From Butyrivibrio sp. (GTDB taxonomy: Bacteria; Bacillota; Clostridia; Lachnospirales; Lachnospiraceae), in NCBI GenBank assembly GCA_023664865.1, contig JAMPEU010000002.1:62001-126000 (forward strand): a stretch of 64,000 nucleotides of DNA. Direction: 5' to 3'. Below the pieces are notes generated by a model. That model was given only the letters and a program-made list of their open reading frames with translations, searched no databases and was not told where the DNA came from. The translations under genes were made by a program, and so were the position numbers. Each line of letters starts with the position of its first letter. Within the stretch, counting starts at the first letter, position 1. Positions 1 to 64,000 of the stretch are shown here, in pieces.

Positions 1-374
1 GCCTCTACCGGCAGGTCTGTCGTCCTGTCATAAACCTGCCAATATTTCATAGTTTCCTCACTATCGTTTACTCTGAATTGTTCCTCGAAAAAGTCCGCCA
101 TCAGCGCAATCTCAAGATGTCCGTCCACTGCCGTCACTGGATTCGTCATCAGAAAAGTCTGCTGCAGCTTATCTAAGTTCTGTTTTGCCCATTCATTGTG
201 ATCCCTGATAATGCAGATTGTTGAATAAATGCCATAACCCGCCTTTGTAATCTCATCGGAAAGCACCGTTCCGTCGCTGTCGCGTATCACATCCGCTCCC
301 CATTTATCTGCAAGCTGTAATGTTAATTTCTCATACCCCGCCTCGCCCGGCAGCGTAAAACTTCCTCTTCCCAT
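1..374 (-). CDS. GH112 phosphorylase, N-terminal part (beta-galactosyl-rhamnose or lacto-/galacto-N-biose phosphorylase)
   Basis: This gene runs off the left edge; only about 124 N-terminal residues are present. It begins MGRGSFTLPGEAGYE, and later residues include KWGADVIRDSDGT and QTFLMTNPVTAVDG. That is the start of family GH112, cytosolic enzymes that phosphorolyse beta-galactosides to galactose-1-phosphate. The ATG at 374 is preceded by GGAG at good spacing. Known GH112 activities are 1,3-galactosyl-HexNAc phosphorylase and D-galactosyl-beta-1,4-L-rhamnose phosphorylase. The N-terminus alone does not separate them. The gene lies 24 bp downstream of a GH105 rhamnogalacturonyl hydrolase and behind a pectin-oligosaccharide-type importer. 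From that context I infer the galactosyl-rhamnose specificity. The family call is secure; the substrate is inference. Confidence 0.85.
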   Translation of the reverse strand, partial: MGRGSFTLPGEAGYEKLTLQLADKWGADVIRDSDGTVLSDEITKAGYGIYSTICIIRDHNEWAKQNLDKLQQTFLMTNPVTAVDGHLEIALMADFFEEQFRVNDSEETMKYWQVYDRTTDLPVE

Positions 375-398
375 TTTATCTCCAGTCCCCCATTTCTA

Positions 399-1451
399 TC
401 ATAATGCTCCGTCTTTCTCTAATTCGTCCGATACCAGAACCTTGTCGAAAAACGCAAGTGCAAGTCCCTGTCCCCAGCCCTGTATCCAGTCGCGCGAAAT
501 CTTACGGTATCCGTCCGCATCATTCATAACCGCCGTTCCGCCGGAAACGTTAAGCACCCTGCCGTCAGGGCTTACGTTAGCAAGCATGCCTTTGATTGCT
601 TTGTTGAGGTATTTCGTATGTAAGGGATTAGCGCGCGTAACCATCGCCGCTGCGATACCCGCTGACGCTGAAATTTCCTCATAAGAACTCTCGTCATTTA
701 AAATCGTCCGCCACAAACCATCCTGAGTCTGAAGCAGCTTAATCGCCGACAACTGCTCATTTAAAGAACCAGCCACATCCATGTACTTCGGATACAGATA
801 ACATTGCGGAAGAATATCGCCGACCTGCGACATGGTAAACGCCGCCCACGCATTAGCACGCCCCCAATAAAAGCCCGACATATGATCTTTGGTAATATTA
901 TTGTAGCCGTGGTAATACAGACCTGTATCAGGATCCTGCAGATATTTGATATGCCAGTAATACTGATTCAGCGCATCTTCAATAATTTCTTCGTCTTTAA
1001 GCTCCACGCCGACTCTCAGCAGGAAAAACGCCGCCATAAAAAGCGTATCCGCCCAGCATTGCTCCGGAAAATCATTGTTCGCCGAAACCGTGTGCTGCAG
1101 CACATTATCGCCAAAGCGAAGAGCATCTTTTCTGATATAATCTATCTTGCTCATCACGATATCCCAATATTTCTGTTCGTCTGTCGCTTTGTAAATAGAA
1201 ACCAGACAGTGCCCCATCGCGCAGGCGTTGACCGTCCATACCTTCGGCAGTCCTAAGTCAATCAGTTCGTCTACCCTATCCTTTAATAACTTTAGATATT
1301 CCTCGTTGCCCGTCTTTTCATAAGCATCGGCAATCCCGAAGTACGCTACCCCGCACGGCCAGTCCCATGTCAAGTCCATTTGCATCGTTCGCTTTACAAT
1401 TTTGTCAATCACCTCCAAAATCTCCTGTTTGTCGTATTCGAGTTTCAACAT
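399..1451 (-). CDS. GH105 unsaturated rhamnogalacturonyl hydrolase (YteR-like)
   Basis: This 350-residue protein has the length and motifs of GH105. These cytoplasmic alpha/alpha-barrel enzymes remove the unsaturated uronic acid left on oligosaccharides by rhamnogalacturonan or pectate lyases. Visible motifs are WPCGVAYFG near residue 31, CWADTLFMAAFF near 132 (D135 corresponds to the catalytic Asp of YteR), FYWGRANAW at 194-202 and SASAGIA near 263. No signal peptide is seen, consistent with action on imported oligosaccharides. The start at 1451 has AAGGAGG upstream. It is followed after 24 bp by the GH112 gene, so the two are probably co-transcribed. The upstream importer operon ends in a terminator, so this pair may have its own promoter. 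GH88 is the nearest alternative family. Confidence 0.88.
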   Translation of the reverse strand: MLKLEYDKQEILEVIDKIVKRTMQMDLTWDWPCGVAYFGIADAYEKTGNEEYLKLLKDRVDELIDLGLPKVWTVNACAMGHCLVSIYKATDEQKYWDIVMSKIDYIRKDALRFGDNVLQHTVSANNDFPEQCWADTLFMAAFFLLRVGVELKDEEIIEDALNQYYWHIKYLQDPDTGLYYHGYNNITKDHMSGFYWGRANAWAAFTMSQVGDILPQCYLYPKYMDVAGSLNEQLSAIKLLQTQDGLWRTILNDESSYEEISASAGIAAAMVTRANPLHTKYLNKAIKGMLANVSPDGRVLNVSGGTAVMNDADGYRKISRDWIQGWGQGLALAFFDKVLVSDELEKDGAL

Positions 1452-1664
1452 CGCAGCGCCCTCCTTATATTTATTTTACTATAATAATAATTTAATCGCA
1501 GATTTTCTCACGAATTGTATTCCTATCTTCACGAGATGCAGTTTCATTTTATCAACAAATGGATTGACTTAACCCACATGCTGATAAAATCAAGCTCCAT
1601 AGTTACTATTCACTGCTCATATGGCATGAATAACAACACTCAATCAGCAGACCATATATTAGTT
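1452..1664 (-). promoter_or_regulatory. Leader/promoter region of the GH105-GH112 pair
   Basis: These 213 bases lie between the importer terminator and the GH105 start. They contain a perfect 9-bp inverted repeat, ATTTTATCA at 1546-1554 and TGATAAAAT at 1582-1590, with a 27-base spacer. An AT-rich stretch with -10-like TATAGT/TAAAAT sequences lies just before the ribosome site. I see no convincing -35 box and no small gene here. The inverted repeat could be an operator or a leader hairpin. Confidence 0.35.
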
Positions 1665-1707
1665 AAGAAAAGCGGGGGCTGTGATATAATTGCCCGCAGT
1701 CCCCGCT
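1665..1707 (-). terminator. Intrinsic terminator after the sugar-binding protein gene
   Basis: On the minus strand the arm AGCGGGG (1707-1701) pairs with CCCCGCT ending at 1671. It is followed directly by TTTTCTT. The stem is GC-rich and the T-tract is on the downstream side for the importer operon, 36 bp after the stop codon of the binding-protein gene. It separates transporter transcription from the GH105-GH112 pair. Confidence 0.8.
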
Positions 1708-1742
1708 GAATCAAACTACCATAAAATATCGTTTAATTCATC

Positions 1743-3545
1743 TTACTTAAAGAAGTGTGCCGCTTGTTCTACATAGTCGCCGTTGTCAAAAGCAGCTTTC
1801 TTATCATCAATGATTGCCTGATATCCTGCATCCAGGTATTCCTGACATGCAGCTTCATAGTTAGCTTCAAAGTCTTCCTCTGAACCCATAACAATCTTAT
1901 CACGCAGCTCTGCATACTTGGTATACAGTGTAGCTTTGTACTCGTCGTTTGCCGCAATAGTTACGGTGAATGAGCAGTCAGGAGAAGCCATACCTGCCTC
2001 ATAGCAAGCAAGCTGTCCTTCGTAGTTAGCCTTGATATCATCGAAGAACTGGTCTGAATCAGGATATCCAAGAGGTGTGATTGCCTGAATGTCCTTATCA
2101 ACGCTGCCCTGAGAAGCGGTAGCTGTAACCAGACACCACATATCTACGTTGTTGTTATGGCTCATAACCTTGTCAGCAGGCTGCTCTTCTACAGCAATAG
2201 CCTTAGGAGTGCCATTCTCATCATAGTTGAAGTTTACGCCTTCCTCGCCCCACTGTAATGTGAAGAGAACATCCGGCTGGCTCATCCACTCAAGATACAT
2301 AGCAAATGCTTTCATCTCGTCTTCTGTTGCCGTAGCAGAGAAGCCGATGTACTGTCCGAAAATGCTGTTCGGACGGAAAGCAGGACTTGAACCGTCTGAA
2401 TAAGTTGTAGGGCCCGGATTTACGATAATGCCAAGTTTACCATCAGGATTTGCCTCATAGAACTGATCCAACGCCTGAACATTATTGGTTGAATAGCAGC
2501 TATATGTGAAGCACTTTCCGCTTACGAAATCACTGATTGCATAGTCAGCAGTCTTGGTATTGTACTCTTTGTCGATATAGCCCAGATTGTACAACTTATT
2601 GTTCCACTGTAATAATTTCTTCTGTGCCTCGGTAGGAAGCGCAGGAACATCATAATCACCTGTGGTTGCCCAGAGTTCCTTATCCTGCGGATAGGTTCTG
2701 TAAGCATAGTTCTGGTCTACGCCGTTTCCTTCAATCTTAGTTCCGCCTAAGATATAATCGCCGGTGCAAAGACCAAGTTCGTCAATCTTAGCATACATTT
2801 CCAGTAATTCTGCCGGATCGGTAGGATATGAGTCATAACCTGCTGCCTCTACCCAATCCTTGCGGTAGAAGGTTACAAACTGATAATTGGTCTGTCCATA
2901 AGGTCTTGTACCGATTAACAGAACGTTTTCTCCGTTAATCTGAGTAAACTCATCCAAACCGTTCTCTTCCATTGCTGCCCAATAAGTAGGTGCAATCTGC
3001 TTGAACCAGTCGATATCATACTCCTGCAGATATCCTTCGCTCTGATACAGTGTCAAATCAGGATAGTCATACTCGAAGCAGACTGTCGGAAGGCTCTGTA
3101 CAGACGCCCACTGTGCATACATAGCGTTTTCCTCGCCACGAGGGATAACCCAATCCTTGAAATTCACTTCGATGTTATACTTATCACCGAATTCCTGCTG
3201 AATCCATGCAGTCCAGTAGTTATCACCTGCATCAGCCGCACCGTTAGGCGTTGCACGCTGATAAACGGGGAGATTCAAGGTTACGGTATTCTCAAAAGGA
3301 ACAAAACCGTCAATGCCTGCAACTGTAGCTTCCCCCCCCGAAGTATCAGTAGATGTAGTATCCGTGCTGCTGTCGGAAGAACTGCTGCTATCCGTTGTCG
3401 TGTTAGTTGTGTCTGTTGTACTTGATGTGCCTGTGCTGCTGCTATCGCCGCTATTGCCGCTGTCGCCGCATGCAGTCAAAGCGCCTACCGCCATGACACT
3501 TGCAAGTACCAATGCAAGTACTTTCTGAAGACTTTTCTTCTTCAT
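1743..3545 (-). CDS. Extracellular sugar-binding lipoprotein of an ABC importer (YtcQ/LplA-like)
   Basis: This 600-residue substrate-binding lipoprotein is the receptor of the adjacent permeases. The N-terminus is a lipoprotein signal: KKK, a hydrophobic core, then the lipobox LTAC with the acylated Cys near residue 26. A Ser/Thr/Asp-rich linker (about residues 28-72) spaces the binding domain from the membrane. The rest has the family-1 solute-binding pattern, with FVTFYRKDW and many aromatic residues typical of oligosaccharide clefts. The length matches the large YtcQ/LplA group. An AGGAGG-like site precedes the start. It is the third gene of permease-permease-binding protein. No ATPase is encoded here; such systems usually borrow a shared MsmX/UgpC-type ATPase. 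Low-complexity serine codons make the linker length potentially variable. Confidence 0.9.
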   Translation of the reverse strand: MKKKSLQKVLALVLASVMAVGALTACGDSGNSGDSSSTGTSSTTDTTNTTTDSSSSSDSSTDTTSTDTSGGEATVAGIDGFVPFENTVTLNLPVYQRATPNGAADAGDNYWTAWIQQEFGDKYNIEVNFKDWVIPRGEENAMYAQWASVQSLPTVCFEYDYPDLTLYQSEGYLQEYDIDWFKQIAPTYWAAMEENGLDEFTQINGENVLLIGTRPYGQTNYQFVTFYRKDWVEAAGYDSYPTDPAELLEMYAKIDELGLCTGDYILGGTKIEGNGVDQNYAYRTYPQDKELWATTGDYDVPALPTEAQKKLLQWNNKLYNLGYIDKEYNTKTADYAISDFVSGKCFTYSCYSTNNVQALDQFYEANPDGKLGIIVNPGPTTYSDGSSPAFRPNSIFGQYIGFSATATEDEMKAFAMYLEWMSQPDVLFTLQWGEEGVNFNYDENGTPKAIAVEEQPADKVMSHNNNVDMWCLVTATASQGSVDKDIQAITPLGYPDSDQFFDDIKANYEGQLACYEAGMASPDCSFTVTIAANDEYKATLYTKYAELRDKIVMGSEEDFEANYEAACQEYLDAGYQAIIDDKKAAFDNGDYVEQAAHFFK

Positions 3546-3599
3546 AAATATAATCCTCCTTATATATAATTTATAGATACCCGGTCAGCCGGGATTCTA

Positions 3600-4520
3600 T
3601 CAACCTTTTACAGCGCCTACCATTACGCCCTTTACAAAATACTTCTGTAAGAAAGGATAGATAATGATGATAGGAACTGAAACGAACATAATACATGCTG
3701 CCTGCAATACCTCCGGCGTCGTGATATTGGAAGCGCCGCCCGTATCACCAAGCGAGGTCGAAATAGAAGCCTCTGCGCCCTGCACCAGCAGAGACAGTTT
3801 ATACTGAATCATACGCCTGCTGTCAGACCTGATATAGTACATATGATCCGCATATGCGTTCCAGCGCCCAACCGCATAAAACAGGGATAATGTAGCAATA
3901 ATAGGCTTACTTAAGGGAAGCACTATTTTCGTCAATATCTGGAAATTCGTAGCCCCGTCCAAGAACGCCGATTCCTCAAGGGAATCCGGAATGCTGCTCT
4001 GGAGATAAGTCTTCATAACCAGCATATTATAAGGTGAATAAATCAAGGGCAGAATCAAAACCCACATATTATCAATCAGGTGCAGGTTATACATCAATAT
4101 GAATGATGGAATCATACCTGCCGTAAAGTACATAGGAACCATCAGTATAAATGTGAAAAAACCTTTCCCTTTAAGTCTCTTCTTAGAAAGCGGATACGCT
4201 GCGCAGGTACAGACAATCATGCCTAACGCCGTAAATATCAGCGTTACGACTACACTGTAGCCCATAGAGCGCACCATTGCCCTATCCGAGAAAACTTTGC
4301 TGTATGCACTAAAGGTAAGTTCCTTTGGCCAGAACATAACTTCCTTCATCATAACCGGTAAATCGCCGGAGATGGATTTTACCAGCAGATGCCAGAACGG
4401 GAGTACACAAGTAGCGCACAGGATAACCAGCACTGCGATAATAATCACATCGCTGATATGAAATTTACTTATTGCACGGCTTCCGTCAGAAGCCGTCGCT
4501 TCCATATTTCTCTTTGCCAT
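3600..4520 (-). CDS. Carbohydrate ABC transporter permease (YtcP/LplC-like)
   Basis: This inner-membrane permease subunit has about six transmembrane helices. Its EAA-type loop DGATNFQILTKIVLPLSKPI contacts the ATPase. The C-terminus FLQKYFVKGVMVGAVKG is characteristic of the LplC/YtcP group. I place the start at ATG 4520 rather than the upstream in-frame GTG at 4529, because AGGGGG lies 8 bases before this ATG but touches the GTG. It follows the first permease by about a dozen bases and precedes the binding-protein gene by 54 bp. The three genes form one importer operon, probably for pectin-derived oligosaccharides given the GH105 gene downstream. Confidence 0.9.
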   Translation of the reverse strand: MAKRNMEATASDGSRAISKFHISDVIIIAVLVILCATCVLPFWHLLVKSISGDLPVMMKEVMFWPKELTFSAYSKVFSDRAMVRSMGYSVVVTLIFTALGMIVCTCAAYPLSKKRLKGKGFFTFILMVPMYFTAGMIPSFILMYNLHLIDNMWVLILPLIYSPYNMLVMKTYLQSSIPDSLEESAFLDGATNFQILTKIVLPLSKPIIATLSLFYAVGRWNAYADHMYYIRSDSRRMIQYKLSLLVQGAEASISTSLGDTGGASNITTPEVLQAACIMFVSVPIIIIYPFLQKYFVKGVMVGAVKG

Positions 4521-4532
4521 ATTCTCCACCCC

Positions 4533-5483
4533 CTACAACAAGCCTTCTTCGCCAAGCGACTTGGCGACTTTATCAGCAAGCAAAACCAGCACTACTCCGA
4601 CTAACGACTGGAACAGGCCTACGGCAGTACCTTCCGAATATTTGCCGGCGCCCATACCTTTTTCATATATGTAGACGGCAAGCTGGTATTGGAAATCCCT
4701 TACCTGTGTGTTGTCAAAAGCTACCAGACGTTCCAGGTTACTTCCCATTACACGACCAAGATTCATAATCAGCAGCGTAACAATTGTGCTGCGGATACCC
4801 GGAAGCGTAACATGCCACATCTTCTGCCACTTGTTAGCGCCGTCAATGATACACGCCTCGTAAAGTTCTCCGTTAATACTCGTAATCGCCGCAAGGTACA
4901 GGATAGTTCCCCAGCCCATGCCCTGCCATACGCCTACCAGCAGATATGTAACCGCCCAGTGCCATTTCTCGTTCAGGAACGGTATTCCTTCTGAAATAGC
5001 GCCAATATTCGTAAGTACGATATTCACAAGACCTGTGGACGGACGGAACATCGTGTATGCAACGGAACCGATGATTGCCCATGAAAGGAAGTGCGGCAGA
5101 TAAAGAATCGTCTGCGTCACCTTCTTAAATTTCATAAACCGCAGTTCGTTCAACATCAGCGCCAGAATAATCGGCATCGGGAAACCTACCAGTAAATCCA
5201 GAAGGTTAAATACGATAGAGTTTCTCAGCGCTCTGATAAAGTCACTATCCTTAAATATCTTCTGGAACACTCCCATGCCTACCCATTTGCTGCCTGCGAA
5301 GCCTTTCATCGGCTTGTAGTCCATGAACGCCATCCGCAGTCCCGGATATGCCGCATAACTAAAGATAACGACCAAAGCAACCGGAACCAACAGCATCAGA
5401 TATAACTGCCAGTCTCTTTTTAAAGCATTTTTCCAGCTCGTAGTCACGACAATCTCTTTGCCGCGCTTTTTTGGCTTAGCCAT
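4533..5483 (-). CDS. Carbohydrate ABC transporter permease (YteP/LplB-like)
   Basis: This is the first gene of the importer operon and the partner of the next permease. It has a basic cytosolic N-terminus (MAKPKKRGKE), about six membrane spans starting with LYLMLLVPVALVVIFSYAA, and the EAA loop IDGANKWQKMWHVTLPGI. I choose ATG 5483 because GGAGGGGG lies 7 bases upstream; the longer open frame starts with TTG inside that ribosome site. The gene is divergent from an AraC-family regulator across about 320 bases that contain a striking inverted repeat, which implies regulation by that AraC protein. The fold and family are clear; the transported sugar is inferred. Confidence 0.9.
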   Translation of the reverse strand: MAKPKKRGKEIVVTTSWKNALKRDWQLYLMLLVPVALVVIFSYAAYPGLRMAFMDYKPMKGFAGSKWVGMGVFQKIFKDSDFIRALRNSIVFNLLDLLVGFPMPIILALMLNELRFMKFKKVTQTILYLPHFLSWAIIGSVAYTMFRPSTGLVNIVLTNIGAISEGIPFLNEKWHWAVTYLLVGVWQGMGWGTILYLAAITSINGELYEACIIDGANKWQKMWHVTLPGIRSTIVTLLIMNLGRVMGSNLERLVAFDNTQVRDFQYQLAVYIYEKGMGAGKYSEGTAVGLFQSLVGVVLVLLADKVAKSLGEEGLL

Positions 5484-5584
5484 TGTACCCCCTCCAATCA
5501 AATTCAGCTTTTAAATATCCAATATAGACATTTATACTTGTAGTTTTATTTTCATACATTTAGATATTTATTTCTAAGCAGGCA

Positions 5585-5665
5585 AAAATAAAAACTATGC
5601 AATTCCAACCATTTGTGTTATACTTGCTGTATGCACAAATTGCTAAATTGCATAGTTTTTATTTT
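5585..5665. promoter_or_regulatory. 20-bp inverted operator pair in the divergent importer/AraC promoter
   Basis: Two perfectly inverted 20-bp arms (5585-5604 and 5646-5665), each containing CTATGCAATT, flank a 41-base centre. Nested inside is a second inverted repeat, ATTTGTG (5611-5617) and CACAAAT (5634-5640). On the minus strand a -10-like TATAAC lies in the centre, with a weak TTAGCA 18 bases before it. Arm centres are about 61 bp apart, close to six helical turns. This is what paired AraC-type binding sites around a divergent promoter would look like. The rest of the roughly 320-base gap is AT-rich without further recognisable features. Confidence 0.7.
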
Positions 5666-5803
5666 GTTTTACATTTTCTATTATACGTTTTAACTAATTT
5701 CTTCCCTGTGTTATGGACAAATATATACGGATAAATTTGCAAGATTTGGTTATTTTTAACTTATATGGTTATAAAATCTAACTTAAAACGGAGGTTATAA
5801 AAC

Positions 5804-6766
5804 ATGCCTAAAAATGCCCCCCCCGCCAAAAATATTGCAGAATACCGCAGCTACTATCTGCCTTCCGATTTCCCGGTACTGCTGTTATCAGGCGATCATT
5901 GGAAGATTTCAGATATTCCCAGCAGCCGCCTGCATTTCCACAACTGTCTGGAAATCGGCGTGTGCCACTCTGACAGCGGATATATGGAATTTAATGGAAA
6001 AGAACGACTCTTTTTTAAAGAAGGGGATATCACCTGTATTCCAAGGAATATCCCGCATACTACATACAGCACTCCGAATACGCAGAGCCATTGGTCTTAC
6101 CTGTTTCTAAATCCGCAGGAGCTGTTTAAAAATTTAACGCCGCGAATCCGTGGTTTTGACTTGTCGCTCAGCGCATACAAGGAATATAAACATATTTTAA
6201 ACCGTGAAGAATACCCTTTCGCCTATAATCTAACCATGATGGCGATACAGGAGATAGAGATGCAGCGCCCGCAGTATCAGATAAGCGCAAAAGGGCTTTT
6301 ACTGTCGCTGTGTATCGAACTGGAACGCATCCAGGGCGAGAATGGTATGGAAACCACTCCCACCAGCAGGCCGCCTGAAAATGCAATGGTGCTGTCTCCT
6401 GTGCTTGATTACATTGAAGACCATTACTCCGAGCAGTTCGATATAGATTATCTTGCCGATATCTGCTGCTTAAGCCCTACGCATTTTCGGCGGATTTTCC
6501 ATGCGATTATGGGAACAAGCCCCCTTGACTTTTTAAATAATATACGCATTACCCAGGCCTGTAACCTGCTGCGCAGTACGGAGCATTCCATTCTCGACAT
6601 TTCCGAGATGGTAGGCTTCCGTTCCGTGTCAAGCTTCAACAGGCACTTTATGACGGCAATGCAGACGACGCCGAGGGAATACCGCAACGAAACCCTTCTT
6701 GCTGCGGCGGAGCAGAAAAAGATGGCTATCATGGACTATTCCGGCTGGATGTATCCGGAGAAATAA
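5804..6766 (+). CDS. AraC-family transcriptional regulator of the importer operon
   Basis: This 320-residue protein has an N-terminal cupin-type ligand-binding domain (about residues 20-125; motifs RLHFHNCLEIG and GDITCIPRNIPH). The C-terminal part carries two AraC helix-turn-helix units (about 205-305; LADICCLSPTHFRRIF and ISEMVGFRSVSSFNRHF, ending TTPREYR). It starts at 5804 with GGAGG 8-9 bases upstream. It is divergent from the sugar importer and shares an intergenic region with large inverted repeats, so it most likely activates the importer when bound to an oligosaccharide or sugar. It ends only 6 bases from the converging Rpn gene. Confidence 0.9.
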   Translation: MPKNAPPAKNIAEYRSYYLPSDFPVLLLSGDHWKISDIPSSRLHFHNCLEIGVCHSDSGYMEFNGKERLFFKEGDITCIPRNIPHTTYSTPNTQSHWSYLFLNPQELFKNLTPRIRGFDLSLSAYKEYKHILNREEYPFAYNLTMMAIQEIEMQRPQYQISAKGLLLSLCIELERIQGENGMETTPTSRPPENAMVLSPVLDYIEDHYSEQFDIDYLADICCLSPTHFRRIFHAIMGTSPLDFLNNIRITQACNLLRSTEHSILDISEMVGFRSVSSFNRHFMTAMQTTPREYRNETLLAAAEQKKMAIMDYSGWMYPEK

Positions 6767-6772
6767 TTACTA

Positions 6773-7864
6773 TCACCTGTAATATTTCTTCACCTGTTCC
6801 CTGGACACGTTCTTGTAGTCCTCGTTCTTTATGACTGCCTGATGTACTGCGTCAAGGCTCGGCAGCAGGAGACCCAACGAAAGCACAAGGGCACGCAGGC
6901 CTATTTCAATGCCTTCTTCCACGCCTTCCTCGTGTCCTTCTTCGCGACCTTCTACACGCCCTTCTACACGCCCCTCCGCACGTCCTTCTTCACGACCTTC
7001 TTTCCTGCTGTCTTCCATAAGTTCCTTAAGTGCCTTACACATATCCACTTTACCATCCTTTCTGTAATAATCGTCTTTTACGTCTATCAGTTCCGTCGCA
7101 TTCGTATAATGCGCCACTACGTCGTAGGCATCCTCTTCCATGCTCTTATATGTATCATCACCTTCAATAAGGTCCTTAAGCGCGTCTTTATTTCCAGAGC
7201 ATCTTATGAAGTCAAATACCTGCCGCACATCGGTTTTGAACACACTTGTGTCCGCCAGCTTCCTGATTTCCACCAGGTTAATCCTGTAATCCTGCACCAT
7301 GTTTTTAACGCTTTCCGGTATGTACGTAAAATCTATTATCTCGTGCAGCGACTCAGGACCGGACCATTCTTCCTCGCCCGAATAGATAATAAGTGTCACT
7401 ACAGGGTGCAGCCGGTCTTCCTTTTTGAAACTGTATAAGTATTCGTCTGCGGTTAATCCTTTACTTTTCTTCCTGTTCATCCTGCGTATCTTCGCCGCCT
7501 GCTTCTCGTATTCGCCCACGTCATATGACATGTTTCTTAGGGACATGGAATAATCGGTAATTTCCTGATTTTCGATACCTATAACCGCGAAGTTTACTCC
7601 GAACGCGGCTTTCCTCAGGGTATCACGTATTTTTATCCCCCTGCCCGCATTTTTAGAGCTTTTCGTCCTGTTAAAAGCATCCGTTCCTTTGTGTCTTTTT
7701 ACCCCCATAAACAGCGGTTTCCATATGAACCCGGTCTGTGTGTCGAGTTCCTCAAGGTCGTCCCCTGTTACAATCTGTCTGCCTTCGCAACAGATTCCGT
7801 TGATAATGTCGGCATACCTATCGTTGTCATCAAGGTATCCCTTCCAGCTGATGTCTTTGTTCAA
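6773..7864 (-). CDS. Rpn-family nuclease/putative transposase (PD-(D/E)XK type)
   Basis: This 363-residue protein belongs to the Rpn group (recombination-promoting nuclease, transposase_31-like) that is multi-copy in Lachnospiraceae. Visible signs are LHPVVTLIIYSGEEEWSGP in the middle and a charged C-terminus. A block of four-residue repeats of the type EGRx/EEGR spans about residues 285-318. That block is encoded by 12-bp tandem repeats (6911-7001), a slippage-prone tract. The start is TTG at 7864, supported by AGGAGG 8 bases upstream. Family knowledge: Rpn proteins cleave DNA and promote RecA-independent recombination, and have been linked to phage defence. The role here is unproven. The catalytic PD-(D/E)XK core is weaker than in the second Rpn at 40841. 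Confidence 0.75.
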   Translation of the reverse strand: MNKDISWKGYLDDNDRYADIINGICCEGRQIVTGDDLEELDTQTGFIWKPLFMGVKRHKGTDAFNRTKSSKNAGRGIKIRDTLRKAAFGVNFAVIGIENQEITDYSMSLRNMSYDVGEYEKQAAKIRRMNRKKSKGLTADEYLYSFKKEDRLHPVVTLIIYSGEEEWSGPESLHEIIDFTYIPESVKNMVQDYRINLVEIRKLADTSVFKTDVRQVFDFIRCSGNKDALKDLIEGDDTYKSMEEDAYDVVAHYTNATELIDVKDDYYRKDGKVDMCKALKELMEDSRKEGREEGRAEGRVEGRVEGREEGHEEGVEEGIEIGLRALVLSLGLLLPSLDAVHQAVIKNEDYKNVSREQVKKYYR

Positions 7865-8150
7865 TTCTTGTCCTCCTGTATTCCGCAGGAGTACCCCTGT
7901 CCCGGAAACCCCTGCTTTTTATTATGTTTGGTTTTAGCATGGATTTTCCGAATCTGCGGCTGATACCGTCACGGTCTGCCAGCCGTCAGTTGTATTGCCG
8001 TTATGGCAAAAGATTTCGTCCAGAATACAGGACAGCATTCGTGCTGTCTGTATATAGAAAATGTATGCTGTATGTAGGATAACATATTTTTATTCATAAT
8101 ACAATACCTTTTTATCAATTTAGCAGAAACCAGAGGCAATTACCGGACAG
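7865..8150 (-). promoter_or_regulatory. Long leader/promoter region upstream of the Rpn gene
   Basis: These 286 bases hold no supported gene. On the minus strand TTGTAT, a 17-base spacer and TATCCT form a plausible sigma-A promoter near 8070-8100. This would leave a leader of about 200 bases. That leader contains a perfect 7-bp hairpin GACAGCA/TGCTGTC (8031-8048) and another GC-rich stem close to the ribosome site. I assign no known riboswitch. Confidence 0.35.
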
Positions 8151-10091
8151 TCACCTTGACCATATTTTTATCATATTTTTACCTTCATGAATACTTTCAA
8201 TGGGACCGGCTTTAGGCTGGTCCTTCCTCACTTCTCCTGTCAGGTCTTCATTCAGGCTAAGCACTGAACCATCGGGATTTTCATACCGCTGCTCTACGAT
8301 GCGCACCATTCCAAGCATTTTGGTGGTAACAATCTCCGTAGGAATTTCTAACGCCCCACGCGGCATAGTTATCTCAAGATAAACTTCTTTGCCTTCATCT
8401 ACAACCTTTACTTCGGTTTCTGCATCGTCCTTATAATAATCTTTTTCTCTATCAAATGCCTCCGCGCCATTCAAATACACGTTCCCATTAATATACGCCG
8501 GTTGTTTCACCCTTGCAAACTGCTCAACGTCTCCATTGCCAAGAGCATGCACACGCTCTATATACTCTTCCAAAGAAATAGGCGCGCCGTTATATAACGC
8601 GGTTCCGTATGCTCTATCCGTTTCTTTTCCGCCGACAAAAATATTCTGATACCATCTGTCGTCGAAACCGTATACAAGAACCGTCCCCAGAACTTCCGTA
8701 GAATGTGGCAGGTGGTATGGCGTAGACCTGTCCAGCACAGGATAAGAGTTCGTAAATCCGCAGCAAAGATTATGCACATAAGCGCCGCCCTGCGCTGCAT
8801 TATCAAACGCATACGCCGATGTAAAAATATTGTTATCTACAAGATACGGACCATGTGTAACTTCCACCATTAAGTCCCTGTTATTATTATTGTAAATATT
8901 GCTGCTCACCCTGACGCCCTGCGCCTGCCAGTCAAGCCATGTTCCCAGAGCGCAGTCATGTATATAGTTATTATGTATCTGCACATCAATTGCCGCATGT
9001 AACTTGATTCCGGCAATCTCATGCCCGTAAAATTCATGCTTTACTGCGATATTATAGATTTCATTTCCATATATATCACTGAACACGCAGCCCAAATGTC
9101 CTACAATTCCATTCTGCCCGCAGTTATAAATGACATTGTTGCGAATCACATGCGAGCCTATCCGTTCCTTACCCCAGCCGATATTACGCGCCTTGAAAAC
9201 AGCCTCCATTTGATACTGATACCCCGGCTTCCTGCGGTATTTCGTAAAATCATTATCTCCCGTGCTGCCTTCCTTGCCTATACTGATTCCACTACATTTT
9301 GAATCATGGATAATATTATTCTCAATCACCCAGCCCTTGCTCCAATTTACGCCCAGCAATCCTTCCTGCATTGATGTGGGCGGCGCCCAAGAAGTGGCGG
9401 CATGCATCATTTCAAAGCCGCGCACGGTAATATAATTGAGCCCTGTCTTTTCTGGGAAAAAGCAGGCTTTCCGTACATTAATCTCAACCTCTTCATCATT
9501 TGGGTTTATGCCTTGAAAATTTGCATAAATTATAGTTTTCTGCTGTTCCTGTATACAATACCACTGATACAAAGTATCTTTCGGATTAGGAATTTTCTCC
9601 TCACGCCTTCCCCATGTCTCATGAGGGCTTACAGTTCTCTTTTCAGGATTATACACTCCCTCTATAGATGCCGCCTCATAAAAGGATTTTCCATTCAGAT
9701 ATATTTCACCGACATGCACGTCATAATTTCTCGGGTCTACAATCCAGTCCCCATTAACCGGATGCGTGTACGGATTAAATTCATTGAAGAAACTATTATC
9801 AATGCTTACCTTCCATACATTGTCCTTTTCATGAGACCAGCCTGTTATTCGTTCCGAGCCTTTTATAACTACATGCTCTCCTGACGCCGCCTCATAAGTA
9901 ATACGGCAGTCATCGCTCAATCCGCCGCGCTGCGGTTTTACCCGCTCACGATATACACCCTCATGCACAATAACTTTATCGCCGGCTTTAGCTGTATCAG
10001 CCGCCTTTTGTATTGTAAGAAACGGCGCATCGACAGTTCCTTCATTAAAATCTGAACCTTCTTTTGAAACGTGGTATTCTTTATAATCCAT
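8151..10091 (-). CDS. GH120 beta-xylosidase (XylC-like right-handed beta-helix enzyme)
   Basis: This 646-residue protein aligns along its length, as I recall the family, with GH120 beta-xylosidase XylC of Thermoanaerobacterium (638 residues). Diagnostic stretches include GDKVIVHEGVYRERVKP near residue 38, FFNEFNPY at 101-108, YGHEIAGIKLHAAIDVQIH near 355 and WLDWQAQG near 385. D387 (WLDW) and E410 (VEVTHG) have the same 23-residue spacing as the XylC nucleophile D382 and acid/base E405. There is no signal peptide, so it probably cleaves xylo-oligosaccharides in the cytoplasm. It has its own strong promoter at 10125-10154 and an AAGGA ribosome site. The gene is adjacent to, but likely transcribed separately from, the upstream ABC exporter genes. 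Confidence 0.88.
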   Translation of the reverse strand: MDYKEYHVSKEGSDFNEGTVDAPFLTIQKAADTAKAGDKVIVHEGVYRERVKPQRGGLSDDCRITYEAASGEHVVIKGSERITGWSHEKDNVWKVSIDNSFFNEFNPYTHPVNGDWIVDPRNYDVHVGEIYLNGKSFYEAASIEGVYNPEKRTVSPHETWGRREEKIPNPKDTLYQWYCIQEQQKTIIYANFQGINPNDEEVEINVRKACFFPEKTGLNYITVRGFEMMHAATSWAPPTSMQEGLLGVNWSKGWVIENNIIHDSKCSGISIGKEGSTGDNDFTKYRRKPGYQYQMEAVFKARNIGWGKERIGSHVIRNNVIYNCGQNGIVGHLGCVFSDIYGNEIYNIAVKHEFYGHEIAGIKLHAAIDVQIHNNYIHDCALGTWLDWQAQGVRVSSNIYNNNNRDLMVEVTHGPYLVDNNIFTSAYAFDNAAQGGAYVHNLCCGFTNSYPVLDRSTPYHLPHSTEVLGTVLVYGFDDRWYQNIFVGGKETDRAYGTALYNGAPISLEEYIERVHALGNGDVEQFARVKQPAYINGNVYLNGAEAFDREKDYYKDDAETEVKVVDEGKEVYLEITMPRGALEIPTEIVTTKMLGMVRIVEQRYENPDGSVLSLNEDLTGEVRKDQPKAGPIESIHEGKNMIKIWSR

Positions 10092-10124
10092 CTTTTTTCT
10101 TCCTTTCAGCGTCTTATCAAAGTT

Positions 10125-10154
10125 ATTATAAGAACGCCTTTATGCGATTGTCAA
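10125..10154 (-). promoter_or_regulatory. Sigma-A promoter of the GH120 gene
   Basis: On the minus strand a consensus -35 TTGACA (10154-10149) is followed, after an 18-base spacer, by a consensus -10 TATAAT (10130-10125). It lies in the 69-base gap between the ABC transporter stop codon and the GH120 start, so GH120 has independent strong transcription. Confidence 0.8.
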
Positions 10155-10160
10155 TATACA

Positions 10161-12020
10161 TTACGCATAATACTGTGCCTGCGCCTCCCACAGTTCTTTA
10201 TACAGCCCTTCCTGCCCTTCCAGTTCTTCATGTCTGCCGCGCTGTACCACTTTTCCTTTGTCGAATACAAGGATATCCTGACAGAAACGGCAGGAGGCAA
10301 GCCTGTGGGAAATATATATTGAAGTCTTATTGCCTACCATCTTATCAAATCCTGCGTACACCTCGCACTCGGACTCCGGATCGAGCGCGGCGGTCGGTTC
10401 GTCCATAATGACAAACGGAGCGTCTTTATAAATCGCACGTGCAATCGCTATCTTCTGTTTCTCTCCGCCGGAAAATGTCACGCCGTTTTCCACAAAATCT
10501 TTGCCGATACAGGTATCCAGTCCATCAGGCAGTAAGCGGTAACGTTCTCCCATGCCCGCTCTTTCCAAGGCGTCAACCGCACATTCCTTATCTACGCTTA
10601 ATCCTGCTGCCACATTCTCGCCAAGTGGAAATGCAAACACCTGAAAATCCTGAAATACTACGGCAAAAAGATTACTGTACTCTTCATAATCATATTTGCG
10701 AATATCAATGCCGTTTACCTTGATACAGCCTTCCGTCACATCATACAGGCGGCACAAAAGCTTGATAAACGTCGTCTTACCCGAACCGTTCCTGCCGACT
10801 ACAGCCATCTTCTCACCAATCTCAAACTTAAGGTTTAAGTCCTTTATCACATAAACGTCACTACCAGGATACTTGAAGGAGACATGCTCAAACTCTACTA
10901 AAAACCGATTGTCCCTGCGCTTCTCTAGCGGAATACACCCTGCATGCTTTCTCTGCGGCAGCGCCATATACTTAATATAATCCCCGGCAAACACAGCATT
11001 CCCGCCAAGCCAGCTTATCACATATACCAGCCTGCCCATTGCCTCGGTAAACCGCAGAATACTAGCCGCATATGTAACGGCTCCGCCCACGCTTATCATT
11101 CCCATATAGGCGAGAAGTCCCGCAAACGTATATACTAAAAATCCGGTCAGCGCAGAGGCGGACTGCTGCGAAAACACATTCAACACCACAAAATGCGCCA
11201 TCTTATCCATAATCTTTCTCTCACCTGACGCAATTTTCTCAAATTCGCGGTCGTACAACCGCTGCTGCTTGCAGATACGCAAATCTTTCTGCCTCTCGCT
11301 CCCTGATAAGATATCGAGATAATACTTATATTTTGCCTCATAGCCCGCCATTTCCTTGCGGATATCCGCCTGCTTTCCGTTGAAATGCCTGCCCAGCTTA
11401 AACTCGGCAAACGCAAGCATAAGCACCACCGTAAGCAGCAGCGCCGACATCAGCCATGAGCCTACAAACCCTTCCGATATGCTGTGGCTGCTGCTTATAA
11501 ACATCGGGACGGCCACAAAGACCGCTATCAGCACAGTGAACGCCGAAGTCAGTATTTTATTCATATTGCTCAACACTCTTGCCATGAGGCTCCAGTCGCC
11601 AAACCTTTCAATCCGCTGGCGCATTTCATGGACTTCTGAATCTTCAAGATACTCATAATCCATCTCCATGCTTTTCTTATTTAAGGGCTGCGCCTGTATC
11701 TCCTGCATATATTCCAGCTTTCTGTTGAAATACATCACCATGATTCCCTCTATGGCCTGCATAACAAAGATTCCCGCCACTCCAATTACCACATAGCGCA
11801 GAAGTTCTTTAAGCCCCATGCCCGCATATGCGGCATCAACCAGCATTCCCATAAGTATAACCGATATAAAAGGGCGTACCGCGCTGCTGATTGACAGCCC
11901 TGCCAGACTAATCAGCACATCTTTATGGTTTGCCGCAAGATTTTCCATCATGGCAAATACTTTTTTCCAATCTTTTCTGCTCATCGAACACACCCCTCCG
12001 CTCAAGTCCTTCTTACTCAT
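10161..12020 (-). CDS. ABC exporter half-transporter (membrane plus ATPase domains)
   Basis: This fused permease-ATPase of about 619 residues has six predicted membrane spans in the N-terminal 330 residues. The nucleotide-binding domain carries VGRNGSGKTTFIKLL (Walker A), FSGGEKQKIAIARAI (signature) and FVIMDEPTAALDP (Walker B). It pairs with the upstream, similarly built gene to form a heterodimeric exporter. The upstream stop overlaps ATG 12020 (ATGAGTAA), suggesting translational coupling. A second ATG at 11984 has an equally good ribosome site. The two start regions are a 36-bp tandem duplication, so the true N-terminus is uncertain. The substrate is unknown. The genes sit behind a LytTR/GHKL two-component pair, as peptide or bacteriocin exporters often do, but no precursor peptide is seen. 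Confidence 0.88.
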   Translation of the reverse strand: MSKKDLSGGVCSMSRKDWKKVFAMMENLAANHKDVLISLAGLSISSAVRPFISVILMGMLVDAAYAGMGLKELLRYVVIGVAGIFVMQAIEGIMVMYFNRKLEYMQEIQAQPLNKKSMEMDYEYLEDSEVHEMRQRIERFGDWSLMARVLSNMNKILTSAFTVLIAVFVAVPMFISSSHSISEGFVGSWLMSALLLTVVLMLAFAEFKLGRHFNGKQADIRKEMAGYEAKYKYYLDILSGSERQKDLRICKQQRLYDREFEKIASGERKIMDKMAHFVVLNVFSQQSASALTGFLVYTFAGLLAYMGMISVGGAVTYAASILRFTEAMGRLVYVISWLGGNAVFAGDYIKYMALPQRKHAGCIPLEKRRDNRFLVEFEHVSFKYPGSDVYVIKDLNLKFEIGEKMAVVGRNGSGKTTFIKLLCRLYDVTEGCIKVNGIDIRKYDYEEYSNLFAVVFQDFQVFAFPLGENVAAGLSVDKECAVDALERAGMGERYRLLPDGLDTCIGKDFVENGVTFSGGEKQKIAIARAIYKDAPFVIMDEPTAALDPESECEVYAGFDKMVGNKTSIYISHRLASCRFCQDILVFDKGKVVQRGRHEELEGQEGLYKELWEAQAQYYA

Positions 12021-13929
12021 CGAATACACCCCGCCTTGTATCAGGCTCTGACTGATATATGTCGTCCATTATCGCGCTCCTGCGTTTCCGCTCGCTTTCC
12101 TCTTTATAATATTGGCTCTGTATCTCAAAGAGTTCCGCATAGCGCGTATTGCCCGATAGAAGTTCATCGTGCGTACCCTCTTCAATAATCTCTCCATGCT
12201 CTAATAACAATATGCGGTCGCAAAATCTGGTACTGGACAGCCGGTGGGAAATATAGATGCTCGTCTTGCCCTCCATTGACTTCCCATAGTTCAGATAAAG
12301 CTCATTCTCTGCGATTGGATCAAGGGCTGCCGTCGGTTCATCCAGAATCACTAACGGCGTATTCTGATACAGCGTCCTCGCAAAGAGGAACTTCTGTTTC
12401 TCTCCGCCGGAAAAATCTGTCGCATTTTGGTTTATCTCCCTGACAAGCGGCGTCGCCCCTTTCTGCGAAAGATTTTGGTACACAGGCGCAAAATTCGACA
12501 GCTCCAAGGCTTGCGCCAAGCGTTCCCTATCGATATCCCCTGCATCCTGCCCTGTCAGGTTCTCATCCAACGACAGCGCCATCATCGTAGAATCCTGAAA
12601 CAATACGGATACCAGACTGTAATATTCATCTCTGTTAAACTGTTCGATAGGAATGTCATTCAAGAAGATTTCACCTTCCGTAGGATGGTAGAAACCGCAC
12701 AACAGCTTGACAAGCGTGGTCTTGCCGGCGCCATTTAATCCGATTAACGCTATCTTCTCGCCGGGTTTAATCACCACGTTAATATTTTTTAATGCCGGTT
12801 TCTTGCTGCCGGGATAGGTGTAGGACACATTGCGCAATTCCAGCTTGACCGGACTTTTTCTAAACTGTTCCATCTTAGCCTCGCCGATGCCCTCGCCACG
12901 GTTCCATCTATCCTCTGTCTCAAGGAACTCCCTGAGATAACTGATAGAAGTGCTGGTGTTATTATATCCCATCACCTGACGCAGCGTTTCCTCGAAATAC
13001 AGGGAAAAGCCGTTTACCAGCCCAATATAAAATACAAATTCCGCCGCCGTAATCCTACCGTCCGCAAGCATATACGCCAAAATCCCGAATGCCGCCCCAT
13101 TCATAATCAGTTGGAAAAATGCGTGTGACACGTTCCGAAACAGATACCAGTGGTGGATAGTGGTATAGATTTTGCCTATCTCATGCAGGGATTCGTCATA
13201 TTTTTTCAAAAACCAGTCCATCATATGATAGAGGCGGATATCTTTTCCCGCCGCGCTGTCTGTCGCCTGCGCCGTGATATAGTTTTCCTTTCTTGCGTAA
13301 AACTGTAATTTCTCATAATGTTGCGCATGTTTCTTCCGCACAATCGCCAAGAGCCGCAGGCTTACAGCCACGGAAGCCGCCGTCACAAATAAGAGCAGCG
13401 CGCTTTTTTGCAGCAGCAGGAAAGCATAAATAATAACACCTGTAATGTCTGCCAGAAACATCGGTACGGCTACGACTGCATTTGCCACGCCCTGTCCTAG
13501 GCGCACCACGCGCCACGCATTCCCTGACACCTTCTGAAATTCCTTATTTTCCAGATAATCATAGTCCACGTCCGTAATCTTATGGACGAATTTCTTGGCA
13601 TAGTGCGTGCTGATAAAGTTTCCCATAAAATCGCAGTATTCAAGCATCGTCTCGGCAGCCGCCCTGAATATCCACAGCCCGCCACAGATTAGCACAAGTT
13701 CAAGCATCATTGCCGATATCCCGTCCTGCGCTGACAGCATGGATACCAGTCTTGAGGGCAGATAAGTCCCTAACAACGACGCCCCCACATGCGGGATAAA
13801 CATCAAAAGCTGCGCCCAAAACAGTTTCTTATTCCATTCCTTCGTGGCTTTCATATTATAGATGACATTGCTGACTAAACCATACTTCCGCTTTGCCTTA
13901 TCATCAAATACTTTGGATAGATATAACAT
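12013..13929 (-). CDS. ABC exporter half-transporter (membrane plus ATPase domains), partner subunit
   Basis: This protein of about 638 residues has an N-terminal six-helix membrane domain. The C-terminal ATPase has LIGLNGAGKTTLVKLL (Walker A), DFSGGEKQKFLFART (signature) and LVILDEPTAALDP (Walker B), then ISHRLSSTRFCD. I start at ATG 13929, which has GGGGG 8 bases upstream, rather than at the in-frame GTG 13956. It follows the kinase gene by about 125 bases and overlaps the next ABC gene by 8 bases. The two very similar but distinct ATPase domains imply a heterodimeric exporter, possibly controlled by the adjacent LytTR system. The cargo cannot be told from sequence. Confidence 0.88.
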   Translation of the reverse strand: MLYLSKVFDDKAKRKYGLVSNVIYNMKATKEWNKKLFWAQLLMFIPHVGASLLGTYLPSRLVSMLSAQDGISAMMLELVLICGGLWIFRAAAETMLEYCDFMGNFISTHYAKKFVHKITDVDYDYLENKEFQKVSGNAWRVVRLGQGVANAVVAVPMFLADITGVIIYAFLLLQKSALLLFVTAASVAVSLRLLAIVRKKHAQHYEKLQFYARKENYITAQATDSAAGKDIRLYHMMDWFLKKYDESLHEIGKIYTTIHHWYLFRNVSHAFFQLIMNGAAFGILAYMLADGRITAAEFVFYIGLVNGFSLYFEETLRQVMGYNNTSTSISYLREFLETEDRWNRGEGIGEAKMEQFRKSPVKLELRNVSYTYPGSKKPALKNINVVIKPGEKIALIGLNGAGKTTLVKLLCGFYHPTEGEIFLNDIPIEQFNRDEYYSLVSVLFQDSTMMALSLDENLTGQDAGDIDRERLAQALELSNFAPVYQNLSQKGATPLVREINQNATDFSGGEKQKFLFARTLYQNTPLVILDEPTAALDPIAENELYLNYGKSMEGKTSIYISHRLSSTRFCDRILLLEHGEIIEEGTHDELLSGNTRYAELFEIQSQYYKEESERKRRSAIMDDIYQSEPDTRRGVFDE

Positions 13930-14053
13930 TGTATTGTCCCCCGTTTTTATCTGCACTCTTGCCTTGAGACTAAAGACACAGTTACTATTCGCTGTAACCA
14001 GTCTACAACATTATTTAAGAAAAAAAGAATTTTTGCACGAATTGTATTTTATT

Positions 14054-14776
14054 TTACACTAACGGCAGCATTACCTCCGTGGCAAACACTCCGCTTTCCG
14101 TCTGTCTGTTCATATATCCGCCATGTTTTTTAACGATATCGTCAATCCTAAAGAGCCCGAATCCGTGGTTTCCCTGCTTATCGGACAAAAAACGGTTTCC
14201 TTTCCGCCTTGCCATGCCGTCCATGGAATTTGTCACGGAAATATACAGCTGTTTCTTAATCACATCTATATATACGCGGATAAAGCGTTCCTTCTCCGGC
14301 AGTTTCTCACAAGCTTCCATCGCATTATCCATAAGATTGCCAATCAGCACAGAAAGGTCAATATCTGAAATGGCTAGTTCTTCCGGCACGACGGCAGTTG
14401 CGTCCACTGCAATATTTTTCTCTCTTATCAGGGCAAGCTTACTGTTTAAAATAGCATCTACCTTGATATTACCCGTCCGCAGCACAGTATCCACTTTGGT
14501 TAAATCTTCCGATAAAAGTTCCAGATATTCGGCTGCCTTATCGTATTGCTCCATGCTTAAATATGCCGATAACGTCTGTATATGATTGTGATAATCATGC
14601 CGCCACCCCCGCATCCTGCGGTACATGGTCTCTACCTCGTCATAATGCCTGTCCACCAGTTCATTCTGAAAACGCGATATTCTGCGGCTCACATAGCCGG
14701 GCAGCGCAAAAATCCACAGCATAAAATTTACAATAATTAATAATAACAATACACCTGTTATGATTTGATAAGTCAT
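14054..14776 (-). CDS. GHKL-type sensor histidine kinase with minimal sensor region (AgrC/VirS-like)
   Basis: This short kinase of about 240 residues has one N-terminal membrane helix (residues 5-27) in place of the usual multi-span AgrC sensor. The phospho-acceptor motif is GWRHDYHNHIQTL (His about residue 60), the N-box is GNLMDNAMEACE, and the G-box is NHGFGLFRIDDIV. ATG 14776 overlaps the response-regulator stop as ATGA, so translation is coupled; the longer TTG start at 14782 is less likely. Together with the LytTR regulator it forms a two-component system upstream of the two ABC exporter genes. The single helix suggests it senses a membrane or partner-protein signal rather than a pheromone through its own six-span sensor. 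Confidence 0.85.
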   Translation of the reverse strand: MTYQIITGVLLLLIIVNFMLWIFALPGYVSRRISRFQNELVDRHYDEVETMYRRMRGWRHDYHNHIQTLSAYLSMEQYDKAAEYLELLSEDLTKVDTVLRTGNIKVDAILNSKLALIREKNIAVDATAVVPEELAISDIDLSVLIGNLMDNAMEACEKLPEKERFIRVYIDVIKKQLYISVTNSMDGMARRKGNRFLSDKQGNHGFGLFRIDDIVKKHGGYMNRQTESGVFATEVMLPLV

Positions 14777-15495
14777 TTCCAATCCCCTTTATAGCATTCA
14801 ATGAAAGTCCGATTGACATCTTTCTCTGCGCTTCGGCTTACCGGAATCCTGCGCTTATCATCAAGTATCAGTTCCGGCTTCACAATCGCGGAAACATGCT
14901 GCATATTCACGATATAGGAGCGATGACTGCGCACAAACTCGCGTCTGCTGCACAGGCTTGTCGCCAATTCACCGATTGCAACACATAATATATGCGACTC
15001 ATCTTCTGTATACAAAATACATTGATGCGACCTCGCCTCGATATACCATATTTTGGACACAGGCAAAGAAAGCGGTCCATATACTGAGCGGAATAACAGC
15101 TTTTCCTCTTTCTCGCTTTTCATCCTGTTCTTATTGAACTTGTCCAACACTGCAAAGAATTTTTCCTTTTGCAGCGGCTTTAACAGATAATGCAGGGCTG
15201 CAACCTCAAAGCCCTGCGCCATGTAGCTGTCATATCCTGTGACAAACAAAATCTGAATATCCTCATTATTGTTACGAATATTAGCCGCAAGTTCCATACC
15301 GCTTAACCGTCTCATTTCAATATCGAAAATAAGCAAGTCATAGTCGCTGTCATCTTCCCATGCAAACCAAAAGCTTTCTCCGTCGGCAAACAGCTTCATC
15401 TCCACAGAAAGCTTATTCTCATGCGCCCACTCCTTAGTATACTTTTGCAGTAACAAACGCTGCGCCTCATCATCATCACAAACTGCAATCCTCAT
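14773..15495 (-). CDS. LytTR-family response regulator (AgrA-like)
   Basis: This 240-residue regulator has a receiver domain (residues 1-120; acidic pocket CDDDE, phospho-acceptor D58 in LIFDIEM, K in LKPLQ). A C-terminal LytTR DNA-binding domain follows (about 135-235; YIEARSHQCILYT, FVRSHRSYIVNMQHV). The start has GGGAG 8 bases upstream. It begins 30 bases after the GH115 gene and is translationally coupled to the kinase. It is therefore probably co-transcribed with upstream glycosidases as well as downstream exporters. Its direct targets are unknown. Confidence 0.9.
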   Translation of the reverse strand: MRIAVCDDDEAQRLLLQKYTKEWAHENKLSVEMKLFADGESFWFAWEDDSDYDLLIFDIEMRRLSGMELAANIRNNNEDIQILFVTGYDSYMAQGFEVAALHYLLKPLQKEKFFAVLDKFNKNRMKSEKEEKLLFRSVYGPLSLPVSKIWYIEARSHQCILYTEDESHILCVAIGELATSLCSRREFVRSHRSYIVNMQHVSAIVKPELILDDKRRIPVSRSAEKDVNRTFIECYKGDWK

Positions 15496-15525
15496 ATCAA
15501 TTCTCCCATGTGTATGCCTTTAGAT

Positions 15526-17532
15526 TCAGGAATCCCATTTTTCTTCCATCAATTCAAACAATTCCCAATCCTTTAAGTGATTATCCATATTTAAAATAAG
15601 CAATACCCGCCTGTCCTCTTCGGGATAGAGAAATTCCCTCTGCCATTTATAAAAATGCGGACCGTCGTCCAGATTCCTTACAAAGCTCATAAACCCTTCC
15701 ATCACCCATGCCGTCTGCTTTATATCCGTCAAGCACTCATTTGCATAAAAATCATGCCATTTTCCATGTTCACGGCTACGCATGGCGTTATCCGCCGCTA
15801 AGTATTCCCTTCGCGACTTACCCGCCAAATAAAAGGCTTGCTGATATTCCTCTTTCAACACGGCTAGAATGCTTTGTGAAATTAAAAACGCTCCCTGATA
15901 GCAATGAAACAAAAGTCTGACTTGCAGAAGCAGGGAATCCTCAAATAAGATTTTTCCCTGCCCGCTCATTTCACCGCAGACACATTCGCACTCTTTCAGA
16001 TACTTTTCATATCCGGCAGCCCCTTTAGCGCATATCGCCGCGTACCATTCCACTTGTTCCTTAAGGCTCTTTTCGCCTGTCGCCCACAGCATACCGCCGC
16101 ACAGTCTGCTCCTGTCCTTCATAACCTGTGAAATAAACATACGCGGTACATGGTTGACAAACTGTTCCCCTGCGTGTTCGTCGGCATATTCTCCGTACTG
16201 TACCGCATAATCCGCATACTGTGCAAAGCAGCTTTCCGCACGCTTTGCATTTTCCTTCCCATAATAACATTCCGTATATGACTTGCGATGCTCGTCCACA
16301 TTCACGCTTCCATCCCGCCATATAGCTGCAATTAAATCCAAGAAATAAACATGGGGCTTAATATTGGAACAGTTGATAATCCAAAAATCGCCGCCGTTTC
16401 GCTTCAATACTTTTTCGAGTTCTTCCGCCACAAAGTACGGCGAATTGGGGAGCATCGTCATATGGTTTGCCGCCTGTAAATCGTAAAAGGACACATGATA
16501 ATAGATGCCGTTATGCTCTTTATTTCCGGGCTCCGGCAATGCCGGTATCCGAGGATTATGATTATCCTGTCGTCTGGAAACCATCTTTCCATAGCCGTTG
16601 TCAGCCCATATTTTTATCACATCAGCCGGAAGATGCAGAAAGCCCTTTTGATACAGTTCCATTATTTCTCCATACAAATTGGTGCAGCAGACTGCGCCAC
16701 TGTCCGTTTCTTTTACCAAATCATATTGTATACGGATTAAACTGCTAAGCAGTTCCCCTCTTGCTTCATCTGTTTCATATTGTTTATCATTTTCCCAAAA
16801 AGGGCAGTCCCCCTGTCCGCGGAATCCCAAGTTCCAAATGACTTCCATGCCCTCCTGCACTTTCAATGCCTCTTTCCATAACACCTGAAATTTTTCAGGA
16901 TATTCCGCATATGACGGATTTAAACCCGGATAGGCGCGGGCAAACATTTCCGCCCCTAATGGCTCCGCATGGTGATGGGTAATCATAAGCCCCATTGCAG
17001 AAGCCAGACTGCGGTACTTCTCCGAATTGCGGTCAGTGCCGGGAATAACCATATTCCCCCTTAAGCGCAAAAGCGTTTCAAACGCCATTTCCCACGGCAA
17101 ATCCTCTTTTCTTTCCACCTTCCACGCATGAAGCAGCACCTCATCATTGATAAACCAGCCCCTGTATTTTACCGCGCAGGGCTTAGAATGAAAACAATAG
17201 TCCGCCGCAAGTTCTACTTTCTCCACTGGCGCGAACCTCTGGTCATTCCAAAACCAAAAATCCGTAACGCCAAAAAGACTGCGGCTGACTTCGTAAATGC
17301 CGTAAATAAATCCCCGCTCATCGCTCGAGCGAATTTCCAAACAGCCGTCCACAGCTTTCAGGGCAAACTGCTCTCTTCCCATCTCAGCCCTAACCAGACG
17401 AATTACTGCGCCCGCAAGACTGCTTTCCATAAAAACCTTATTAATATCGCGCCGCAGAGCCGCCGCAGCCCTATGCACAGCCGGCGTGAGCGCTCCTTGT
17501 ATGTCGGTATTTCTGTTTAGTATAATTTTCAT
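15526..17532 (-). CDS. GH115-like alpha-glucuronidase
   Basis: This 668-residue protein shows GH115 hallmarks: a small N-terminal domain ending IYGIYEVSRSLFGV, then YRGWFINDE at 123-131, HHHAEP at 186-191 and WNLGFRGQGDCPFW at 233-246. GH115 enzymes remove (methyl)glucuronic acid from xylan or other heteroglycans. The protein is shorter than the usual roughly 800-1000 residues and seems to lack the C-terminal accessory domain. It has no signal peptide and so is probably cytosolic. The start at 17532 has AGGAG 7 bases upstream. It follows the GH28 gene by 45 bases and precedes the response regulator by 30, implying one transcript. The family call is good; substrate specificity is inference. 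Confidence 0.8.
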   Translation of the reverse strand: MKIILNRNTDIQGALTPAVHRAAAALRRDINKVFMESSLAGAVIRLVRAEMGREQFALKAVDGCLEIRSSDERGFIYGIYEVSRSLFGVTDFWFWNDQRFAPVEKVELAADYCFHSKPCAVKYRGWFINDEVLLHAWKVERKEDLPWEMAFETLLRLRGNMVIPGTDRNSEKYRSLASAMGLMITHHHAEPLGAEMFARAYPGLNPSYAEYPEKFQVLWKEALKVQEGMEVIWNLGFRGQGDCPFWENDKQYETDEARGELLSSLIRIQYDLVKETDSGAVCCTNLYGEIMELYQKGFLHLPADVIKIWADNGYGKMVSRRQDNHNPRIPALPEPGNKEHNGIYYHVSFYDLQAANHMTMLPNSPYFVAEELEKVLKRNGGDFWIINCSNIKPHVYFLDLIAAIWRDGSVNVDEHRKSYTECYYGKENAKRAESCFAQYADYAVQYGEYADEHAGEQFVNHVPRMFISQVMKDRSRLCGGMLWATGEKSLKEQVEWYAAICAKGAAGYEKYLKECECVCGEMSGQGKILFEDSLLLQVRLLFHCYQGAFLISQSILAVLKEEYQQAFYLAGKSRREYLAADNAMRSREHGKWHDFYANECLTDIKQTAWVMEGFMSFVRNLDDGPHFYKWQREFLYPEEDRRVLLILNMDNHLKDWELFELMEEKWDS

Positions 17533-17577
17533 CGCGGTCTCCTGTTCATTTTGACTAAACTCGTGGCAGAAAAAGTA

Positions 17578-19098
17578 TCACCAACACTTCAAATTAGCAA
17601 TCGTAATCCCCTCACACGCGCAAAAAGCAAGCGTCTGCCGTCTGCTTTCTCCCTCGCAGCCAAGCACAATATCTTTAAGCAGAATGTTCTTAAGCTCATG
17701 CCCCGGCTCGTCAAAACCAATCAACTCCATGCAATCCACCTCATAATACTTATTGTCATGGTCAAGGCATTTTCCCGTAATTTGGAGATTTTCAAAAGTG
17801 CAGTCTTCAAAGATAGGAGCAGTTCCTGCGCTTATCCCATCATCATTATACCCTACCGAGTGGAACAGCACCCTTGCCGTTTTGCAGTCCTTAACATGCA
17901 CATTCCGCACATAGCCCCCGCGTTTCTTCGTTCCCTTAATCTCGATGCCGCTTAGCGAACTGCCCATATCGCAGTCCCATATTTTTACATCTTCTACGCC
18001 GCCTGACATCTCGCTGCCGATGGTAATTCCATGTCCAAATTCACATTTGCAGTCAAAAATTTTGATATTGCAGGTCGGCTTGCCGATTACATTTCCCTCT
18101 GGGTTCTTGCCTGATTTAATCGCAATGGAATCATCCCCTGTATAAAATACGCAGCCGAAAATAGTACAGTCCTTGGAAGAATCCGGATCCCAGCCGTCCC
18201 CATTCCAGACTTTTTCGGAATAAAATCTGCAGTTATCCGTTACGACTCCTTCTGAATAAATCATATGCACATTCCAGCTTGCGCCGTCTTTTAAGTTCAG
18301 TCCTGAAATACGCACGTTCTTGCAGTTGCTGATATTAATAAGCCTCGGCCTTATCCTTCCCGGTATTGTTTCAGGCTTTTCACATTCTTTAACTTTATCC
18401 GCATTGGCTTCCAATTCGTCCTTTAGAAGCTCTGTTCCCATATCAATAATCTTTTTGGCAAGGACTTGTCCGCCGCTTGCGATTGTACCCTTTCCCCTGA
18501 TTAATATATTTTCGCAGTTTGCCCCGCCATCATGATTAAGCTCGCCCATATTGAGCAGACTGCTGTAACATGACATTTCTATTCCTTCAAAACGGCTCCA
18601 GATGCGCGGCAGATAATCATCCGGATTATCCGTCCCTTGCAGCAGCGCGCCTTCTTCCAGATACAATTCCATATTGCTGTGCAGCCTTAAAGCCCCTGTC
18701 TTATAAACGCCTTTCGGCAGATATACCACCTCGCCCCCGCGGCAGTCGTCAATCGCTTTCTGGATTGCCTGCGTATCCATCGTCTTACCGTCAGCCGCCG
18801 CCATATATGGCTCTTTCGTAACATCTAAAATCCTTCCCGTAGTTCCTGTTTTTAAGAAATACACCATTGACTGCGCCAGCACGGCATCATCTTTTACCAC
18901 CTTGACCTGAACGTCATAATTCGTATCACTGTCAAGCCCTTCTACCAAAAAGTGCGTTTTGTCCGTCTGCGCCTGTGGCTTTCCATTCAATAAAAGCACA
19001 TACTTATATCCCTTCGGAAGGTTTTCCGGTTTCTCAAAATACACGGTAATAGAGTCCCTTGTCACCAATCCTGTTACTTCCAATTCTTTTGTTTTCAT
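17578..19098 (-). CDS. GH28 polygalacturonase-family glycosidase with N-terminal FN3-like domain
   Basis: This 506-residue protein has an N-terminal fibronectin-III-like domain (about 8-84) and a right-handed beta-helix. The GH28 catalytic motifs are visible: NGDGWDPDSS (299-308, NxD), GDD (321-323), GHG (355-357) and IEIKG (385-389, where RIK is usual). The substitution of Arg in the last motif and the lack of a signal peptide point to an intracellular exo-acting enzyme on short galacturonides or related oligosaccharides. The layout resembles exo-polygalacturonases. AGGGG lies about 10 bases before ATG 19098. It is the first gene of the apparent run GH28, GH115, LytTR, GHKL, ABC, ABC. Confidence 0.88.
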   Translation of the reverse strand: MKTKELEVTGLVTRDSITVYFEKPENLPKGYKYVLLLNGKPQAQTDKTHFLVEGLDSDTNYDVQVKVVKDDAVLAQSMVYFLKTGTTGRILDVTKEPYMAAADGKTMDTQAIQKAIDDCRGGEVVYLPKGVYKTGALRLHSNMELYLEEGALLQGTDNPDDYLPRIWSRFEGIEMSCYSSLLNMGELNHDGGANCENILIRGKGTIASGGQVLAKKIIDMGTELLKDELEANADKVKECEKPETIPGRIRPRLINISNCKNVRISGLNLKDGASWNVHMIYSEGVVTDNCRFYSEKVWNGDGWDPDSSKDCTIFGCVFYTGDDSIAIKSGKNPEGNVIGKPTCNIKIFDCKCEFGHGITIGSEMSGGVEDVKIWDCDMGSSLSGIEIKGTKKRGGYVRNVHVKDCKTARVLFHSVGYNDDGISAGTAPIFEDCTFENLQITGKCLDHDNKYYEVDCMELIGFDEPGHELKNILLKDIVLGCEGESRRQTLAFCACEGITIANLKCW

Positions 19099-19232
19099 TT
19101 GCTTAACCCCTACCTTTCATTATCAACTATCATCTATCTGCTGATTAAATCTATCCCCATTTAAAGCCATATTACTTATCAAATAATAACATATCGTCTT
19201 TGTAATGCGCAACTAATTACTTTAATCCTGCA

Positions 19233-19415
19233 GCAGCCCAGCCCACAGGAGGCAGGAACACATATATTTCCCCTTGCGGTACGTTCTCACTCCGTGAAAA
19301 ACGCAGCGGTACTAAGTTCAAAAGCTAAAAAACAGCTTTTTCACTAAGGACCGGCGTTTTTCAAGGACCGCAATGGGGAAATATATGTGTTCCTGCCTCC
19401 TGTGGGCTGGGCTGC
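19233..19415 (-). repeat. Long palindromic element, copy 1
   Basis: This 183-bp element has perfectly complementary 41-bp ends (19233-19273 and 19375-19415). Its interior core also appears in the elements at 61247 and 62310; here the core is on the minus strand (for example CTTAGTACCGCTGCG and CACGGAGTGAGA). The outer arms are unlike those of the other copies. It starts 3 bases after the deacetylase stop codon, in the sense orientation of that gene. There is no T-tract for a standard terminator and no coding sequence. The remaining roughly 130 bases up to the GH28 start look like an ordinary AT-rich leader. Confidence 0.85.
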
Positions 19416-19418
19416 TTC

Positions 19419-20204
19419 CTAGTCGAATATAATCTCATCCACAGTTACAAATTCATACCCTTCCTGCAAGAGTCTGTCAACCGCCTGCAAAGCGGCAGTA
19501 ACTGAAGTGTCATAGTAATCGTGCATCAGTATGATATCGTTTTCTTCAGCTTTAGTTACTATTTTATTTACTACGCTTGCCGCATTGTTACTGCACCAGT
19601 CCAACGGATCTATTGTCCAAAGCACGGGAATCATGTTAAGCTCCTCTTCAAATTTTTTATCCCATGTGCCATATGGCGGACGGACATATATGACTTCCTC
19701 GCCCGTTATCTCCTCTATCACTTCGCTTGTCTGCACCAGTTCCGCCTTAAATTTATCCCTGTTGTTTTTCGTCAGTTGGATATGGCTGTAGGTATGGTTT
19801 CCAATTAGGTGTCCCTCATCGTACATACGCTTAATTATATCAGGGTGAAGTTCGGCGTGTTCGCCTGTTACAAAAAATGTTGCATGGACGCCGCGTTCCT
19901 TAAGCCCATCCAAAAGCTGCTCCGTATAATGCGGGTGCGGGCCATCGTCAAAGGTAAGTGCGATTTTTTGTAGTTCTTTATCATTACCATTCTGCTCGGT
20001 TACTACTTTTTCCACTAAAATATAGTCTGCGGTTATAATGCTCCGTGAAGTTACAGTTTGCGACGTTTCCTGCGACATCTGTATTCCAGACGATTGACTT
20101 CCTGATTGCTTTCTTTCAAGCGGCTTTCCTTCCGACAAAAACAAAAGCAGGCTCACAATCATTATCATTAAAACAAAGAAAATACATTTCTTCCGACTGC
20201 TCAT
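19419..20204 (-). CDS. Polysaccharide deacetylase (CE4/NodB domain), membrane-anchored
   Basis: This 261-residue protein has an N-terminal signal-anchor helix (residues 8-24), a short linker and a NodB domain. The five CE4 motifs are present: TFDDGPH at 84-90 (catalytic Asp and metal Asp), HTYSH at 137-141 (metal ligands), RPPYG at 175-179, DPLDW, and ILMHD. It probably N-deacetylates peptidoglycan or another cell-surface GlcNAc polymer outside the membrane. The start has AAGGAG upstream. It appears monocistronic: a GH13 gene ends 73 bases upstream and a long palindrome follows the stop codon directly. Confidence 0.92.
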   Translation of the reverse strand: MSSRKKCIFFVLMIMIVSLLLFLSEGKPLERKQSGSQSSGIQMSQETSQTVTSRSIITADYILVEKVVTEQNGNDKELQKIALTFDDGPHPHYTEQLLDGLKERGVHATFFVTGEHAELHPDIIKRMYDEGHLIGNHTYSHIQLTKNNRDKFKAELVQTSEVIEEITGEEVIYVRPPYGTWDKKFEEELNMIPVLWTIDPLDWCSNNAASVVNKIVTKAEENDIILMHDYYDTSVTAALQAVDRLLQEGYEFVTVDEIIFD

Positions 20205-20277
20205 GCGCCTGCTCCTTATCCATATTCAATTATATATATGCTGGTTGTGCGGATTTTAGCATAATATAAATATAACT

Positions 20278-21843
20278 TTAGTCAGCTACTTTATAATACC
20301 CTGCAGAACAAGGCTTTACAATAATTGTTCCATTATTGACGCTAATTTCCCCACCAAATGAATACAACATCTCTTTAGGCAGATATTTACATACAAAAGA
20401 AACCTCTCTTCCTGCCGGATTTATAATTACGAGAATTTTCTCATTCCCCAGACTTCTAAGATAAACGAATGGATATGCGTTTTCTTCCGCATACACAAAT
20501 TCTATCTCACCTCTGCTCTGCAATGCCGCATATGACTGCCTTACGCTTATAAGCTTTTTAATCTCGTTATAAAGAGAGTCCTCATCCGCAATCTGCGCCT
20601 TTACCGTAGGTCTGTCGGGACTTTCGTCCTGTTTGATATAAAGCTTTTCTACAGGAGCAGAACTAAATCCTGCATTAACGGAATCGTCCCACTGCATAGG
20701 GGAGCGCGAACCCGTTCTATTATAACCGCCTTCAACTGAATTAAGCCCCTCGACATATTTCATTCCTATTTCATCACCGTAATAGATAAAAGGCGCGCCG
20801 GGCATTGAGAGTAGAAAAGCGAAGGCAATTTTCAGGTTATCGCCATGAATACTACGGGACAGCCTATCCATATCATGATTTCCTGAAGGTATGCAGATTA
20901 GTCCCTTTTTTTCGGACTTTTCGTAATTTTCCTCATATTTTTTGACAAATTCCAAAATATTTCCTTTACCCTTATCTGAAAAATAAGGCTCTGCACAGCG
21001 GAATAAATCGTTATAATGCGACGGTCCGAAATGCAGCAAAAAATCCATATGGAATCCGCCCTGCAGCGACTTATCAGGCTCACCCCATTCAGAAACCATT
21101 GCCGCCTGCGGAAATTCTCTATCCAAAAATTCACGGACATTCTGCCATAGTTTTATCGTGCCTTTACCATCTTCATCATATTTAACAAGTGAACCCGCCA
21201 TATCCACACGGAAACCGTCGCAGCCCATGCCAAGCCAAAAACGCATAATATTTTTTAGTTCTTCAAGCGTAGACTTTGCACCTTCGCTGTCCATAGGCTG
21301 CTGCCATTTTTTATCCGGATCACATTTGTAAAAACCGTAATTCAACGCGGGCTGATGAGAGAAAAAGTTGACTGCACACGAGCCGTCCCTGTCCGAAATG
21401 CCACGAATACACCCCATACCCTGCGGTTCTTCCCAAATACTGTCCGTCCACACATATCGGTCAGTATACTTGTTTTTCTCCGCTTTCATTGATTCCTTAA
21501 ACCACTTATGCTCAATAGAAGTATGTCCCGGAACAAGGTCTAGGAGAATGTGCATATCACGCTTATGGACTTCATTAAAAAGCTGCTTCAAATCTTCGTT
21601 AGTTCCATATCTTGGCGCCACTGAATAATAATCCGAAACATCATATCCCGCATCACCAAAGGGTGATTCAAAGCACGGATTCATCCATATTGCATTACAG
21701 CCCAAATCCTTTATGTAATCAAGCTTGTCTATAATACCCTTAAAATCACCAATGCCGTCGCCGTTGCTGTCGCAGAATGACTGCGGATAAATTTCATAAA
21801 AAATTGCGTTATCAAGCCATGTCGGCTGATTCTTTGTACTCAT
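20278..21843 (-). CDS. GH13 alpha-glucosidase / oligo-1,6-glucosidase-like enzyme
   Basis: This protein of about 521 residues has a full GH13 catalytic barrel and C-terminal beta domain. Motifs are FYEIYPQSFCDSNGDGIGDF near the N-terminus, LLDLVPGHTS, DGFRVDMAG (nucleophile Asp), VSEWGEP (acid/base Glu) and SGNHDMDR (transition-state Asp). There is no signal peptide, so it is cytosolic and probably acts on imported alpha-glucosides or sucrose-like sugars. I start at ATG 21843 with GGGAG about 9 bases upstream; the longer open frame from 21927 crosses the operator region. It is divergent from the AraC regulator at 21990, which very likely controls it. Confidence 0.9.
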   Translation of the reverse strand: MSTKNQPTWLDNAIFYEIYPQSFCDSNGDGIGDFKGIIDKLDYIKDLGCNAIWMNPCFESPFGDAGYDVSDYYSVAPRYGTNEDLKQLFNEVHKRDMHILLDLVPGHTSIEHKWFKESMKAEKNKYTDRYVWTDSIWEEPQGMGCIRGISDRDGSCAVNFFSHQPALNYGFYKCDPDKKWQQPMDSEGAKSTLEELKNIMRFWLGMGCDGFRVDMAGSLVKYDEDGKGTIKLWQNVREFLDREFPQAAMVSEWGEPDKSLQGGFHMDFLLHFGPSHYNDLFRCAEPYFSDKGKGNILEFVKKYEENYEKSEKKGLICIPSGNHDMDRLSRSIHGDNLKIAFAFLLSMPGAPFIYYGDEIGMKYVEGLNSVEGGYNRTGSRSPMQWDDSVNAGFSSAPVEKLYIKQDESPDRPTVKAQIADEDSLYNEIKKLISVRQSYAALQSRGEIEFVYAEENAYPFVYLRSLGNEKILVIINPAGREVSFVCKYLPKEMLYSFGGEISVNNGTIIVKPCSAGYYKVAD

Positions 21844-21902
21844 AATAATGCTCCCTTCTTGGCAAATCTTTATCAAATCGGTTGAAAAATATTTTTCTAT
21901 AT

Positions 21903-21961
21903 GATACGATACTATAACCAACTTCAAAAAACAAATGAAATAGTATCAATTTATGATACTA
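21903..21961. promoter_or_regulatory. Operator cluster between the GH13 gene and its AraC regulator
   Basis: A perfect palindrome, TAGTATCA (21941-21948) and TGATACTA (21954-21961) with a 5-base spacer, sits beside two further GATAC half-sites in tandem (21903-21907 and 21908-21912). All four copies of the same five-base motif lie in the 146-base divergent gap. They are probably binding sites for the adjacent AraC-family protein, though this is inferred from position and repetition only. Confidence 0.6.
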
Positions 21962-21989
21962 TAATATCTTTTTATAGGAGAAGGCATAC

Positions 21990-22850
21990 ATGGCTGCATA
22001 CGAAGAAAAAAAGAAACACAGTTCAAAGCTTATTCCATTCAGTTACTATGAGTGCCTTATTCCTGACTATTTTGCAAATGTTCCGCTGCATTGGCATGGT
22101 GAATTTGAGATAAATTATATTATTTCAGGCTGCGCCGAATTTATCTGCGGCGACAACCGTTTTATCTCATCAAAAGGCGATATAATAATCCTGCCGCCAA
22201 ATATGCTGCATGCTATTTATCACCATAAAGACAACAAGCAGATTTATGACACCATTGTCTTTAATGCTGAAATTCTGGGTATATCCGAAAATAACCGCTG
22301 TTCCGCGAAATGTATTAAACCTCTTGCAAACGGTCTATCCAAAATAAACACGCATATAACAAAAGAGCATACTCATTATGGTGAATTAAAAACATCCATC
22401 GAGACTATTTTCTCCTGCGCTAAAGGCAATACGCCGCAGCTGGATATGCTGATGAAAAGTGAGTTGCTGCGATTTTTCTGGCTATTATGGGAGCATGGGG
22501 ATATTGTACAGACTGCCAAAGACGACGCAGACAAAAATGAAATTATCCGTTCAGCAATAGAATATATGAATAAAAATTATGCTGAAAACATAACCGTTGA
22601 GCAGCTTTCTGAAATTGCGCATATCAGCAAAAGTTACTTTATGCGGCGTTTCAGAGAAGCTGCCGGAGTCGGCGCTATTGAATACCTATCCCAAATAAGG
22701 ATTAAAAAAGCCTGTGAAGCCCTTGTTGAAACAAATAATACTTCATCTGAAATCGCTTTTGCATGCGGATTTAGGAATCTCTCAAACTTCAACAGGCAAT
22801 TCAAAGATATTGTAGGATGCACTCCGAGAGAATATAGGAAAATAAAATAA
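21990..22850 (+). CDS. AraC-family transcriptional regulator of the GH13 gene
   Basis: This 286-residue protein has an N-terminal cupin sensor (PLHWHGEFEINYIISG near residue 30, GDIIILPPNMLHAIYH near 66). Two C-terminal helix-turn-helix motifs follow (VEQLSEIAHISKSYFMRRF and SEIAFACGFRNLSNFNRQF, ending CTPREYRKIK). The start has AGGAGAAGG upstream. It is divergent from the GH13 alpha-glucosidase and shares the GATAC-rich operator region. It ends 6 bases from a converging histidine kinase gene, with no evident terminator between them. Confidence 0.9.
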   Translation: MAAYEEKKKHSSKLIPFSYYECLIPDYFANVPLHWHGEFEINYIISGCAEFICGDNRFISSKGDIIILPPNMLHAIYHHKDNKQIYDTIVFNAEILGISENNRCSAKCIKPLANGLSKINTHITKEHTHYGELKTSIETIFSCAKGNTPQLDMLMKSELLRFFWLLWEHGDIVQTAKDDADKNEIIRSAIEYMNKNYAENITVEQLSEIAHISKSYFMRRFREAAGVGAIEYLSQIRIKKACEALVETNNTSSEIAFACGFRNLSNFNRQFKDIVGCTPREYRKIK

Positions 22851-22856
22851 CCTTAG

Positions 22857-24113
22857 TTATTTTCCAAGTGATATCACAAACGCTTTCACATATCCGTCCG
22901 CACACTCCCGCTCTAATTTTAGTTCTCCACCGTGCATCTGCACGATTTTATGTGAAATGCTGAGTCCGAGTCCGCTGCCGCCTCTGGTGTTTCTTGCCTT
23001 ATCACCTCGTGAAAACGGCTCAAAAATATGTTCCGCCAAAGTTTCGTCTATAGGTTCTCCATTATCTGTTATGCGGATTATATAGCCATTTGTGACATTT
23101 GTGTCACTACTATTGACTTTAGATTTGCGCACTCTTAGGCTCACTGCTACTTTAGTTCCTGCCCCATTATATTTTACCGCATTGGAAAGTATATTTACAA
23201 CGGCGCGCCCCATCTGGACTTTATCCATTTCGTAGGAAAATTCCTGCTCAGGTATATCTATCTCAAGCGTCATATTTTTTTCTTCAAAATCCGCATATAG
23301 AAGGGCAATGTTTTCCCGCAGCATCTCTCCCAAATCCGCCTTTTCCTTATGCAGCGTAAAACCGCTGCTGTCTAGCTGCACATACTCAAGCAATAGATTG
23401 ATAAGTTCGTCTACACGCATTGATTTTGCATATATCGAGCGCAGATATTCTTTCTTTTTATCTTCATCATTCACCATGCCGTCATTCAACGCTCCGGCAT
23501 ATCCGCATATGGTTGTAATAGGCGTCTTAATGTCATGGGAGATGTCAGACAGCAGCAGATTTCTTTGCCTGTCATAGTCTTCCTTCTGTTTTTTTTCAGC
23601 CGCAATCAGCTCGTTTACTTTTCCTGATACGACTCTATAATACCAAGATGCCGATAAAACATACGGAATCAATGTTATGACAAGCAGCCCGAGGAAGATA
23701 AAAATTACGGCGGCATAATAAAGCTGAATTAAGCCTTTGTGCGTAACACCCTCCAACATAGGCGACGCTATATCAATGCGCACTAAGCCGCCCATGCTTT
23801 TGCTTATGAATGCCTGCACCTGCCTCGATATAACCTCCGGCAGAAATGATGCTGCTGTAAATAACAGCATCTGCAGCGCCAGAAGCATCATGCTCCCGCC
23901 CTCTGCCGTAACTGACAGTTGGCTTATATGCAGCGTATTTTCCAGAAAGGGCGCAAGCCAAATCCTGTATGCCGTATTCAACAGTTCTTCGCTGATAAAA
24001 ATAAATACCATAATTAAGAGGAAATTTTTTATCAGAAACCATTTCAAGTCCTTGCCCTGCACTCCTATATTTTTATTTTCAACATACTTGTTTTTCACAT
24101 TTCTATCTTCCAT
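22857..24113 (-). CDS. Sensor histidine kinase (HisKA/HATPase_c)
   Basis: This 418-residue membrane kinase has two transmembrane helices (about residues 27-47 and 133-157) enclosing an extracytoplasmic loop of about 85 residues. The H-box is LLSDISHDIKTPITTICGYA (His about residue 196), the N-box VVNILSNAVKYNGAG, and the G-boxes GGSGLGLSISHKIVQMHGG. A HAMP-like linker is short. It is encoded 39 bases downstream of the OmpR-type regulator and forms its partner. The signal is unknown. The architecture resembles VanS/cell-envelope stress kinases, but no resistance genes are adjacent. Confidence 0.9.
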   Translation of the reverse strand: MEDRNVKNKYVENKNIGVQGKDLKWFLIKNFLLIMVFIFISEELLNTAYRIWLAPFLENTLHISQLSVTAEGGSMMLLALQMLLFTAASFLPEVISRQVQAFISKSMGGLVRIDIASPMLEGVTHKGLIQLYYAAVIFIFLGLLVITLIPYVLSASWYYRVVSGKVNELIAAEKKQKEDYDRQRNLLLSDISHDIKTPITTICGYAGALNDGMVNDEDKKKEYLRSIYAKSMRVDELINLLLEYVQLDSSGFTLHKEKADLGEMLRENIALLYADFEEKNMTLEIDIPEQEFSYEMDKVQMGRAVVNILSNAVKYNGAGTKVAVSLRVRKSKVNSSDTNVTNGYIIRITDNGEPIDETLAEHIFEPFSRGDKARNTRGGSGLGLSISHKIVQMHGGELKLERECADGYVKAFVISLGK

Positions 24114-24152
24114 CGCTTACCTGTCCCTGCCTATCCGCCTTCTCCAAAAGCT

Positions 24153-24881
24153 TTATATCTTTTTCATTTCACTGCCATCCAGCCGATAGCCCAGCCCGCG
24201 GATAGTCTTGATATATTCATTGGCATCGTCGCTTAACTTGGCACGGAGTTTGGATATACATACCATAATATTATTATCTGATACCGGGTAATCCTCTCCC
24301 CAGCCCTGCTCAAACAACTGCTGTTTGGTAAATACCCTGCCCGGATTTTCCATAAAAAGCTGCATTATCTTAAATTCCACGGAAGTAAGCTCTATCACCA
24401 TATCCCCCTTATGCAGAAGGCATGACTGCAAATCAAGCCTTAAATCCCTTACGGCAATCTCGTCTTTAGCGCGCTGTCTGCCTGAACCAAGCGCATAAAA
24501 CCTCCGTATATTGGAATTGACTCTTGCTACCGCCTCTAAGGGCTGGAACGGCTTGGTTATATAATCGTCCGCTCCCAAATCAAGCCCGAGAATCTTATCG
24601 GCATCGCCGCCCTTTGCCGACAGCAAGATTACGGGAATATTATTATTTTCCCTGATATTGCGCAGCACGCGGTAGCCGTCTATCCCCGGCATCATAATAT
24701 CCAAAATCAGCAAATCTATTTCCCCGGAGCCATCCGCATTATGCGCGGCGTTCTGCAGGATTGACAGTGCCTCTACTCCATCTGACGCTTCTGTCACTTC
24801 GTATCCGTCCTTCTCAAGATACAGCCTTAATAAGTCGCGAATCTCCGGCTCATCATCTGCAATCAAAACTCTATATCCCAT
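24153..24881 (-). CDS. OmpR/PhoB-family response regulator
   Basis: This protein of about 242 residues has a receiver domain (ADDEPEIRDLL; phospho-Asp in LLILDIMMPGIDG; Lys in ITKPFQP) and a C-terminal winged helix (LTSVEFKIMQLFMENPGRVF, VCISKLRAKL, TIRGLGYRLD). I start at ATG 24881; the AAGGAG site is 13 bases upstream, a long but acceptable spacing. The longer open frame reaching 25016 would run into the preceding gene and lacks a ribosome site. It is followed by its kinase. The 71-base gap from the DUF975 gene shows no clear promoter, so the three genes may share a transcript. Confidence 0.9.
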   Translation of the reverse strand: MGYRVLIADDEPEIRDLLRLYLEKDGYEVTEASDGVEALSILQNAAHNADGSGEIDLLILDIMMPGIDGYRVLRNIRENNNIPVILLSAKGGDADKILGLDLGADDYITKPFQPLEAVARVNSNIRRFYALGSGRQRAKDEIAVRDLRLDLQSCLLHKGDMVIELTSVEFKIMQLFMENPGRVFTKQQLFEQGWGEDYPVSDNNIMVCISKLRAKLSDDANEYIKTIRGLGYRLDGSEMKKI

Positions 24882-24951
24882 CGTTATAACTATGCTCCTT
24901 TCTCCACCCTCTGATTTAGGCGATTGCGCAACTGCTTTCAAATTGACGCGC

Positions 24952-25830
24952 CTAGACATTAACAATGTCCACATGAGTATGTGTATCGCTTGTAACCGCA
25001 CGATAAAGTGACGCATCTGTCATATATATATATGGTTTAACATAGAATATGTTTGTCAAGCCGCAAGTAAGCGCGTTCAATATATGCCACGGAATGAATG
25101 ACAAATCCAGCACAAAGGCGTTCCATTTCTGCCCGTCCATCATTTTCTTGCTAAGTTCCAGCACTTCCTTACGCGGCATATTCGGATTCTCCGCAAGAAT
25201 GTACTCCACGAAACGGTACTGATAACTCTTATATATTCCGGGAACAAGGAACAGCAGGCTCCATAAGAAAATGTGCAGATTGCAGAAAAACATCGTCTTG
25301 ACCGCATTCATATAATTATGGTCGAAAGCAAATCCAAAGTCTGCAATATTACCCTTATCGTCTATACCGTTCAGCATAAAGCGTCCCGCCCCAACACGCA
25401 GGGGACTTCCGATAAAAATCCCAAATATTAACACGCATATTACAATGATAACTGCGGCAACTAAAAGCACAATCAGGAATGCCGCCGCAAAAGAGTCCAA
25501 TATGGAATCATCTATCTGCTCAAGCTCGTTAAGCGCTTCCCTGAGTTCACTTTCCATCTGTCCTTTTGTAGCAGCATCGTCACCACTCTGTCCGACAGTT
25601 TCAGCAGGAATCACATAAACATCTTCTACTACGCTTTCTCCTATACCATTCCCTACAGAAATCACATAGCCCTCATTTTCATCATAATCTGCTGAACTTC
25701 CGCTTGCGGCTGCCGCCGGAGTCAGCCCTTCCCCCAGCATGATAAGCAATACTGACACCAATACCGCTTTCCAGTAATTCCTGTTTACCGCCGCTTTGGC
25801 TTTCTCTTTTAATTCTTTTCTCGTCCACAT
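24952..25830 (-). CDS. DUF975-family integral membrane protein
   Basis: This 292-residue protein begins MWTRKELKEKAKAAVNRNYWKAV, the DUF975 signature, and has about five or six hydrophobic segments. A larger hydrophilic acidic loop lies between the first two (about residues 40-100). The YQYRFVEYILAENPNM stretch and a P-x-K-x-x-LELSKKMM motif in the C-terminal half are also typical. The function of the family is unknown; these proteins often sit beside two-component or ABC genes in Clostridia. The start has AAAAGGAG upstream. It precedes the OmpR regulator and kinase, so it could be a sensor accessory or a target, but this is only positional. Confidence 0.8.
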   Translation of the reverse strand: MWTRKELKEKAKAAVNRNYWKAVLVSVLLIMLGEGLTPAAAASGSSADYDENEGYVISVGNGIGESVVEDVYVIPAETVGQSGDDAATKGQMESELREALNELEQIDDSILDSFAAAFLIVLLVAAVIIVICVLIFGIFIGSPLRVGAGRFMLNGIDDKGNIADFGFAFDHNYMNAVKTMFFCNLHIFLWSLLFLVPGIYKSYQYRFVEYILAENPNMPRKEVLELSKKMMDGQKWNAFVLDLSFIPWHILNALTCGLTNIFYVKPYIYMTDASLYRAVTSDTHTHVDIVNV

Positions 25831-25894
25831 AGTCTTCTCTCCTTTTTACGTCTGCTTTAGCTGACAAACTGTTTATCAGCGTTACAAACAGAAT

Positions 25895-25922
25895 ACCGGC
25901 TGATTCTTAAAAGAAAGCCGGT
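25895..25922 (-). terminator. Hairpin after the PBECR4-like gene, possible terminator
   Basis: A perfect 7-bp stem, ACCGGCT (25895-25901) and AGCCGGT (25916-25922), lies 22 bases past the stop codon of the upstream minus-strand gene. The downstream tract on the minus strand is only ATTCTGTTT, so termination may be weak. Confidence 0.4.
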
Positions 25923-25943
25923 AAAACCTTAACGTAACCTTAT

Positions 25944-26603
25944 TTATGGAATTTTATTTGCCGGTGCAGCATTTGGTTCGTTTTTTATTTTCTGTTCTAA
26001 TGTATATTGATGATGTTGATATATTGTCCGTCTAACTCCATTTACAATTTTATCTTTCAGCATCCAATATAGATTTTGTCCTCCATATGCCACATTTTTC
26101 TTTACGCCAAATGAAACAATTGCACATGGTGATTCCACTCCATAACGATACTTCAAAAATATGTATACCGTGGTATGCGAACCTGCTAATTGACTTTCAA
26201 TTATATAATCGTATTTGATAACAGAATTATTCAGCGGTCCATCCTTTGGTGAATATATGCGAATAATATTATTTTCATCCAAATATTGTTCAAGATGCTG
26301 AAGGTGTTCTATCCTGCTTTCTATATCTTTTTCATCATTGGGTTTTCCCTTATAAAATTTGCTTTGTGCCAGATATTCATCAGTAATAGGATTTTCTTTA
26401 TTCAAAATCCATGATAGTGTATTCTTTTTATTTCTTGGGATATTGATGTCTGTAAGGTATTGAAGTCCTGCCACATGATGAAAATCTCTCAGCATAAAAT
26501 TCAATGAAACCACTCTCACATTTCGATTTGCTAAATGAAATATATATGAGGTTGTATTAACCAAGTTTAAAAAACGAACAGCAGATTCCTGTATATTATC
26601 CAT
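25944..26603 (-). CDS. PBECR4-domain-like protein (phage-associated nuclease-like fold)
   Basis: This protein of about 219 residues contains RDFHHVAGLQYLTDI near residue 38, then SKFYKGKP, and a C-terminal half with repeated beta-strands (YDYIIESQLAGSHTTVYIFL, AIVSFGVKK). This resembles the PBECR4 group (phage Barnase-EndoU-ColicinE5-RelE-like nucleases) that occurs on mobile elements in Clostridia. I start at ATG 26603. The longer frame to 26654 would run through the 26631-26660 hairpin. The ribosome site is weak. Composition is more AT-rich than the neighbouring two-component genes, which suggests transfer. Function is not established, and the family call rests on the HH-x-x-GL-x-x-LTD motif. 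Confidence 0.5.
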   Translation of the reverse strand: MDNIQESAVRFLNLVNTTSYIFHLANRNVRVVSLNFMLRDFHHVAGLQYLTDINIPRNKKNTLSWILNKENPITDEYLAQSKFYKGKPNDEKDIESRIEHLQHLEQYLDENNIIRIYSPKDGPLNNSVIKYDYIIESQLAGSHTTVYIFLKYRYGVESPCAIVSFGVKKNVAYGGQNLYWMLKDKIVNGVRRTIYQHHQYTLEQKIKNEPNAAPANKIP

Positions 26604-26630
26604 ACTAATTATCCTGTTATAAACATTAAT

Positions 26631-26660
26631 AAAGCCTTGCGCAAATACCGGCAAGGCTTT
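26631..26660. promoter_or_regulatory. Perfect 10-bp hairpin in the leader of the PBECR4-like gene
   Basis: AAAGCCTTGC (26631-26640) and GCAAGGCTTT (26651-26660) form a perfect 10-bp stem with a 10-base loop. It lies just upstream of the chosen start on the minus strand. On that strand it is followed by TTTATT, so it could act as an attenuator-type terminator. Confidence 0.5.
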
Positions 26661-26780
26661 ATATTCTTCTTAACAACTTTCTTTCGCTTACGCTAGATGG
26701 ATTATGGTAAGTTGCCACCTTTGTGAGCCTCCATGTTCACCGCTCTCCATCACGGCTGCACTTCACAGGCGAAAGCATTT
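26661..26780 (-). ncRNA. Candidate structured RNA of unknown class
   Basis: This GC-richer patch lies in an otherwise AT-rich gap. Read on the minus strand it can fold into a closed multi-branch structure. Outer stem: GCTTTCGC-type arm at 26775-26769 with GCGAAAG at 26687-26681. Second stem: GATGGA with TCCATC. Inner hairpins: GTGA/TCAC and GGT/ACC around GGCAACTT. It ends just before the 26631-26660 hairpin. I could not match it to a known riboswitch or to an insertion-sequence end. The remaining 500 bases to 27282 are AT-rich and contain the promoter and inverted repeat listed separately. Confidence 0.3.
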
Positions 26781-27004
26781 TTATGAGTCTGCTTCTCAAG
26801 AAGTTTCCTTCTGTTATTATAGTATTTTATTTATACTAAAAAGTCAATCAAAATTTGCACTATTTCCATATTTTTACAAAGTATCGTTATTTCGTGCCAC
26901 TTTATACGTATGTTTTATCCCAATCTATACTTTATAGGTTCAATCCATTGGCTACCCATACTTTCTATTTTTTATCCGAAATACTGAAAATACACAAAAT
27001 TTGG

Positions 27005-27033
27005 TTGACACAATATAATATATGGTATAAACT
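27005..27033 (+). promoter_or_regulatory. Candidate promoter for the restriction-modification genes
   Basis: A consensus -35 TTGACA (27005-27010) is followed by -10-like TATAAA or TAAACT at 15-17 bases. It would give a leader of roughly 240 bases that includes the inverted repeat at 27050-27130. Confidence 0.45.
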
Positions 27034-27049
27034 AAAAAAAGTATTACTT

Positions 27050-27130
27050 AAACACACATTCTAAAAACTACTAAGGATATGGTACGAAATAGTGCAATTA
27101 ATCTATCAGTATTTTTTAGAATGTGTGTTT
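27050..27130. repeat. 18-bp perfect inverted repeat upstream of the restriction-modification genes
   Basis: Two 18-bp arms (27050-27067 and 27113-27130), each built around ACACACATTCTAAAA or its complement, are perfectly inverted around 45 bases. The position, in the leader between a promoter candidate and the methylase start, fits an operator or a leader hairpin. An island boundary is also possible. No controller protein gene is present nearby. Confidence 0.6.
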
Positions 27131-27282
27131 TGTCAGTTAATTAAAAAGATTTTGCTATCCTATTCTCTAAAAGCTTGATTTATTCAGATGAGTAGAAAAA
27201 TAACTGAAAATAATCTAATTTACTAAAGGAAATAAGTACATACTTACTTGATAATTTTGTAAAAAACAAAGGAGAATATTAT

Positions 27283-28977
27283 ATGGCTAAAAGTATTGAA
27301 GAACAAGTTGAAGATTGGGGTAAAAAACAACTTACCAAAACTAAATATTATACAAAGACCGAAAGCATAAATCCAGAAATAGAAACTGCTTTAAAGACCG
27401 CCCCTTCAAAAACTGGTGGTACAGGCGCTAATTATCCAGATATAAAACTATTTATTGAAACAAAATCTTTACGCAAAATTCCAGTTATGATTGAAGTTAA
27501 AGGTACAAAAGGAAGCCTTATCAAAACTAATTCTGACGGAGAGGTAGACAACAAAAAGAAAGATGGCACACCCAATTATATAAACATCAATAAATATGCC
27601 GTTAATAGAGCTATTCACTATGCCAACGCAATTATAGAACATACAAAGAGCTACAAGGAAGTTGTTGCTATTGGTCTTAATGGCTATGACGAGGCAGGCT
27701 CACGTATCTACGAAGTAGACGCATACTATGTTTCTCTTGAGAATTACTGCATTCCTAAAAGAATAAAGGCTTATGCTGATCTTTCTTTCTTGCTAAGTAA
27801 AAATCAAGAAGATTTTGTTGAGGAAATTGATAAAATTGGACTGACCGAAGAAGAATTGGAAACAAAAGCAAAAGAATTTGAAAACGAAATCGAAATCAAG
27901 TTAAAGAAACTTAATCAAGTAATGCAAGATGATTTAAAAATTTCTGTCGGTTCAAGAGTTGAACTTGTCACTGGTATGATAATGGCATCTCTTGGTGTCG
28001 AAGGAAAAGTTGCCCCGCTTGAAATTGCTGATCTTAAAGGCGAGGGCGGAAACAAGACAAATGACGGAATAACTATAATAAATAAAATTGACTCTTTTCT
28101 TGAAGAAAGAAACCTTCCACAAGAAAAAAAGGCTATGATAATAAACGACCTTTCAAGAGTATTTATTTATTCAGACCTTTGGAAAACAGAAAATGGCGAA
28201 AGCAAATTGAAAACTGTCTATACAAGTGTAAAAAATGATATCATGCCAATTTTTACATCTGCAAGACACCTTGATTTTACTGGCAGATTATTCAATGTAC
28301 TAAACGCATGGGTTGATATCCCAGATAGTGATAAAAATGATGTTGTATTAACTCCACGTTATGTCACAGAGCTAATGGCAAAACTTGCACAAGTTAATAA
28401 AGACAGTTATGTATGGGATTATGCTGTCGGTTCAGCAGGATTTTTAATTTCGTCCATGAAATTAATGATTAAAGATGCGCAAGAAAGAATTAAAAGCCCT
28501 AAACAGCTTGACGAAACAATTGTCAACATAAAATGTGAACATCTTCTTGGTATAGAAAAACGTTCTGACATATACTTACTTGCAGTATTAAATATGATCC
28601 TAATGGGTGATGGTTCATCAAATATCATTCACAAGGATAGCTTAAAAGATTATAGCGGTAATTACGAACAAGGTTCTCTAAATGGTACAAAATATCCTGC
28701 GAATGTACTTTTACTTAATCCCCCTTATTCAGCAGCGGGTAAAGGTTTTATTTTTGTTGAAAAAGCGTTAAGCCGTATGAGTAGTGGTCGTGCAGTTATT
28801 CTTATCCAAGAAAACGCAGGAAGTGGAAACGGACTACCATATACAAAAAATATTTTAGAGAACAATACCCTTATTGCGAGCATTCACATGTCAGATATAT
28901 TTCATGGCAAAGCTGGTGTTCAAACTGCGATATATGTATTCAGTATAGGTGTTCCACATGATGCAAGGCAAATGTAA
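27283..28977 (+). CDS. BcgI-like endonuclease-methyltransferase subunit, frameshifted after residue 564
   Basis: The N-terminal domain carries a PD-(D/E)XK-type nuclease core, with P52-D53 in YPDIKLF and E71-V72-K73 in MIEVKG. A helical linker leads to an N6-adenine methyltransferase with SAM motif DYAVGSAGFL (near 376) and catalytic NPPY (near 478). This arrangement, followed by a specificity gene, is that of BcgI-type (type IIB) systems. There the A subunit both cuts and methylates and the B subunit recognises a bipartite site. The frame stops at 28977, and the missing roughly 110 C-terminal residues continue in another frame to 29306. No slippery heptamer is visible, so this is either a real inactivating mutation or a base-call error. 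The gene is AT-rich, suggesting horizontal acquisition. Confidence 0.8.
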   Translation: MAKSIEEQVEDWGKKQLTKTKYYTKTESINPEIETALKTAPSKTGGTGANYPDIKLFIETKSLRKIPVMIEVKGTKGSLIKTNSDGEVDNKKKDGTPNYININKYAVNRAIHYANAIIEHTKSYKEVVAIGLNGYDEAGSRIYEVDAYYVSLENYCIPKRIKAYADLSFLLSKNQEDFVEEIDKIGLTEEELETKAKEFENEIEIKLKKLNQVMQDDLKISVGSRVELVTGMIMASLGVEGKVAPLEIADLKGEGGNKTNDGITIINKIDSFLEERNLPQEKKAMIINDLSRVFIYSDLWKTENGESKLKTVYTSVKNDIMPIFTSARHLDFTGRLFNVLNAWVDIPDSDKNDVVLTPRYVTELMAKLAQVNKDSYVWDYAVGSAGFLISSMKLMIKDAQERIKSPKQLDETIVNIKCEHLLGIEKRSDIYLLAVLNMILMGDGSSNIIHKDSLKDYSGNYEQGSLNGTKYPANVLLLNPPYSAAGKGFIFVEKALSRMSSGRAVILIQENAGSGNGLPYTKNILENNTLIASIHMSDIFHGKAGVQTAIYVFSIGVPHDARQM

Positions 28978-29306
28978 AGTTTATTGATTTTACTAATGAC
29001 GGATACACTAGACAAAACAGGAAAAAATCAAGTCAAGAAACAAACCTTAAAAATACAGACCATGCCATCGAACGTTATGAAGAAATTGTAAACCTTGTAC
29101 TATATGGTAAGTCATATTTACATTACTTTACAGAAGATGAATATATCGAAGACACAATATCCCTTGATGGTAATGACTGGACTTATAAACAACATCAAAA
29201 AATTGAAACCATGCCAACAGAAGAGGACTTTAAAGATGTCGTCAAAGAATACCTAAGTTGGAAAGTATCAATGATTATGAAAGGTAAGTTGTCCAATGAA
29301 GACTAA
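28974..29306 (+). pseudogene. C-terminal fragment of the BcgI-like methyltransferase, in the -1 frame
   Basis: This open frame of about 110 residues has no start or ribosome site of its own. It begins VKFIDFTNDGYTRQNRKK, the segment that normally follows the adenine-methylase core (after GVPHDARQ), and ends KGKLSNED. Reading base 28974 twice, or restoring one base near 28974, would join it to the upstream frame to give a protein of about 674 residues, close to BcgIA size. It overlaps the specificity gene start by 11 bases, as expected of an intact operon. Confidence 0.8.
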
Positions 29307-30453
29307 ACAATTTAAAATATCTAAAGTGTTACAATGGCAACCACAAAAAGAAATTGATCCTTTAAAAATAAAGGAACTTACTGTTGATGGAGACTATTCA
29401 TATCCGTTTTATGGACAAGCAACAATTAACAATGGTATTATTTCTTTTGAAACGCTAACTTCAAATGTTCTAAACAACAAAGACGGAAAGCCTACCATTT
29501 TAGTACATTCAAACAATCAAAATATTGTTTATTTGGAAACTCCATTTTACTTAAAAGATGGTCATGGTGCTACAAGTGTTTTGCAATCAGATATGCTTAA
29601 TGAAAAGAATGCTCTTTATATTATTGCTTGCATTAAGAAAGTAATTGCCAAAAAATTTGCATACAATGAAAAAGCAACAAAAATAGCTCTTAAAAATACT
29701 TTTATAGAATTACCAGTTACAGATGATGGCGAAATTGATTATAATTTTATGGAAATAAGTATACGAAAACTCGAAGAGGATTGCATATGTGAACTCGAAG
29801 AAGAACGTACCTGCGAATTAACCGCCTATTTGTCAGCAAGTAATTTAGACAATTATTCGCTAACAAACTCCGAGTCTTTAAGCTTACAATCATATTTATC
29901 ACATAAAATTGAATATAAACCTTTCAAACTCGGAGAGGGAAAATACCGACTATTTGATATAAAAAGTCCAAAAAGAAGATTTAACGCTAATGCTGTAACA
30001 TTTGGCGGCAAATATCCTTATGTTGTGAGAAGTAGCACCAACAATGGTATTAGAGGTTATATTACCGAAGATACTCAATATTTAAGTGCTGGAAAAACTA
30101 TATCATTTGGTCAAGATACTGCTACAATTTTTTATCAAGAAAAGCCTTACTTTACTGGTGATAAAATAAAAGTTATGACCTACCGTGATTGCGAGCTCTA
30201 TCCAGAACTTGCCTGCTATCTACTCGCTACTATGAGAAAAGCTTTTCAAAGTTTTGCATGGGGACAATCTTCATTTAATGAAACTATTCTTAAGAATATT
30301 GAAATATCTCTTCCTGTAAAGTCTGACGGAAAAATTGATTATAATTTTATAACAACTTTTATAAGAGTTCAAGAAAAACTATCTATCAAAAATGTTGTTG
30401 ATTGGAAAGATAGAGTAATTTCTACAACCAAAGAATGTGTATATAATAAATAG
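29296..30453 (+). CDS. BcgI-like specificity subunit with two target-recognition domains
   Basis: This 385-residue protein is a tandem of two similar halves. Each ends in a conserved helix motif: LPVTDDGEIDYNFMEISIR near residue 143 and LPVKSDGKIDYNFITTFIR near 345. Each half should bind one half of a bipartite DNA target. The ATG lies inside the end of the methylase reading frame, so translation is coupled in the unmutated operon. Length and duplication fit BcgIB/HsdS-type proteins. With its partner frameshifted, the system may be inactive or restriction-deficient. Codon use is as AT-rich as the partner gene. Confidence 0.82.
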   Translation: MKTKQFKISKVLQWQPQKEIDPLKIKELTVDGDYSYPFYGQATINNGIISFETLTSNVLNNKDGKPTILVHSNNQNIVYLETPFYLKDGHGATSVLQSDMLNEKNALYIIACIKKVIAKKFAYNEKATKIALKNTFIELPVTDDGEIDYNFMEISIRKLEEDCICELEEERTCELTAYLSASNLDNYSLTNSESLSLQSYLSHKIEYKPFKLGEGKYRLFDIKSPKRRFNANAVTFGGKYPYVVRSSTNNGIRGYITEDTQYLSAGKTISFGQDTATIFYQEKPYFTGDKIKVMTYRDCELYPELACYLLATMRKAFQSFAWGQSSFNETILKNIEISLPVKSDGKIDYNFITTFIRVQEKLSIKNVVDWKDRVISTTKECVYNK

Positions 30454-30503
30454 GATTTTAATTTTTTGAAATCCTATTATTTGGAATATATTATCTTGAA
30501 CAA

Positions 30504-30818
30504 CTAATACATCTTATTTTCATAATCCTGCAGCTCATGAAAAATATTATCCACAAATACTACATTGTCCACAATACGATATAGCATAAAATATCTATGA
30601 TTCAAAAAGTTAATACGACGATATTTTAGCTGGCATAGTCTTGGATTATCACACAGTTTCAAACTTTCTGCCACATGTTTTAGGCTTTCGATTGTTGCAT
30701 CATAATCATTCAGTACATTTTCTGCCGCCTGTGTACTTTTTTTCTCACTAATAAGATATTCAATAAAACGCTCTAAATCCTCTTCTGCATCTTTCGTAAC
30801 TACTACTCTATATCCCAT
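30504..30818 (-). CDS. RelE/ParE-family toxin
   Basis: This 104-residue protein has the RelE/ParE fold pattern: an N-terminal strand YRVVVTKDAEEDLERFIEYL, a helical segment, and a C-terminal sheet with RRINFLNHRYFMLYRIVDNVVFVDNIFH. It overlaps the antitoxin gene by 11 bases, the standard antitoxin-first order. RelE members cleave mRNA at the ribosome, whereas ParE members poison gyrase. The sequence alone does not decide which. Basic RR and Y/H residues near the C-terminal strand would suit an RNase. Confidence 0.82.
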   Translation of the reverse strand: MGYRVVVTKDAEEDLERFIEYLISEKKSTQAAENVLNDYDATIESLKHVAESLKLCDNPRLCQLKYRRINFLNHRYFMLYRIVDNVVFVDNIFHELQDYENKMY

Positions 30819-31101
30819 ACTTTGCCCTCATATTACGAGAAACTTCTGTCGCATCTTCATACAACCCATGTGCTGCGTGCTCACGCGATTTTTCCAGCTT
30901 ATCCAATATTTCTTGTTCTGTTAATGCTGCATATGGATTTATATTTGTTCTTTTTATTTCAAACGGAAAACCATTGACTGCCAGTGCCTGTGTTAAAAAC
31001 ATGCGTATTGCAGTTGTAGTATCCGTTCCTAAATCTTTAAATAAAGCATCTGACTTCGCTTTTAAATCATCATCTACTCTTACCTGAATCGTGCTTGCCA
31101 T
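30808..31101 (-). CDS. RelB/DinJ-family antitoxin
   Basis: This 97-residue protein has an N-terminal ribbon-helix-helix (STIQVRVDDDLKAKSDALF, then TTAIRMFLTQALAVNGFPFEI) typical of RelB/DinJ. A flexible C-terminus wraps the toxin. It is first in the pair, starts at ATG 31101 with AGGAG 10 bases upstream, and overlaps the toxin gene. It should bind the palindrome over its own promoter and repress the pair. Confidence 0.88.
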   Translation of the reverse strand: MASTIQVRVDDDLKAKSDALFKDLGTDTTTAIRMFLTQALAVNGFPFEIKRTNINPYAALTEQEILDKLEKSREHAAHGLYEDATEVSRNMRAKYGI

Positions 31102-31138
31102 TTATTCCATCTCCTACTCTTAATCTGTTTCTTGTATT

Positions 31139-31187
31139 AGAATACCAAACCAATAATGCCAAGTCAATACATTTGTATTGATTTGGC
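31139..31187 (-). promoter_or_regulatory. RelB operator and sigma-A promoter of the toxin-antitoxin pair
   Basis: On the minus strand TTGACT (31167-31162), a 17-base spacer and TATTCT (31144-31139) form a good promoter. A near-perfect palindrome with 13-bp arms (31158-31170 and 31175-31187; one mismatch) covers the -35 box. This arrangement is typical of antitoxin autorepression. Confidence 0.75.
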
Positions 31188-31221
31188 ATCATTTTCAAGT
31201 TGCTACAAAATATATTGATCT

Positions 31222-32922
31222 TCACTTTTTATCAGACTGCATCACAGGAAAATTGAGATTACTTAAATATACCGCCTCAAAATTCTCCTGATTGGCAAGG
31301 TTGATGCTTTCTATCATTTGCAGCTTATCCACAAACATTTCCTCATTCAGCCTGCCTAAGCACAATTCTCTTCCTATTTCAAACGCTCCGGCTAGAGAAG
31401 TATTGCCGACAGCCGTTACAATATCCCGCATATATTCGGGCAAAAGCCCTATCTCTATCGCTGCATTTACATTCAGATAATAGCCGAAACCGCCTGCCAG
31501 ATACACATTATCAAGCTTAGGCTTTCCTATCTTTTCGTATAAAATTTCAATTCCCGCGCGCACAGCCGCCTTAGCCATCTGTATATCTCTGATGTCTTTC
31601 TGCGTCAGATGAATAACTGCCTGTTCTTTATCCTGCGCATTTTGTATAGGCACATCTATCCCCTGTTCAAAATATTCTTCTTTAAGCAGTCCGTTCTCAT
31701 CAATTATGCCCTGCCTTAACAAAGATGCTATTATCTCAATCATATCGCTGCCCGGAGCCGACGCATTAGCGCCGCCTTCAAAAGCCGGTCCTGCGGCAGT
31801 CGCCGTAACAATCAGCCGTTCACCGTCCGTTACGGCGATTTCGCCGTTTGTTCCGAGGTCTATAAATAATGCTGCTATACTTCCAGCCTGAGCCTGCTCT
31901 TGTTCAAGCTTTTCTATCTTCGGCTGCAGCATGTCCAACATACCACAGTGATAAAGCCCTGCTACTATGTCTCCGCCGACAAATGCGCTTATTGTTGGAG
32001 TTATATAAACTTCAACTTTATCACTCTCTGACGTCCGGTTTTCACCCGGTATATCATGAAATATATCTTCTGCCACATCAGCACATATGTCTTTTTTTAA
32101 CGATAACGCGCATTTCTGCAAACCCTTTTCAACCGGAATAAACGGGCTTTCCCCCAGACTCTTTGTCGAAAGTCCCATAAGCAGATGTTCCATCGTCGTA
32201 TTGCCCGCAATGCACATGCCGCGTATGTCTGTCTTACAAAATTGCCTTATTCCTGTGCGTAAAACTTCCCATACGCTGTCTCTAAGTTCCTGTCCGTGTC
32301 CCACATTATCAGCCTGTATTCTGGACAATACATCTGCACCGTAACTCCTTTGCGGATTCATGGCGCAGTATGTGTCTATTACTCTGCCTGAACATATTTC
32401 CATTAACTGCATGGCGATAGTCGTCGTGCCTAAATCCACAGCGATTAGACAGCCGTTACTGCCACTTGCATACGCATCTTCATAAATGCCCTCGTCCTTA
32501 TAAATACTGTCAATCTTCAGGAATTTCGTTACTATATCCGTCCACTTAGATTGTTCATACAACTCAGCCTGAGCAAGCCGTATGACGCAATCCGCTTTCG
32601 GTCTTGACAGACAGGCAAGCCGCCAGCCTTCCCTGAGTTCATCGGGAGTAAACGCTGACCTGTCCGATTGTGACGGAACCGTAGCTCCGCTCAAGAACTG
32701 TATTCGACATCTTTTGCAGCTGCCTCGTCCGCAGCAGAAGTTTCCTGCGATAAGATTTTCTTTCAGCAAAGTTGACATCAGTGTCATGTTTATATTATGA
32801 CTGATATTGACGCTTTCGACATTATAATTATCTCTACTATGATTTCCATTATGGCTTTCACCATCATAGTTTCCGTCATTGCCGTTTCCACTAATTACCG
32901 TTACATTAATTTTTTCAGACAA
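31222..32922 (-). CDS. RACo-like corrinoid-reactivation protein: 2Fe-2S ferredoxin plus DUF4445/ASKHA domain
   Basis: The N-terminus has a plant-type 2Fe-2S motif (CCGRGSCKRC, with a fourth Cys in RLACLSR). An ASKHA ATPase-like region follows (CLIAVDLGTTTIAMQL, CIAGNTTMEHLL, LFIDLGTNGEIAV, VYLAGGFGYYLN). Proteins of this kind use ATP and the iron-sulfur cluster to reduce inactive Co(II) corrinoids for methyltransferases. An Asn/Gly/His-rich insertion (about 25 residues) interrupts the first strand of the ferredoxin domain, which is unusual. I prefer the TTG start at 32922 because GAGGAG lies 10 bases upstream. The ATG pair at 32943/32940 has no ribosome site. It overlaps the DUF4250 stop codon. 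No corrinoid protein or methyltransferase is in the window. Confidence 0.82.
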   Translation of the reverse strand: MSEKINVTVISGNGNDGNYDGESHNGNHSRDNYNVESVNISHNINMTLMSTLLKENLIAGNFCCGRGSCKRCRIQFLSGATVPSQSDRSAFTPDELREGWRLACLSRPKADCVIRLAQAELYEQSKWTDIVTKFLKIDSIYKDEGIYEDAYASGSNGCLIAVDLGTTTIAMQLMEICSGRVIDTYCAMNPQRSYGADVLSRIQADNVGHGQELRDSVWEVLRTGIRQFCKTDIRGMCIAGNTTMEHLLMGLSTKSLGESPFIPVEKGLQKCALSLKKDICADVAEDIFHDIPGENRTSESDKVEVYITPTISAFVGGDIVAGLYHCGMLDMLQPKIEKLEQEQAQAGSIAALFIDLGTNGEIAVTDGERLIVTATAAGPAFEGGANASAPGSDMIEIIASLLRQGIIDENGLLKEEYFEQGIDVPIQNAQDKEQAVIHLTQKDIRDIQMAKAAVRAGIEILYEKIGKPKLDNVYLAGGFGYYLNVNAAIEIGLLPEYMRDIVTAVGNTSLAGAFEIGRELCLGRLNEEMFVDKLQMIESINLANQENFEAVYLSNLNFPVMQSDKK

Positions 32923-33088
32923 ATTGGTTTTTCTCCTCATCATAGTGATAATTTATGGATGCAAGCTTTTCCGTAATTTCGCTTTCACTGACATCAATGT
33001 CATCACACAGGCTTTGCAGGGAATCATAAAAATCCCGCAGTTTTAAATTTATATAACTAAGCAATATCGTGGGATCTTGTGGTATCAT
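32915..33088 (-). CDS. DUF4250 small protein
   Basis: This 57-residue protein starts MIPQDPTILLSYINLKLRD and ends INYHYDEEKNQFV, which is the DUF4250 family of short Clostridia proteins of unknown function. The ATG at 33088 has AAGGAG about 12 bases upstream. The longer frame from 33109 would place that site inside the coding region. Its end overlaps the start of the RACo-like gene by a few bases, so the two are translationally coupled. Confidence 0.8.
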   Translation of the reverse strand: MIPQDPTILLSYINLKLRDFYDSLQSLCDDIDVSESEITEKLASINYHYDEEKNQFV

Positions 33089-33125
33089 CTTAATATAATT
33101 CTCCTTCATAATTGTAGTAAGCAGA

Positions 33126-33206
33126 GTTCAGATGAAATGAACAAAATAAAGAGCGACTTACCGCTTTTCAGGCATGGAGCTCTGTTTTTGTTCATTTCAT
33201 CTGAAC
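33126..33206 (-). repeat. Long hairpin directly abutting the LD-carboxypeptidase stop codon
   Basis: Perfect 21-bp inverted arms (33126-33146 and 33186-33206) enclose a further AGAGC/GCTCT stem. The right arm begins at the base next to the stop codon at 33207. There is no long T-tract. The interior on the minus strand contains TGAAAAGCGGTAAG, loosely like the core of the palindrome family at 19233, 61247 and 62310, but too diverged for me to call it a member. Confidence 0.7.
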
Positions 33207-34229
33207 CTACATTAGTTCCATCTGCACACTATATTGATTTCCTTCCGCGTGTACCCGCGCCATACTGCCGCAGACAATCGGCATCATCGGAGAAAGATGC
33301 CCTATATCCACGTCCATTACCACCGGCACATTATACTTCTTTATTACATCATACACTGCTCCGTATTGGTCGAGCCCCATCATTTCTTCCCCATAGCACA
33401 ACGGTCTGCCGATTAAAAATCCGCTGCAGTTCTCAAACCAGCCCGCATGTTCCATCTGCCACATGGCGCGGCGGATGCTCATTACATTTAAATCGCAGGA
33501 TTCCAGAAACCATAAAATTCCGTCGTCCTTATAGCGTTTCGTGAAGTCGCATACTTTATCATACTTCGTCCCCAGCAGATTTACCAGGCAATCCATGCAG
33601 CCCCCTGCCAGCCTGCCTGTAAAATCCAGCGTTTCATCAGGAAATTTACGAATAACGGAAGGCTCGGTTACATTGTAGGGCGCTAACGGATGTTCTTCGT
33701 CTTTTAAGGACTCCTTCTCCCATTTATCATATCCTTTAAAACTCAGGCTTTTTCCTGTCAACACGTCCATTGCGTCCTGAAGCGAACTATGCCACGGCTC
33801 CATGCCAAATTCTGCCGCACACGGACCATAGATGGCAGCCGTATCGCACAATGTCGTCAGCAGAAAAGTCATATTTGTATTATCCGAATATCCCATATAC
33901 CATTTGGGCGCAGCCGCCTTTATCTTATCGAAATCGACATAATCCAGAGTTTCACACATAAGCTCCCCACCGCCGCATGAAATAAGGCAATCATTTTCAT
34001 CGCTGCAGTAATATTCCTGAAGTTCTTTTCCACATTCACTTGGTATATTACTGATTCCAATTCCCTTTGCTGCATAGCAGTTAGGCCCAAACTGCAAGTT
34101 GTATCCGGCAGCCTTCCAGTTCTCCTGCGCGCGCATAAATCCGGTTTTATACGGTTCTGTCGCACAGCCAAAAGATGGCGCGACAAAACCTATTGTTCCA
34201 TTTTCCTGTAAAAAATCAGGGTATCTCAT
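33207..34229 (-). CDS. S66-family LD-carboxypeptidase (MccF/LdcA-like)
   Basis: This 340-residue cytosolic serine peptidase has an N-terminal IGFVAPSFG and the S66 catalytic triad in context: Ser in WYMGYSDNTNM, Glu in LWFLESCDL, and His in DIGHLSPMMPIVCG. Family members trim the terminal D-Ala from tetrapeptides during peptidoglycan recycling. The MccF branch instead inactivates microcin-C-type compounds. The extended middle region resembles the MccF branch. The start has AAGGAG about 12 bases upstream. It is followed immediately by a long hairpin and then DUF4250. Confidence 0.88.
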   Translation of the reverse strand: MRYPDFLQENGTIGFVAPSFGCATEPYKTGFMRAQENWKAAGYNLQFGPNCYAAKGIGISNIPSECGKELQEYYCSDENDCLISCGGGELMCETLDYVDFDKIKAAAPKWYMGYSDNTNMTFLLTTLCDTAAIYGPCAAEFGMEPWHSSLQDAMDVLTGKSLSFKGYDKWEKESLKDEEHPLAPYNVTEPSVIRKFPDETLDFTGRLAGGCMDCLVNLLGTKYDKVCDFTKRYKDDGILWFLESCDLNVMSIRRAMWQMEHAGWFENCSGFLIGRPLCYGEEMMGLDQYGAVYDVIKKYNVPVVMDVDIGHLSPMMPIVCGSMARVHAEGNQYSVQMELM

Positions 34230-34303
34230 TTTATAATCATGCTCCTTTCCAGCCTTAAAGTCAAATACTCCGTATCAAGCTGGCGGTAATGAATGTTTCA
34301 TTC

Positions 34304-36448
34304 TCACTTCTCCAGCTTAAATACCGAAATCTCGGTCTTTAACCCGCTCATATTATCATCAAGCGTCTGCGCGGTCTTATCCAGTTTCTGTATGCTGTCG
34401 CGGAGCTGGACAGCCATATTATGCACCTGTTCCGAATTGCCTGCCGCCTGCTCTATAATAGAAGAAATATTCTCAACCGCAGCAATCGTATCATTTCTTT
34501 CACTATCCGCCAGCTCTGTACTGTTTGCAATAGCTTTCATATTAGCAAGCAGATTAGATATCTGTTCTTCCATATTCTTAAAGACGCTTATTACTTCGTC
34601 CACGGTTTCCGCCTGCAGCGCAACCATTGCCTCCGCTTCCTTCGCGCTGTTTACGCTGAGCATGGTCTGTGCGCTGATTTTATTGACATTATTGCGGATT
34701 TCTTCCGCCGCCGCATTCGACTCGTCTGCAAGCTTGCGGATTTCTTCCGCGACTATGGCAAAGCCTCTTCCTGCTTCTCCCGCTCTTGCCGCCTCAATGG
34801 ACGCATTCAGTGAAAGCAGATTTGTCTGACCTGAAATATCGCTGATAGTCTCGACGAAACCGTTAATCATCTCTGACTCTGTTTTAAGCATCTCTATGCT
34901 GCTGCCTACATTCGCCGTTATATCAGTAGTTTTCTTAGCGCGCTCTTCCAGCACTCCTACGATTTCCATACCTTGATTAACCATTTGTCCGGTCTTATCT
35001 GCAAGGTTTTCCGTCTGCTGTACCAGTGTGCTGATATCGCCCATTCTTTTTGAAAGTCCGTTGGTCTTTACGACACATTCCTGCGCATGTTCCGCCTGTT
35101 TCGACATTCCCGCGCTGATTTCATCAATAGCGGTAACGATGTCTTTGGAATATTCACTAATATCGTCCGACGCTCCGTTCACGTCTTCTGCGGTCTTTTC
35201 AAGCTGTCCGATTGTATCCGTCAGCCGCAAAACAAGTTTCTTATTATTCTTTATCATATTGGTTGCAGTCTGCGCCAATGACTGAAACTCGTCCTTACCC
35301 TGAGCTTTCACCTTGACTGTCAAATCGCCCTTCGCCACTTCGTTAAGATTATGGGAAATGCTCTTCATGTTCTTCTGTATTCCCATCGTGATAACAGTTC
35401 CTATAGCGATTGCGATAATAGCCGCCAGTATTACGAGGGTAATGGTAATCGTCTTTATTGTTTCCGCCTGTCCGGTAACTATGCCAAGCGGTATTAAAGA
35501 ACACAATGTCACATTGCACACTTCACTTCTTGAATAAACATACAGATATTTTTCACCCAGATATGTAACGTCCATAACTCCGCTCAATTCCCCGGAGTCA
35601 AGGCTCTGCATAAGGCTCTGTGTATAAAAATCCTGCTGCGAAAAAACGCTCTCGCCGTTTGCTAAAAGCTCCATCTGTCCATCTGCTTTGCTTTCTACGA
35701 TAAGTTCTTTTCCACTATCGGTTACAAATCCCCTAATGCTGCCTTCTCCAAAGTCCATATCATTTAAGATATCAGCCAGTGCGTCTGTCTTTACGTCCAC
35801 TACCACATATGCAAACTTTTTACTTGTCTGCATCTGGTAAGCGATAAAGTAGCCATTGTCGGAAAGGTTCATATGTTCGCTCAGCAGCGGATGCGAATCC
35901 ACCCACCTGGGAATACTGCCTCCATCCGGAGCCAGTTTGAGCATTTCTTCCTGATATTCATCATAAATGCCGTCATAATATTCGGATGCAGAAGATGAAA
36001 TAATCCAGTTCCCTGCCTTGGGAACAATATGCAGATTACTGATAAAAGGATTTGCCGACTGTGAAGCCATTACCATACGCCTTGTATCGCTAAAATACGT
36101 GGTTTTCTCACCCGTACTCTTTCCGGGCATTCCCAGCGAATAATCCTCAATGCCGCTGTCAAAAGCATATCTTAAACCTTCTGATTGAATATATGTACAG
36201 CTTGTATCCAAATACTGCATAGCCATATTGGAAGTCTGAATCGCTGATTCTTTAAATTTACCGCTCAATCCGTCCTGTGCATAATAGTATGAGATAAAAC
36301 CAACCGCTATCATGAAAACAATCGGTATGAGAAAACATATATATATTTTATTTCTAAGGCTGAATAATGCGTTACTCTTACTTACATCAGATGTTCCAGA
36401 CTTTTTCTTCTCAGAATTTGTTGACGTGTTTTTTCCCATTGATCCCAT
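34304..36448 (-). CDS. Methyl-accepting chemotaxis protein
   Basis: This 714-residue transducer has transmembrane helices at about 32-55 and 325-350. They flank a large extracytoplasmic sensor, probably dCache-like, which contains [19 protein letters not shown] and [25 protein letters not shown] region follows, then the signalling domain with hairpin tip [20 protein letters not shown] and [18 protein letters not shown]. The start has GGAGGG 6 bases upstream. No other chemotaxis or flagellar genes are nearby. The C-terminus lacks a CheB/CheR pentapeptide. The ligand is unknown. Confidence 0.92.
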
Positions 36449-36544
36449 ACTATACCCTCCAAAAATAAAGTTTCTTGTCTTACCTTTAAGTATACATCAT
36501 TTTTCGGTAAATTGATAGTGGAACCAATGGGAAAATATCATTTT

Positions 36545-39127
36545 TTATTTTCTTACCGCCGTCAAGCTGCCGCCTTCTACTGTAATTAAAATTGTATCGT
36601 TAGACGATACGCTGTCTGATAAAATCAGTTTCGCGGCAAGAGTCTCCACGTATTTCTGTATATAACGCTTGAGCGGTCTGGCGCCATATACGGGATCATA
36701 TGCGTTCTCCACAATAAACTGCTGCGCTTCCCCCGTCAGCTCTATGTTAAGCTCCCTGTCAGAAAGACGCTTATTCAAATCATCAACTATCAGTCCGATA
36801 ATGCCGCCGATAACGTCTTTAGTCAACGGCTTAAACATAATCGTTTCATCGAGACGGTTTAAAAATTCCGGACGGAAATGGTTTCGTAAATCACCCATCA
36901 CCAGGTCTTCCGCTTCTTTTCCAATATTTCCGTTTTCATCAATACCGTTAAGCAGATAGTCCGAACCGATGTTAGACGTCATAATCAGTATTGTGTTCTT
37001 GAAATCGACCGTCCTGCCCTGTGAGTCGGTTATACGTCCGTCGTCCAATACCTGTAAAAGCACGTTAAATACATCGGGGTGCGCTTTCTCAATCTCATCA
37101 AACAGAACTACTGAATAAGGCTTTCTTCTGACCGCCTCGGTCAATTGACCGCCCTCTTCGTATCCTACATATCCGGGAGGCGCTCCAATCAGCCTGGAAA
37201 CGGAATACTTCTCCATGTATTCGCTCATGTCGATGCGCACCATATTATTCTCATCGTCAAACAGCGACGCCGCCAGCGCTTTCGCGAGTTCGGTCTTGCC
37301 TACGCCGGTCGGTCCTAAGAAGAGGAATGAGCCTATGGGCTTCGCCGGATCTTTGATGCCCGCCTTGGAACGGATAATTGCTTCCGTAACCTTCGTCACG
37401 CCTTCTTCCTGCCCGATTACACGCTTATGCAGCTCATCATCAAGATGCAGCGTCTTATTGCGCTCGCTCTCCGTCAGCTTTGCTACAGGAATACCGGTCC
37501 AGCGGGAAATGATTTTAGCGATTTCATCTTCCGATACGCTTTCATGGACAAGGGAAAGTTCCTTATGGCTCACCTTTTCCTCCTCTATTTCAAGCTGCTG
37601 CTTTAGGGATGGAAGCTTGCCATAGCTTAACTCCGCCGCTTTTTCATAATCGCTCTCACGCTGCGCAATCTGAATTTGGTTATTTACCTCGTCAATCTCT
37701 TCCCTTATCTTGGATAATTTATCCACAGACGCTTTTTCATTTTCCCATTGCGCAGTCCTGTTATCCAATTCTGACTTTAACTCCGCAAGTTCCTTCTGCA
37801 GATTTTCCAGACGTTCCTTGCTCAGCCTGTCGTCTTCTTTTTTAAGCGCCGTCTCTTCGATTTCAAGCTGCATCACCTTGCGCCGCAGTTCATCGAGTTC
37901 TGCGGGCATGGAATCCAGTTCTGTCTTAATCAGCGCACACGCCTCGTCAACCAAATCAATCGCCTTATCAGGCAGAAACCTGTCGGAGATATATCTGTGC
38001 GAAAGCACTGCCGCGCTTACTAATGCGTTGTCCATTATTTTCACGCCATGATAAACTTCATAACGCTCTTTCAGCCCACGCAGAATTGAAATAGTATCCT
38101 CGACCGTGGGTTCTTCTACCATGACAGGCTGGAAACGCCGTTCCAGCGCCGCGTCCTTTTCTATATACTGGCGGTATTCGTCAAGCGTAGTCGCGCCGAT
38201 GCAGTGAAGTTCGCCCCTTGCAAGCATGGGCTTAAGCATATTGCCGGCATCCAGCGCGCCGTCAGTCTTGCCCGCGCCCACTATCGTATGAAGCTCGTCT
38301 ATAAAGAGGATAATCTGCCCGTCGCTGTTCTTCACTTCATCAAGTACGGCTTTTAAACGCTCCTCAAACTCGCCGCGGTATTTCGCCCCCGCAACCAGCG
38401 CCCCCATATCAAGGGCAAAAATCTTTTTATCCTTTAAACCCTCCGGCACATCGCCGCGCACAATACGCTGTGCTAAACCTTCCGCAACCGCCGTCTTGCC
38501 GACGCCGGGCTCGCCTATCAGTACGGGATTGTTTTTCGTCTTACGCGAAAGGATACGGATAACATTGCGGATTTCGTTATCCCTGCCGATAACGGGATCC
38601 AGTTTCTGCTTGCCCGCCTTCTCTACTAAGTCCTGTCCGTACTTCTCCAAAGTGTCATAAGTAGCCTCCGGATTATCAGACGTAACCCTCTGGCTCCCAC
38701 GCACGGTTGAAAGCGCCTGCAGGAACCGCTCTCTGGTAATTCCGTATTCCCTGAATATTTCTTTAATCTCTTTGTTAGGGTTCTTAATCATCGCCAGAAA
38801 GATATGTTCCACGGAAACGTACTCGTCGCCTAACTGTTTCGCCTCATCTTCCGCCGTCACTAACACCTTATTCAAATCCTGTCCGACATATATCTGTCCG
38901 CCTTGGACTTTCACACGTTTCTTAAGCCCTTGTTCTACGCGGTTTAAGAAATATTCTTTATTAATTTCCATCTTCTCAATCAGTTTCAAAATAAGGCTGT
39001 CCTCTATAGTAAGAAGACTATAGAGAAGATGCTCCTGCTCGATTTCCTGATTTCCATATTCGTACGCCAGTTTCTCGCACTGTTCAACCGCCTGCATGGA
39101 CTTCTGGGTAAATTTCGTCAAATTCAT
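36545..39127 (-). CDS. clpB: ATP-dependent disaggregase ClpB
   Basis: This protein of 860 residues is a full-length Hsp104/ClpB. It has the N-domain (residues 1-145), first AAA domain ([18 protein letters not shown]), a long middle coiled coil (about 410-520) that distinguishes ClpB from ClpC/ClpA, and second AAA domain ([49 protein letters not shown]). It works with DnaK to dissolve protein aggregates. ATG 39127 has GGAGG upstream; the in-frame GTG at 39133 lies inside that site. A CIRCE operator overlaps the promoter, so HrcA-mediated heat-shock control is expected. Confidence 0.96.
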
Positions 39128-39187
39128 AATCACTGCCTCCTCGATACTTCATATTGCCAACTGCTCTGGTGTTCTAGTTGCAATATA

Positions 39188-39230
39188 ACAATATCGCTTT
39201 TTGTTAGCACTGTCAATAGGTGAGTGCTAA
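39188..39230 (-). promoter_or_regulatory. CIRCE operator and sigma-A promoter of clpB
   Basis: The palindrome TTAGCACT-N11-GAGTGCTAA-type element at 39204-39230 is CIRCE with one mismatch to the HrcA consensus. On the minus strand TTGACA (39216-39211) lies inside it and is followed by a 17-base spacer and TATTGT (39193-39188). HrcA bound here would block the -35 box. Confidence 0.85.
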
Positions 39231-39319
39231 AATTGTGTGAAAATTTTATAAATTACTAAAAATAGTGGCAGTTATTTCATTTTTCCCATAAAAACCCGAT
39301 ATGTCACTTCTTAAAATCC

Positions 39320-39359
39320 AAAAGATTAGGAAAGAAGAATTTTAGTTTCCTAATCTTTT
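39320..39359 (-). terminator. Intrinsic terminator after the zinc-ribbon protein gene
   Basis: A perfect 14-bp stem (39320-39333 and 39346-39359) containing AGATTAGGAAA has T-rich flanks on both sides. It lies 16 bases after the zinc-ribbon gene stop on the minus strand. It may work in both directions. Confidence 0.7.
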
Positions 39360-39375
39360 TATTAATATATCTTTA

Positions 39376-40314
39376 TTAATCATAAACAAAAATTATATTC
39401 TCGGAAGTCCAAAAATTAGGACTAAATTCAATTTCTATCTCTTGTGCATCTTCCGGCACTTCAAAAGCAATTTTTCCAGTTCCTTTTCTTCCGGCAGACA
39501 TTTTGACTGTAAAATCTAATCCAGTTCCGTCTGGTGCATAACTCTGCTCGACTTCATATCCATCTGCATAACCGTGAAAATCCGTATACATAACGCTTGT
39601 GTCGGAATTTCCAATGTTCTCAAATTCAAACTCTGCACATATAATTTTATTGCCATCGGCAGGTGCATTATATTTATTATAATCTGTAAATTCGTAGCAA
39701 TCCATATAATAAACCCTTATTGTTTTATTTTCCCATGTATCACCGACATAATATTTATCTTTTTGTTCTCCCTTATCTTCTTCATCTATCTCTTTTTCTT
39801 TTGTCTCCGGCGTATCTTCCTTAGTCTCTTCTTTTGCTGCATCGTCAGTTTTCACTTCCGTCTGAACTTCTGTTGATCTTATCTGCTGCTCCCTAGCCTT
39901 ATCAACATATCCTAAATATGTCGGCGCAAGCATCGAGAAAAGAAGTGCAAATATACCTACCCCAAATCCTATTTTACCACACACACTCTTATAATCTTTC
40001 TTTTTCATTGCTGCCACGCATAAGATAATCGCCACTATCGAGAAAAATATGCTTGTCACAAAAAGGGCTATAATTGCGACAATTAACCCAATTATTCCGC
40101 AGGCGTGTTCTTTCTTCTTTATATTTTCCTGCGGCGTATAAGGAATGTTATTATAAGGAGCATTATTAGGCGCAGGAGTATAGGATATATTGTTAGGCAT
40201 ATTCTGATTAGGGTTATTTGGACTCATAAAGCCTACTGGACAACCGCAATTCGGGCACGTTGTCGCCTTATCACTTATTTCTTTTCCGCATTCGGAACAT
40301 TTAATCATTGCCAT
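39376..40314 (-). CDS. Zinc-ribbon membrane protein with C-terminal DUF4352-like domain
   Basis: This 312-residue protein starts with a zinc ribbon (CSECGKEISDKATTCPNCGCP, four Cys) and a Pro/Asn-rich linker. Two hydrophobic helices (about 72-120) come next, then an acidic Lys/Glu-rich linker with KEETKEDTPETKEKEIDEED-like repeats. The C-terminal beta-sandwich resembles DUF4352/DUF5067 (FEFENIGNSDTSVMY, then KGTGKIAFEVPEDAQEI). Such proteins are thought to sit at the membrane with the sandwich outside; their function is unknown. The start codon follows a weak ribosome site. It is divergent from an XRE regulator only 25 bases away, which suggests shared regulation. Confidence 0.75.
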   Translation of the reverse strand: MAMIKCSECGKEISDKATTCPNCGCPVGFMSPNNPNQNMPNNISYTPAPNNAPYNNIPYTPQENIKKKEHACGIIGLIVAIIALFVTSIFFSIVAIILCVAAMKKKDYKSVCGKIGFGVGIFALLFSMLAPTYLGYVDKAREQQIRSTEVQTEVKTDDAAKEETKEDTPETKEKEIDEEDKGEQKDKYYVGDTWENKTIRVYYMDCYEFTDYNKYNAPADGNKIICAEFEFENIGNSDTSVMYTDFHGYADGYEVEQSYAPDGTGLDFTVKMSAGRKGTGKIAFEVPEDAQEIEIEFSPNFWTSENIIFVYD

Positions 40315-40339
40315 TTCTTATTTTGAATGAGGTGAGCAA

Positions 40340-40687
40340 ATGGATTATGTATTATTAGGACAGAAAATCCGTGCAGCACGTATGGCAGCCGGATTATCGC
40401 AAGAACAATTAGCTGAAATGGTAGGACTTACAAGCCAGCATATCTCTCATACGGAAGTCGCATCTACAAAAATCAGCCTTCCTTCCCTCATAAAGATTGC
40501 AAATGCCCTGCATACCAGCGTTGACAGGCTGCTTTCTGACAGTATTCATAATTCCAAATCTTATCTGATGGATGATGTTGAAACTGCTTTTGCTGACTGT
40601 GATCCAGATGAAATATATGTCATGTTGGAAGCTGCAAATGCTGTCAAAAAGTCCATAAGAGTGCGAAAATTAAAGCGTATGGATTGA
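40340..40687 (+). CDS. XRE-family transcriptional regulator
   Basis: This 115-residue protein has an N-terminal helix-turn-helix (LGQKIRAARMAAGLSQEQLA, then VGLTSQHISHTEVASTKIS) and a helical C-terminus. The first 65 residues match the HTH_3 family. GAGGTGAG lies just upstream of the ATG. It is divergent from the zinc-ribbon protein across 25 bases, so it could repress both. It is not accompanied by phage genes. Confidence 0.85.
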   Translation: MDYVLLGQKIRAARMAAGLSQEQLAEMVGLTSQHISHTEVASTKISLPSLIKIANALHTSVDRLLSDSIHNSKSYLMDDVETAFADCDPDEIYVMLEAANAVKKSIRVRKLKRMD

Positions 40688-40779
40688 TGTTTTAATATTC
40701 TAATTATCTAGATTCTTTTCATAAAATACCCCTAAACAACATATTTCTATCTTTAATCAATGGTTTTATATTATTAAAC

Positions 40780-40811
40780 AAGGAGTATTCCGCTCATTCA
40801 GAATACTCCTT
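40780..40811. terminator. Hairpin between converging XRE and Rpn genes
   Basis: AAGGAGTATTC (40780-40790) and GAATACTCCTT (40801-40811) form a perfect 11-bp stem with a 10-base loop. T-rich flanks are moderate on both strands. The position between two converging genes fits a bidirectional terminator. Confidence 0.65.
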
Positions 40812-40840
40812 CGTGATTGTTATATTTACATCCAATCTCT

Positions 40841-41665
40841 TTATAACTGTTTCATAAGAACAATTTTATCCGTATCCGATACTTTCAAAGCTGTCATCGC
40901 CTGTTCAGCAGACCATTTCATCGATTCCATCAGATTTCTTACATTCTCAAGCAAATTATTTAGTCTCACACTTTCAGCTTTTCTTTCTGCATACTGCTCA
41001 GCATATCTTTCAACCGCTTCACACATAATCTTCCGACCTCCTTCTTCCTCTTTGAAATGCTTCATTCCTTTAGCCAGTTCCGAATAATACATATCCTTCG
41101 ATTCCTTACAGCCAAAATCATGCAACAACTTTCCTATCTCATCATTTCCTTTATATTCCCCATTCACATAAACAATATGGGAACCATCATCAAACAAATC
41201 ATCAATTTCCTCAAAATGGCGGTTTATCGTATAAATTGGGATCCCATGTCCAAATATATCCGTCTGGGTGATAAACACCATGTAAGAATCTTGTAACTCT
41301 GAAAATTCCTGTCCTGCTTTCAGCATCCGTGAATCCATCATACTGCTGTTGAATCTGGCACGGCGTATATGTGCTCCTTCCGGTTTCTTCTGTACTTCTA
41401 CGTTATAGTGTTTCCCGGTACTGTCCTTTGCCAGAATGTCTAGACGGATATTCCGACCGCCAACAATGGGATTCTGAAATTCCCGCTGTCCGACAACACT
41501 TACAACTATAATATCGTTCCTTTTCAAAATAATCTTTAACAAAAGTTCAGTCGCTTCTGTATTACCGTCAAATACCATAGACATCAGATCATCGTCAAAT
41601 AAATCCATATCATCGACAATCTGCTCCACAGTTCTGGTATCCTGCTTCATATCTTCCTCAATCAT
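40841..41665 (-). CDS. Rpn-family PD-(D/E)XK nuclease/putative transposase
   Basis: This 274-residue protein shows the Rpn core clearly: VFDGNTEATELLLKIIL, then RLDILAKDSTGKHYNVEVQKK (the D and E-V-Q of the nuclease motif near residues 81-95). RRARFNSSMMDS and VFITQTDIFGHGIPIYTINR follow. It resembles but does not duplicate the Rpn at 6773 and lacks that protein's repeats. ATG 41650 (MKQDTRTVEQI) has GAGG close upstream and is a possible alternative to ATG 41665. The role (DNA cleavage, recombination or phage defence) is inferred from the family. Confidence 0.85.
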   Translation of the reverse strand: MIEEDMKQDTRTVEQIVDDMDLFDDDLMSMVFDGNTEATELLLKIILKRNDIIVVSVVGQREFQNPIVGGRNIRLDILAKDSTGKHYNVEVQKKPEGAHIRRARFNSSMMDSRMLKAGQEFSELQDSYMVFITQTDIFGHGIPIYTINRHFEEIDDLFDDGSHIVYVNGEYKGNDEIGKLLHDFGCKESKDMYYSELAKGMKHFKEEEGGRKIMCEAVERYAEQYAERKAESVRLNNLLENVRNLMESMKWSAEQAMTALKVSDTDKIVLMKQL

Positions 41666-41850
41666 GTATTCACCGCCCTTTTAACTGTCTTTTCTTTTGC
41701 CCCTTAATAATTAAGTTACTATTATTATATCCCATCGTTTATAACCATACAATCTGATTCTTACTGAAATACGTAAAATATATCATCCAAGGTAGAAATT
41801 ATAAATTGACTAATAATTTACTACATCAAATTCATCCGAAACCACGCCTT

Positions 41851-41876
41851 ACTGTCAAGAGGTGAGTGCTAAAATT
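41851..41876. promoter_or_regulatory. Lone CIRCE half-site resembling the clpB operator
   Basis: These 26 bases match the clpB operator region (39209-39234) with a single difference, including GTGAGTGCTAAAATT and the embedded TTGACA on the minus strand. The other CIRCE arm is missing: TTACTG replaces TTAGCAC. It sits at the recQ stop codon with no heat-shock gene downstream. It looks like a decayed duplicate of the clpB control region or the remnant of a lost gene. Confidence 0.55.
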
Positions 41877-41877
41877 T

Positions 41878-43794
41878 TCAGAAATTGATATCGTCTCCAA
41901 AATAAAACTTCTCACGTATCCCGCCGGTATATTCCTGAATAACGCCCAAAAAGCGTTCTCCATAACGTGCCGCCTTATTTTCCCCGATGCCCGTTACTTT
42001 CAGCATCTCTTCCCAGGAAAGCGGCGCTTTTACGCACATATCCACCAATGTCTTATCCGAAAAAATAATATACGGCGGCATATTTTCCTCTTTGGCAATG
42101 ACCATGCGCAGCTGTCTTAACTGTTCAAACAATTCCAGTCCTCTGGAGTTTAAAATATCTGAACGCCGCATTTTTTCCGACTTTTTCTTCTCTTTTGCCG
42201 TTCTATTTTCTTTTTCCTCTTTATTTTCCTTCGCTCTTTTTATTATGACGCTCGTGTCATTATCCAAAACATCCTTTGCCCCGTCAGCCACTCTCAAAAG
42301 GGCATATTTATCATTTGTGACAGAAAGCAGCCCTTTTATTATCATCTGGTTAATCACCTGTTTGATCTCAATCTCTTTCATTGGTTTCAATGCGGCATAA
42401 GAACGGCAGTAAAACAAACCGTATTCCTGCAGTTTAGCGCGTTCCGCCCCTGCAAGCATTCCGGCTATTACGTTGATTCCGTAACGCTGCCTTACTTCTC
42501 GGACACATGAAATAATCGTTTTGGCAGTTTCCGTTATGTCTATTTCTTCATATTCCCTGATACAGTTTAGGCAGTTTCCACAAGCAGCGCTTCCGCTTTC
42601 CCCGAAGTAGCGCAAGATGTATTCCCGCAGGCAATTCGTCGTCATGCAATAGTATGTCATAGCGCGCAGCCTTTCTTCATCCCGTTCCCTGACAGCCTCA
42701 GCCTCTTCCCTTGTATACTCCACATTCTGCTCTTTATTATCCAGCAGAAAGCGGTTAATCATAACGTCCTGCGCCGAATAAAGAAGAATACATTCTGATT
42801 TTTCACCATCTCTTCCGGCACGCCCAGCTTCCTGATAATAATTTTCCAGACTCTGCGGCATATTATAATGAACTACATAACGGACGTTGGACTTGTCAAT
42901 TCCCATGCCAAAAGCATTCGTAGCCACCATGACCGGATTAATATCGTAAATAAAATCTTCTTGGTTCTGTTTTCTCTCTTCTCCCGTCAACCCCGCGTGA
43001 TATCTCGTTACCGCAATGTTTTCCGCCTGTAGTTTTTGATAAAGCATATCTACGTTTTTCCTTGTGGCGCAATAAATAATTCCGCTTTCTAAAGCATGTT
43101 CCCTGATATAATTTATGACATATGTGTCTTTTTTCTTTGGTGTCTCTACGGCAAAATATAAATTCTTACGATCAAAACCTGTGACAAGCACGTCAGGATT
43201 TGCCAGCCCAAGCACACATATAATGTCCTCCTTTACATTTTCCGTCGCCGTTGCCGTAAATGCACTGATAACAGGTCTTTTAGCAAGTTTTTTAATAAAC
43301 TCTACAATTTTTAAATAACTGGGACGAAAGTCCTGTCCCCATTGTGAAATACAGTGCGCTTCGTCCACAGTAATCATGGAAATCTCCACACTTTTTGCAA
43401 ATGCCAGAAATTCATATGTCTCTAACCGCTCCGGCGCCACATAAATAATTTTATATTGCCCGCCTGTCGCCAGACGCAGCGCTTTAGATATCTGCGCGTC
43501 GCTTAACGAACTATTGATAAAAGCGGCGTGTACGCCCGCCTGATTTAAAGCCTGCACTTGATCTTTCATTAGAGAAATAAGTGGTGAGATAACGAGCGTA
43601 ATACCCGGCATAAGAAGCGCCGGAATTTGATAGCAGATAGATTTTCCCGCGCCGGTCGGCATTATTCCCAATACGTCTCTCCCGGCTAAAATACTATCGA
43701 TTAGCTTTTCCTGTCCCTGTCTGAAGGTAGAATAGCCAAAATATTTCTTTAATACATCAATTTTATCCATTATTTTTTCAAAATGCACACGCAT
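41878..43794 (-). CDS. recQ: ATP-dependent DNA helicase RecQ
   Basis: This 638-residue SF2 helicase unwinds DNA in recombinational repair. Motifs are FRQGQEKLIDSIL (motif 0), MPTGAGKSICYQIP (Walker A), VDEAHCISQWGQDFRP (DEAH and aromatic loop), FTATAT and QEAGRAGRDGEKS (motif VI). A RecQ-Ct zinc site includes CGNCLNC. The HRDC domain occupies about residues 555-620 (LRQLRMVIAKEENMPPYIIF, GIGENKAARYGERFL). The ATG at 43794 has GAGAGGA upstream. It ends in an overlap with the CIRCE-like relic region. Confidence 0.93.
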   Translation of the reverse strand: MRVHFEKIMDKIDVLKKYFGYSTFRQGQEKLIDSILAGRDVLGIMPTGAGKSICYQIPALLMPGITLVISPLISLMKDQVQALNQAGVHAAFINSSLSDAQISKALRLATGGQYKIIYVAPERLETYEFLAFAKSVEISMITVDEAHCISQWGQDFRPSYLKIVEFIKKLAKRPVISAFTATATENVKEDIICVLGLANPDVLVTGFDRKNLYFAVETPKKKDTYVINYIREHALESGIIYCATRKNVDMLYQKLQAENIAVTRYHAGLTGEERKQNQEDFIYDINPVMVATNAFGMGIDKSNVRYVVHYNMPQSLENYYQEAGRAGRDGEKSECILLYSAQDVMINRFLLDNKEQNVEYTREEAEAVRERDEERLRAMTYYCMTTNCLREYILRYFGESGSAACGNCLNCIREYEEIDITETAKTIISCVREVRQRYGINVIAGMLAGAERAKLQEYGLFYCRSYAALKPMKEIEIKQVINQMIIKGLLSVTNDKYALLRVADGAKDVLDNDTSVIIKRAKENKEEKENRTAKEKKKSEKMRRSDILNSRGLELFEQLRQLRMVIAKEENMPPYIIFSDKTLVDMCVKAPLSWEEMLKVTGIGENKAARYGERFLGVIQEYTGGIREKFYFGDDINF

Positions 43795-43926
43795 TCTGTC
43801 CTCTCTATTGTTTTTCTCTGATTCCTGAAAAATCCATATTTTTTATCATACTATAAATTATTTAATATGTCAGTAAGAAAACTGGTGAAATTGGTCGAAT
43901 TTTTAGTAATTTTAACAGTATTTTTC

Positions 43927-43955
43927 TTGATTCCCGCCCATATCAACGCTATAAT
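43927..43955 (+). promoter_or_regulatory. Sigma-A promoter of the HD-GYP gene
   Basis: TTGATT (43927-43932), a 17-base spacer and TATAAT (43950-43955) lie 46 bases before the HD-GYP start codon on the same strand. Confidence 0.75.
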
Positions 43956-44001
43956 ATAATACGTCAAATATCAGTAATGTATCGTACAGAGGGATAACAG
44001 C

Positions 44002-45843
44002 ATGGACTATACAAACTATACAGACTTATTAAAATACTATAATGAATTGGATGAAACTGATTTTAAGGATAAAAAATCACAAGATGAATTAATTAGCGCA
44101 CTGATAGACATTTCACGTGAAAAAAAGCAGATTCAAACGCAGAGTAACGCCATCATTCAGGAATATATTACAAAGTATGAGAAATCGCCTGAACTTATAG
44201 ACGATAAATCCATTGAAACACTGCAGGGCTTTTTCGGCATACTCCTTTCCGATTCCGGACAGATATTAGATCCGCCCATCGCGTTCCGTATTGCCAAAAT
44301 TTTATTACAATATTACCAATCCTTAAACGATTTGGAACAGACTGTTTTAATGCTGCAACGCTGCACTGTGCTGGACATTATTTTAAAAGAGCATCTGGAT
44401 GATTACGCCGGCACATCCTATATGTCCATGATAGAAGAATATATGGCGCGGTTTGACGAACTTTCGGAGAAATCACAGTCCCTGCTGATAAACTGCAGGC
44501 TGTTAAGCGTTATCAATAGAAAAGATATGACTTTTGGGCTGAAACAATACCGCAAAGTAAGCGTCGAATATTACAAAATACAAAAGCGCATGGGCGAACA
44601 GTTCATGCAGCCGCAATTCATCATGTGCCAGTCAAACGCCCTCGCCTTTGCGTTAGAAGCGTGCCGTAGGGCGGAATATGCACAGACAAGCGGCGCTACG
44701 CTTGACGAGCCGGTAATTGATATGGAAAAAGAAACGCCGCTGATTGCAGAACTCGGAAAGGCTTTAGAGGCAGTTCTGTCCCGCGAAGATGTGCAGAGCT
44801 TAATTTCCGACAGGGTACTCACACGCATTTACTGCGTTCAGGCGGCGTATCATACGGGAGCAATCACTATAGAAGAGCTTCTTGACAAACTTGAAGAATA
44901 TTCCAAACCGCAGGAAGATAATAACGCCATGGAACAGTGTTCCGCGCTGTTTACGGCAAACGCCTATTACATGGATTACCTATATAAATCCTGTAAATTT
45001 GACAATCAATATGTCCTTGCCAAGAGTAAAGAAATCGTGAATCATGTACTGGAAGCCGCCAAAGGCATGGTTCACCAGGTCGGCAATTATCAGGTCAACC
45101 ACTGCATACTTATGTTAGTGTATTCCGCTTCCAATATTATTGACTTTGATTCGTTCAAAGCTACGTTATTAAACGCCACAGTATATGCCAACAAAGCCCT
45201 TTTCGTCCATACCATGATGGTCAGGGAGATTGCCATCGTACTGTTATCCTACATATTAGAACACAATCCGCAATATCTGGACGGCGTTGCGGGATATAAC
45301 TATGAATACTGTAAACAGAATCCCAAGCAGCTATTGGATTTGATGGAAAACTGCGCACTTTTTCATGATATCGGCAAGTATTTCTGTCTGGATTATGTTT
45401 CTAATTCCTCCAGAAACCTTACCGACGATGAATTTGGCATTATCAAGGCTCATCCTGCCAATTTTTCCAAAATATATAACGGAAAGATGAACCCGCAGAC
45501 GGAGTGCATCTACGACTGCGCCCTGCTGCACCATGTATGGTACAATGAATGTGGCGGATACCCGCAGAAAAAACATACCAAAAATAAGCCGTTCGTCAAT
45601 ATATTGAGCATCGCCGACAGTATTGACGCCGCGACCGATAATATCGGCAGGCCTTATGGCGTAGGGAAAACGCTTGAGCAGCTAATGGAAGAATTTGACG
45701 CTGCAAAAGATACGCGTTACTGCGGCTATATTGCTGACCTGCTCCATACTCCGGAAGTGAAAGAGAAAGTGGAATATATCTTACAGAACACACGTAAAGA
45801 TATTTATTGCCGCATTTATCAGGGTGATACCCATAGAGATTAA
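44002..45843 (+). CDS. HD-GYP-domain protein with helical repeat N-terminus
   Basis: This 613-residue soluble protein has an all-helical, TPR-like N-terminal region (about 1-420). The C-terminal metal phosphohydrolase domain has HDIGKYF (HD), HPANF, HHVWYNECGGYP (the HH and GYP elements) and SIADSIDAATD. HD-GYP enzymes hydrolyse cyclic di-GMP or related dinucleotides. The key residues look intact, so activity is plausible. It has its own promoter and an AGAGGG site. It is the only gene of its transcript and converges on a methyltransferase gene 250 bases away. Confidence 0.8.
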   Translation: MDYTNYTDLLKYYNELDETDFKDKKSQDELISALIDISREKKQIQTQSNAIIQEYITKYEKSPELIDDKSIETLQGFFGILLSDSGQILDPPIAFRIAKILLQYYQSLNDLEQTVLMLQRCTVLDIILKEHLDDYAGTSYMSMIEEYMARFDELSEKSQSLLINCRLLSVINRKDMTFGLKQYRKVSVEYYKIQKRMGEQFMQPQFIMCQSNALAFALEACRRAEYAQTSGATLDEPVIDMEKETPLIAELGKALEAVLSREDVQSLISDRVLTRIYCVQAAYHTGAITIEELLDKLEEYSKPQEDNNAMEQCSALFTANAYYMDYLYKSCKFDNQYVLAKSKEIVNHVLEAAKGMVHQVGNYQVNHCILMLVYSASNIIDFDSFKATLLNATVYANKALFVHTMMVREIAIVLLSYILEHNPQYLDGVAGYNYEYCKQNPKQLLDLMENCALFHDIGKYFCLDYVSNSSRNLTDDEFGIIKAHPANFSKIYNGKMNPQTECIYDCALLHHVWYNECGGYPQKKHTKNKPFVNILSIADSIDAATDNIGRPYGVGKTLEQLMEEFDAAKDTRYCGYIADLLHTPEVKEKVEYILQNTRKDIYCRIYQGDTHRD

Positions 45844-45885
45844 TAAGCGCCTTTTCCTTCGCCATATTGCGCACATGCGCAGGCT

Positions 45886-46044
45886 CTAAAATCTCCATCT
45901 TATCGGCGAATCATACGCCATCTTAAGATGCCTGTAAGAGAAGTTATCGTCACAGCCTTTTATCCAAAAGCGGGTATACACCGTCACCTGAATGTCACTG
46001 TAATCTCCGGATAAATTGCAATAAAACCTATAACTCTTTACCAA
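45886..46044 (-). CDS. Short coding-like frame of about 52 residues, possible gene remnant
   Basis: In the 250-base gap between converging genes, one minus-strand frame stays open for about 52 codons with protein-like composition. It includes GDYSDIQVTVYTRFWIKGCD and ends MAYDSPIRWRF. It could start only at a TTG (46044) with no ribosome site. I recognise no family. It may be the tail of a lost gene. The rest of the gap shows no other feature. Confidence 0.25.
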   Translation of the reverse strand: MVKSYRFYCNLSGDYSDIQVTVYTRFWIKGCDDNFSYRHLKMAYDSPIRWRF

Positions 46045-46093
46045 CGTTTATATTCTTTTTTCTTACACGATATTTAGTTATCAAATCAGAAAG

Positions 46094-47044
46094 TCAGTTC
46101 TTTATTTTGAAAACTCCCACAATCTCTCTCCCAAAACCCATATCCCCCAGCATTCGATAAATCTCTACCGTACGTTCCAGAGAAATATCATGAAACATAT
46201 TCTCCAAACATACTGCCGCATTATGCGCCGCTTTACCGGTTTCGGTTTTTTCATAGTAGTTTGAAAAAGGGTTAATAAGCTGGAAGTCCACAAAAGTAGC
46301 TCCATAGAAATCCAAGCATTCAAACCCATTAGCTTTAAGCCTTGCAATCAGGCCTTCACGGTTAAAATAGCTTGTATGCTCCGGTATATCCAGCCAGTGT
46401 TCCCCTTTTATTACTCCCTTTTGCAAAAGCATTCTTTGAAGGATTGAATAATTATTTGCAACATTTATAACCAGTATTGACTGTGGCGTCATTACCATTT
46501 TCATCTTATCCAGGCACAAATCCACATCAGCTACCATGTCTAGCGTCTGGTCAATATTAACCACATCATAACGCTCCCCTCGATTTGCCATAATAGGAAG
46601 GAACGTTTCCATATCGCCTTTTCCAAAGAAAGGCAGCATATCCGGATTAAAATGTTCAATGGCATAAGAGCCAATATCAATGCCTTTTACACGGTTTCCT
46701 TTATCATGAAAATACTGTAGAAGAAAACCCTCTCCACAGCCAATATCCAAAATTGAGTAATTTCTTTTTATGCCTGTCTTTGCAAGATTCTGCTTTATAA
46801 CATATTCCTTTTCTTCATATTTATTATCGCGAAATTTAATATCATCCGGTGAATATTCTTTTTCATAGCTTGTTCCGGAATAGTCTTGAAAATAATGCTG
46901 TTCAAAGTCATTAATCCTTTCCTCTTGAGTATTCTTTTTACACAGTTCATAATACCCATACTCATTTAAAAATACTGATTCATAAATATCTTTTTTCCCT
47001 AGTCGTTCTAATTCATTTATTTTCCATTCCCCATCCTCGCTCAT
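46094..47044 (-). CDS. Class I SAM-dependent methyltransferase
   Basis: This 316-residue protein has a Rossmann methyltransferase core. Motif I is ILDIGCGEGFLLQYF near residue 98, the acidic strand end is VKGIDIG, and YDVVNIDQTLDMVADVDLCL follows, with MTPQSILVINVANNYS. The N-terminal about 90 residues are charged and unlike standard domains. A C-terminal extension resembles those of sugar- or lipid-modifying methyltransferases. The substrate is unknown. It seems monocistronic: a terminator lies upstream at 47137-47164 and the downstream gene converges. Confidence 0.8.
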   Translation of the reverse strand: MSEDGEWKINELERLGKKDIYESVFLNEYGYYELCKKNTQEERINDFEQHYFQDYSGTSYEKEYSPDDIKFRDNKYEEKEYVIKQNLAKTGIKRNYSILDIGCGEGFLLQYFHDKGNRVKGIDIGSYAIEHFNPDMLPFFGKGDMETFLPIMANRGERYDVVNIDQTLDMVADVDLCLDKMKMVMTPQSILVINVANNYSILQRMLLQKGVIKGEHWLDIPEHTSYFNREGLIARLKANGFECLDFYGATFVDFQLINPFSNYYEKTETGKAAHNAAVCLENMFHDISLERTVEIYRMLGDMGFGREIVGVFKIKN

Positions 47045-47136
47045 AATACTACTCTTTCTATAAATAAAAATACGGCATAGAAACTTATATTTCCAAACAA
47101 ATAAATCCCATTACCATATTATATATATATTTCAAT

Positions 47137-47164
47137 AAAAAGGGGATTATTCCAATCCCCTTTT
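47137..47164 (-). terminator. Intrinsic terminator after the FapA-like gene
   Basis: A stem of about 11 bp, GGGGATT with AATCCCC extended by A/T pairs, has a short loop and is followed by TTTTTATT on the minus strand. It lies 34 bases beyond the stop codon of the FapA-like gene. Confidence 0.8.
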
Positions 47165-47197
47165 CTTATATACCGCGGAAAATAATATCTGAATCTT

Positions 47198-48724
47198 TTA
47201 CTGCTTATTTGATGTAATGCGTATTTCATTTCTGACTTTCTTATATGTCACATCCCGATATTCCGAGTTCAAAACCTCACGCACGCCGTTTATGATAATT
47301 GTGCAGCCTGCATAAGAAATCCCGCCGACAATAATTCTGCCGTCTGTCGAACGCTTGTTGATATCAATCAATCTCTCACGCTCAGTAGCAGTCTCTTTTA
47401 ATTTTAACTGATAGTTAATCTTTTTGCGCATCTGCTCCGCTTTTTGCTCATTAAGTTCAGGCGTGGCGGGCTGCGTCCTCAATTGATAGGCGATGCGGTC
47501 CAGAGTGCGGGCGGCGTCCGTCATATTATTCTGGTATTCTTCCATCAAGCGGTCTATTTCTCCCATCTTATACTTAAATTCACAGTCCAGACCGATAACA
47601 AGCTGCGTAGCTACTCCGGCGCGGTTGCCTATGGATGCTGCCGAAATCTGTTCTACCGCCGTAACGCTGCCGCCTATAATGGTGCCCCTATTTCCGGAAA
47701 TAACTACGCTCTGTCCAGACTCCACTTCGCAGTTTAACAAAGCTCCGACATTGATTTCCTTTCCGGCACAAACCTGCGTCTGCTCCAAAAAACGTGCCAT
47801 AATGTTGCCTCCGGCGCGAATGGAGCCGTTTCCCGCCCCTTGCATTCCGTTCTTCAATATAACGTCTTTTCCTGCAAAAAGATTCGCTGTTTCCACATGT
47901 CCGTTTACGGTAATATTTCCTGTGGTTTTTAGAGTGACTCCGGCAAATACATTGCCCTGCACCAGCACGTCACCGTGGAAATTCACATCTCCCGTGGCGG
48001 CATCCAGATTGCCTTCCACCACATAGATTGGCGTTACAGTAAGGCATCTTCCTTCCATCGTGATGCTGCCCTCAGTGCTTGCATAATACTTGCTGCCCTC
48101 TTCGTCCTGTTCACATCGTTTACACTGCAGCTCCGGCAATTCCACTCCTTTGTATGCTTCAATAGCATTCCCTAAGATATCCCTTCCGGTTATATCCGGC
48201 AGCGCCGTATGATAGGTTACAAGGAGCTGCCCCTTCGTCGCAAGTTCTATCTTCCCCAGCACGTTATAGTCCACTGTTCCATCAGGCAGAATAATCGGAT
48301 TTTTTTCCGGATTCGGATTAAAATGATATTCAAAATATCCGTCGCGCCCGTCTCTTGCGGCAGTTCCTTCTGCAATGAGAATCTCCTCATAATTATGTTT
48401 CCCTGTCGCCAGCTCTTCCAAGGTCTTTTCCCTGATGCCGTAAACAATGCCGTTTCCTTTTAACAGGCTGCGAATCTCATCCGCGGAAAAACGACGGTAT
48501 AAAGTAATCAATGTCTCCATGCGCGTCTCGCTAATCCGCAGCAGATAATCCGAACCGTTTATAACAGTGCAGTTACCATAATCTGTTTTCCTGCCTGCAG
48601 CATTGCTTTGCATCTCATTATCTTCAGAAGCATGCCCACCGTTCTTACCTTTAGAAACATTCCGATCGTCCGGCGTAAGAAATCTGCTTTTCTTTTTCTT
48701 TTCATCCTGATTAAAAAGTCCCAT
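47198..48724 (-). CDS. FapA/DUF342-family protein
   Basis: This protein of about 508 residues has an N-terminal Lys-rich, disordered stretch and a DUF342/FapA beta-helical region. That region carries glycine-rich strands such as GDVLVQGNVFAGVTLKTTGN, NITVNGHVETANLFAGKDVI and GTIIGGSVTAVEQISAASIG. A coiled coil (about 400-465) and a small C-terminal domain follow. The family is related to polymer-forming bactofilin-like scaffolds and appears near motility or envelope genes; no enzymatic role is known. I start at ATG 48724, with AGGAG about 9 bases upstream, instead of the longer frame at 48763. It follows the ImmA gene by 48 bases and may share its transcript. Confidence 0.82.
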   Translation of the reverse strand: MGLFNQDEKKKKSRFLTPDDRNVSKGKNGGHASEDNEMQSNAAGRKTDYGNCTVINGSDYLLRISETRMETLITLYRRFSADEIRSLLKGNGIVYGIREKTLEELATGKHNYEEILIAEGTAARDGRDGYFEYHFNPNPEKNPIILPDGTVDYNVLGKIELATKGQLLVTYHTALPDITGRDILGNAIEAYKGVELPELQCKRCEQDEEGSKYYASTEGSITMEGRCLTVTPIYVVEGNLDAATGDVNFHGDVLVQGNVFAGVTLKTTGNITVNGHVETANLFAGKDVILKNGMQGAGNGSIRAGGNIMARFLEQTQVCAGKEINVGALLNCEVESGQSVVISGNRGTIIGGSVTAVEQISAASIGNRAGVATQLVIGLDCEFKYKMGEIDRLMEEYQNNMTDAARTLDRIAYQLRTQPATPELNEQKAEQMRKKINYQLKLKETATERERLIDINKRSTDGRIIVGGISYAGCTIIINGVREVLNSEYRDVTYKKVRNEIRITSNKQ

Positions 48725-48772
48725 ATAGAATCTCTCCTGCCATAATAAGCAATAATTCGGCATTCCAAAATA

Positions 48773-49855
48773 CTAATACCGTATCGTTTGTACCCGATAT
48801 CTATGTCTCAATGAATTCAATGTTAAATCATCACAACATACTTTCCCATCATTTTGCAATCTACCAAGAACGATTCCCGGATCACGATTAATCCTGTTTG
48901 CAAAATTTTTAATTGATTGTAAATCAAATTTATTATTTTCAATAAACTTTTGATATAACTCTTCTGGTATTAACATATCCTCTGCATATTTATCTGCAGC
49001 CGCTTCCTGTTCTCCCTTCTCTTTTTCAAATGAAATGCCATAATCACCATTTAAAATATGTCCTATTTCATGAAATAAAGTAAACCAAAATGAATCTGCA
49101 CTAAAACGTCTATCATTTACCATTAACATAACTTTATTTCCAATTTTCTTTGTAGCGCCATTTATTTTAGAACCGTAGAGATTGGGAAGAATAACAAATA
49201 TTACGCCTGCTTTACAAAACGCCTTATAAATAAGGGGATAAAACCCTGAATGATTTGTTGTTAATGTCAATGCATAATTAATGGCTTCCTCAAATTTGCT
49301 CTTATTAAATCTGGGTGTTTCAGTCTTTAATGCTTTATTTACGGCAATTTGAACCATTGCATTTGCCTTTATCGTACTTTCCTGTGATAATTCATTTGTT
49401 GAACTTCTGAAATTTACAGCCATATCTCTTTTGGCTAATACAGATAAAGTCGCCACATTCAAAAATTCTCTAACCTGTTTAATTTGCTCATCTTTTTTTC
49501 TTGCCAAATCAGGTAATCCAAAGTTATCCTTAAAATACTTATAACTTAAACTTTCAAAAATGATACGTTCCATGGCAAGCTCCTTTTCCGAGCCGAATTC
49601 TGCAATTAAGGCATCATATGCGTTCTGCAAATTCAACCAATAATTTACACTTGTATTAAGCATTCTGGATAATTTCATGGCAATATCAATAGAAAGACTC
49701 TGTTCACCTCTTATTAAAAGGCTTAAGTTTTTAGGAGTAGTATCCAGCCTCTTCGCAAAGTCTTCTTGAGTAAGTCCACTTTCATCAACAATCTCTTTAA
49801 TATAATATCCCGGATGAAAAGCAATAGTATCATTATATTCTATATAACTACTCAT
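48773..49855 (-). CDS. HTH-ImmA/IrrE metallopeptidase regulator (HigA-like N-terminus)
   Basis: This 360-residue protein has an N-terminal HTH of the HigA type (HPGYYIKEIVDESGLTQEDF, TTPKNLSLLIRGEQSLSIDI). The C-terminal ImmA/IrrE metallopeptidase domain has zinc motif HEIGH (near residue 260) and a downstream Glu-rich EQEAAADKYAEDML. Proteins of this design cleave a repressor or regulate toxin or mobile-element genes in response to damage. Its promoter has consensus TTGACT-17-TATAAT, and a perfect palindrome just downstream suggests autorepression. It is divergent from the large helicase-nuclease, so it may control that gene. Confidence 0.88.
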   Translation of the reverse strand: MSSYIEYNDTIAFHPGYYIKEIVDESGLTQEDFAKRLDTTPKNLSLLIRGEQSLSIDIAMKLSRMLNTSVNYWLNLQNAYDALIAEFGSEKELAMERIIFESLSYKYFKDNFGLPDLARKKDEQIKQVREFLNVATLSVLAKRDMAVNFRSSTNELSQESTIKANAMVQIAVNKALKTETPRFNKSKFEEAINYALTLTTNHSGFYPLIYKAFCKAGVIFVILPNLYGSKINGATKKIGNKVMLMVNDRRFSADSFWFTLFHEIGHILNGDYGISFEKEKGEQEAAADKYAEDMLIPEELYQKFIENNKFDLQSIKNFANRINRDPGIVLGRLQNDGKVCCDDLTLNSLRHRYRVQTIRY

Positions 49856-49877
49856 AATGTTTACTCACCCCACTCCA

Positions 49878-49927
49878 AATTACCCATCGGGTAATTCTAT
49901 TATATATACGCAATTCAGAAAAGTCAA
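49878..49927 (-). promoter_or_regulatory. Promoter and palindromic operator of the HTH-ImmA gene
   Basis: On the minus strand TTGACT (49927-49922), a 17-base spacer and TATAAT (49904-49899) form a near-consensus promoter. The perfect palindrome AATTACCC-ATC-GGGTAATT (49878-49896) lies directly after the -10 box, over the transcription start. It is a likely site for the encoded HTH domain. Confidence 0.8.
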
Positions 49928-50079
49928 CGTCCAAACAGAATATATAATTTGATTATATTAAAATACAAAAATTGCTCACAATACTGAAAACTTTTTTCTT
50001 TTATTGATATATAATTAATGTAGTTGTAAAATAGTTATCGTAAGATAATTATTTTATTATTTCATACAGGATGATAATT

Positions 50080-53000
50080 ATGAATACAATTTTACACGAT
50101 ATATTCCGTGCCATTCATGAAGGAAAGTGGATAAGCATCGAATACCATAACTTAGAAGAGCAAAATACAAAATACTGGATTGGCATCCGCAAGATAGATG
50201 TGCGAAACCGTACGCTGGAAGTAGAAGGTTTTCATCTTGGTTTATACACAGTGAAACTTTTTGACAGAATAAAAATAGATGCAATCCAGTCGTCAAAAAT
50301 TATAGAAGGCTCTTTTTATCCTATCAACGAATCTCTGATTAATGATATTTATTTAAATCCGCATAAATATAATACTATTTTTGACAATACGGCAAACTTA
50401 AAAATACTCGGATATCTCGAAATGTGTAATCGGCTCGATTCTGTACCGTACAAATCGGATTTCAATTTAGTTCAGTATTTGGATCACGACAACATAGCCG
50501 GTGATTTGTATCAATTAAGTCCACAGCAGTTTCAGGAAATTGTTAAAAATTTTCAATATCAAGCTGAAAATAGCAGACGCACAGATGGCAGTTTGCAAAT
50601 AAAACAGCTTGCAATGAACGTTCTCAGTATACATATGGCTAAAGGATTATATGTACTTGCTTATCGTAAGCTGAATTTAGATGTAAAGCAACGCGCATTA
50701 AAACCTGATGATGAAATCACAATATGCACAGAGTTTACCATTGATGGAACCAAACAGAGCATACGCAGATTTTTAGACGGGGACGAATATGAACTTCTCT
50801 CTAATTTTGAGGCAAATCAGGAAAAAATTAAAGACTGTATCACAAAACATATGCAGCGTGGCGGCAGCAATGTAGACGACATACCATATATTATAGGATT
50901 AGAAACAGATATTGCCTTAGATTTACACAAAGAATATCAATCCATTATAAAAATATATCGGGGAGAAGAAGTTCCAGTACCGATTAAAGCTTTTTTTGGC
51001 GATTTGCTTGAACATCCAAGGAATAACGCCACTCGCCCAATTGCATTAATTAACAAAAAAATTAATATGGATCAATTACTTGCCATCCATAATGCCATGA
51101 AATATCCCGTGGCATATATTCAAGGACCTCCCGGAACCGGAAAAACGAACACAATTATCAATACGATTGTAACAGCTTTTTTTAATGAACGCACAGTGCT
51201 ATTTACGTCTTACAACAATCATCCGATTAACAGTGTTTATGAAAAACTCTCTTCTTTAAAATATAAGGAAAAGACTATTCCATTTCCGATACTGCGTTTA
51301 GGAAATAATGAAAAAGTCAAAGAATCGCTAATTACTATAAAAAGGCTATATGAAAGCGTGCAGAATGTACAGGTTTTTGAACGGACTTTGGACAGAAATA
51401 AAGATGACAGAAAAAACCGGGCAAAACGACTATCGGCAATGTTAAAAAAATATGAAGACCTTTTAGATTTAAGAGAACGTGAAGAAACTATTAAAAGAGT
51501 GCTTGAGTTTGAACAGAAAAAGGGCGCATCTTTTGAGATGATGTCTTTTGAAGAAGACTTAGCAACCAGACAGCGCAATCAAATCATAAATAAGATAAAC
51601 GAGACCGGAGATGTTTCAGAAAAAGATGCTATATCGCTTCTGGACGATGATATAGAAGAATTGGAGAAATATCTTTATTATACTTCTGCAAGTTATATTA
51701 AAAAAATCGGCGCACCGAGATATTCTGATTTGAGAGAAATTTTAGAAACTGCAGACTCACAGAAGCAGTTAGACGCTTTCTCCAAATATTTAGGACAAAA
51801 AGAAAATATTATTAAGCTGCAAAAAATTTTCCCGATTATCGTCACAACATGTATTTCAGCACATCGTTTGGGTGAGCCTGAGCCTATGTTCGATATGGTT
51901 ATTATGGACGAGGCAAGCCAATGTAATGTGGCAATGTCGTTAGTGCCAATTATAAGGGGGAAAAATCTTATGCTTGTGGGCGATCCGCAACAGCTTAACC
52001 CTGTTATCCTGTTGGACGAATTAACAAACGAAAAGCTAAAGAAACGCTATATGGTTTCTGATGAATACGATTATCGAAAGAATTCAATTTATAAAACCTA
52101 TCTTGCATGCGATGCTGTCAGTGATGAAACTCTGCTCCATAATCATTATCGCTGTCATCCGCGCATTATAGAATTTAATAATAAAAAATATTATAATTCG
52201 CGCCTCAATATTGTATCAGAGGGCAACGATGAACAGCCGCTTATTTATATGGATATGCGCGACTCTTCTTCTGATTATAAAAATACTGCTCCTTTAGAAG
52301 CTTATGAGATTGCAAAATATGCCGCTCTAAATCGAGACAAAAATATCGGCATCATTACACCTTTTGTAAACCAGAAAAAGCTAATTGAGGAAGAACTAAA
52401 GCGCGCTAAGATATCAAATGTGACCTGTGGAACCGTACATGCTTTTCAAGGTGATGAAAAAGATATTATTTTATTTTCTACCGCGATTACCAGCCAAACA
52501 CAAGCAGGCACCTATGAATGGCTAAAAAATAATAAGGAATTGATTAATGTAGCAACTTCAAGAGCCAAGAATAAACTTATTATATTAGCAAGCAATAAAG
52601 ATTTAGAACGTCTGCACCAAAAAGATTCGGAAGATGACTTATATGAGCTTGTACAGTATGTACGTTCTAATGGAACGTCTATGGTAACTCCAAAACCGGC
52701 AGCGTCCAGAGCTTTAGGCGTAAAACCATTCAGCAGCGTTACAGAGGAAGCTTTTTTAGAGAATCTCAATCATGCATTAGAAAATATTTGGTTGACGCAA
52801 AGCCGTTATATTGTGCATAAGGAAGTTGCCATATCTCATGTCTTCGATGGCAACGAAAGCTATAATGATTTGTTTTATAATGGCAGATTTGACTTTGTGG
52901 TATATGAAAAAATCGGAAAACAGGAAAATGCAATTTTGGCAATCGAACTTGACGGTAAAGAACATTTTGATAATGAAGTAGTAATTAACAGAGATAAAAA

Positions 53001-53118
53001 GAAAAATGCCATTTGTAATGAACATAATCTGCAATTAATCCGTGTGGAAAATTCGTATGCCAGAAGATACAATCACATAAAGGAGATTTTAATTAATTTC
53101 TTCTCAATTGCGCACTAA
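50080..53118 (+). CDS. SF1 helicase with WYL-like N-terminus and C-terminal nuclease-like domain
   Basis: This protein of about 1012 residues has three parts. The N-terminus (about 5-75; GKWISIEYHN, EGFHLGLYTVKLFDRIKI) looks like a WYL-type ligand domain. A UPF1/Dna2-like SF1 helicase follows: QGPPGTGKTNTI near 348, MVIMDEASQCNVA near 606, GDPQQLNP near 633, HYRCHPRIIEF near 687, TVHAFQGDEKDIILF near 785, and VATSRAKNKLIIL near 822. A C-terminal PD-(D/E)XK/Vsr-like domain carries GRFDFVVYE and AIELDGKEHF near 934-960. ATG 50080 has AGGAT upstream and is preferred over ATG 50071. AT-rich composition and the divergent ImmA regulator suggest an acquired defence or genome-maintenance gene. That role is inference. 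Confidence 0.8.
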   Translation: MNTILHDIFRAIHEGKWISIEYHNLEEQNTKYWIGIRKIDVRNRTLEVEGFHLGLYTVKLFDRIKIDAIQSSKIIEGSFYPINESLINDIYLNPHKYNTIFDNTANLKILGYLEMCNRLDSVPYKSDFNLVQYLDHDNIAGDLYQLSPQQFQEIVKNFQYQAENSRRTDGSLQIKQLAMNVLSIHMAKGLYVLAYRKLNLDVKQRALKPDDEITICTEFTIDGTKQSIRRFLDGDEYELLSNFEANQEKIKDCITKHMQRGGSNVDDIPYIIGLETDIALDLHKEYQSIIKIYRGEEVPVPIKAFFGDLLEHPRNNATRPIALINKKINMDQLLAIHNAMKYPVAYIQGPPGTGKTNTIINTIVTAFFNERTVLFTSYNNHPINSVYEKLSSLKYKEKTIPFPILRLGNNEKVKESLITIKRLYESVQNVQVFERTLDRNKDDRKNRAKRLSAMLKKYEDLLDLREREETIKRVLEFEQKKGASFEMMSFEEDLATRQRNQIINKINETGDVSEKDAISLLDDDIEELEKYLYYTSASYIKKIGAPRYSDLREILETADSQKQLDAFSKYLGQKENIIKLQKIFPIIVTTCISAHRLGEPEPMFDMVIMDEASQCNVAMSLVPIIRGKNLMLVGDPQQLNPVILLDELTNEKLKKRYMVSDEYDYRKNSIYKTYLACDAVSDETLLHNHYRCHPRIIEFNNKKYYNSRLNIVSEGNDEQPLIYMDMRDSSSDYKNTAPLEAYEIAKYAALNRDKNIGIITPFVNQKKLIEEELKRAKISNVTCGTVHAFQGDEKDIILFSTAITSQTQAGTYEWLKNNKELINVATSRAKNKLIILASNKDLERLHQKDSEDDLYELVQYVRSNGTSMVTPKPAASRALGVKPFSSVTEEAFLENLNHALENIWLTQSRYIVHKEVAISHVFDGNESYNDLFYNGRFDFVVYEKIGKQENAILAIELDGKEHFDNEVVINRDKKKNAICNEHNLQLIRVENSYARRYNHIKEILINFFSIAH

Positions 53119-53123
53119 GCATC

Positions 53124-53181
53124 CATTGATAACACAAACTCCTGATTTTAGCAAGTTTGTGTTATCGATGTTTAAAAACTT
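53124..53181 (+). terminator. Intrinsic terminator after the helicase-nuclease gene
   Basis: A 17-bp stem with one mismatch (53124-53140 and 53154-53170), containing AACACAAACT and AGTTTGTGTT, begins 6 bases after the stop codon. It is followed by TTTAAAAACTTTTTATTTT. Confidence 0.75.
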
Positions 53182-53217
53182 TTTATTTTGGCATAACATA
53201 TCATGCTTATCTAGCAA

Positions 53218-55023
53218 TTACCCAAGCAAATCTTCAAGTTCCGCAACCAGTTCTCCAAACATGGACAAGGCGTTTTTAACAGGTTCGGGGCTTGTCAAAT
53301 CCACGCCCGCCATCTTGAGAAGCTCCAACGGGTCTTTGGAAGAGCCACCTTTTAAGAAGCTCTTATATGCTTCGACTGCAGATGCTCCTTCGGAGCGAAT
53401 CTTCTTAGAAAGCGCAATAGCCGCGGAAAATCCGGTTGCATACTGATAGACATAGAACGCCGTATAGAAATGGGGAATCCGCGCCCACTCTAGCGCAATC
53501 TGGGGATCAGAAACCATATCAGGACCAAAATATTTCTTATTCAAGTCCAGATACACTTCACATAAGCTGTCCGCTGTCAGCGCCTTGCCGTCCGCATACA
53601 TCTGATGCGTAATCTTCTCAAATTCCGCAAACATGGCTTGGCGGAACAGCGTACCTTTGAACTGGTCGAGGAAATAATTAACCAGATAAATCCTCTCCTT
53701 TTTATCCGTACATTTCTCAAGCAAATACTGCATAAGCAAAGACTCGTTACAAGTAGACGCAACCTCCGCTACGAAAATCAGATACGATGAATAAGTGTAA
53801 GGCTGTGTGGCATGGGAATAATAGCTGTGCAGCGCATGTCCCATTTCATGGGCAAGCGTAAACACATTATCAAGCGTATCCTTATAGTTTAAAAGCACAT
53901 ATGGATGCACTCCGTAAGACCCCCATGAATAGGCTCCGCTCCTCTTATTTTGATTCTCATATACGTCAATCCAGCGGTTTGCAAAGCCTTCTTTTAACAG
54001 GGATAAATACTCTTCGCCCATCGGCGCAAGCCCTGAAAGCACCATCTCTTTTGCCTCTTCAAATGTAAAATGCGCATCATAGTCACTGGTAAGCGGAGCA
54101 TACACATCGTACATATGAAGTTCTTCCACTCCAAGCGCTTTCTTGCGCAGCGCCACATAGCGGTACATATCCGGCAGCGCCTCATGTACAGCCTCAAGCA
54201 GGCTGTCATAAACGGAAACCGGAATTTTCCCTGTATCTAACGCCATCTCCAAAGAAGAGCCATACTTGCGCGCCTGTGCATAGAATTTCTCCTGCTTTAC
54301 ATTTGCCTGATACATTGTGGCAATGCTGTTTTTAAACTGTCCATATACCTTATAATAAGCTTCAAATGCAGCTTTCCTGACATTTCTGTCTTTCTTTTCC
54401 AACATACTGACGAAATTCCCCTGTGAAAGCTCCATTAGGCTGCCGTTTTCATCAGCAATCTCCCCGAACTTCAAATCCGCATCGCTCATCATGTCATAGA
54501 TATCAGATGCCGCAGTTGCCAACTCCATAGACTTAGCAAGCAGCGCTTCCTCTTTATCCGAAAGCATATGCTCTTTCTTGCGCAGGATACGATTAATCAT
54601 AATCCGATAATGCTCAAGTCCCGGTTCTTCTTGGTAAAAAGAATCCAACTTCTCCGCAGGCATACTCAAAATCTCCGGGTCGGCAAATGCTGTCGCGCTG
54701 CTAAGCTCCACGGCAGTATTTTGAACCTGTATATAATAGCCCTGATATTTTGACAAAGTCATGTCCTGGTGCATTTTCTGCCCTGAGTAGACCATTAGAC
54801 GCTCAAAGCGGCATGCAACCTCGTCCTGTAATTTCAGAAAAGAAAGCAGCTTCTTAGCCGATTCAGAAAGCTTGCCGGGATACTCCGCAAAACCGTCAAT
54901 CGCTTTCTCTACTGCCGCATACTCCTTTTCCCATTCTTCGTCCGTGCCGTACAAATCCTCCAGCGCCCACTTGTACTCGTCGGCAATCTCACTTCTTTCC
55001 GGAATTTTCTTTACTTCGCTCAT
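53218..55023 (-). CDS. pepF: Oligoendopeptidase F
   Basis: This 601-residue cytosolic M3 metallopeptidase has the zinc motif LAHEMGHALHSYYSH (near residue 388), the M3B N-terminal helical region and the C-terminal signature FYVYQYATGFSAAIALS. Length and order fit PepF, which degrades peptides of roughly 7-17 residues. The start has AGGGAG 13 bases upstream. It converges on the helicase gene across a terminator and precedes nothing on its own transcript. No anomaly was seen. Confidence 0.94.
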   Translation of the reverse strand: MSEVKKIPERSEIADEYKWALEDLYGTDEEWEKEYAAVEKAIDGFAEYPGKLSESAKKLLSFLKLQDEVACRFERLMVYSGQKMHQDMTLSKYQGYYIQVQNTAVELSSATAFADPEILSMPAEKLDSFYQEEPGLEHYRIMINRILRKKEHMLSDKEEALLAKSMELATAASDIYDMMSDADLKFGEIADENGSLMELSQGNFVSMLEKKDRNVRKAAFEAYYKVYGQFKNSIATMYQANVKQEKFYAQARKYGSSLEMALDTGKIPVSVYDSLLEAVHEALPDMYRYVALRKKALGVEELHMYDVYAPLTSDYDAHFTFEEAKEMVLSGLAPMGEEYLSLLKEGFANRWIDVYENQNKRSGAYSWGSYGVHPYVLLNYKDTLDNVFTLAHEMGHALHSYYSHATQPYTYSSYLIFVAEVASTCNESLLMQYLLEKCTDKKERIYLVNYFLDQFKGTLFRQAMFAEFEKITHQMYADGKALTADSLCEVYLDLNKKYFGPDMVSDPQIALEWARIPHFYTAFYVYQYATGFSAAIALSKKIRSEGASAVEAYKSFLKGGSSKDPLELLKMAGVDLTSPEPVKNALSMFGELVAELEDLLG

Positions 55024-55078
55024 AGTTATACTTTTTCTCCCTTTCTTTTTTCTTGAAATTTATTTTTTTCATATTTAT

Positions 55079-55684
55079 TTACAATTCTTTGGTTTTAAAA
55101 GTATTATATCCTTCATAATAATAACTCATATCAATACCCTTCATATACACTTCCCTGTCATCAACTTTATTCGTCAGTGCATCTTTAATCAACACCTTAA
55201 TTTCCACATCCTTAATAGGACTCCGTTCCATAGCAAGCAAATAATCTTCTTTATCCACTTTACTCCAATCGACAACTAATTTAAGTTCTTTCTTCAAAAT
55301 CAAATCAAGCCATATCCGCGTACTTCTTCCATTCCCCTCTCTAAATGGATGGGCAACATTCATTTCCACATATTTTTCAATAATTTCATCATAGGTTGAC
55401 TGAGGCATATCATCGATATGTTTCAGCGCTGTTTCTAAATACATAACTGGCGCAAATCTGAAATTTCCTTTTGCAATATTTACTGTTCTCGTCTTGCCGG
55501 CAAAGTCATATATCTCATCAAAAAGATATTTATGGATTTTAGCAAGACCTGAAAATTTTCCCACCTCTACTTCTTCAAGCAGATTATTCTCATATAATTC
55601 CATAGCTTTTATTTTACTTGTTTTCTCTTCTATCCTTGCAAGTTCTGCCGGATTATTAATGCCAAGCTTATTATCCAATACCAT
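55079..55684 (-). CDS. Fic-domain protein
   Basis: This protein of about 201 residues carries the Fic motif AHPFREGNGRSTRIW (His near residue 111), required for AMP (or other nucleotide) transfer to target hydroxyls. The flap precursor TVNIAKGNFRFAPV is also present. I start at ATG 55684, with GGAG 7 bases upstream, because the earlier ATG at 55690 overlaps that site. No separate antitoxin gene is adjacent. An inhibitory S/T-x-x-x-E-G/N motif is not obvious in the protein, so how it is restrained is unclear. It is AT-rich relative to PepF, suggesting acquisition. Confidence 0.88.
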   Translation of the reverse strand: MVLDNKLGINNPAELARIEEKTSKIKAMELYENNLLEEVEVGKFSGLAKIHKYLFDEIYDFAGKTRTVNIAKGNFRFAPVMYLETALKHIDDMPQSTYDEIIEKYVEMNVAHPFREGNGRSTRIWLDLILKKELKLVVDWSKVDKEDYLLAMERSPIKDVEIKVLIKDALTNKVDDREVYMKGIDMSYYYEGYNTFKTKEL

Positions 55685-55831
55685 ACCCATTCTCCAATCG
55701 CGCCACGAAATAATCCATTCAACTAATTTATATTATACTATATATCAAGCAATCATTGCAATTATTTGGCAAAAGTAGTATTCTATATATTACAAAAGTT
55801 CGACCTACAAATATGTAAAGAGGTTTTAAGC

Positions 55832-56737
55832 ATGAGTGAGTTATTCCATATTATCAGCGACGGTTCATGTGATTTGCCCGCAAAGCTTGTGCAGGAGAAA
55901 AATATCACGGTAGTGCCGTTTTATGTATCTTTTGATGATGTGCATTATTATAAAGAAAACGTGGAAATAGACATACGGGATTTCTATCAGCAGATGGTTG
56001 AGAAAAAGGGCGTATATCCTAAGTCTTCAATGCCCTCGATTCAGGATTATGAAGAGGCTTTCCTTCCTTTTGCCAAAGAAGGGATGCCTATAATATGTAT
56101 CTGCATAACCACCAAATTCAGCGGTTCGATGCAGTCTGCGCTCAACGCGCGCACTCTTGTGCTTGAGAAGTATCCCCATGCGGAAATCGCGGTTATCGAC
56201 TCCACTATTGACACTGTTCTTCAGGGGCAGTATGTATTGGAAGCGGCAAGCTTAAGGGATAACGGTTTCAGTTATAAAGACGCTGTGGCGCGGTTAGAAG
56301 AGATTAAGGATAGCGGTAGGATTTTCTTTACAGTAGGCAATATGGAATATTTAAAACACGGCGGACGAATCGGAAAAGTCGCTGCGCTTGCAGGCGGCAT
56401 TTTGGATATCCGCCCCATAATTACATTAAAGCAGGGCGAAATCTTCCCTTCCGGACTCGACAGAGGGCGTAAGCGCACACTCAAAAAAGTGGTGGACCTT
56501 CTTTTGGAATACCTTAAAGAAAGCAGCCTCGGAATCGACTGCTACAGCATCGCCGTCGGATACGGTTATGATATTGAAGAAGGCAGTGCTTTCCGCGACC
56601 ATGTCATATCCGTCCTTAACGAAAACGGATATAGCATAAGCGACATTCAGACCTATCAAATCGGGGCTACCATCGGCGTACACACAGGTCCTTATCCTTT
56701 GGGCGTGGTTGTTGTTGAGAAGGGGATACATGGATAA
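55832..56737 (+). CDS. DegV-family fatty-acid-binding protein
   Basis: This protein of about 301 residues begins MSELFHIISDGSCDLPAKLV, the DegV signature. Further matches are SSMPSIQDYEEAF, TTKFSGSMQSA, and GRIGKVAALAGGILDIRPII followed by GEI. The C-terminus IGATIGVHTGPYPLGVVV is also typical. DegV/FakB proteins bind a fatty acid and present it to a fatty-acid kinase for phospholipid synthesis. I start at ATG 55832 with AAAGAGG upstream; the longer frame from 55766 has no ribosome site. It is divergent from the Fic gene. Its stop lies inside an 11-bp inverted repeat shared with the converging EAL gene. Confidence 0.92.
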   Translation: MSELFHIISDGSCDLPAKLVQEKNITVVPFYVSFDDVHYYKENVEIDIRDFYQQMVEKKGVYPKSSMPSIQDYEEAFLPFAKEGMPIICICITTKFSGSMQSALNARTLVLEKYPHAEIAVIDSTIDTVLQGQYVLEAASLRDNGFSYKDAVARLEEIKDSGRIFFTVGNMEYLKHGGRIGKVAALAGGILDIRPIITLKQGEIFPSGLDRGRKRTLKKVVDLLLEYLKESSLGIDCYSIAVGYGYDIEEGSAFRDHVISVLNENGYSISDIQTYQIGATIGVHTGPYPLGVVVVEKGIHG

Positions 56738-56779
56738 ATCCTGTAACTATAGCAACTTCATATTGATAGATTTATCCAT
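56730..56779. terminator. Inverted repeat between converging DegV and EAL genes
   Basis: ATGGATAAATC (56730-56740) and GATTTATCCAT (56769-56779) are perfectly inverted around 28 bases and overlap the DegV stop codon. A T-tract is missing, so this may be a weak bidirectional terminator or an RNA end-protecting hairpin. Confidence 0.45.
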
Positions 56780-56785
56780 TCCCGC

Positions 56786-58714
56786 CTACACCACAACGCT
56801 CTGTAAGAATGCTACAAATTCATCTTTAGGCAGCGGCTTGGAATAGTAATACCCTTGAATGTACTCGCACTTCATATCGGAGAACTGTTTCACCATTTCC
56901 TCCGTTTCAACGCCTTCCACAACTATCTTCATATTCATTGCCTTAAACATCTTAACCGTATTCTTAAGCATAATCAGCAGCTTGGCATTCGCTTCCCCGC
57001 CGACGAAACTCTTATCGAGCTTGACGATATGAAACGGCAGTGACGCGATACGCAGCATATTAGAATATCCGGTCCCAAAATCGTCCAGCGAAAAACTTAT
57101 TCCCGACGTACTCAAAGCATTTAGGTTTTGAACCAAAGCGTTCTGCGAATAAGACGCCGCCGTTTCGGTAATTTCCAGATTAATCTGCTCCGGTCTGATT
57201 TGATAACGCTTAACAGTATCCATAACCTGATCCGCCAAATCGCTGCGCATACACTGTACCACGGAAAGATTTACTTCAACATAATCAAGATTCAGCCTCT
57301 TATACTCTTCACTGGCAATAAAGCTGCATACTTCCTCTAACACAAACGCGCCGATTTTATGAATTGCTCCGCTCTTTTCAGCCGCCGGTATAAAAATCTC
57401 CGGCGAAACAAATCCGTATTTGTCGTCCTTAAGCCTAAGCAGCGCTTCCGCCGAATTAAAACGCTTCTCTTCCACGGAATAAATCGGCTGATAATAAACA
57501 GAAAAATTATGTTCCGTCAAAGCACGTTCAATGATGCTGTCTACATCTTTTCTTATATTATAATAGTCTTTTTTATAAACCTTGGAAGCATAGAGTACGT
57601 CTCCGGTATACGGCATGGAATTCAAATCGTTTCCGAAGTCAAGCAAAGAATCAACGCTCGATATGTCTTCCGGATACCTCGCGATGCAGACGCAGTGTAC
57701 AAGGTTCAAATCCATCTGGTTAAGCGAGAATCCGGCTTTCATAAATTCATTAATCATTTTGGCATTTTCTTCCGTCTTGTCAAAATGGTTTTCGTCAATT
57801 ATAAGTCTGAACTTGCCGGCACCCAGATAGTACAACTCCGCCCATATTTTATTCTTTTTGTTAAATGCGGATATCCTATTTGCAATATCCCGCAGCACGG
57901 TATTTATACCCTCATACCCCAGCATCTCCCTGACGGAGTAATAATTGGTTATATTTATCATGATGATTTCCATCGGTTTACCATTAGCGGACGCTCTGTT
58001 TATATCTGCCACATAAGTGCTTAATTTGCCAAGCCCCGTCTCAGAATCAATGGTTTCTTCAGGTCGTTGGATTACCATACAGATTAAAAGAATACCGCAT
58101 GAAAGTGAAAACATTTCCACTAAAAGCCCCGGATAAAAGAATTGGATTACCGTCGCTACAAACATAAGCGGCATAAGGGCTATTAACGCCGCAAACCGCT
58201 TATTATCAAATAACTTTTTATATCTGAAAGCATAGTAAAGCCCAAGCATACATAATGCTACCGTCACGATATAAAGAAGCAAAAATGCTTTTCCACGGGT
58301 ATAAGAACCGTTTTCATCCATATAAAATATCAAATGGTTGAATGGATTGATAGCAAGCGCAACCGCCACTATAATAACAGGTCCGAAAAGCAGCACCTTT
58401 TGAAGTTTGCTGCGTCTCAATTTATGCCAGATATCAGCCTGCGCAATAATATATACAACATAAAAAAACGGTGTGAGAACATGGGACATTAGATACAAGG
58501 TGTGTGTAAGATATTTAGCAGTAATATATCCCTCACCTACATATTCCAGATGGACAGTGCCAATATCGGCAATATCCGACACAAACAGCACAATCAGCAG
58601 CGCCATAAAGCATTGATTCATTCTGCCTCTTGTCATTCCGCGGATTATTACCGCTATAAGTAAAATAATTAAAATTATAAACGCGCCGTAGTCAAAATAA
58701 GCTGCTACTTTCAT
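56786..58714 (-). CDS. Membrane EAL-domain phosphodiesterase with degenerate GGDEF
   Basis: This protein of about 642 residues has an N-terminal membrane region of seven helices (residues 5-220), a GGDEF-like domain (about 230-370) and an EAL domain (about 385-635). The GGDEF site reads LGAGKF and so should not make cyclic di-GMP. The EAL domain keeps YYQPIYS, AEALLRL, VEVNLS, LEITET, LDDFGTGYSN, KLDKSFV, VVEGVET and QGYYYSKP, and should hydrolyse cyclic di-GMP. ATG 58714 (AAGGA 10 bases upstream) is preferred to GTG 58720. The signal sensed by the membrane part is unknown. Confidence 0.9.
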   Translation of the reverse strand: MKVAAYFDYGAFIILIILLIAVIIRGMTRGRMNQCFMALLIVLFVSDIADIGTVHLEYVGEGYITAKYLTHTLYLMSHVLTPFFYVVYIIAQADIWHKLRRSKLQKVLLFGPVIIVAVALAINPFNHLIFYMDENGSYTRGKAFLLLYIVTVALCMLGLYYAFRYKKLFDNKRFAALIALMPLMFVATVIQFFYPGLLVEMFSLSCGILLICMVIQRPEETIDSETGLGKLSTYVADINRASANGKPMEIIMINITNYYSVREMLGYEGINTVLRDIANRISAFNKKNKIWAELYYLGAGKFRLIIDENHFDKTEENAKMINEFMKAGFSLNQMDLNLVHCVCIARYPEDISSVDSLLDFGNDLNSMPYTGDVLYASKVYKKDYYNIRKDVDSIIERALTEHNFSVYYQPIYSVEEKRFNSAEALLRLKDDKYGFVSPEIFIPAAEKSGAIHKIGAFVLEEVCSFIASEEYKRLNLDYVEVNLSVVQCMRSDLADQVMDTVKRYQIRPEQINLEITETAASYSQNALVQNLNALSTSGISFSLDDFGTGYSNMLRIASLPFHIVKLDKSFVGGEANAKLLIMLKNTVKMFKAMNMKIVVEGVETEEMVKQFSDMKCEYIQGYYYSKPLPKDEFVAFLQSVVV

Positions 58715-58896
58715 CTCCACACCGTCCTTCTTATACAGTTATATTTCATATCCCGAAGGTACATTCTGCCAAAATTTCTATCAATATAATAACATTATTT
58801 ATGTATTATAGCAAGATATTGATAGTTGCATTTAGCCCTATTTGACGGCTGCATCTCGCCCTATGTCCGAATGCGGCATGGACTGCTTGCCTTTCT

Positions 58897-61206
58897 CTAC
58901 TTAGTTTGGATTCTTCTGTCAATCATGTGATAAATCATGCTGATTACAAAACATAATATGCCGCAGACGAAGAAGCTTAAGGCATGACCTAATGTATTTT
59001 CATAACTTATATCAACCATAATCAGTTTCGCCACGCTTACCATTGAAAGGAAAAGCCCATATATTCTGAATGACTTAACGAAAAATCTGAAACCTATTAT
59101 GATGCTTATAATCGCAAGCAAAAACGCTGAAATGCTTATTACATAATTAGCTGCGTCATAAGAGCATAATATTACAACCAACAGTACGGTAAGTTTGGCT
59201 CCTATGTATATTCCCGGCAAGAGTCCTTCATTCTGCGCAACAAGATTTTTTGTATTAACCATAAATATCAATATCGCCAGCAAAACAAGGATAAAATGGC
59301 ATATCTCATTGTCCACGTTCATAACTGCCGATAAAACAACCAGCATGATTATGACATTGATGATTCCTGTCATACTGACGCTTTCTTTCTCTGTCTGCAG
59401 CGACTGAAAGTTTTTTATAAATCCGCTCTTCATCGCGCATATATTCAAAACCGCAATAACGCTGAGCATAATTGTCATAGAAATATCATAGTGCAGGTTA
59501 GTATTGGCAAGCACGTTCACAAGGCTTACAACAATAAAGAAAAGTCCTGCCATATATGAACACAATTTAAACTTGCAATTATATTGCTCTTTGGTTTTAT
59601 ATACGCACACCGCTAACACAGTAAAAAACAGCAGACCGAGTATGAAATGTTCCGCAGGATATTTCATCTCAAAAAGGCAGGCATACACCAGCGCCATAAG
59701 GATACTCTCATATTTATAGACATTATCATTTTTATAATACCCAAGCAGCATAATAAGAAGCATCACAAACGACACGCCGATGTGGTTCTGAAAAAATGTA
59801 ATCATATATACGGATACCACAAATACCGGAAAAGTAAAAATCTGTACCCCAATCCTGCCGTCGTCGCCGCTTTTTAATTTCTTCTCTATTACAGCTATCA
59901 GCGCCGCACCTAATAGTAGGAAAATGACGCCCCTGATATTATTACATTGTGATGACATATATGTCATATTATTGACTAGCAACATTGTCAGTATTGTATT
60001 CAGAATCATAAAGATAGCAAAGTCATTATTTTTCTCCTTAAGCTTCGCCGTAATGAAAAGCACGAACTGTAATATCAAAAATAGCAGCAGAATACCCGCT
60101 ATTATCTGCGTCGAATACACAGTCCAGTCTGAAAAAATGTTTTTAGGCTGCGTTAGTTCATCTTGTCCATATATTGCAGACCGTCTTAAATAGGTCCCTG
60201 CCCACAACTGAAATACATTGATGCAGTTAAACACATTGTTCACGATATTTTTATGAAATTCCTTACTGTAACTGCTCATATAGAACACAGCCGCAGTCAC
60301 CACAAAAAACAGGCTGAGCAGCAATAATCTGGCATCATCATATGTCTTTATGCACAGAATAATACCAAATAACAACGCAATCGTAATGCCGCACTGCCCT
60401 ATTATCTGGAATATTCTGTCTTTCCATCTTGCCAGATAGCAGACGAATACCGCCCATACTAAAATCAGAACATACAGAGTAATATCCCCGATTGCCTTAA
60501 AGTAGAGATTAGTCAGAAGAAAAGATATATAAACCGCGCCAATGCCGCAGCTGCTGATTGCCAGATACAGCTTGTTATTATGCGCTTTAAGTTTAAACAA
60601 ACCGAACGCCGTAAGCACGATGCTCACTACATACATCGCTGTCATTTTTATCGTATCGGTAATGAAGGGCGCAAGCAGAGTTGCGAATAAAATAAAGCTT
60701 ATAAAAATCAACACAGAAGCAAATATGCCCATCCAAGATTTTCCGATAACATTCTCTAAATCCTTATTCTTATTTCCAGAAAGGGCTGTCTGTGACGGCT
60801 GTATTGTATCCACAGGATTAGCAGCCTGGAACATTGGCATATGCTGTGTTGACTGCGGCTGCGGCATTTGTGGGATTGATTGCATTGGCTGTGCTTGCTG
60901 CGTTGGCTGCAGTTTCGGCTGCTGTATTTGTGACATTTGTGTCATGTCATTCTGTTGCATTGTTACAGCCTGAAATTCCAGCTCTGCATGGATCTTAGGT
61001 TGAGCCATCGGGATTTCATTTTTCAGCATATCAAGCTGATTATTCATATAATTGATTTCCGTCTGCAAATAGCTGATTTTATAATTCAACACAGAATCGT
61101 CAAGCTTCTGATTATTACATTCATAAATCAAATCATTCAACTGCTTTCTGTATTCAAGCAGCCTGTTCTCATAATTTAAAATTGAAATTTTTATATTATT
61201 ATCCAC
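58897..61206 (-). CDS. DUF2339-family polytopic membrane protein
   Basis: This 769-residue protein has an N-terminal coiled coil (about 5-70) and a Gln/Pro/Met-rich linker (about 75-140). About twenty predicted membrane helices follow, starting IGKSWMGIFASVLIFISFIL, the DUF2339 hallmark. The function of this family is unknown. The start codon is GTG at 61206 with GAGAGGA upstream. It is a single gene with the palindromic element copy 2 in its upstream region. The short gap after it (58721-58896) shows no clear terminator. Confidence 0.8.
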   Translation of the reverse strand: MDNNIKISILNYENRLLEYRKQLNDLIYECNNQKLDDSVLNYKISYLQTEINYMNNQLDMLKNEIPMAQPKIHAELEFQAVTMQQNDMTQMSQIQQPKLQPTQQAQPMQSIPQMPQPQSTQHMPMFQAANPVDTIQPSQTALSGNKNKDLENVIGKSWMGIFASVLIFISFILFATLLAPFITDTIKMTAMYVVSIVLTAFGLFKLKAHNNKLYLAISSCGIGAVYISFLLTNLYFKAIGDITLYVLILVWAVFVCYLARWKDRIFQIIGQCGITIALLFGIILCIKTYDDARLLLLSLFFVVTAAVFYMSSYSKEFHKNIVNNVFNCINVFQLWAGTYLRRSAIYGQDELTQPKNIFSDWTVYSTQIIAGILLLFLILQFVLFITAKLKEKNNDFAIFMILNTILTMLLVNNMTYMSSQCNNIRGVIFLLLGAALIAVIEKKLKSGDDGRIGVQIFTFPVFVVSVYMITFFQNHIGVSFVMLLIMLLGYYKNDNVYKYESILMALVYACLFEMKYPAEHFILGLLFFTVLAVCVYKTKEQYNCKFKLCSYMAGLFFIVVSLVNVLANTNLHYDISMTIMLSVIAVLNICAMKSGFIKNFQSLQTEKESVSMTGIINVIIMLVVLSAVMNVDNEICHFILVLLAILIFMVNTKNLVAQNEGLLPGIYIGAKLTVLLVVILCSYDAANYVISISAFLLAIISIIIGFRFFVKSFRIYGLFLSMVSVAKLIMVDISYENTLGHALSFFVCGILCFVISMIYHMIDRRIQTK

Positions 61207-61246
61207 GTTTGATATTCCTCTCTTGGTAATTATCTACAATCTTGGG

Positions 61247-61404
61247 GTGGCATGAACTCATATGCTTCTTTTTGAGGTCCTTGGAAAACGCAGACCACTA
61301 AAAGTGGTCTTGTACTTTAGCGAGGTATTTTCGAGCTTAGTACCGCTGCGATTTTCCACGGAACGAGAGTGTACCTCAAGTAGAAGCATATGGGTTCATG
61401 CCAC
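61247..61404 (+). repeat. Long palindromic element, copy 2
   Basis: This 158-bp element has 32-bp ends (61247-61278 and 61373-61404) complementary with three mismatches. The core contains CCTTGGAAAACGC, AGCGAGGTATTTTCGAGCTT and TAGTACCGCTGCG, identical or nearly so to copy 3. An extra GACCACTAAAAGTGGTC hairpin is inserted in the left half of the core. It lies between two divergent genes rather than after a stop codon. Confidence 0.85.
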
Positions 61405-61432
61405 AGCCAGTCGTATACATCAAAAAATAATA

Positions 61433-61461
61433 TTGACCTGCATTTGCCTAAATGATACTAT
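61433..61461 (+). promoter_or_regulatory. Promoter of the SCP2-like/DUF3842 genes
   Basis: TTGACC (61433-61438), a 17-base spacer and TACTAT (61456-61461) lie 70 bases before the SCP2-like start and just outside palindrome copy 2. Confidence 0.6.
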
Positions 61462-61531
61462 AAATATATATAAAGCGCAAGTTAAGAAACTTCGCTTTTT
61501 CGTAAAATACTTGCAAAACGGAGGGATAAAA

Positions 61532-61870
61532 ATGACATACGAAGAATTATTTTCAAGCATAAAATCCGAGTTCATGAGCGCAGACGTAAGCGGCGTAAAT
61601 GAACATCTGGCGTATCAGTTCAATATTACCGGCGAAGCGGAAGGTATTTTTTATGCCGAAGTAAAAGACGGCAAGTTGTATGTAGAGCCGTATGAATATT
61701 ATGACAGAGACGCCATTTTTACATGCAAAGCGGAAACCCTGTTAAAAATTGCGTCAGGCAAGCTTGATCCCATTATGGCTGTTACCATGCAGAAGCTTAA
61801 AGTCGAAGGAAATATTGATAAGGCTTTAAAATTAAAAGGGCTCATCGAAAGCAAAAAGAAGAAAAAATAG
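61532..61870 (+). CDS. Small SCP2-like (sterol-carrier-type lipid-binding) protein
   Basis: This 112-residue protein matches the SCP2 fold in pattern: a helix, then strands FNITGEAEGIFYAEVKDGKL and YVEPYEYYDRDAIFTCKAE, then the LLKIASGKLDPIMAVTMQKL-type segment ending in VEGNIDKALKLKGLI and a Lys tail. Bacterial stand-alone SCP2 proteins bind hydrophobic ligands; the role here is unknown. ATG 61532 has GGAGGG upstream. The longer upstream frame runs through the palindrome and is rejected. It is 18 bases from the DUF3842 gene, so the two form an operon. Confidence 0.82.
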   Translation: MTYEELFSSIKSEFMSADVSGVNEHLAYQFNITGEAEGIFYAEVKDGKLYVEPYEYYDRDAIFTCKAETLLKIASGKLDPIMAVTMQKLKVEGNIDKALKLKGLIESKKKKK

Positions 61871-61888
61871 GAGCGCTGCGAATATATT

Positions 61889-62308
61889 ATGAATATATTA
61901 GTAATCGACGCACAGGGCGGCGGAGCAGGAAAACAGCTTGTGACCGCTATAAAACAGAATATACCGGACGCCGTCATTACCGCTGTCGGCACCAACAGCA
62001 CTGCTGCTTCCGTTATGCTTAAAGCCGGGGCAGACCATGCCGCGACAGGCGAAAACGCCGTAATAGTCGGCTGCCGCAACACCGACATCATTGTCGGTCC
62101 GATAGGGATAGTCATTGCCGATTCCATGTTTGGCGAAGTTACTCCCAAAATGGCAGCGGCGGTTGCACAGAGCAGTGCAGCGCGGGTGCTTATCCCCTTT
62201 AACCATTGTGACAATATCATCGTGGGAGTTGCCGATTTTTCAATGGGGAAGCTCGTGCAGTACGCCGTCGATAAAATTAAGGAGATTGTTACCGTTCACA
62301 ACTTATAA
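61889..62308 (+). CDS. DUF3842-family protein
   Basis: This 139-residue protein starts MNILVIDAQGGGAGKQLV and contains VGTNSTAASVMLKAGADHAATGE-like and VGPIGIVIADSMFGE segments. These are diagnostic of DUF3842, a conserved small Clostridia family of unknown function. The GGG-rich first loop resembles a nucleotide-binding Rossmann start. It follows the SCP2-like gene in an operon. Its stop codon is 1 base from palindromic element copy 3. Confidence 0.85.
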   Translation: MNILVIDAQGGGAGKQLVTAIKQNIPDAVITAVGTNSTAASVMLKAGADHAATGENAVIVGCRNTDIIVGPIGIVIADSMFGEVTPKMAAAVAQSSAARVLIPFNHCDNIIVGVADFSMGKLVQYAVDKIKEIVTVHNL

Positions 62309-62309
62309 G

Positions 62310-62444
62310 GGCATGAACTCATATGTTTCCATGAGCAGTCCTTGGAAAACGCCGGTACTTAGCGAGGTATTTTCGAGCTTAGTACCGCTGCGATTTTCCA
62401 CGGAGCGAGAGCGTGCTGCTCATGGAAACATATGAGTTCATGCC
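62310..62444 (+). repeat. Long palindromic element, copy 3
   Basis: This 135-bp element has perfect 29-bp inverted ends (62310-62338 and 62416-62444). The conserved core has a hairpin GGTACTTAGC / GCTTAGTACC around GAGGTATTTTC, flanked by GGAAAACGC and GCGATTTTCC. It begins 1 base after the DUF3842 stop in the sense direction. It is the most regular of the three copies and can be used as the reference. Confidence 0.88.
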
Positions 62445-62468
62445 ATATATCAACTACCCGCAACCCTA

Positions 62469-62648
62469 TTGACAAACATTTAATTTTATGTAAAATATTT
62501 TATAGTTAATCGTCGGCATGAAGCCGGCTTAGGAATGTAGAAACATTCTAACTGATACTGAAAAGTAAAATAAATTCCATAAAATTTTATCATGTATATC
62601 ACGAAGGTATACGTTTTCTCAGAAGAGAAGCCGTATACCTTTTTATTT
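62469..62648 (+). promoter_or_regulatory. Promoter and riboswitch-like leader of the ECF transporter gene
   Basis: TTGACA (62469-62474) and TAAAAT (62491-62496) form a promoter. The leader then has hairpin GTCGGC/GCCGGC (62512-62528), hairpin GAATGT/ACATTC with loop AGAA (62533-62548) and a single-stranded stretch containing TAACTGATACTG. Last comes a terminator hairpin AAGGTATACG/CGTATACCTT with TTTTATTT (62604-62648), 79 bases before the start. Aptamer-then-terminator order ahead of a vitamin-type transporter is typical of riboswitch control. I could not match it to TPP, FMN, preQ1, THF or cobalamin classes. Confidence 0.6.
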
Positions 62649-62726
62649 ATGGCAATAAATCCTCGCAAAATATGGATTCTATTGTCTGCTGCCCATTAAT
62701 ATCAAATGAAAGGAGAACTTAATCAA

Positions 62727-63311
62727 ATGAACGAAAATCTTAGAAAAACCACCAAAAATCTAACTTTATCCGCAATGTTTTTTGCCTTAGGTCTGGTCTT
62801 GCCATTTTTAACCGGGCAAATCCCGCAGATTGGCAGTATGCTGCTGCCTATGCACATTCCGGTATTCTTATGCGGTCTTATCTGCGGCTGGAAATATGGC
62901 GCAGTCGTCGGATTTATGCTGCCGCTTATGCGCTCCATGCTATTCGGAATGCCTAAGCTTTTTCCGTCCGCATGTTCCATGGCGTTTGAACTTGCAACCT
63001 ATGGTCTGATAGCAGGGCTTATCTATGGATTGTCCCGCTGGCAGTGCATACGTGCACTCTACCGCGCAATGATTGGCGCGATGATAGCAGGACGTGTCGT
63101 TTGGGGTATCGTGCAGATTATTCTGCTTGGCATATCCGGCGGAAGCTTTACATGGCAGATGTTTATGGCTGGCGCATTTCTTAACGCCATACCGGGCATC
63201 ATAGTGCAGCTAATTCTAATTCCTACTATCATGGTAGCTCTGAACCGCACGGGACTGGTACGGTTCAGGCGTACAAACGGCGCTAATGTTCCGACAACTA
63301 CCGAAGGCTAA
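62727..63311 (+). CDS. ECF transporter S component (vitamin or cofactor-type uptake)
   Basis: This protein of 194 residues has about six membrane helices and the S-component pattern: LTLSAMFFALGLVLPF at the start (helix 1 with the AxxxA-like face), MHIPVFLCGLICGWKYGAVVGFMLPL, and an amphipathic C-terminus. S components bind a specific vitamin or ion and share an energising EcfAA'T module, which is not encoded here. I choose ATG 62727 because AAAGGAG lies about 11 bases upstream and inside the longer frame at 62706. The leader resembles a riboswitch, so uptake is probably controlled by the transported cofactor. The substrate is not assignable from sequence. Confidence 0.85.
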   Translation: MNENLRKTTKNLTLSAMFFALGLVLPFLTGQIPQIGSMLLPMHIPVFLCGLICGWKYGAVVGFMLPLMRSMLFGMPKLFPSACSMAFELATYGLIAGLIYGLSRWQCIRALYRAMIGAMIAGRVVWGIVQIILLGISGGSFTWQMFMAGAFLNAIPGIIVQLILIPTIMVALNRTGLVRFRRTNGANVPTTTEG

Positions 63312-64000
63312 CTTTTAGATTTAAAGATTTCCTCATATATTTCTTTATCGTAATCTTTAAAAACATTAAAGATAACCCGCTCTATACATTTTGCGCTGTC
63401 ATTTTCTAAGAAACGTATAACCGTATCCGTCGCTATCTTAGCTGCTTTCTCATTTGGGAAATGAAATTCTCCCGTGGAAATGCAGCAGAATGCGACGGAT
63501 TTAATTTTATTTTCGGCACAGCACCTTAATACACTTTCATAACAATTCCGCAAATCCTGACAAAGCGAGTCATTCAGCCCGCCATATACAATCGGTCCTA
63601 CCGTATGAATAACATATTCGCATGGCAGGTTATATCCTTGGGTTAAAGTGGCTGTTCCAACCGGCTCTTCATACTCTCCGCCGTACTGTATACGCCTTTT
63701 GTTCATGATATGGCTGCACTCTTCCCGAAGCTGTATTCCCGCCGCGCTGTGTATCGCATTGTCAATACATCTGTGGCACGGCACGAAACACCCCAGCATC
63801 TGTGAATTAGCCGCATTAACAATTGCACCTATGGCAAGCCTTGTGATATCTCCCTGCCATAAAGACATTCTGTCTGCGCCGGGAAAAATGCTTCCGTACT
63901 GCTCTTTTACCGTAGGAATGTCAGCTATCTCGATAACGCCTTTTTCTTTAAGCTCCCATTTAAGATAATCGTCCTGAAGGCTTATGAGTTCTTCCGGTGC
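63308..64000 (-). CDS. Zinc-type macrodomain protein-ADP-ribose hydrolase, 5' end cut by window edge
   Basis: The frame remains open to base 64000, so the gene starts beyond the window; about 230 residues are visible. The N-terminal helical part (PEELISLQDDYLKWELKEKG) leads into a macrodomain: WQGDITRLAIGAIVNAANSQ, then GCFVPCHRCIDNAIHSAAG and HTVGPIVYGG. The Cys-x4-C-x-x-C/His pattern next to the ADP-ribose loop is that of zinc-containing macrodomains (SpyMacroD type), which reverse protein mono-ADP-ribosylation. These often accompany a sirtuin and lipoate genes; none is in this window. It converges on the ECF gene with a 4-base overlap of stop codons. Confidence 0.85.
   Translation of the reverse strand, partial: APEELISLQDDYLKWELKEKGVIEIADIPTVKEQYGSIFPGADRMSLWQGDITRLAIGAIVNAANSQMLGCFVPCHRCIDNAIHSAAGIQLREECSHIMNKRRIQYGGEYEEPVGTATLTQGYNLPCEYVIHTVGPIVYGGLNDSLCQDLRNCYESVLRCCAENKIKSVAFCCISTGEFHFPNEKAAKIATDTVIRFLENDSAKCIERVIFNVFKDYDKEIYEEIFKSKS

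What the first reader, a model, noticed from the sequence alone, without database searches (positions are those of the whole stretch)
19233..19415. Family of long palindromic elements with a conserved core and copy-specific, self-complementary arms (copy 1)
Three elements (19233-19415, 61247-61404, 62310-62444) share a core with CCTTGGAAAACGC at one side, CTTAGTACCGCTGCG in the middle and CACGGAG-GAGA at the other. The outer arms, 29-41 bp, are different in copy 1 from copies 2 and 3, yet each copy pairs with itself perfectly or nearly so. Different sequences kept complementary means the fold is under selection or is created by the mechanism of spread. Copy 1 has perfect 41-bp arms and begins 3 bases after a stop codon. 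There is no transposase and no T-tract, so neither a simple insertion sequence nor a simple terminator explains it.
Basis: partly seen in the sequence, partly recalled or inferred. Interest (0 to 1): 0.78.

Follow-up and report, generated by a model that had tools for sequence, protein, structure and literature searches.

The report
Palindromic mobile repeats with structured core
The three hairpins belong to a large, apparently undescribed family of short mobile palindromes with one conserved folded core, found in many members of one gut-bacterial family, whose arms change from copy to copy but stay complementary to each other.

Summary
The core motif has 175 hits in this genome (reversed-pattern control 5). 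The family is in 33 of 36 same-genus relatives and 110 of 298 sampled genera of its family; all eight hits in a class-wide sample of 341 genomes are in that family. Rfam has no match. The core, usually 75-95 nt, shows strong covariation and a GNRA-capped side hairpin. In this genus elements end in 14-bp terminal inverted repeats with 8-bp target duplications (many decayed), and some sites are empty in a sibling species: MITE-like transposition. Tandem copies mostly sit just after stop codons (42 of 72 within 20 bp). Arms diverge between copies yet mostly match within a copy. G.U does not significantly exceed A.C in the inner 20-30 bp, though it does further out, so RNA pairing explains at best part of it. 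At 20 orthologous sites both arms often change together (47 double changes, about 8 expected), 8 switched apical hairpin type, and 2 have the core inverted in place. Best explanation: a MITE-like element reworked as a DNA hairpin (template switching, conversion between copies). Transposase and core function are unknown. New variant of a known kind.

The parts
19232..19416 (-). Copy 1, whole palindrome (long apical hairpin type, core inside)
19281..19366 (-). Copy 1 conserved core (CCTTG ... GNRA hairpin), long apical hairpin
19375..19416 (-). Copy 1, 5' arm (42 bp, perfect complement of 19232-19273)
19232..19273 (-). Copy 1, 3' arm
19419..20204 (-). Polysaccharide deacetylase gene (PF01522) whose stop codon abuts copy 1
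61247..61404 (+). Copy 2, whole palindrome, with an extra side hairpin (AGACCACTAAAAGTGGTCT) in the core; lies between divergent genes
61279..61372 (+). Copy 2 conserved core
62310..62444 (+). Copy 3, whole palindrome (short apical hairpin type)
62340..62414 (+). Copy 3 conserved core
62310..62338 (+). Copy 3, 5' arm (29 bp perfect)
62416..62444 (+). Copy 3, 3' arm
61889..62308 (+). DUF3842 gene (PF12953) whose stop codon abuts copy 3

Best explanation
The elements are short non-autonomous (MITE-like) mobile palindromes built around a conserved, folded core. Shown for this genus: they carry 14-bp terminal inverted repeats and 8-bp target duplications, some sites are empty in a sibling species, and most tandem copies sit just behind stop codons. 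Shown by comparing two sibling species: at the same sites both arms often differ together, apical hairpins are of different types, the core can be inverted, and the centre can be missing with arm remnants left. Inferred: these changes come from the palindrome folding into a DNA hairpin during replication or repair, with template switching between the arms and gene conversion between the many copies. This keeps each copy's arms matched while letting arm sequence drift between copies. Inferred: a transposase acting in trans (not identified) moves them, and the core is kept by selection, either for its own spread or for a role in the transcript.
For: Copy number: 97+78 core hits against 2+3 reversed-pattern controls; 150 covariance-model hits, all 150 places that were scored. 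Distribution: 33 of 36 same-genus genomes; 111 of 299 family genomes, 110 of 298 genera at E 0.01. Ends: class A 21+26 hits against 0+1 control, class B 43+46 against 6+5. TSD: mean 8-mer match 4.4 (class A with core, 17 rows) and 4.0 (class B with core, 12 rows) against a shuffled mean of 2.6, highest of 200 shuffles 3.1, over 37 rows that include G020 copies and one element (L064) twice; 8/8 in L024 and L118. Core-less elements share these ends and duplications (L164, L177, L165). Empty sites, e.g. L034/L157 and L007/L156. Arms: within-copy identity 0.93 against 0.79 between copies (106 copies). Orthologues, 20 sites occupied in both species: 47 double arm changes, 41 of them complementary before and after, and 45 single changes in 600 positions, about 8 doubles expected if independent; 2 in-place core inversions; 8 apical hairpin switches; at 14 of 20 sites some other copy is closer than the orthologue. 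Transcribed-strand G.U:A.C in the inner 30 bp is 50:49 in G000, 12:20 in G020 and 16:14 in distinct copies from other genomes. Core covariation: 23 of 26 pairs change on both sides; score 0.541 against 0.174 shuffled and at most 0.114 slid.
Against: No transposase with these ends was found: IS66 (PF03050) has 0 matches in this genome, and the IS66 elements of relatives for which I found ends have other ends. Duplications are often poor: 6 of 17 class A and 4 of 12 class B rows with core match at 3 or fewer of 8 bases, and L034, a site empty in G020, has only 5 of 8. TSDs were not shown in other genera. G.U does exceed A.C on the transcribed strand when arms are followed to 60 bp: 153:104 in G000 (permutation p 0.003), 37:29 in G020, 41:28 elsewhere; the inner 20 bp in G000 give 43:30 (p 0.08). 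The left arm of the nearest other copy is on average as close as the copy's own partner arm (0.952, 0.931 and 0.912 in the three sets), so matched arms partly reflect shared descent. 'Another copy closer than the orthologue' can also come from transposition after speciation. Conversion by another copy and arm-to-arm templating were not separated.
Confidence: 0.53

Rival explanations
1. Selection on the mRNA: the hairpin protects or regulates the 3' end of the upstream gene's transcript, and compensatory mutations keep the arms paired.
For: 63 of 72 tandem copies lie closer to a stop than to a start; median 16.5 bp to the stop. Transcribed-strand G.U exceeds A.C over arms followed to 60 bp: 153:104 (permutation p 0.003) in G000, 37:29 in G020, 41:28 in distinct copies elsewhere. 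E. coli REPs near stops are reported to affect translation (passages of PMC12306157).
Against: No significant excess in the inner 20 bp (43:30, 9:9, 8:10) or inner 30 bp (50:49, 12:20, 16:14). The stop-proximity bias also fits selection against insertions in promoters. In-place core inversions and apical switches are not expected from point compensation.
Confidence: 0.19
2. The core is a functional RNA (protein-binding RNA or ribozyme) with a three-way junction, and the arms are only its carrier.
For: 23 of 26 core pairs change on both sides. GNRA loop in 44 of 44 rows not chosen by pattern. Unpaired positions near-invariant in those 44 rows. Leaving out one pair, G.U exceeds A.C on the core strand 51:18.
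Against: Core orientation relative to the neighbouring genes is not fixed (29 same-same, 43 opposite-opposite) and flips in place. With the left-out pair 31-60 (C.A in 37 of 81, a wobble on the other strand) the totals are 51:55, and 21 of the 51 G.U sit at one pair. No expression data.
Confidence: 0.17
3. The core inserts into the centre of pre-existing palindromes or terminators, which is why arms differ by site.
For: In G168 the cores are nearly identical while outer arms differ by site.
Against: At the viewed empty sites L034, L007, L105 minus and L108 minus the sibling species has no palindrome. By eye, arms of different copies in one genome are still alignable. No T-tract.
Confidence: 0.06
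4. REP/REPIN-like repeats moved by a Y1 (RAYT) transposase.
For: High copy number, extragenic, palindromic, close to stop codons. One copy-rich genome, G022, has 16 Y1 matches.
Against: Of the five genomes with at least 54 element hits, four (G000, G016, G020, G026) have 0 Y1_Tnp matches. The GTAG/CGTC-like letters are one side of a covarying pair, not a fixed tag. 8-bp TSDs are present.
Confidence: 0.04

Closest known systems
Bacterial MITEs (ERIC, NEMIS/Correia, RUP, Bcr1)
   Same: Short, no coding capacity, terminal inverted repeats, direct repeats at the target, foldable transcripts, next to genes (passages of PMC3733652 and PMC10969869).
   Different: One core shared by over 100 genera; arms differ by copy yet mostly match within a copy; core inverted or of another type at orthologous sites. 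From recall, ERIC arms are conserved between copies.
REP / REPIN repeats
   Same: High copy, extragenic, palindromic, near stop codons.
   Different: No fixed GTAG/CGTC tag; no Y1 transposase in four of five copy-rich genomes; copies here run about 135-190 bp against 20-40 bp for REPs (PMC3733652 abstract in the listing).
Template-switch maintained hairpins (Monttinen and Loytynoja 2022, PMC8794818; abstract and start of introduction seen)
   Same: Proposed mechanism that makes both sides of a stem change together.
   Different: Described for RNA genes; here in a dispersed mobile family, with core inversion.
IS66-type ends
   Same: 8-bp target duplication and GTAA-like start, seen here for IS66 elements of relatives.
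   Different: TIR sequence differs (mostly GTAAGCG or GTAAACG against GTTACTATTCACAG / GTAACAGTTCAGCC); no IS66 gene found in this genome.

Membership tests
MITE | terminal inverted repeats | tested here: met
   14-bp class A and class B ends in this genus
MITE | target-site duplication | tested here: met
   8 bp in this genus; mean match above all 200 shuffles, though 10 of 29 rows with core match at 3 or fewer bases; not shown in other genera
MITE | short and without transposase | tested here: met
   copies about 135-190 bp; no mobile-element domain in the six flanking proteins scanned
MITE | autonomous partner with the same ends | tested here: inconclusive
   IS66 not found in own genome; IS66 elements of relatives with recognisable ends have other ends; other transposase families not searched except Y1
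REP/REPIN | GTAG or CGTC tag | tested here: not met
   the position covaries, T-A 43 / C-G 37 of 81 rows
REP/REPIN | RAYT (Y1) transposase in genome | tested here: not met
   0 in G000, G016, G020, G026; 16 in G022
Rho-independent terminator | U-tract after the hairpin | tested here: not met
   6 of 72, control windows 2 of 72, background 5%
Known Rfam family | score over gathering threshold | tested here: not met
   0 in window; best weak hit MIR837 29.7 bits against a cut-off of 117; 0 at E 0.1 in five loci of other genera
Structured RNA | covariation supporting the fold | tested here: met
   the alignment was fitted to the model
Structured RNA | transcribed and functional as RNA | not testable with these tools
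   no expression data

The most novel reading that the evidence does not exclude
The core is a module independent of any one transposon. It rides in palindromes with different ends across a bacterial family, and every cycle passes through a hairpin that copies one arm from the other and can flip the core, a chromosomal analogue of flip-flop hairpin replication. The arms are thus a by-product of how the element is copied, not of selection on arm sequence.
Probability: 0.2. Interest if true: 0.85.

Novelty: new variant of a known kind. Interest (0 to 1): 0.64.

Why it matters
With 175 core hits in one genome and hits in over a third of the sampled genera of its family, this is a major repeat class of these bacteria that Rfam and my literature searches do not name. 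It offers a natural, high-copy system in which to watch palindromes evolve: concerted arm change, core flipping and cassette exchange are visible between two sibling genomes. It also warns that base-pair covariation, usually read as proof of a functional RNA, may be produced at the DNA level.

Tried and rejected
IS66 as the mobiliser: 0 in own genome. 26 of 60 same-genus genomes have it, but the elements with recognisable ends and duplications have GTAAGCG-type or similar ends, and the relatives of the L190 transposase fragment found family-wide showed no class A or B end, except one class A-like match in L293 that was not followed. One end-like match (L190, GTTACTTTTCACGGGGTGGGG, resembling the outer end of core element L208) was not confirmed.

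Outer helix ends taken from a whole-segment RNA fold ran into chance pairs and were dropped for an anchored arm alignment, which placed 106 of 115 G000 copies; the other 9 were left out.

G.U against A.C relative to the core strand was replaced by the test relative to the neighbouring gene. The 52 'other genera' rows held 3 copies twice and 6 from the same genus; one search repeats the tests on 43 distinct copies, of which one (L204, G083) is still from the same genus.

One search printed index 4 (L098 minus / L416) as 'inverted'; it is a site without the core next to another copy, and I dropped it, leaving 20 pairs. Its alignment was not viewed.

Literature: searches listed nothing describing this element (listings only). 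Passages were read; abstract and start of introduction. Only open-licence papers are held.

Viral contigs (exact pattern), plasmids and phages (copy 3 as query): no match.

Full report
WHAT IS THERE. The three elements are real. Copy 1 (19232-19416, minus strand) has perfect 42-bp arms, copy 3 (62310-62444) perfect 29-bp arms, and copy 2 (61247-61404) near-perfect arms plus an extra side hairpin in the core. Copy 1 starts 2 bases after the stop codon of a polysaccharide deacetylase gene and copy 3 starts 1 base after that of a DUF3842 gene; copy 2 lies between divergent DUF2339 and SCP2 genes. By eye, the arms of copy 1 are a diverged form of those of copies 2 and 3.

HOW MANY. In the genome (a draft of 180 contigs, 96.6% complete, 5.1% contamination) the core motif has 97 forward and 78 reverse hits at up to 2 mismatches, against 2 and 3 for the reversed pattern. 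A covariance model from 38 copies matched at all 150 of the 150 places that were scored, out of 1377 candidates, with E 4e-10 or better. It hits 33 of 36 same-genus relatives and 0 of 24 genomes from other families of the order (E 0.001), 111 of 299 genomes of the family, 110 of 298 genera (E 0.01), and 8 of 341 genomes in a class-wide sample, all eight in this family (E 0.001). These searches used strict filters, so the counts are lower bounds. Many of the 80 listed titles are Lachnospiraceae or its genera (Robinsoniella, Butyrivibrio, Pseudobutyrivibrio, Eisenbergiella, Blautia); others read Eubacteriaceae, Muribaculaceae, Selenomonadaceae, Mogibacterium or an unplaced name, which I did not check. 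That the family is Lachnospiraceae is inferred from these titles. The sibling genome G020 has three contigs of the same lengths as JAMPHY010000002, 3 and 4.

THE CORE. It is 75-94 nt in the orthologues compared; a few copies are longer, with inserted hairpins. Aligned over 81 rows (44 found by the model, 37 from loci found by the pattern), 23 of 26 core pairs change on both sides in some sequence; 420 cells do so against 111 in shuffles and 45-58 when partners are slid. The alignment was fitted to the model, which favours its structure. The side hairpin next to the arm junction is a GNRA tetraloop in 44 of 44 rows not chosen by pattern, with a covarying stem, and positions 58, 61, 65, 79, 82 and 85 are invariant in those rows. 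Over all pairs G.U and A.C are about equal (51:55). 37 of the A.C cells sit at one pair (C.A) that would be a wobble on the opposite strand; without that pair the count is 51:18, of which 21 G.U sit at another single pair. The strand that matters is therefore not settled. Rfam has no match.

HOW IT MOVES. In this genus the elements end in GTTACTATTCACAG (class A) or GTAACAGTTCAGCC (class B). In 37 rows with both ends recognisable (G020 copies included, L064 counted twice), flanking 8-mers match above every shuffle on average, with 8/8 in L024 and L118 (core present) and in L164 and L165 (core absent). But 10 of the 29 rows with core match at 3 or fewer of 8 bases. Core-less elements of about 185 bp and one of 69 bp share these ends, so the ends belong to a transposon system that moves several passengers. 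Of 30 sites with syntenic flanks in the fetched G020 stretches, 20 are occupied in both species and 10 have no core in G020. Among those viewed, L034, L007, L108 minus and L105 minus lack the whole element, while L137, L124, L053 and L131 keep remnants. L013 lies in a larger gap, and L098 minus was not viewed. L034 itself shows no clean duplication (5 of 8). No transposase with these ends was found.

WHERE IT SITS. Of 104 copies with callable neighbours, 4 overlap another reading frame; of the 100 others, 29 are same-same, 43 opposite-opposite, 15 convergent and 13 divergent. Of the 72 in tandem gene pairs, 63 are closer to the stop than to the start and 42 lie within 20 bp of the stop; 6 have a T5 run after the palindrome, against 2 of 72 control windows and a background of 5%. 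Genes were called by a simple longest-frame rule.

WHY THE ARMS MATCH. Mean within-copy arm identity is 0.93 against 0.79 between copies in G000 (106 copies), 0.94 against 0.81 in G020 (31) and 0.91 against 0.71 in 43 distinct copies from other genomes. Against a simple reading, the nearest other copy's left arm averages 0.952, 0.931 and 0.912, and a copy's own partner arm is closer than that in only 35 of 106, 15 of 31 and 23 of 43. If RNA pairing kept the match, G.U should exceed A.C on the transcribed strand. In the inner 20 bp the counts are 43:30, 9:9 and 8:10; in the inner 30 bp 50:49, 12:20 and 16:14; to 60 bp 153:104, 37:29 and 41:28; over whole arms 161:106, 37:31 and 49:47 (G000, G020 and other genomes). 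Only the G000 counts at 60 bp and beyond are significant (permutation p 0.003); the counts were not given a permutation test. Comparing 20 orthologous pairs over 600 inner-arm positions, both arms changed at 47 (41 complementary before and after) and one arm at 45; about 8 doubles are expected if arms changed independently. At 8 of 20 sites the apical hairpin differs between long and short types, and 2 of 20 differ by an extra side hairpin (L023 viewed, L170 judged by length). 2 of 20 have the core inverted while the outer flanks stay collinear (L113/L138, L136/L147). At 14 of 20 sites some other copy is closer to the element than its orthologue is; later transposition can also cause this.

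READING. The simplest account is a MITE-like palindrome that is worked on as a DNA hairpin: template switching between arms, conversion between copies, and occasional inversion or loss of the centre. RNA selection on the arms may add to it. That template switching can keep stems paired is published for RNA genes (abstract and start of introduction of PMC8794818). What the core does, and what moves the element, are open.

Noticed in passing
L164:12609-12793, L177:1186-1371, L106:1395-1580, L176:1097-1282: A second repeat of about 185 bp without the core (GTAACAGTTCAGCCATGCAGAAATG...) sharing the class B ends; 8-bp duplications of 8/8, 7/8 and 6/8 in the first three.
   Followed up: partly
L165:14253-14321: A 69-bp minimal palindrome with class A ends and a perfect 8-bp duplication; looks like a core-deleted derivative.
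   Followed up: partly
L103:17637-17830: Another core-less element with class A ends (7/8 duplication) holding a GGAGCGAGAAAGC-like stretch.
   Followed up: no
L004:1700-1900, L023:1700-1900: A copy type with quite different outer arms (TTGTACAATATATACAAAACA...) around a similar core hairpin, next to a normal copy; the L004 one is absent in G020.
   Followed up: partly
L190:2380-2440: End-like sequence GTTACTTTTCACGGGGTGGGG beside IS66 gene pieces in G022, resembling the outer end of core element L208.
   Followed up: partly
L242-L244: In genome G350 left arms are 62, 88 and 113 nt long; by eye those of the three copies are alignable but diverged, each self-complementary.
   Followed up: partly
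window 61262-61870: An open frame of 202 aa starts inside copy 2 and runs in frame into the SCP2 gene (its likely own start is 61532), so an element can in principle add an N-terminal extension.
   Followed up: no
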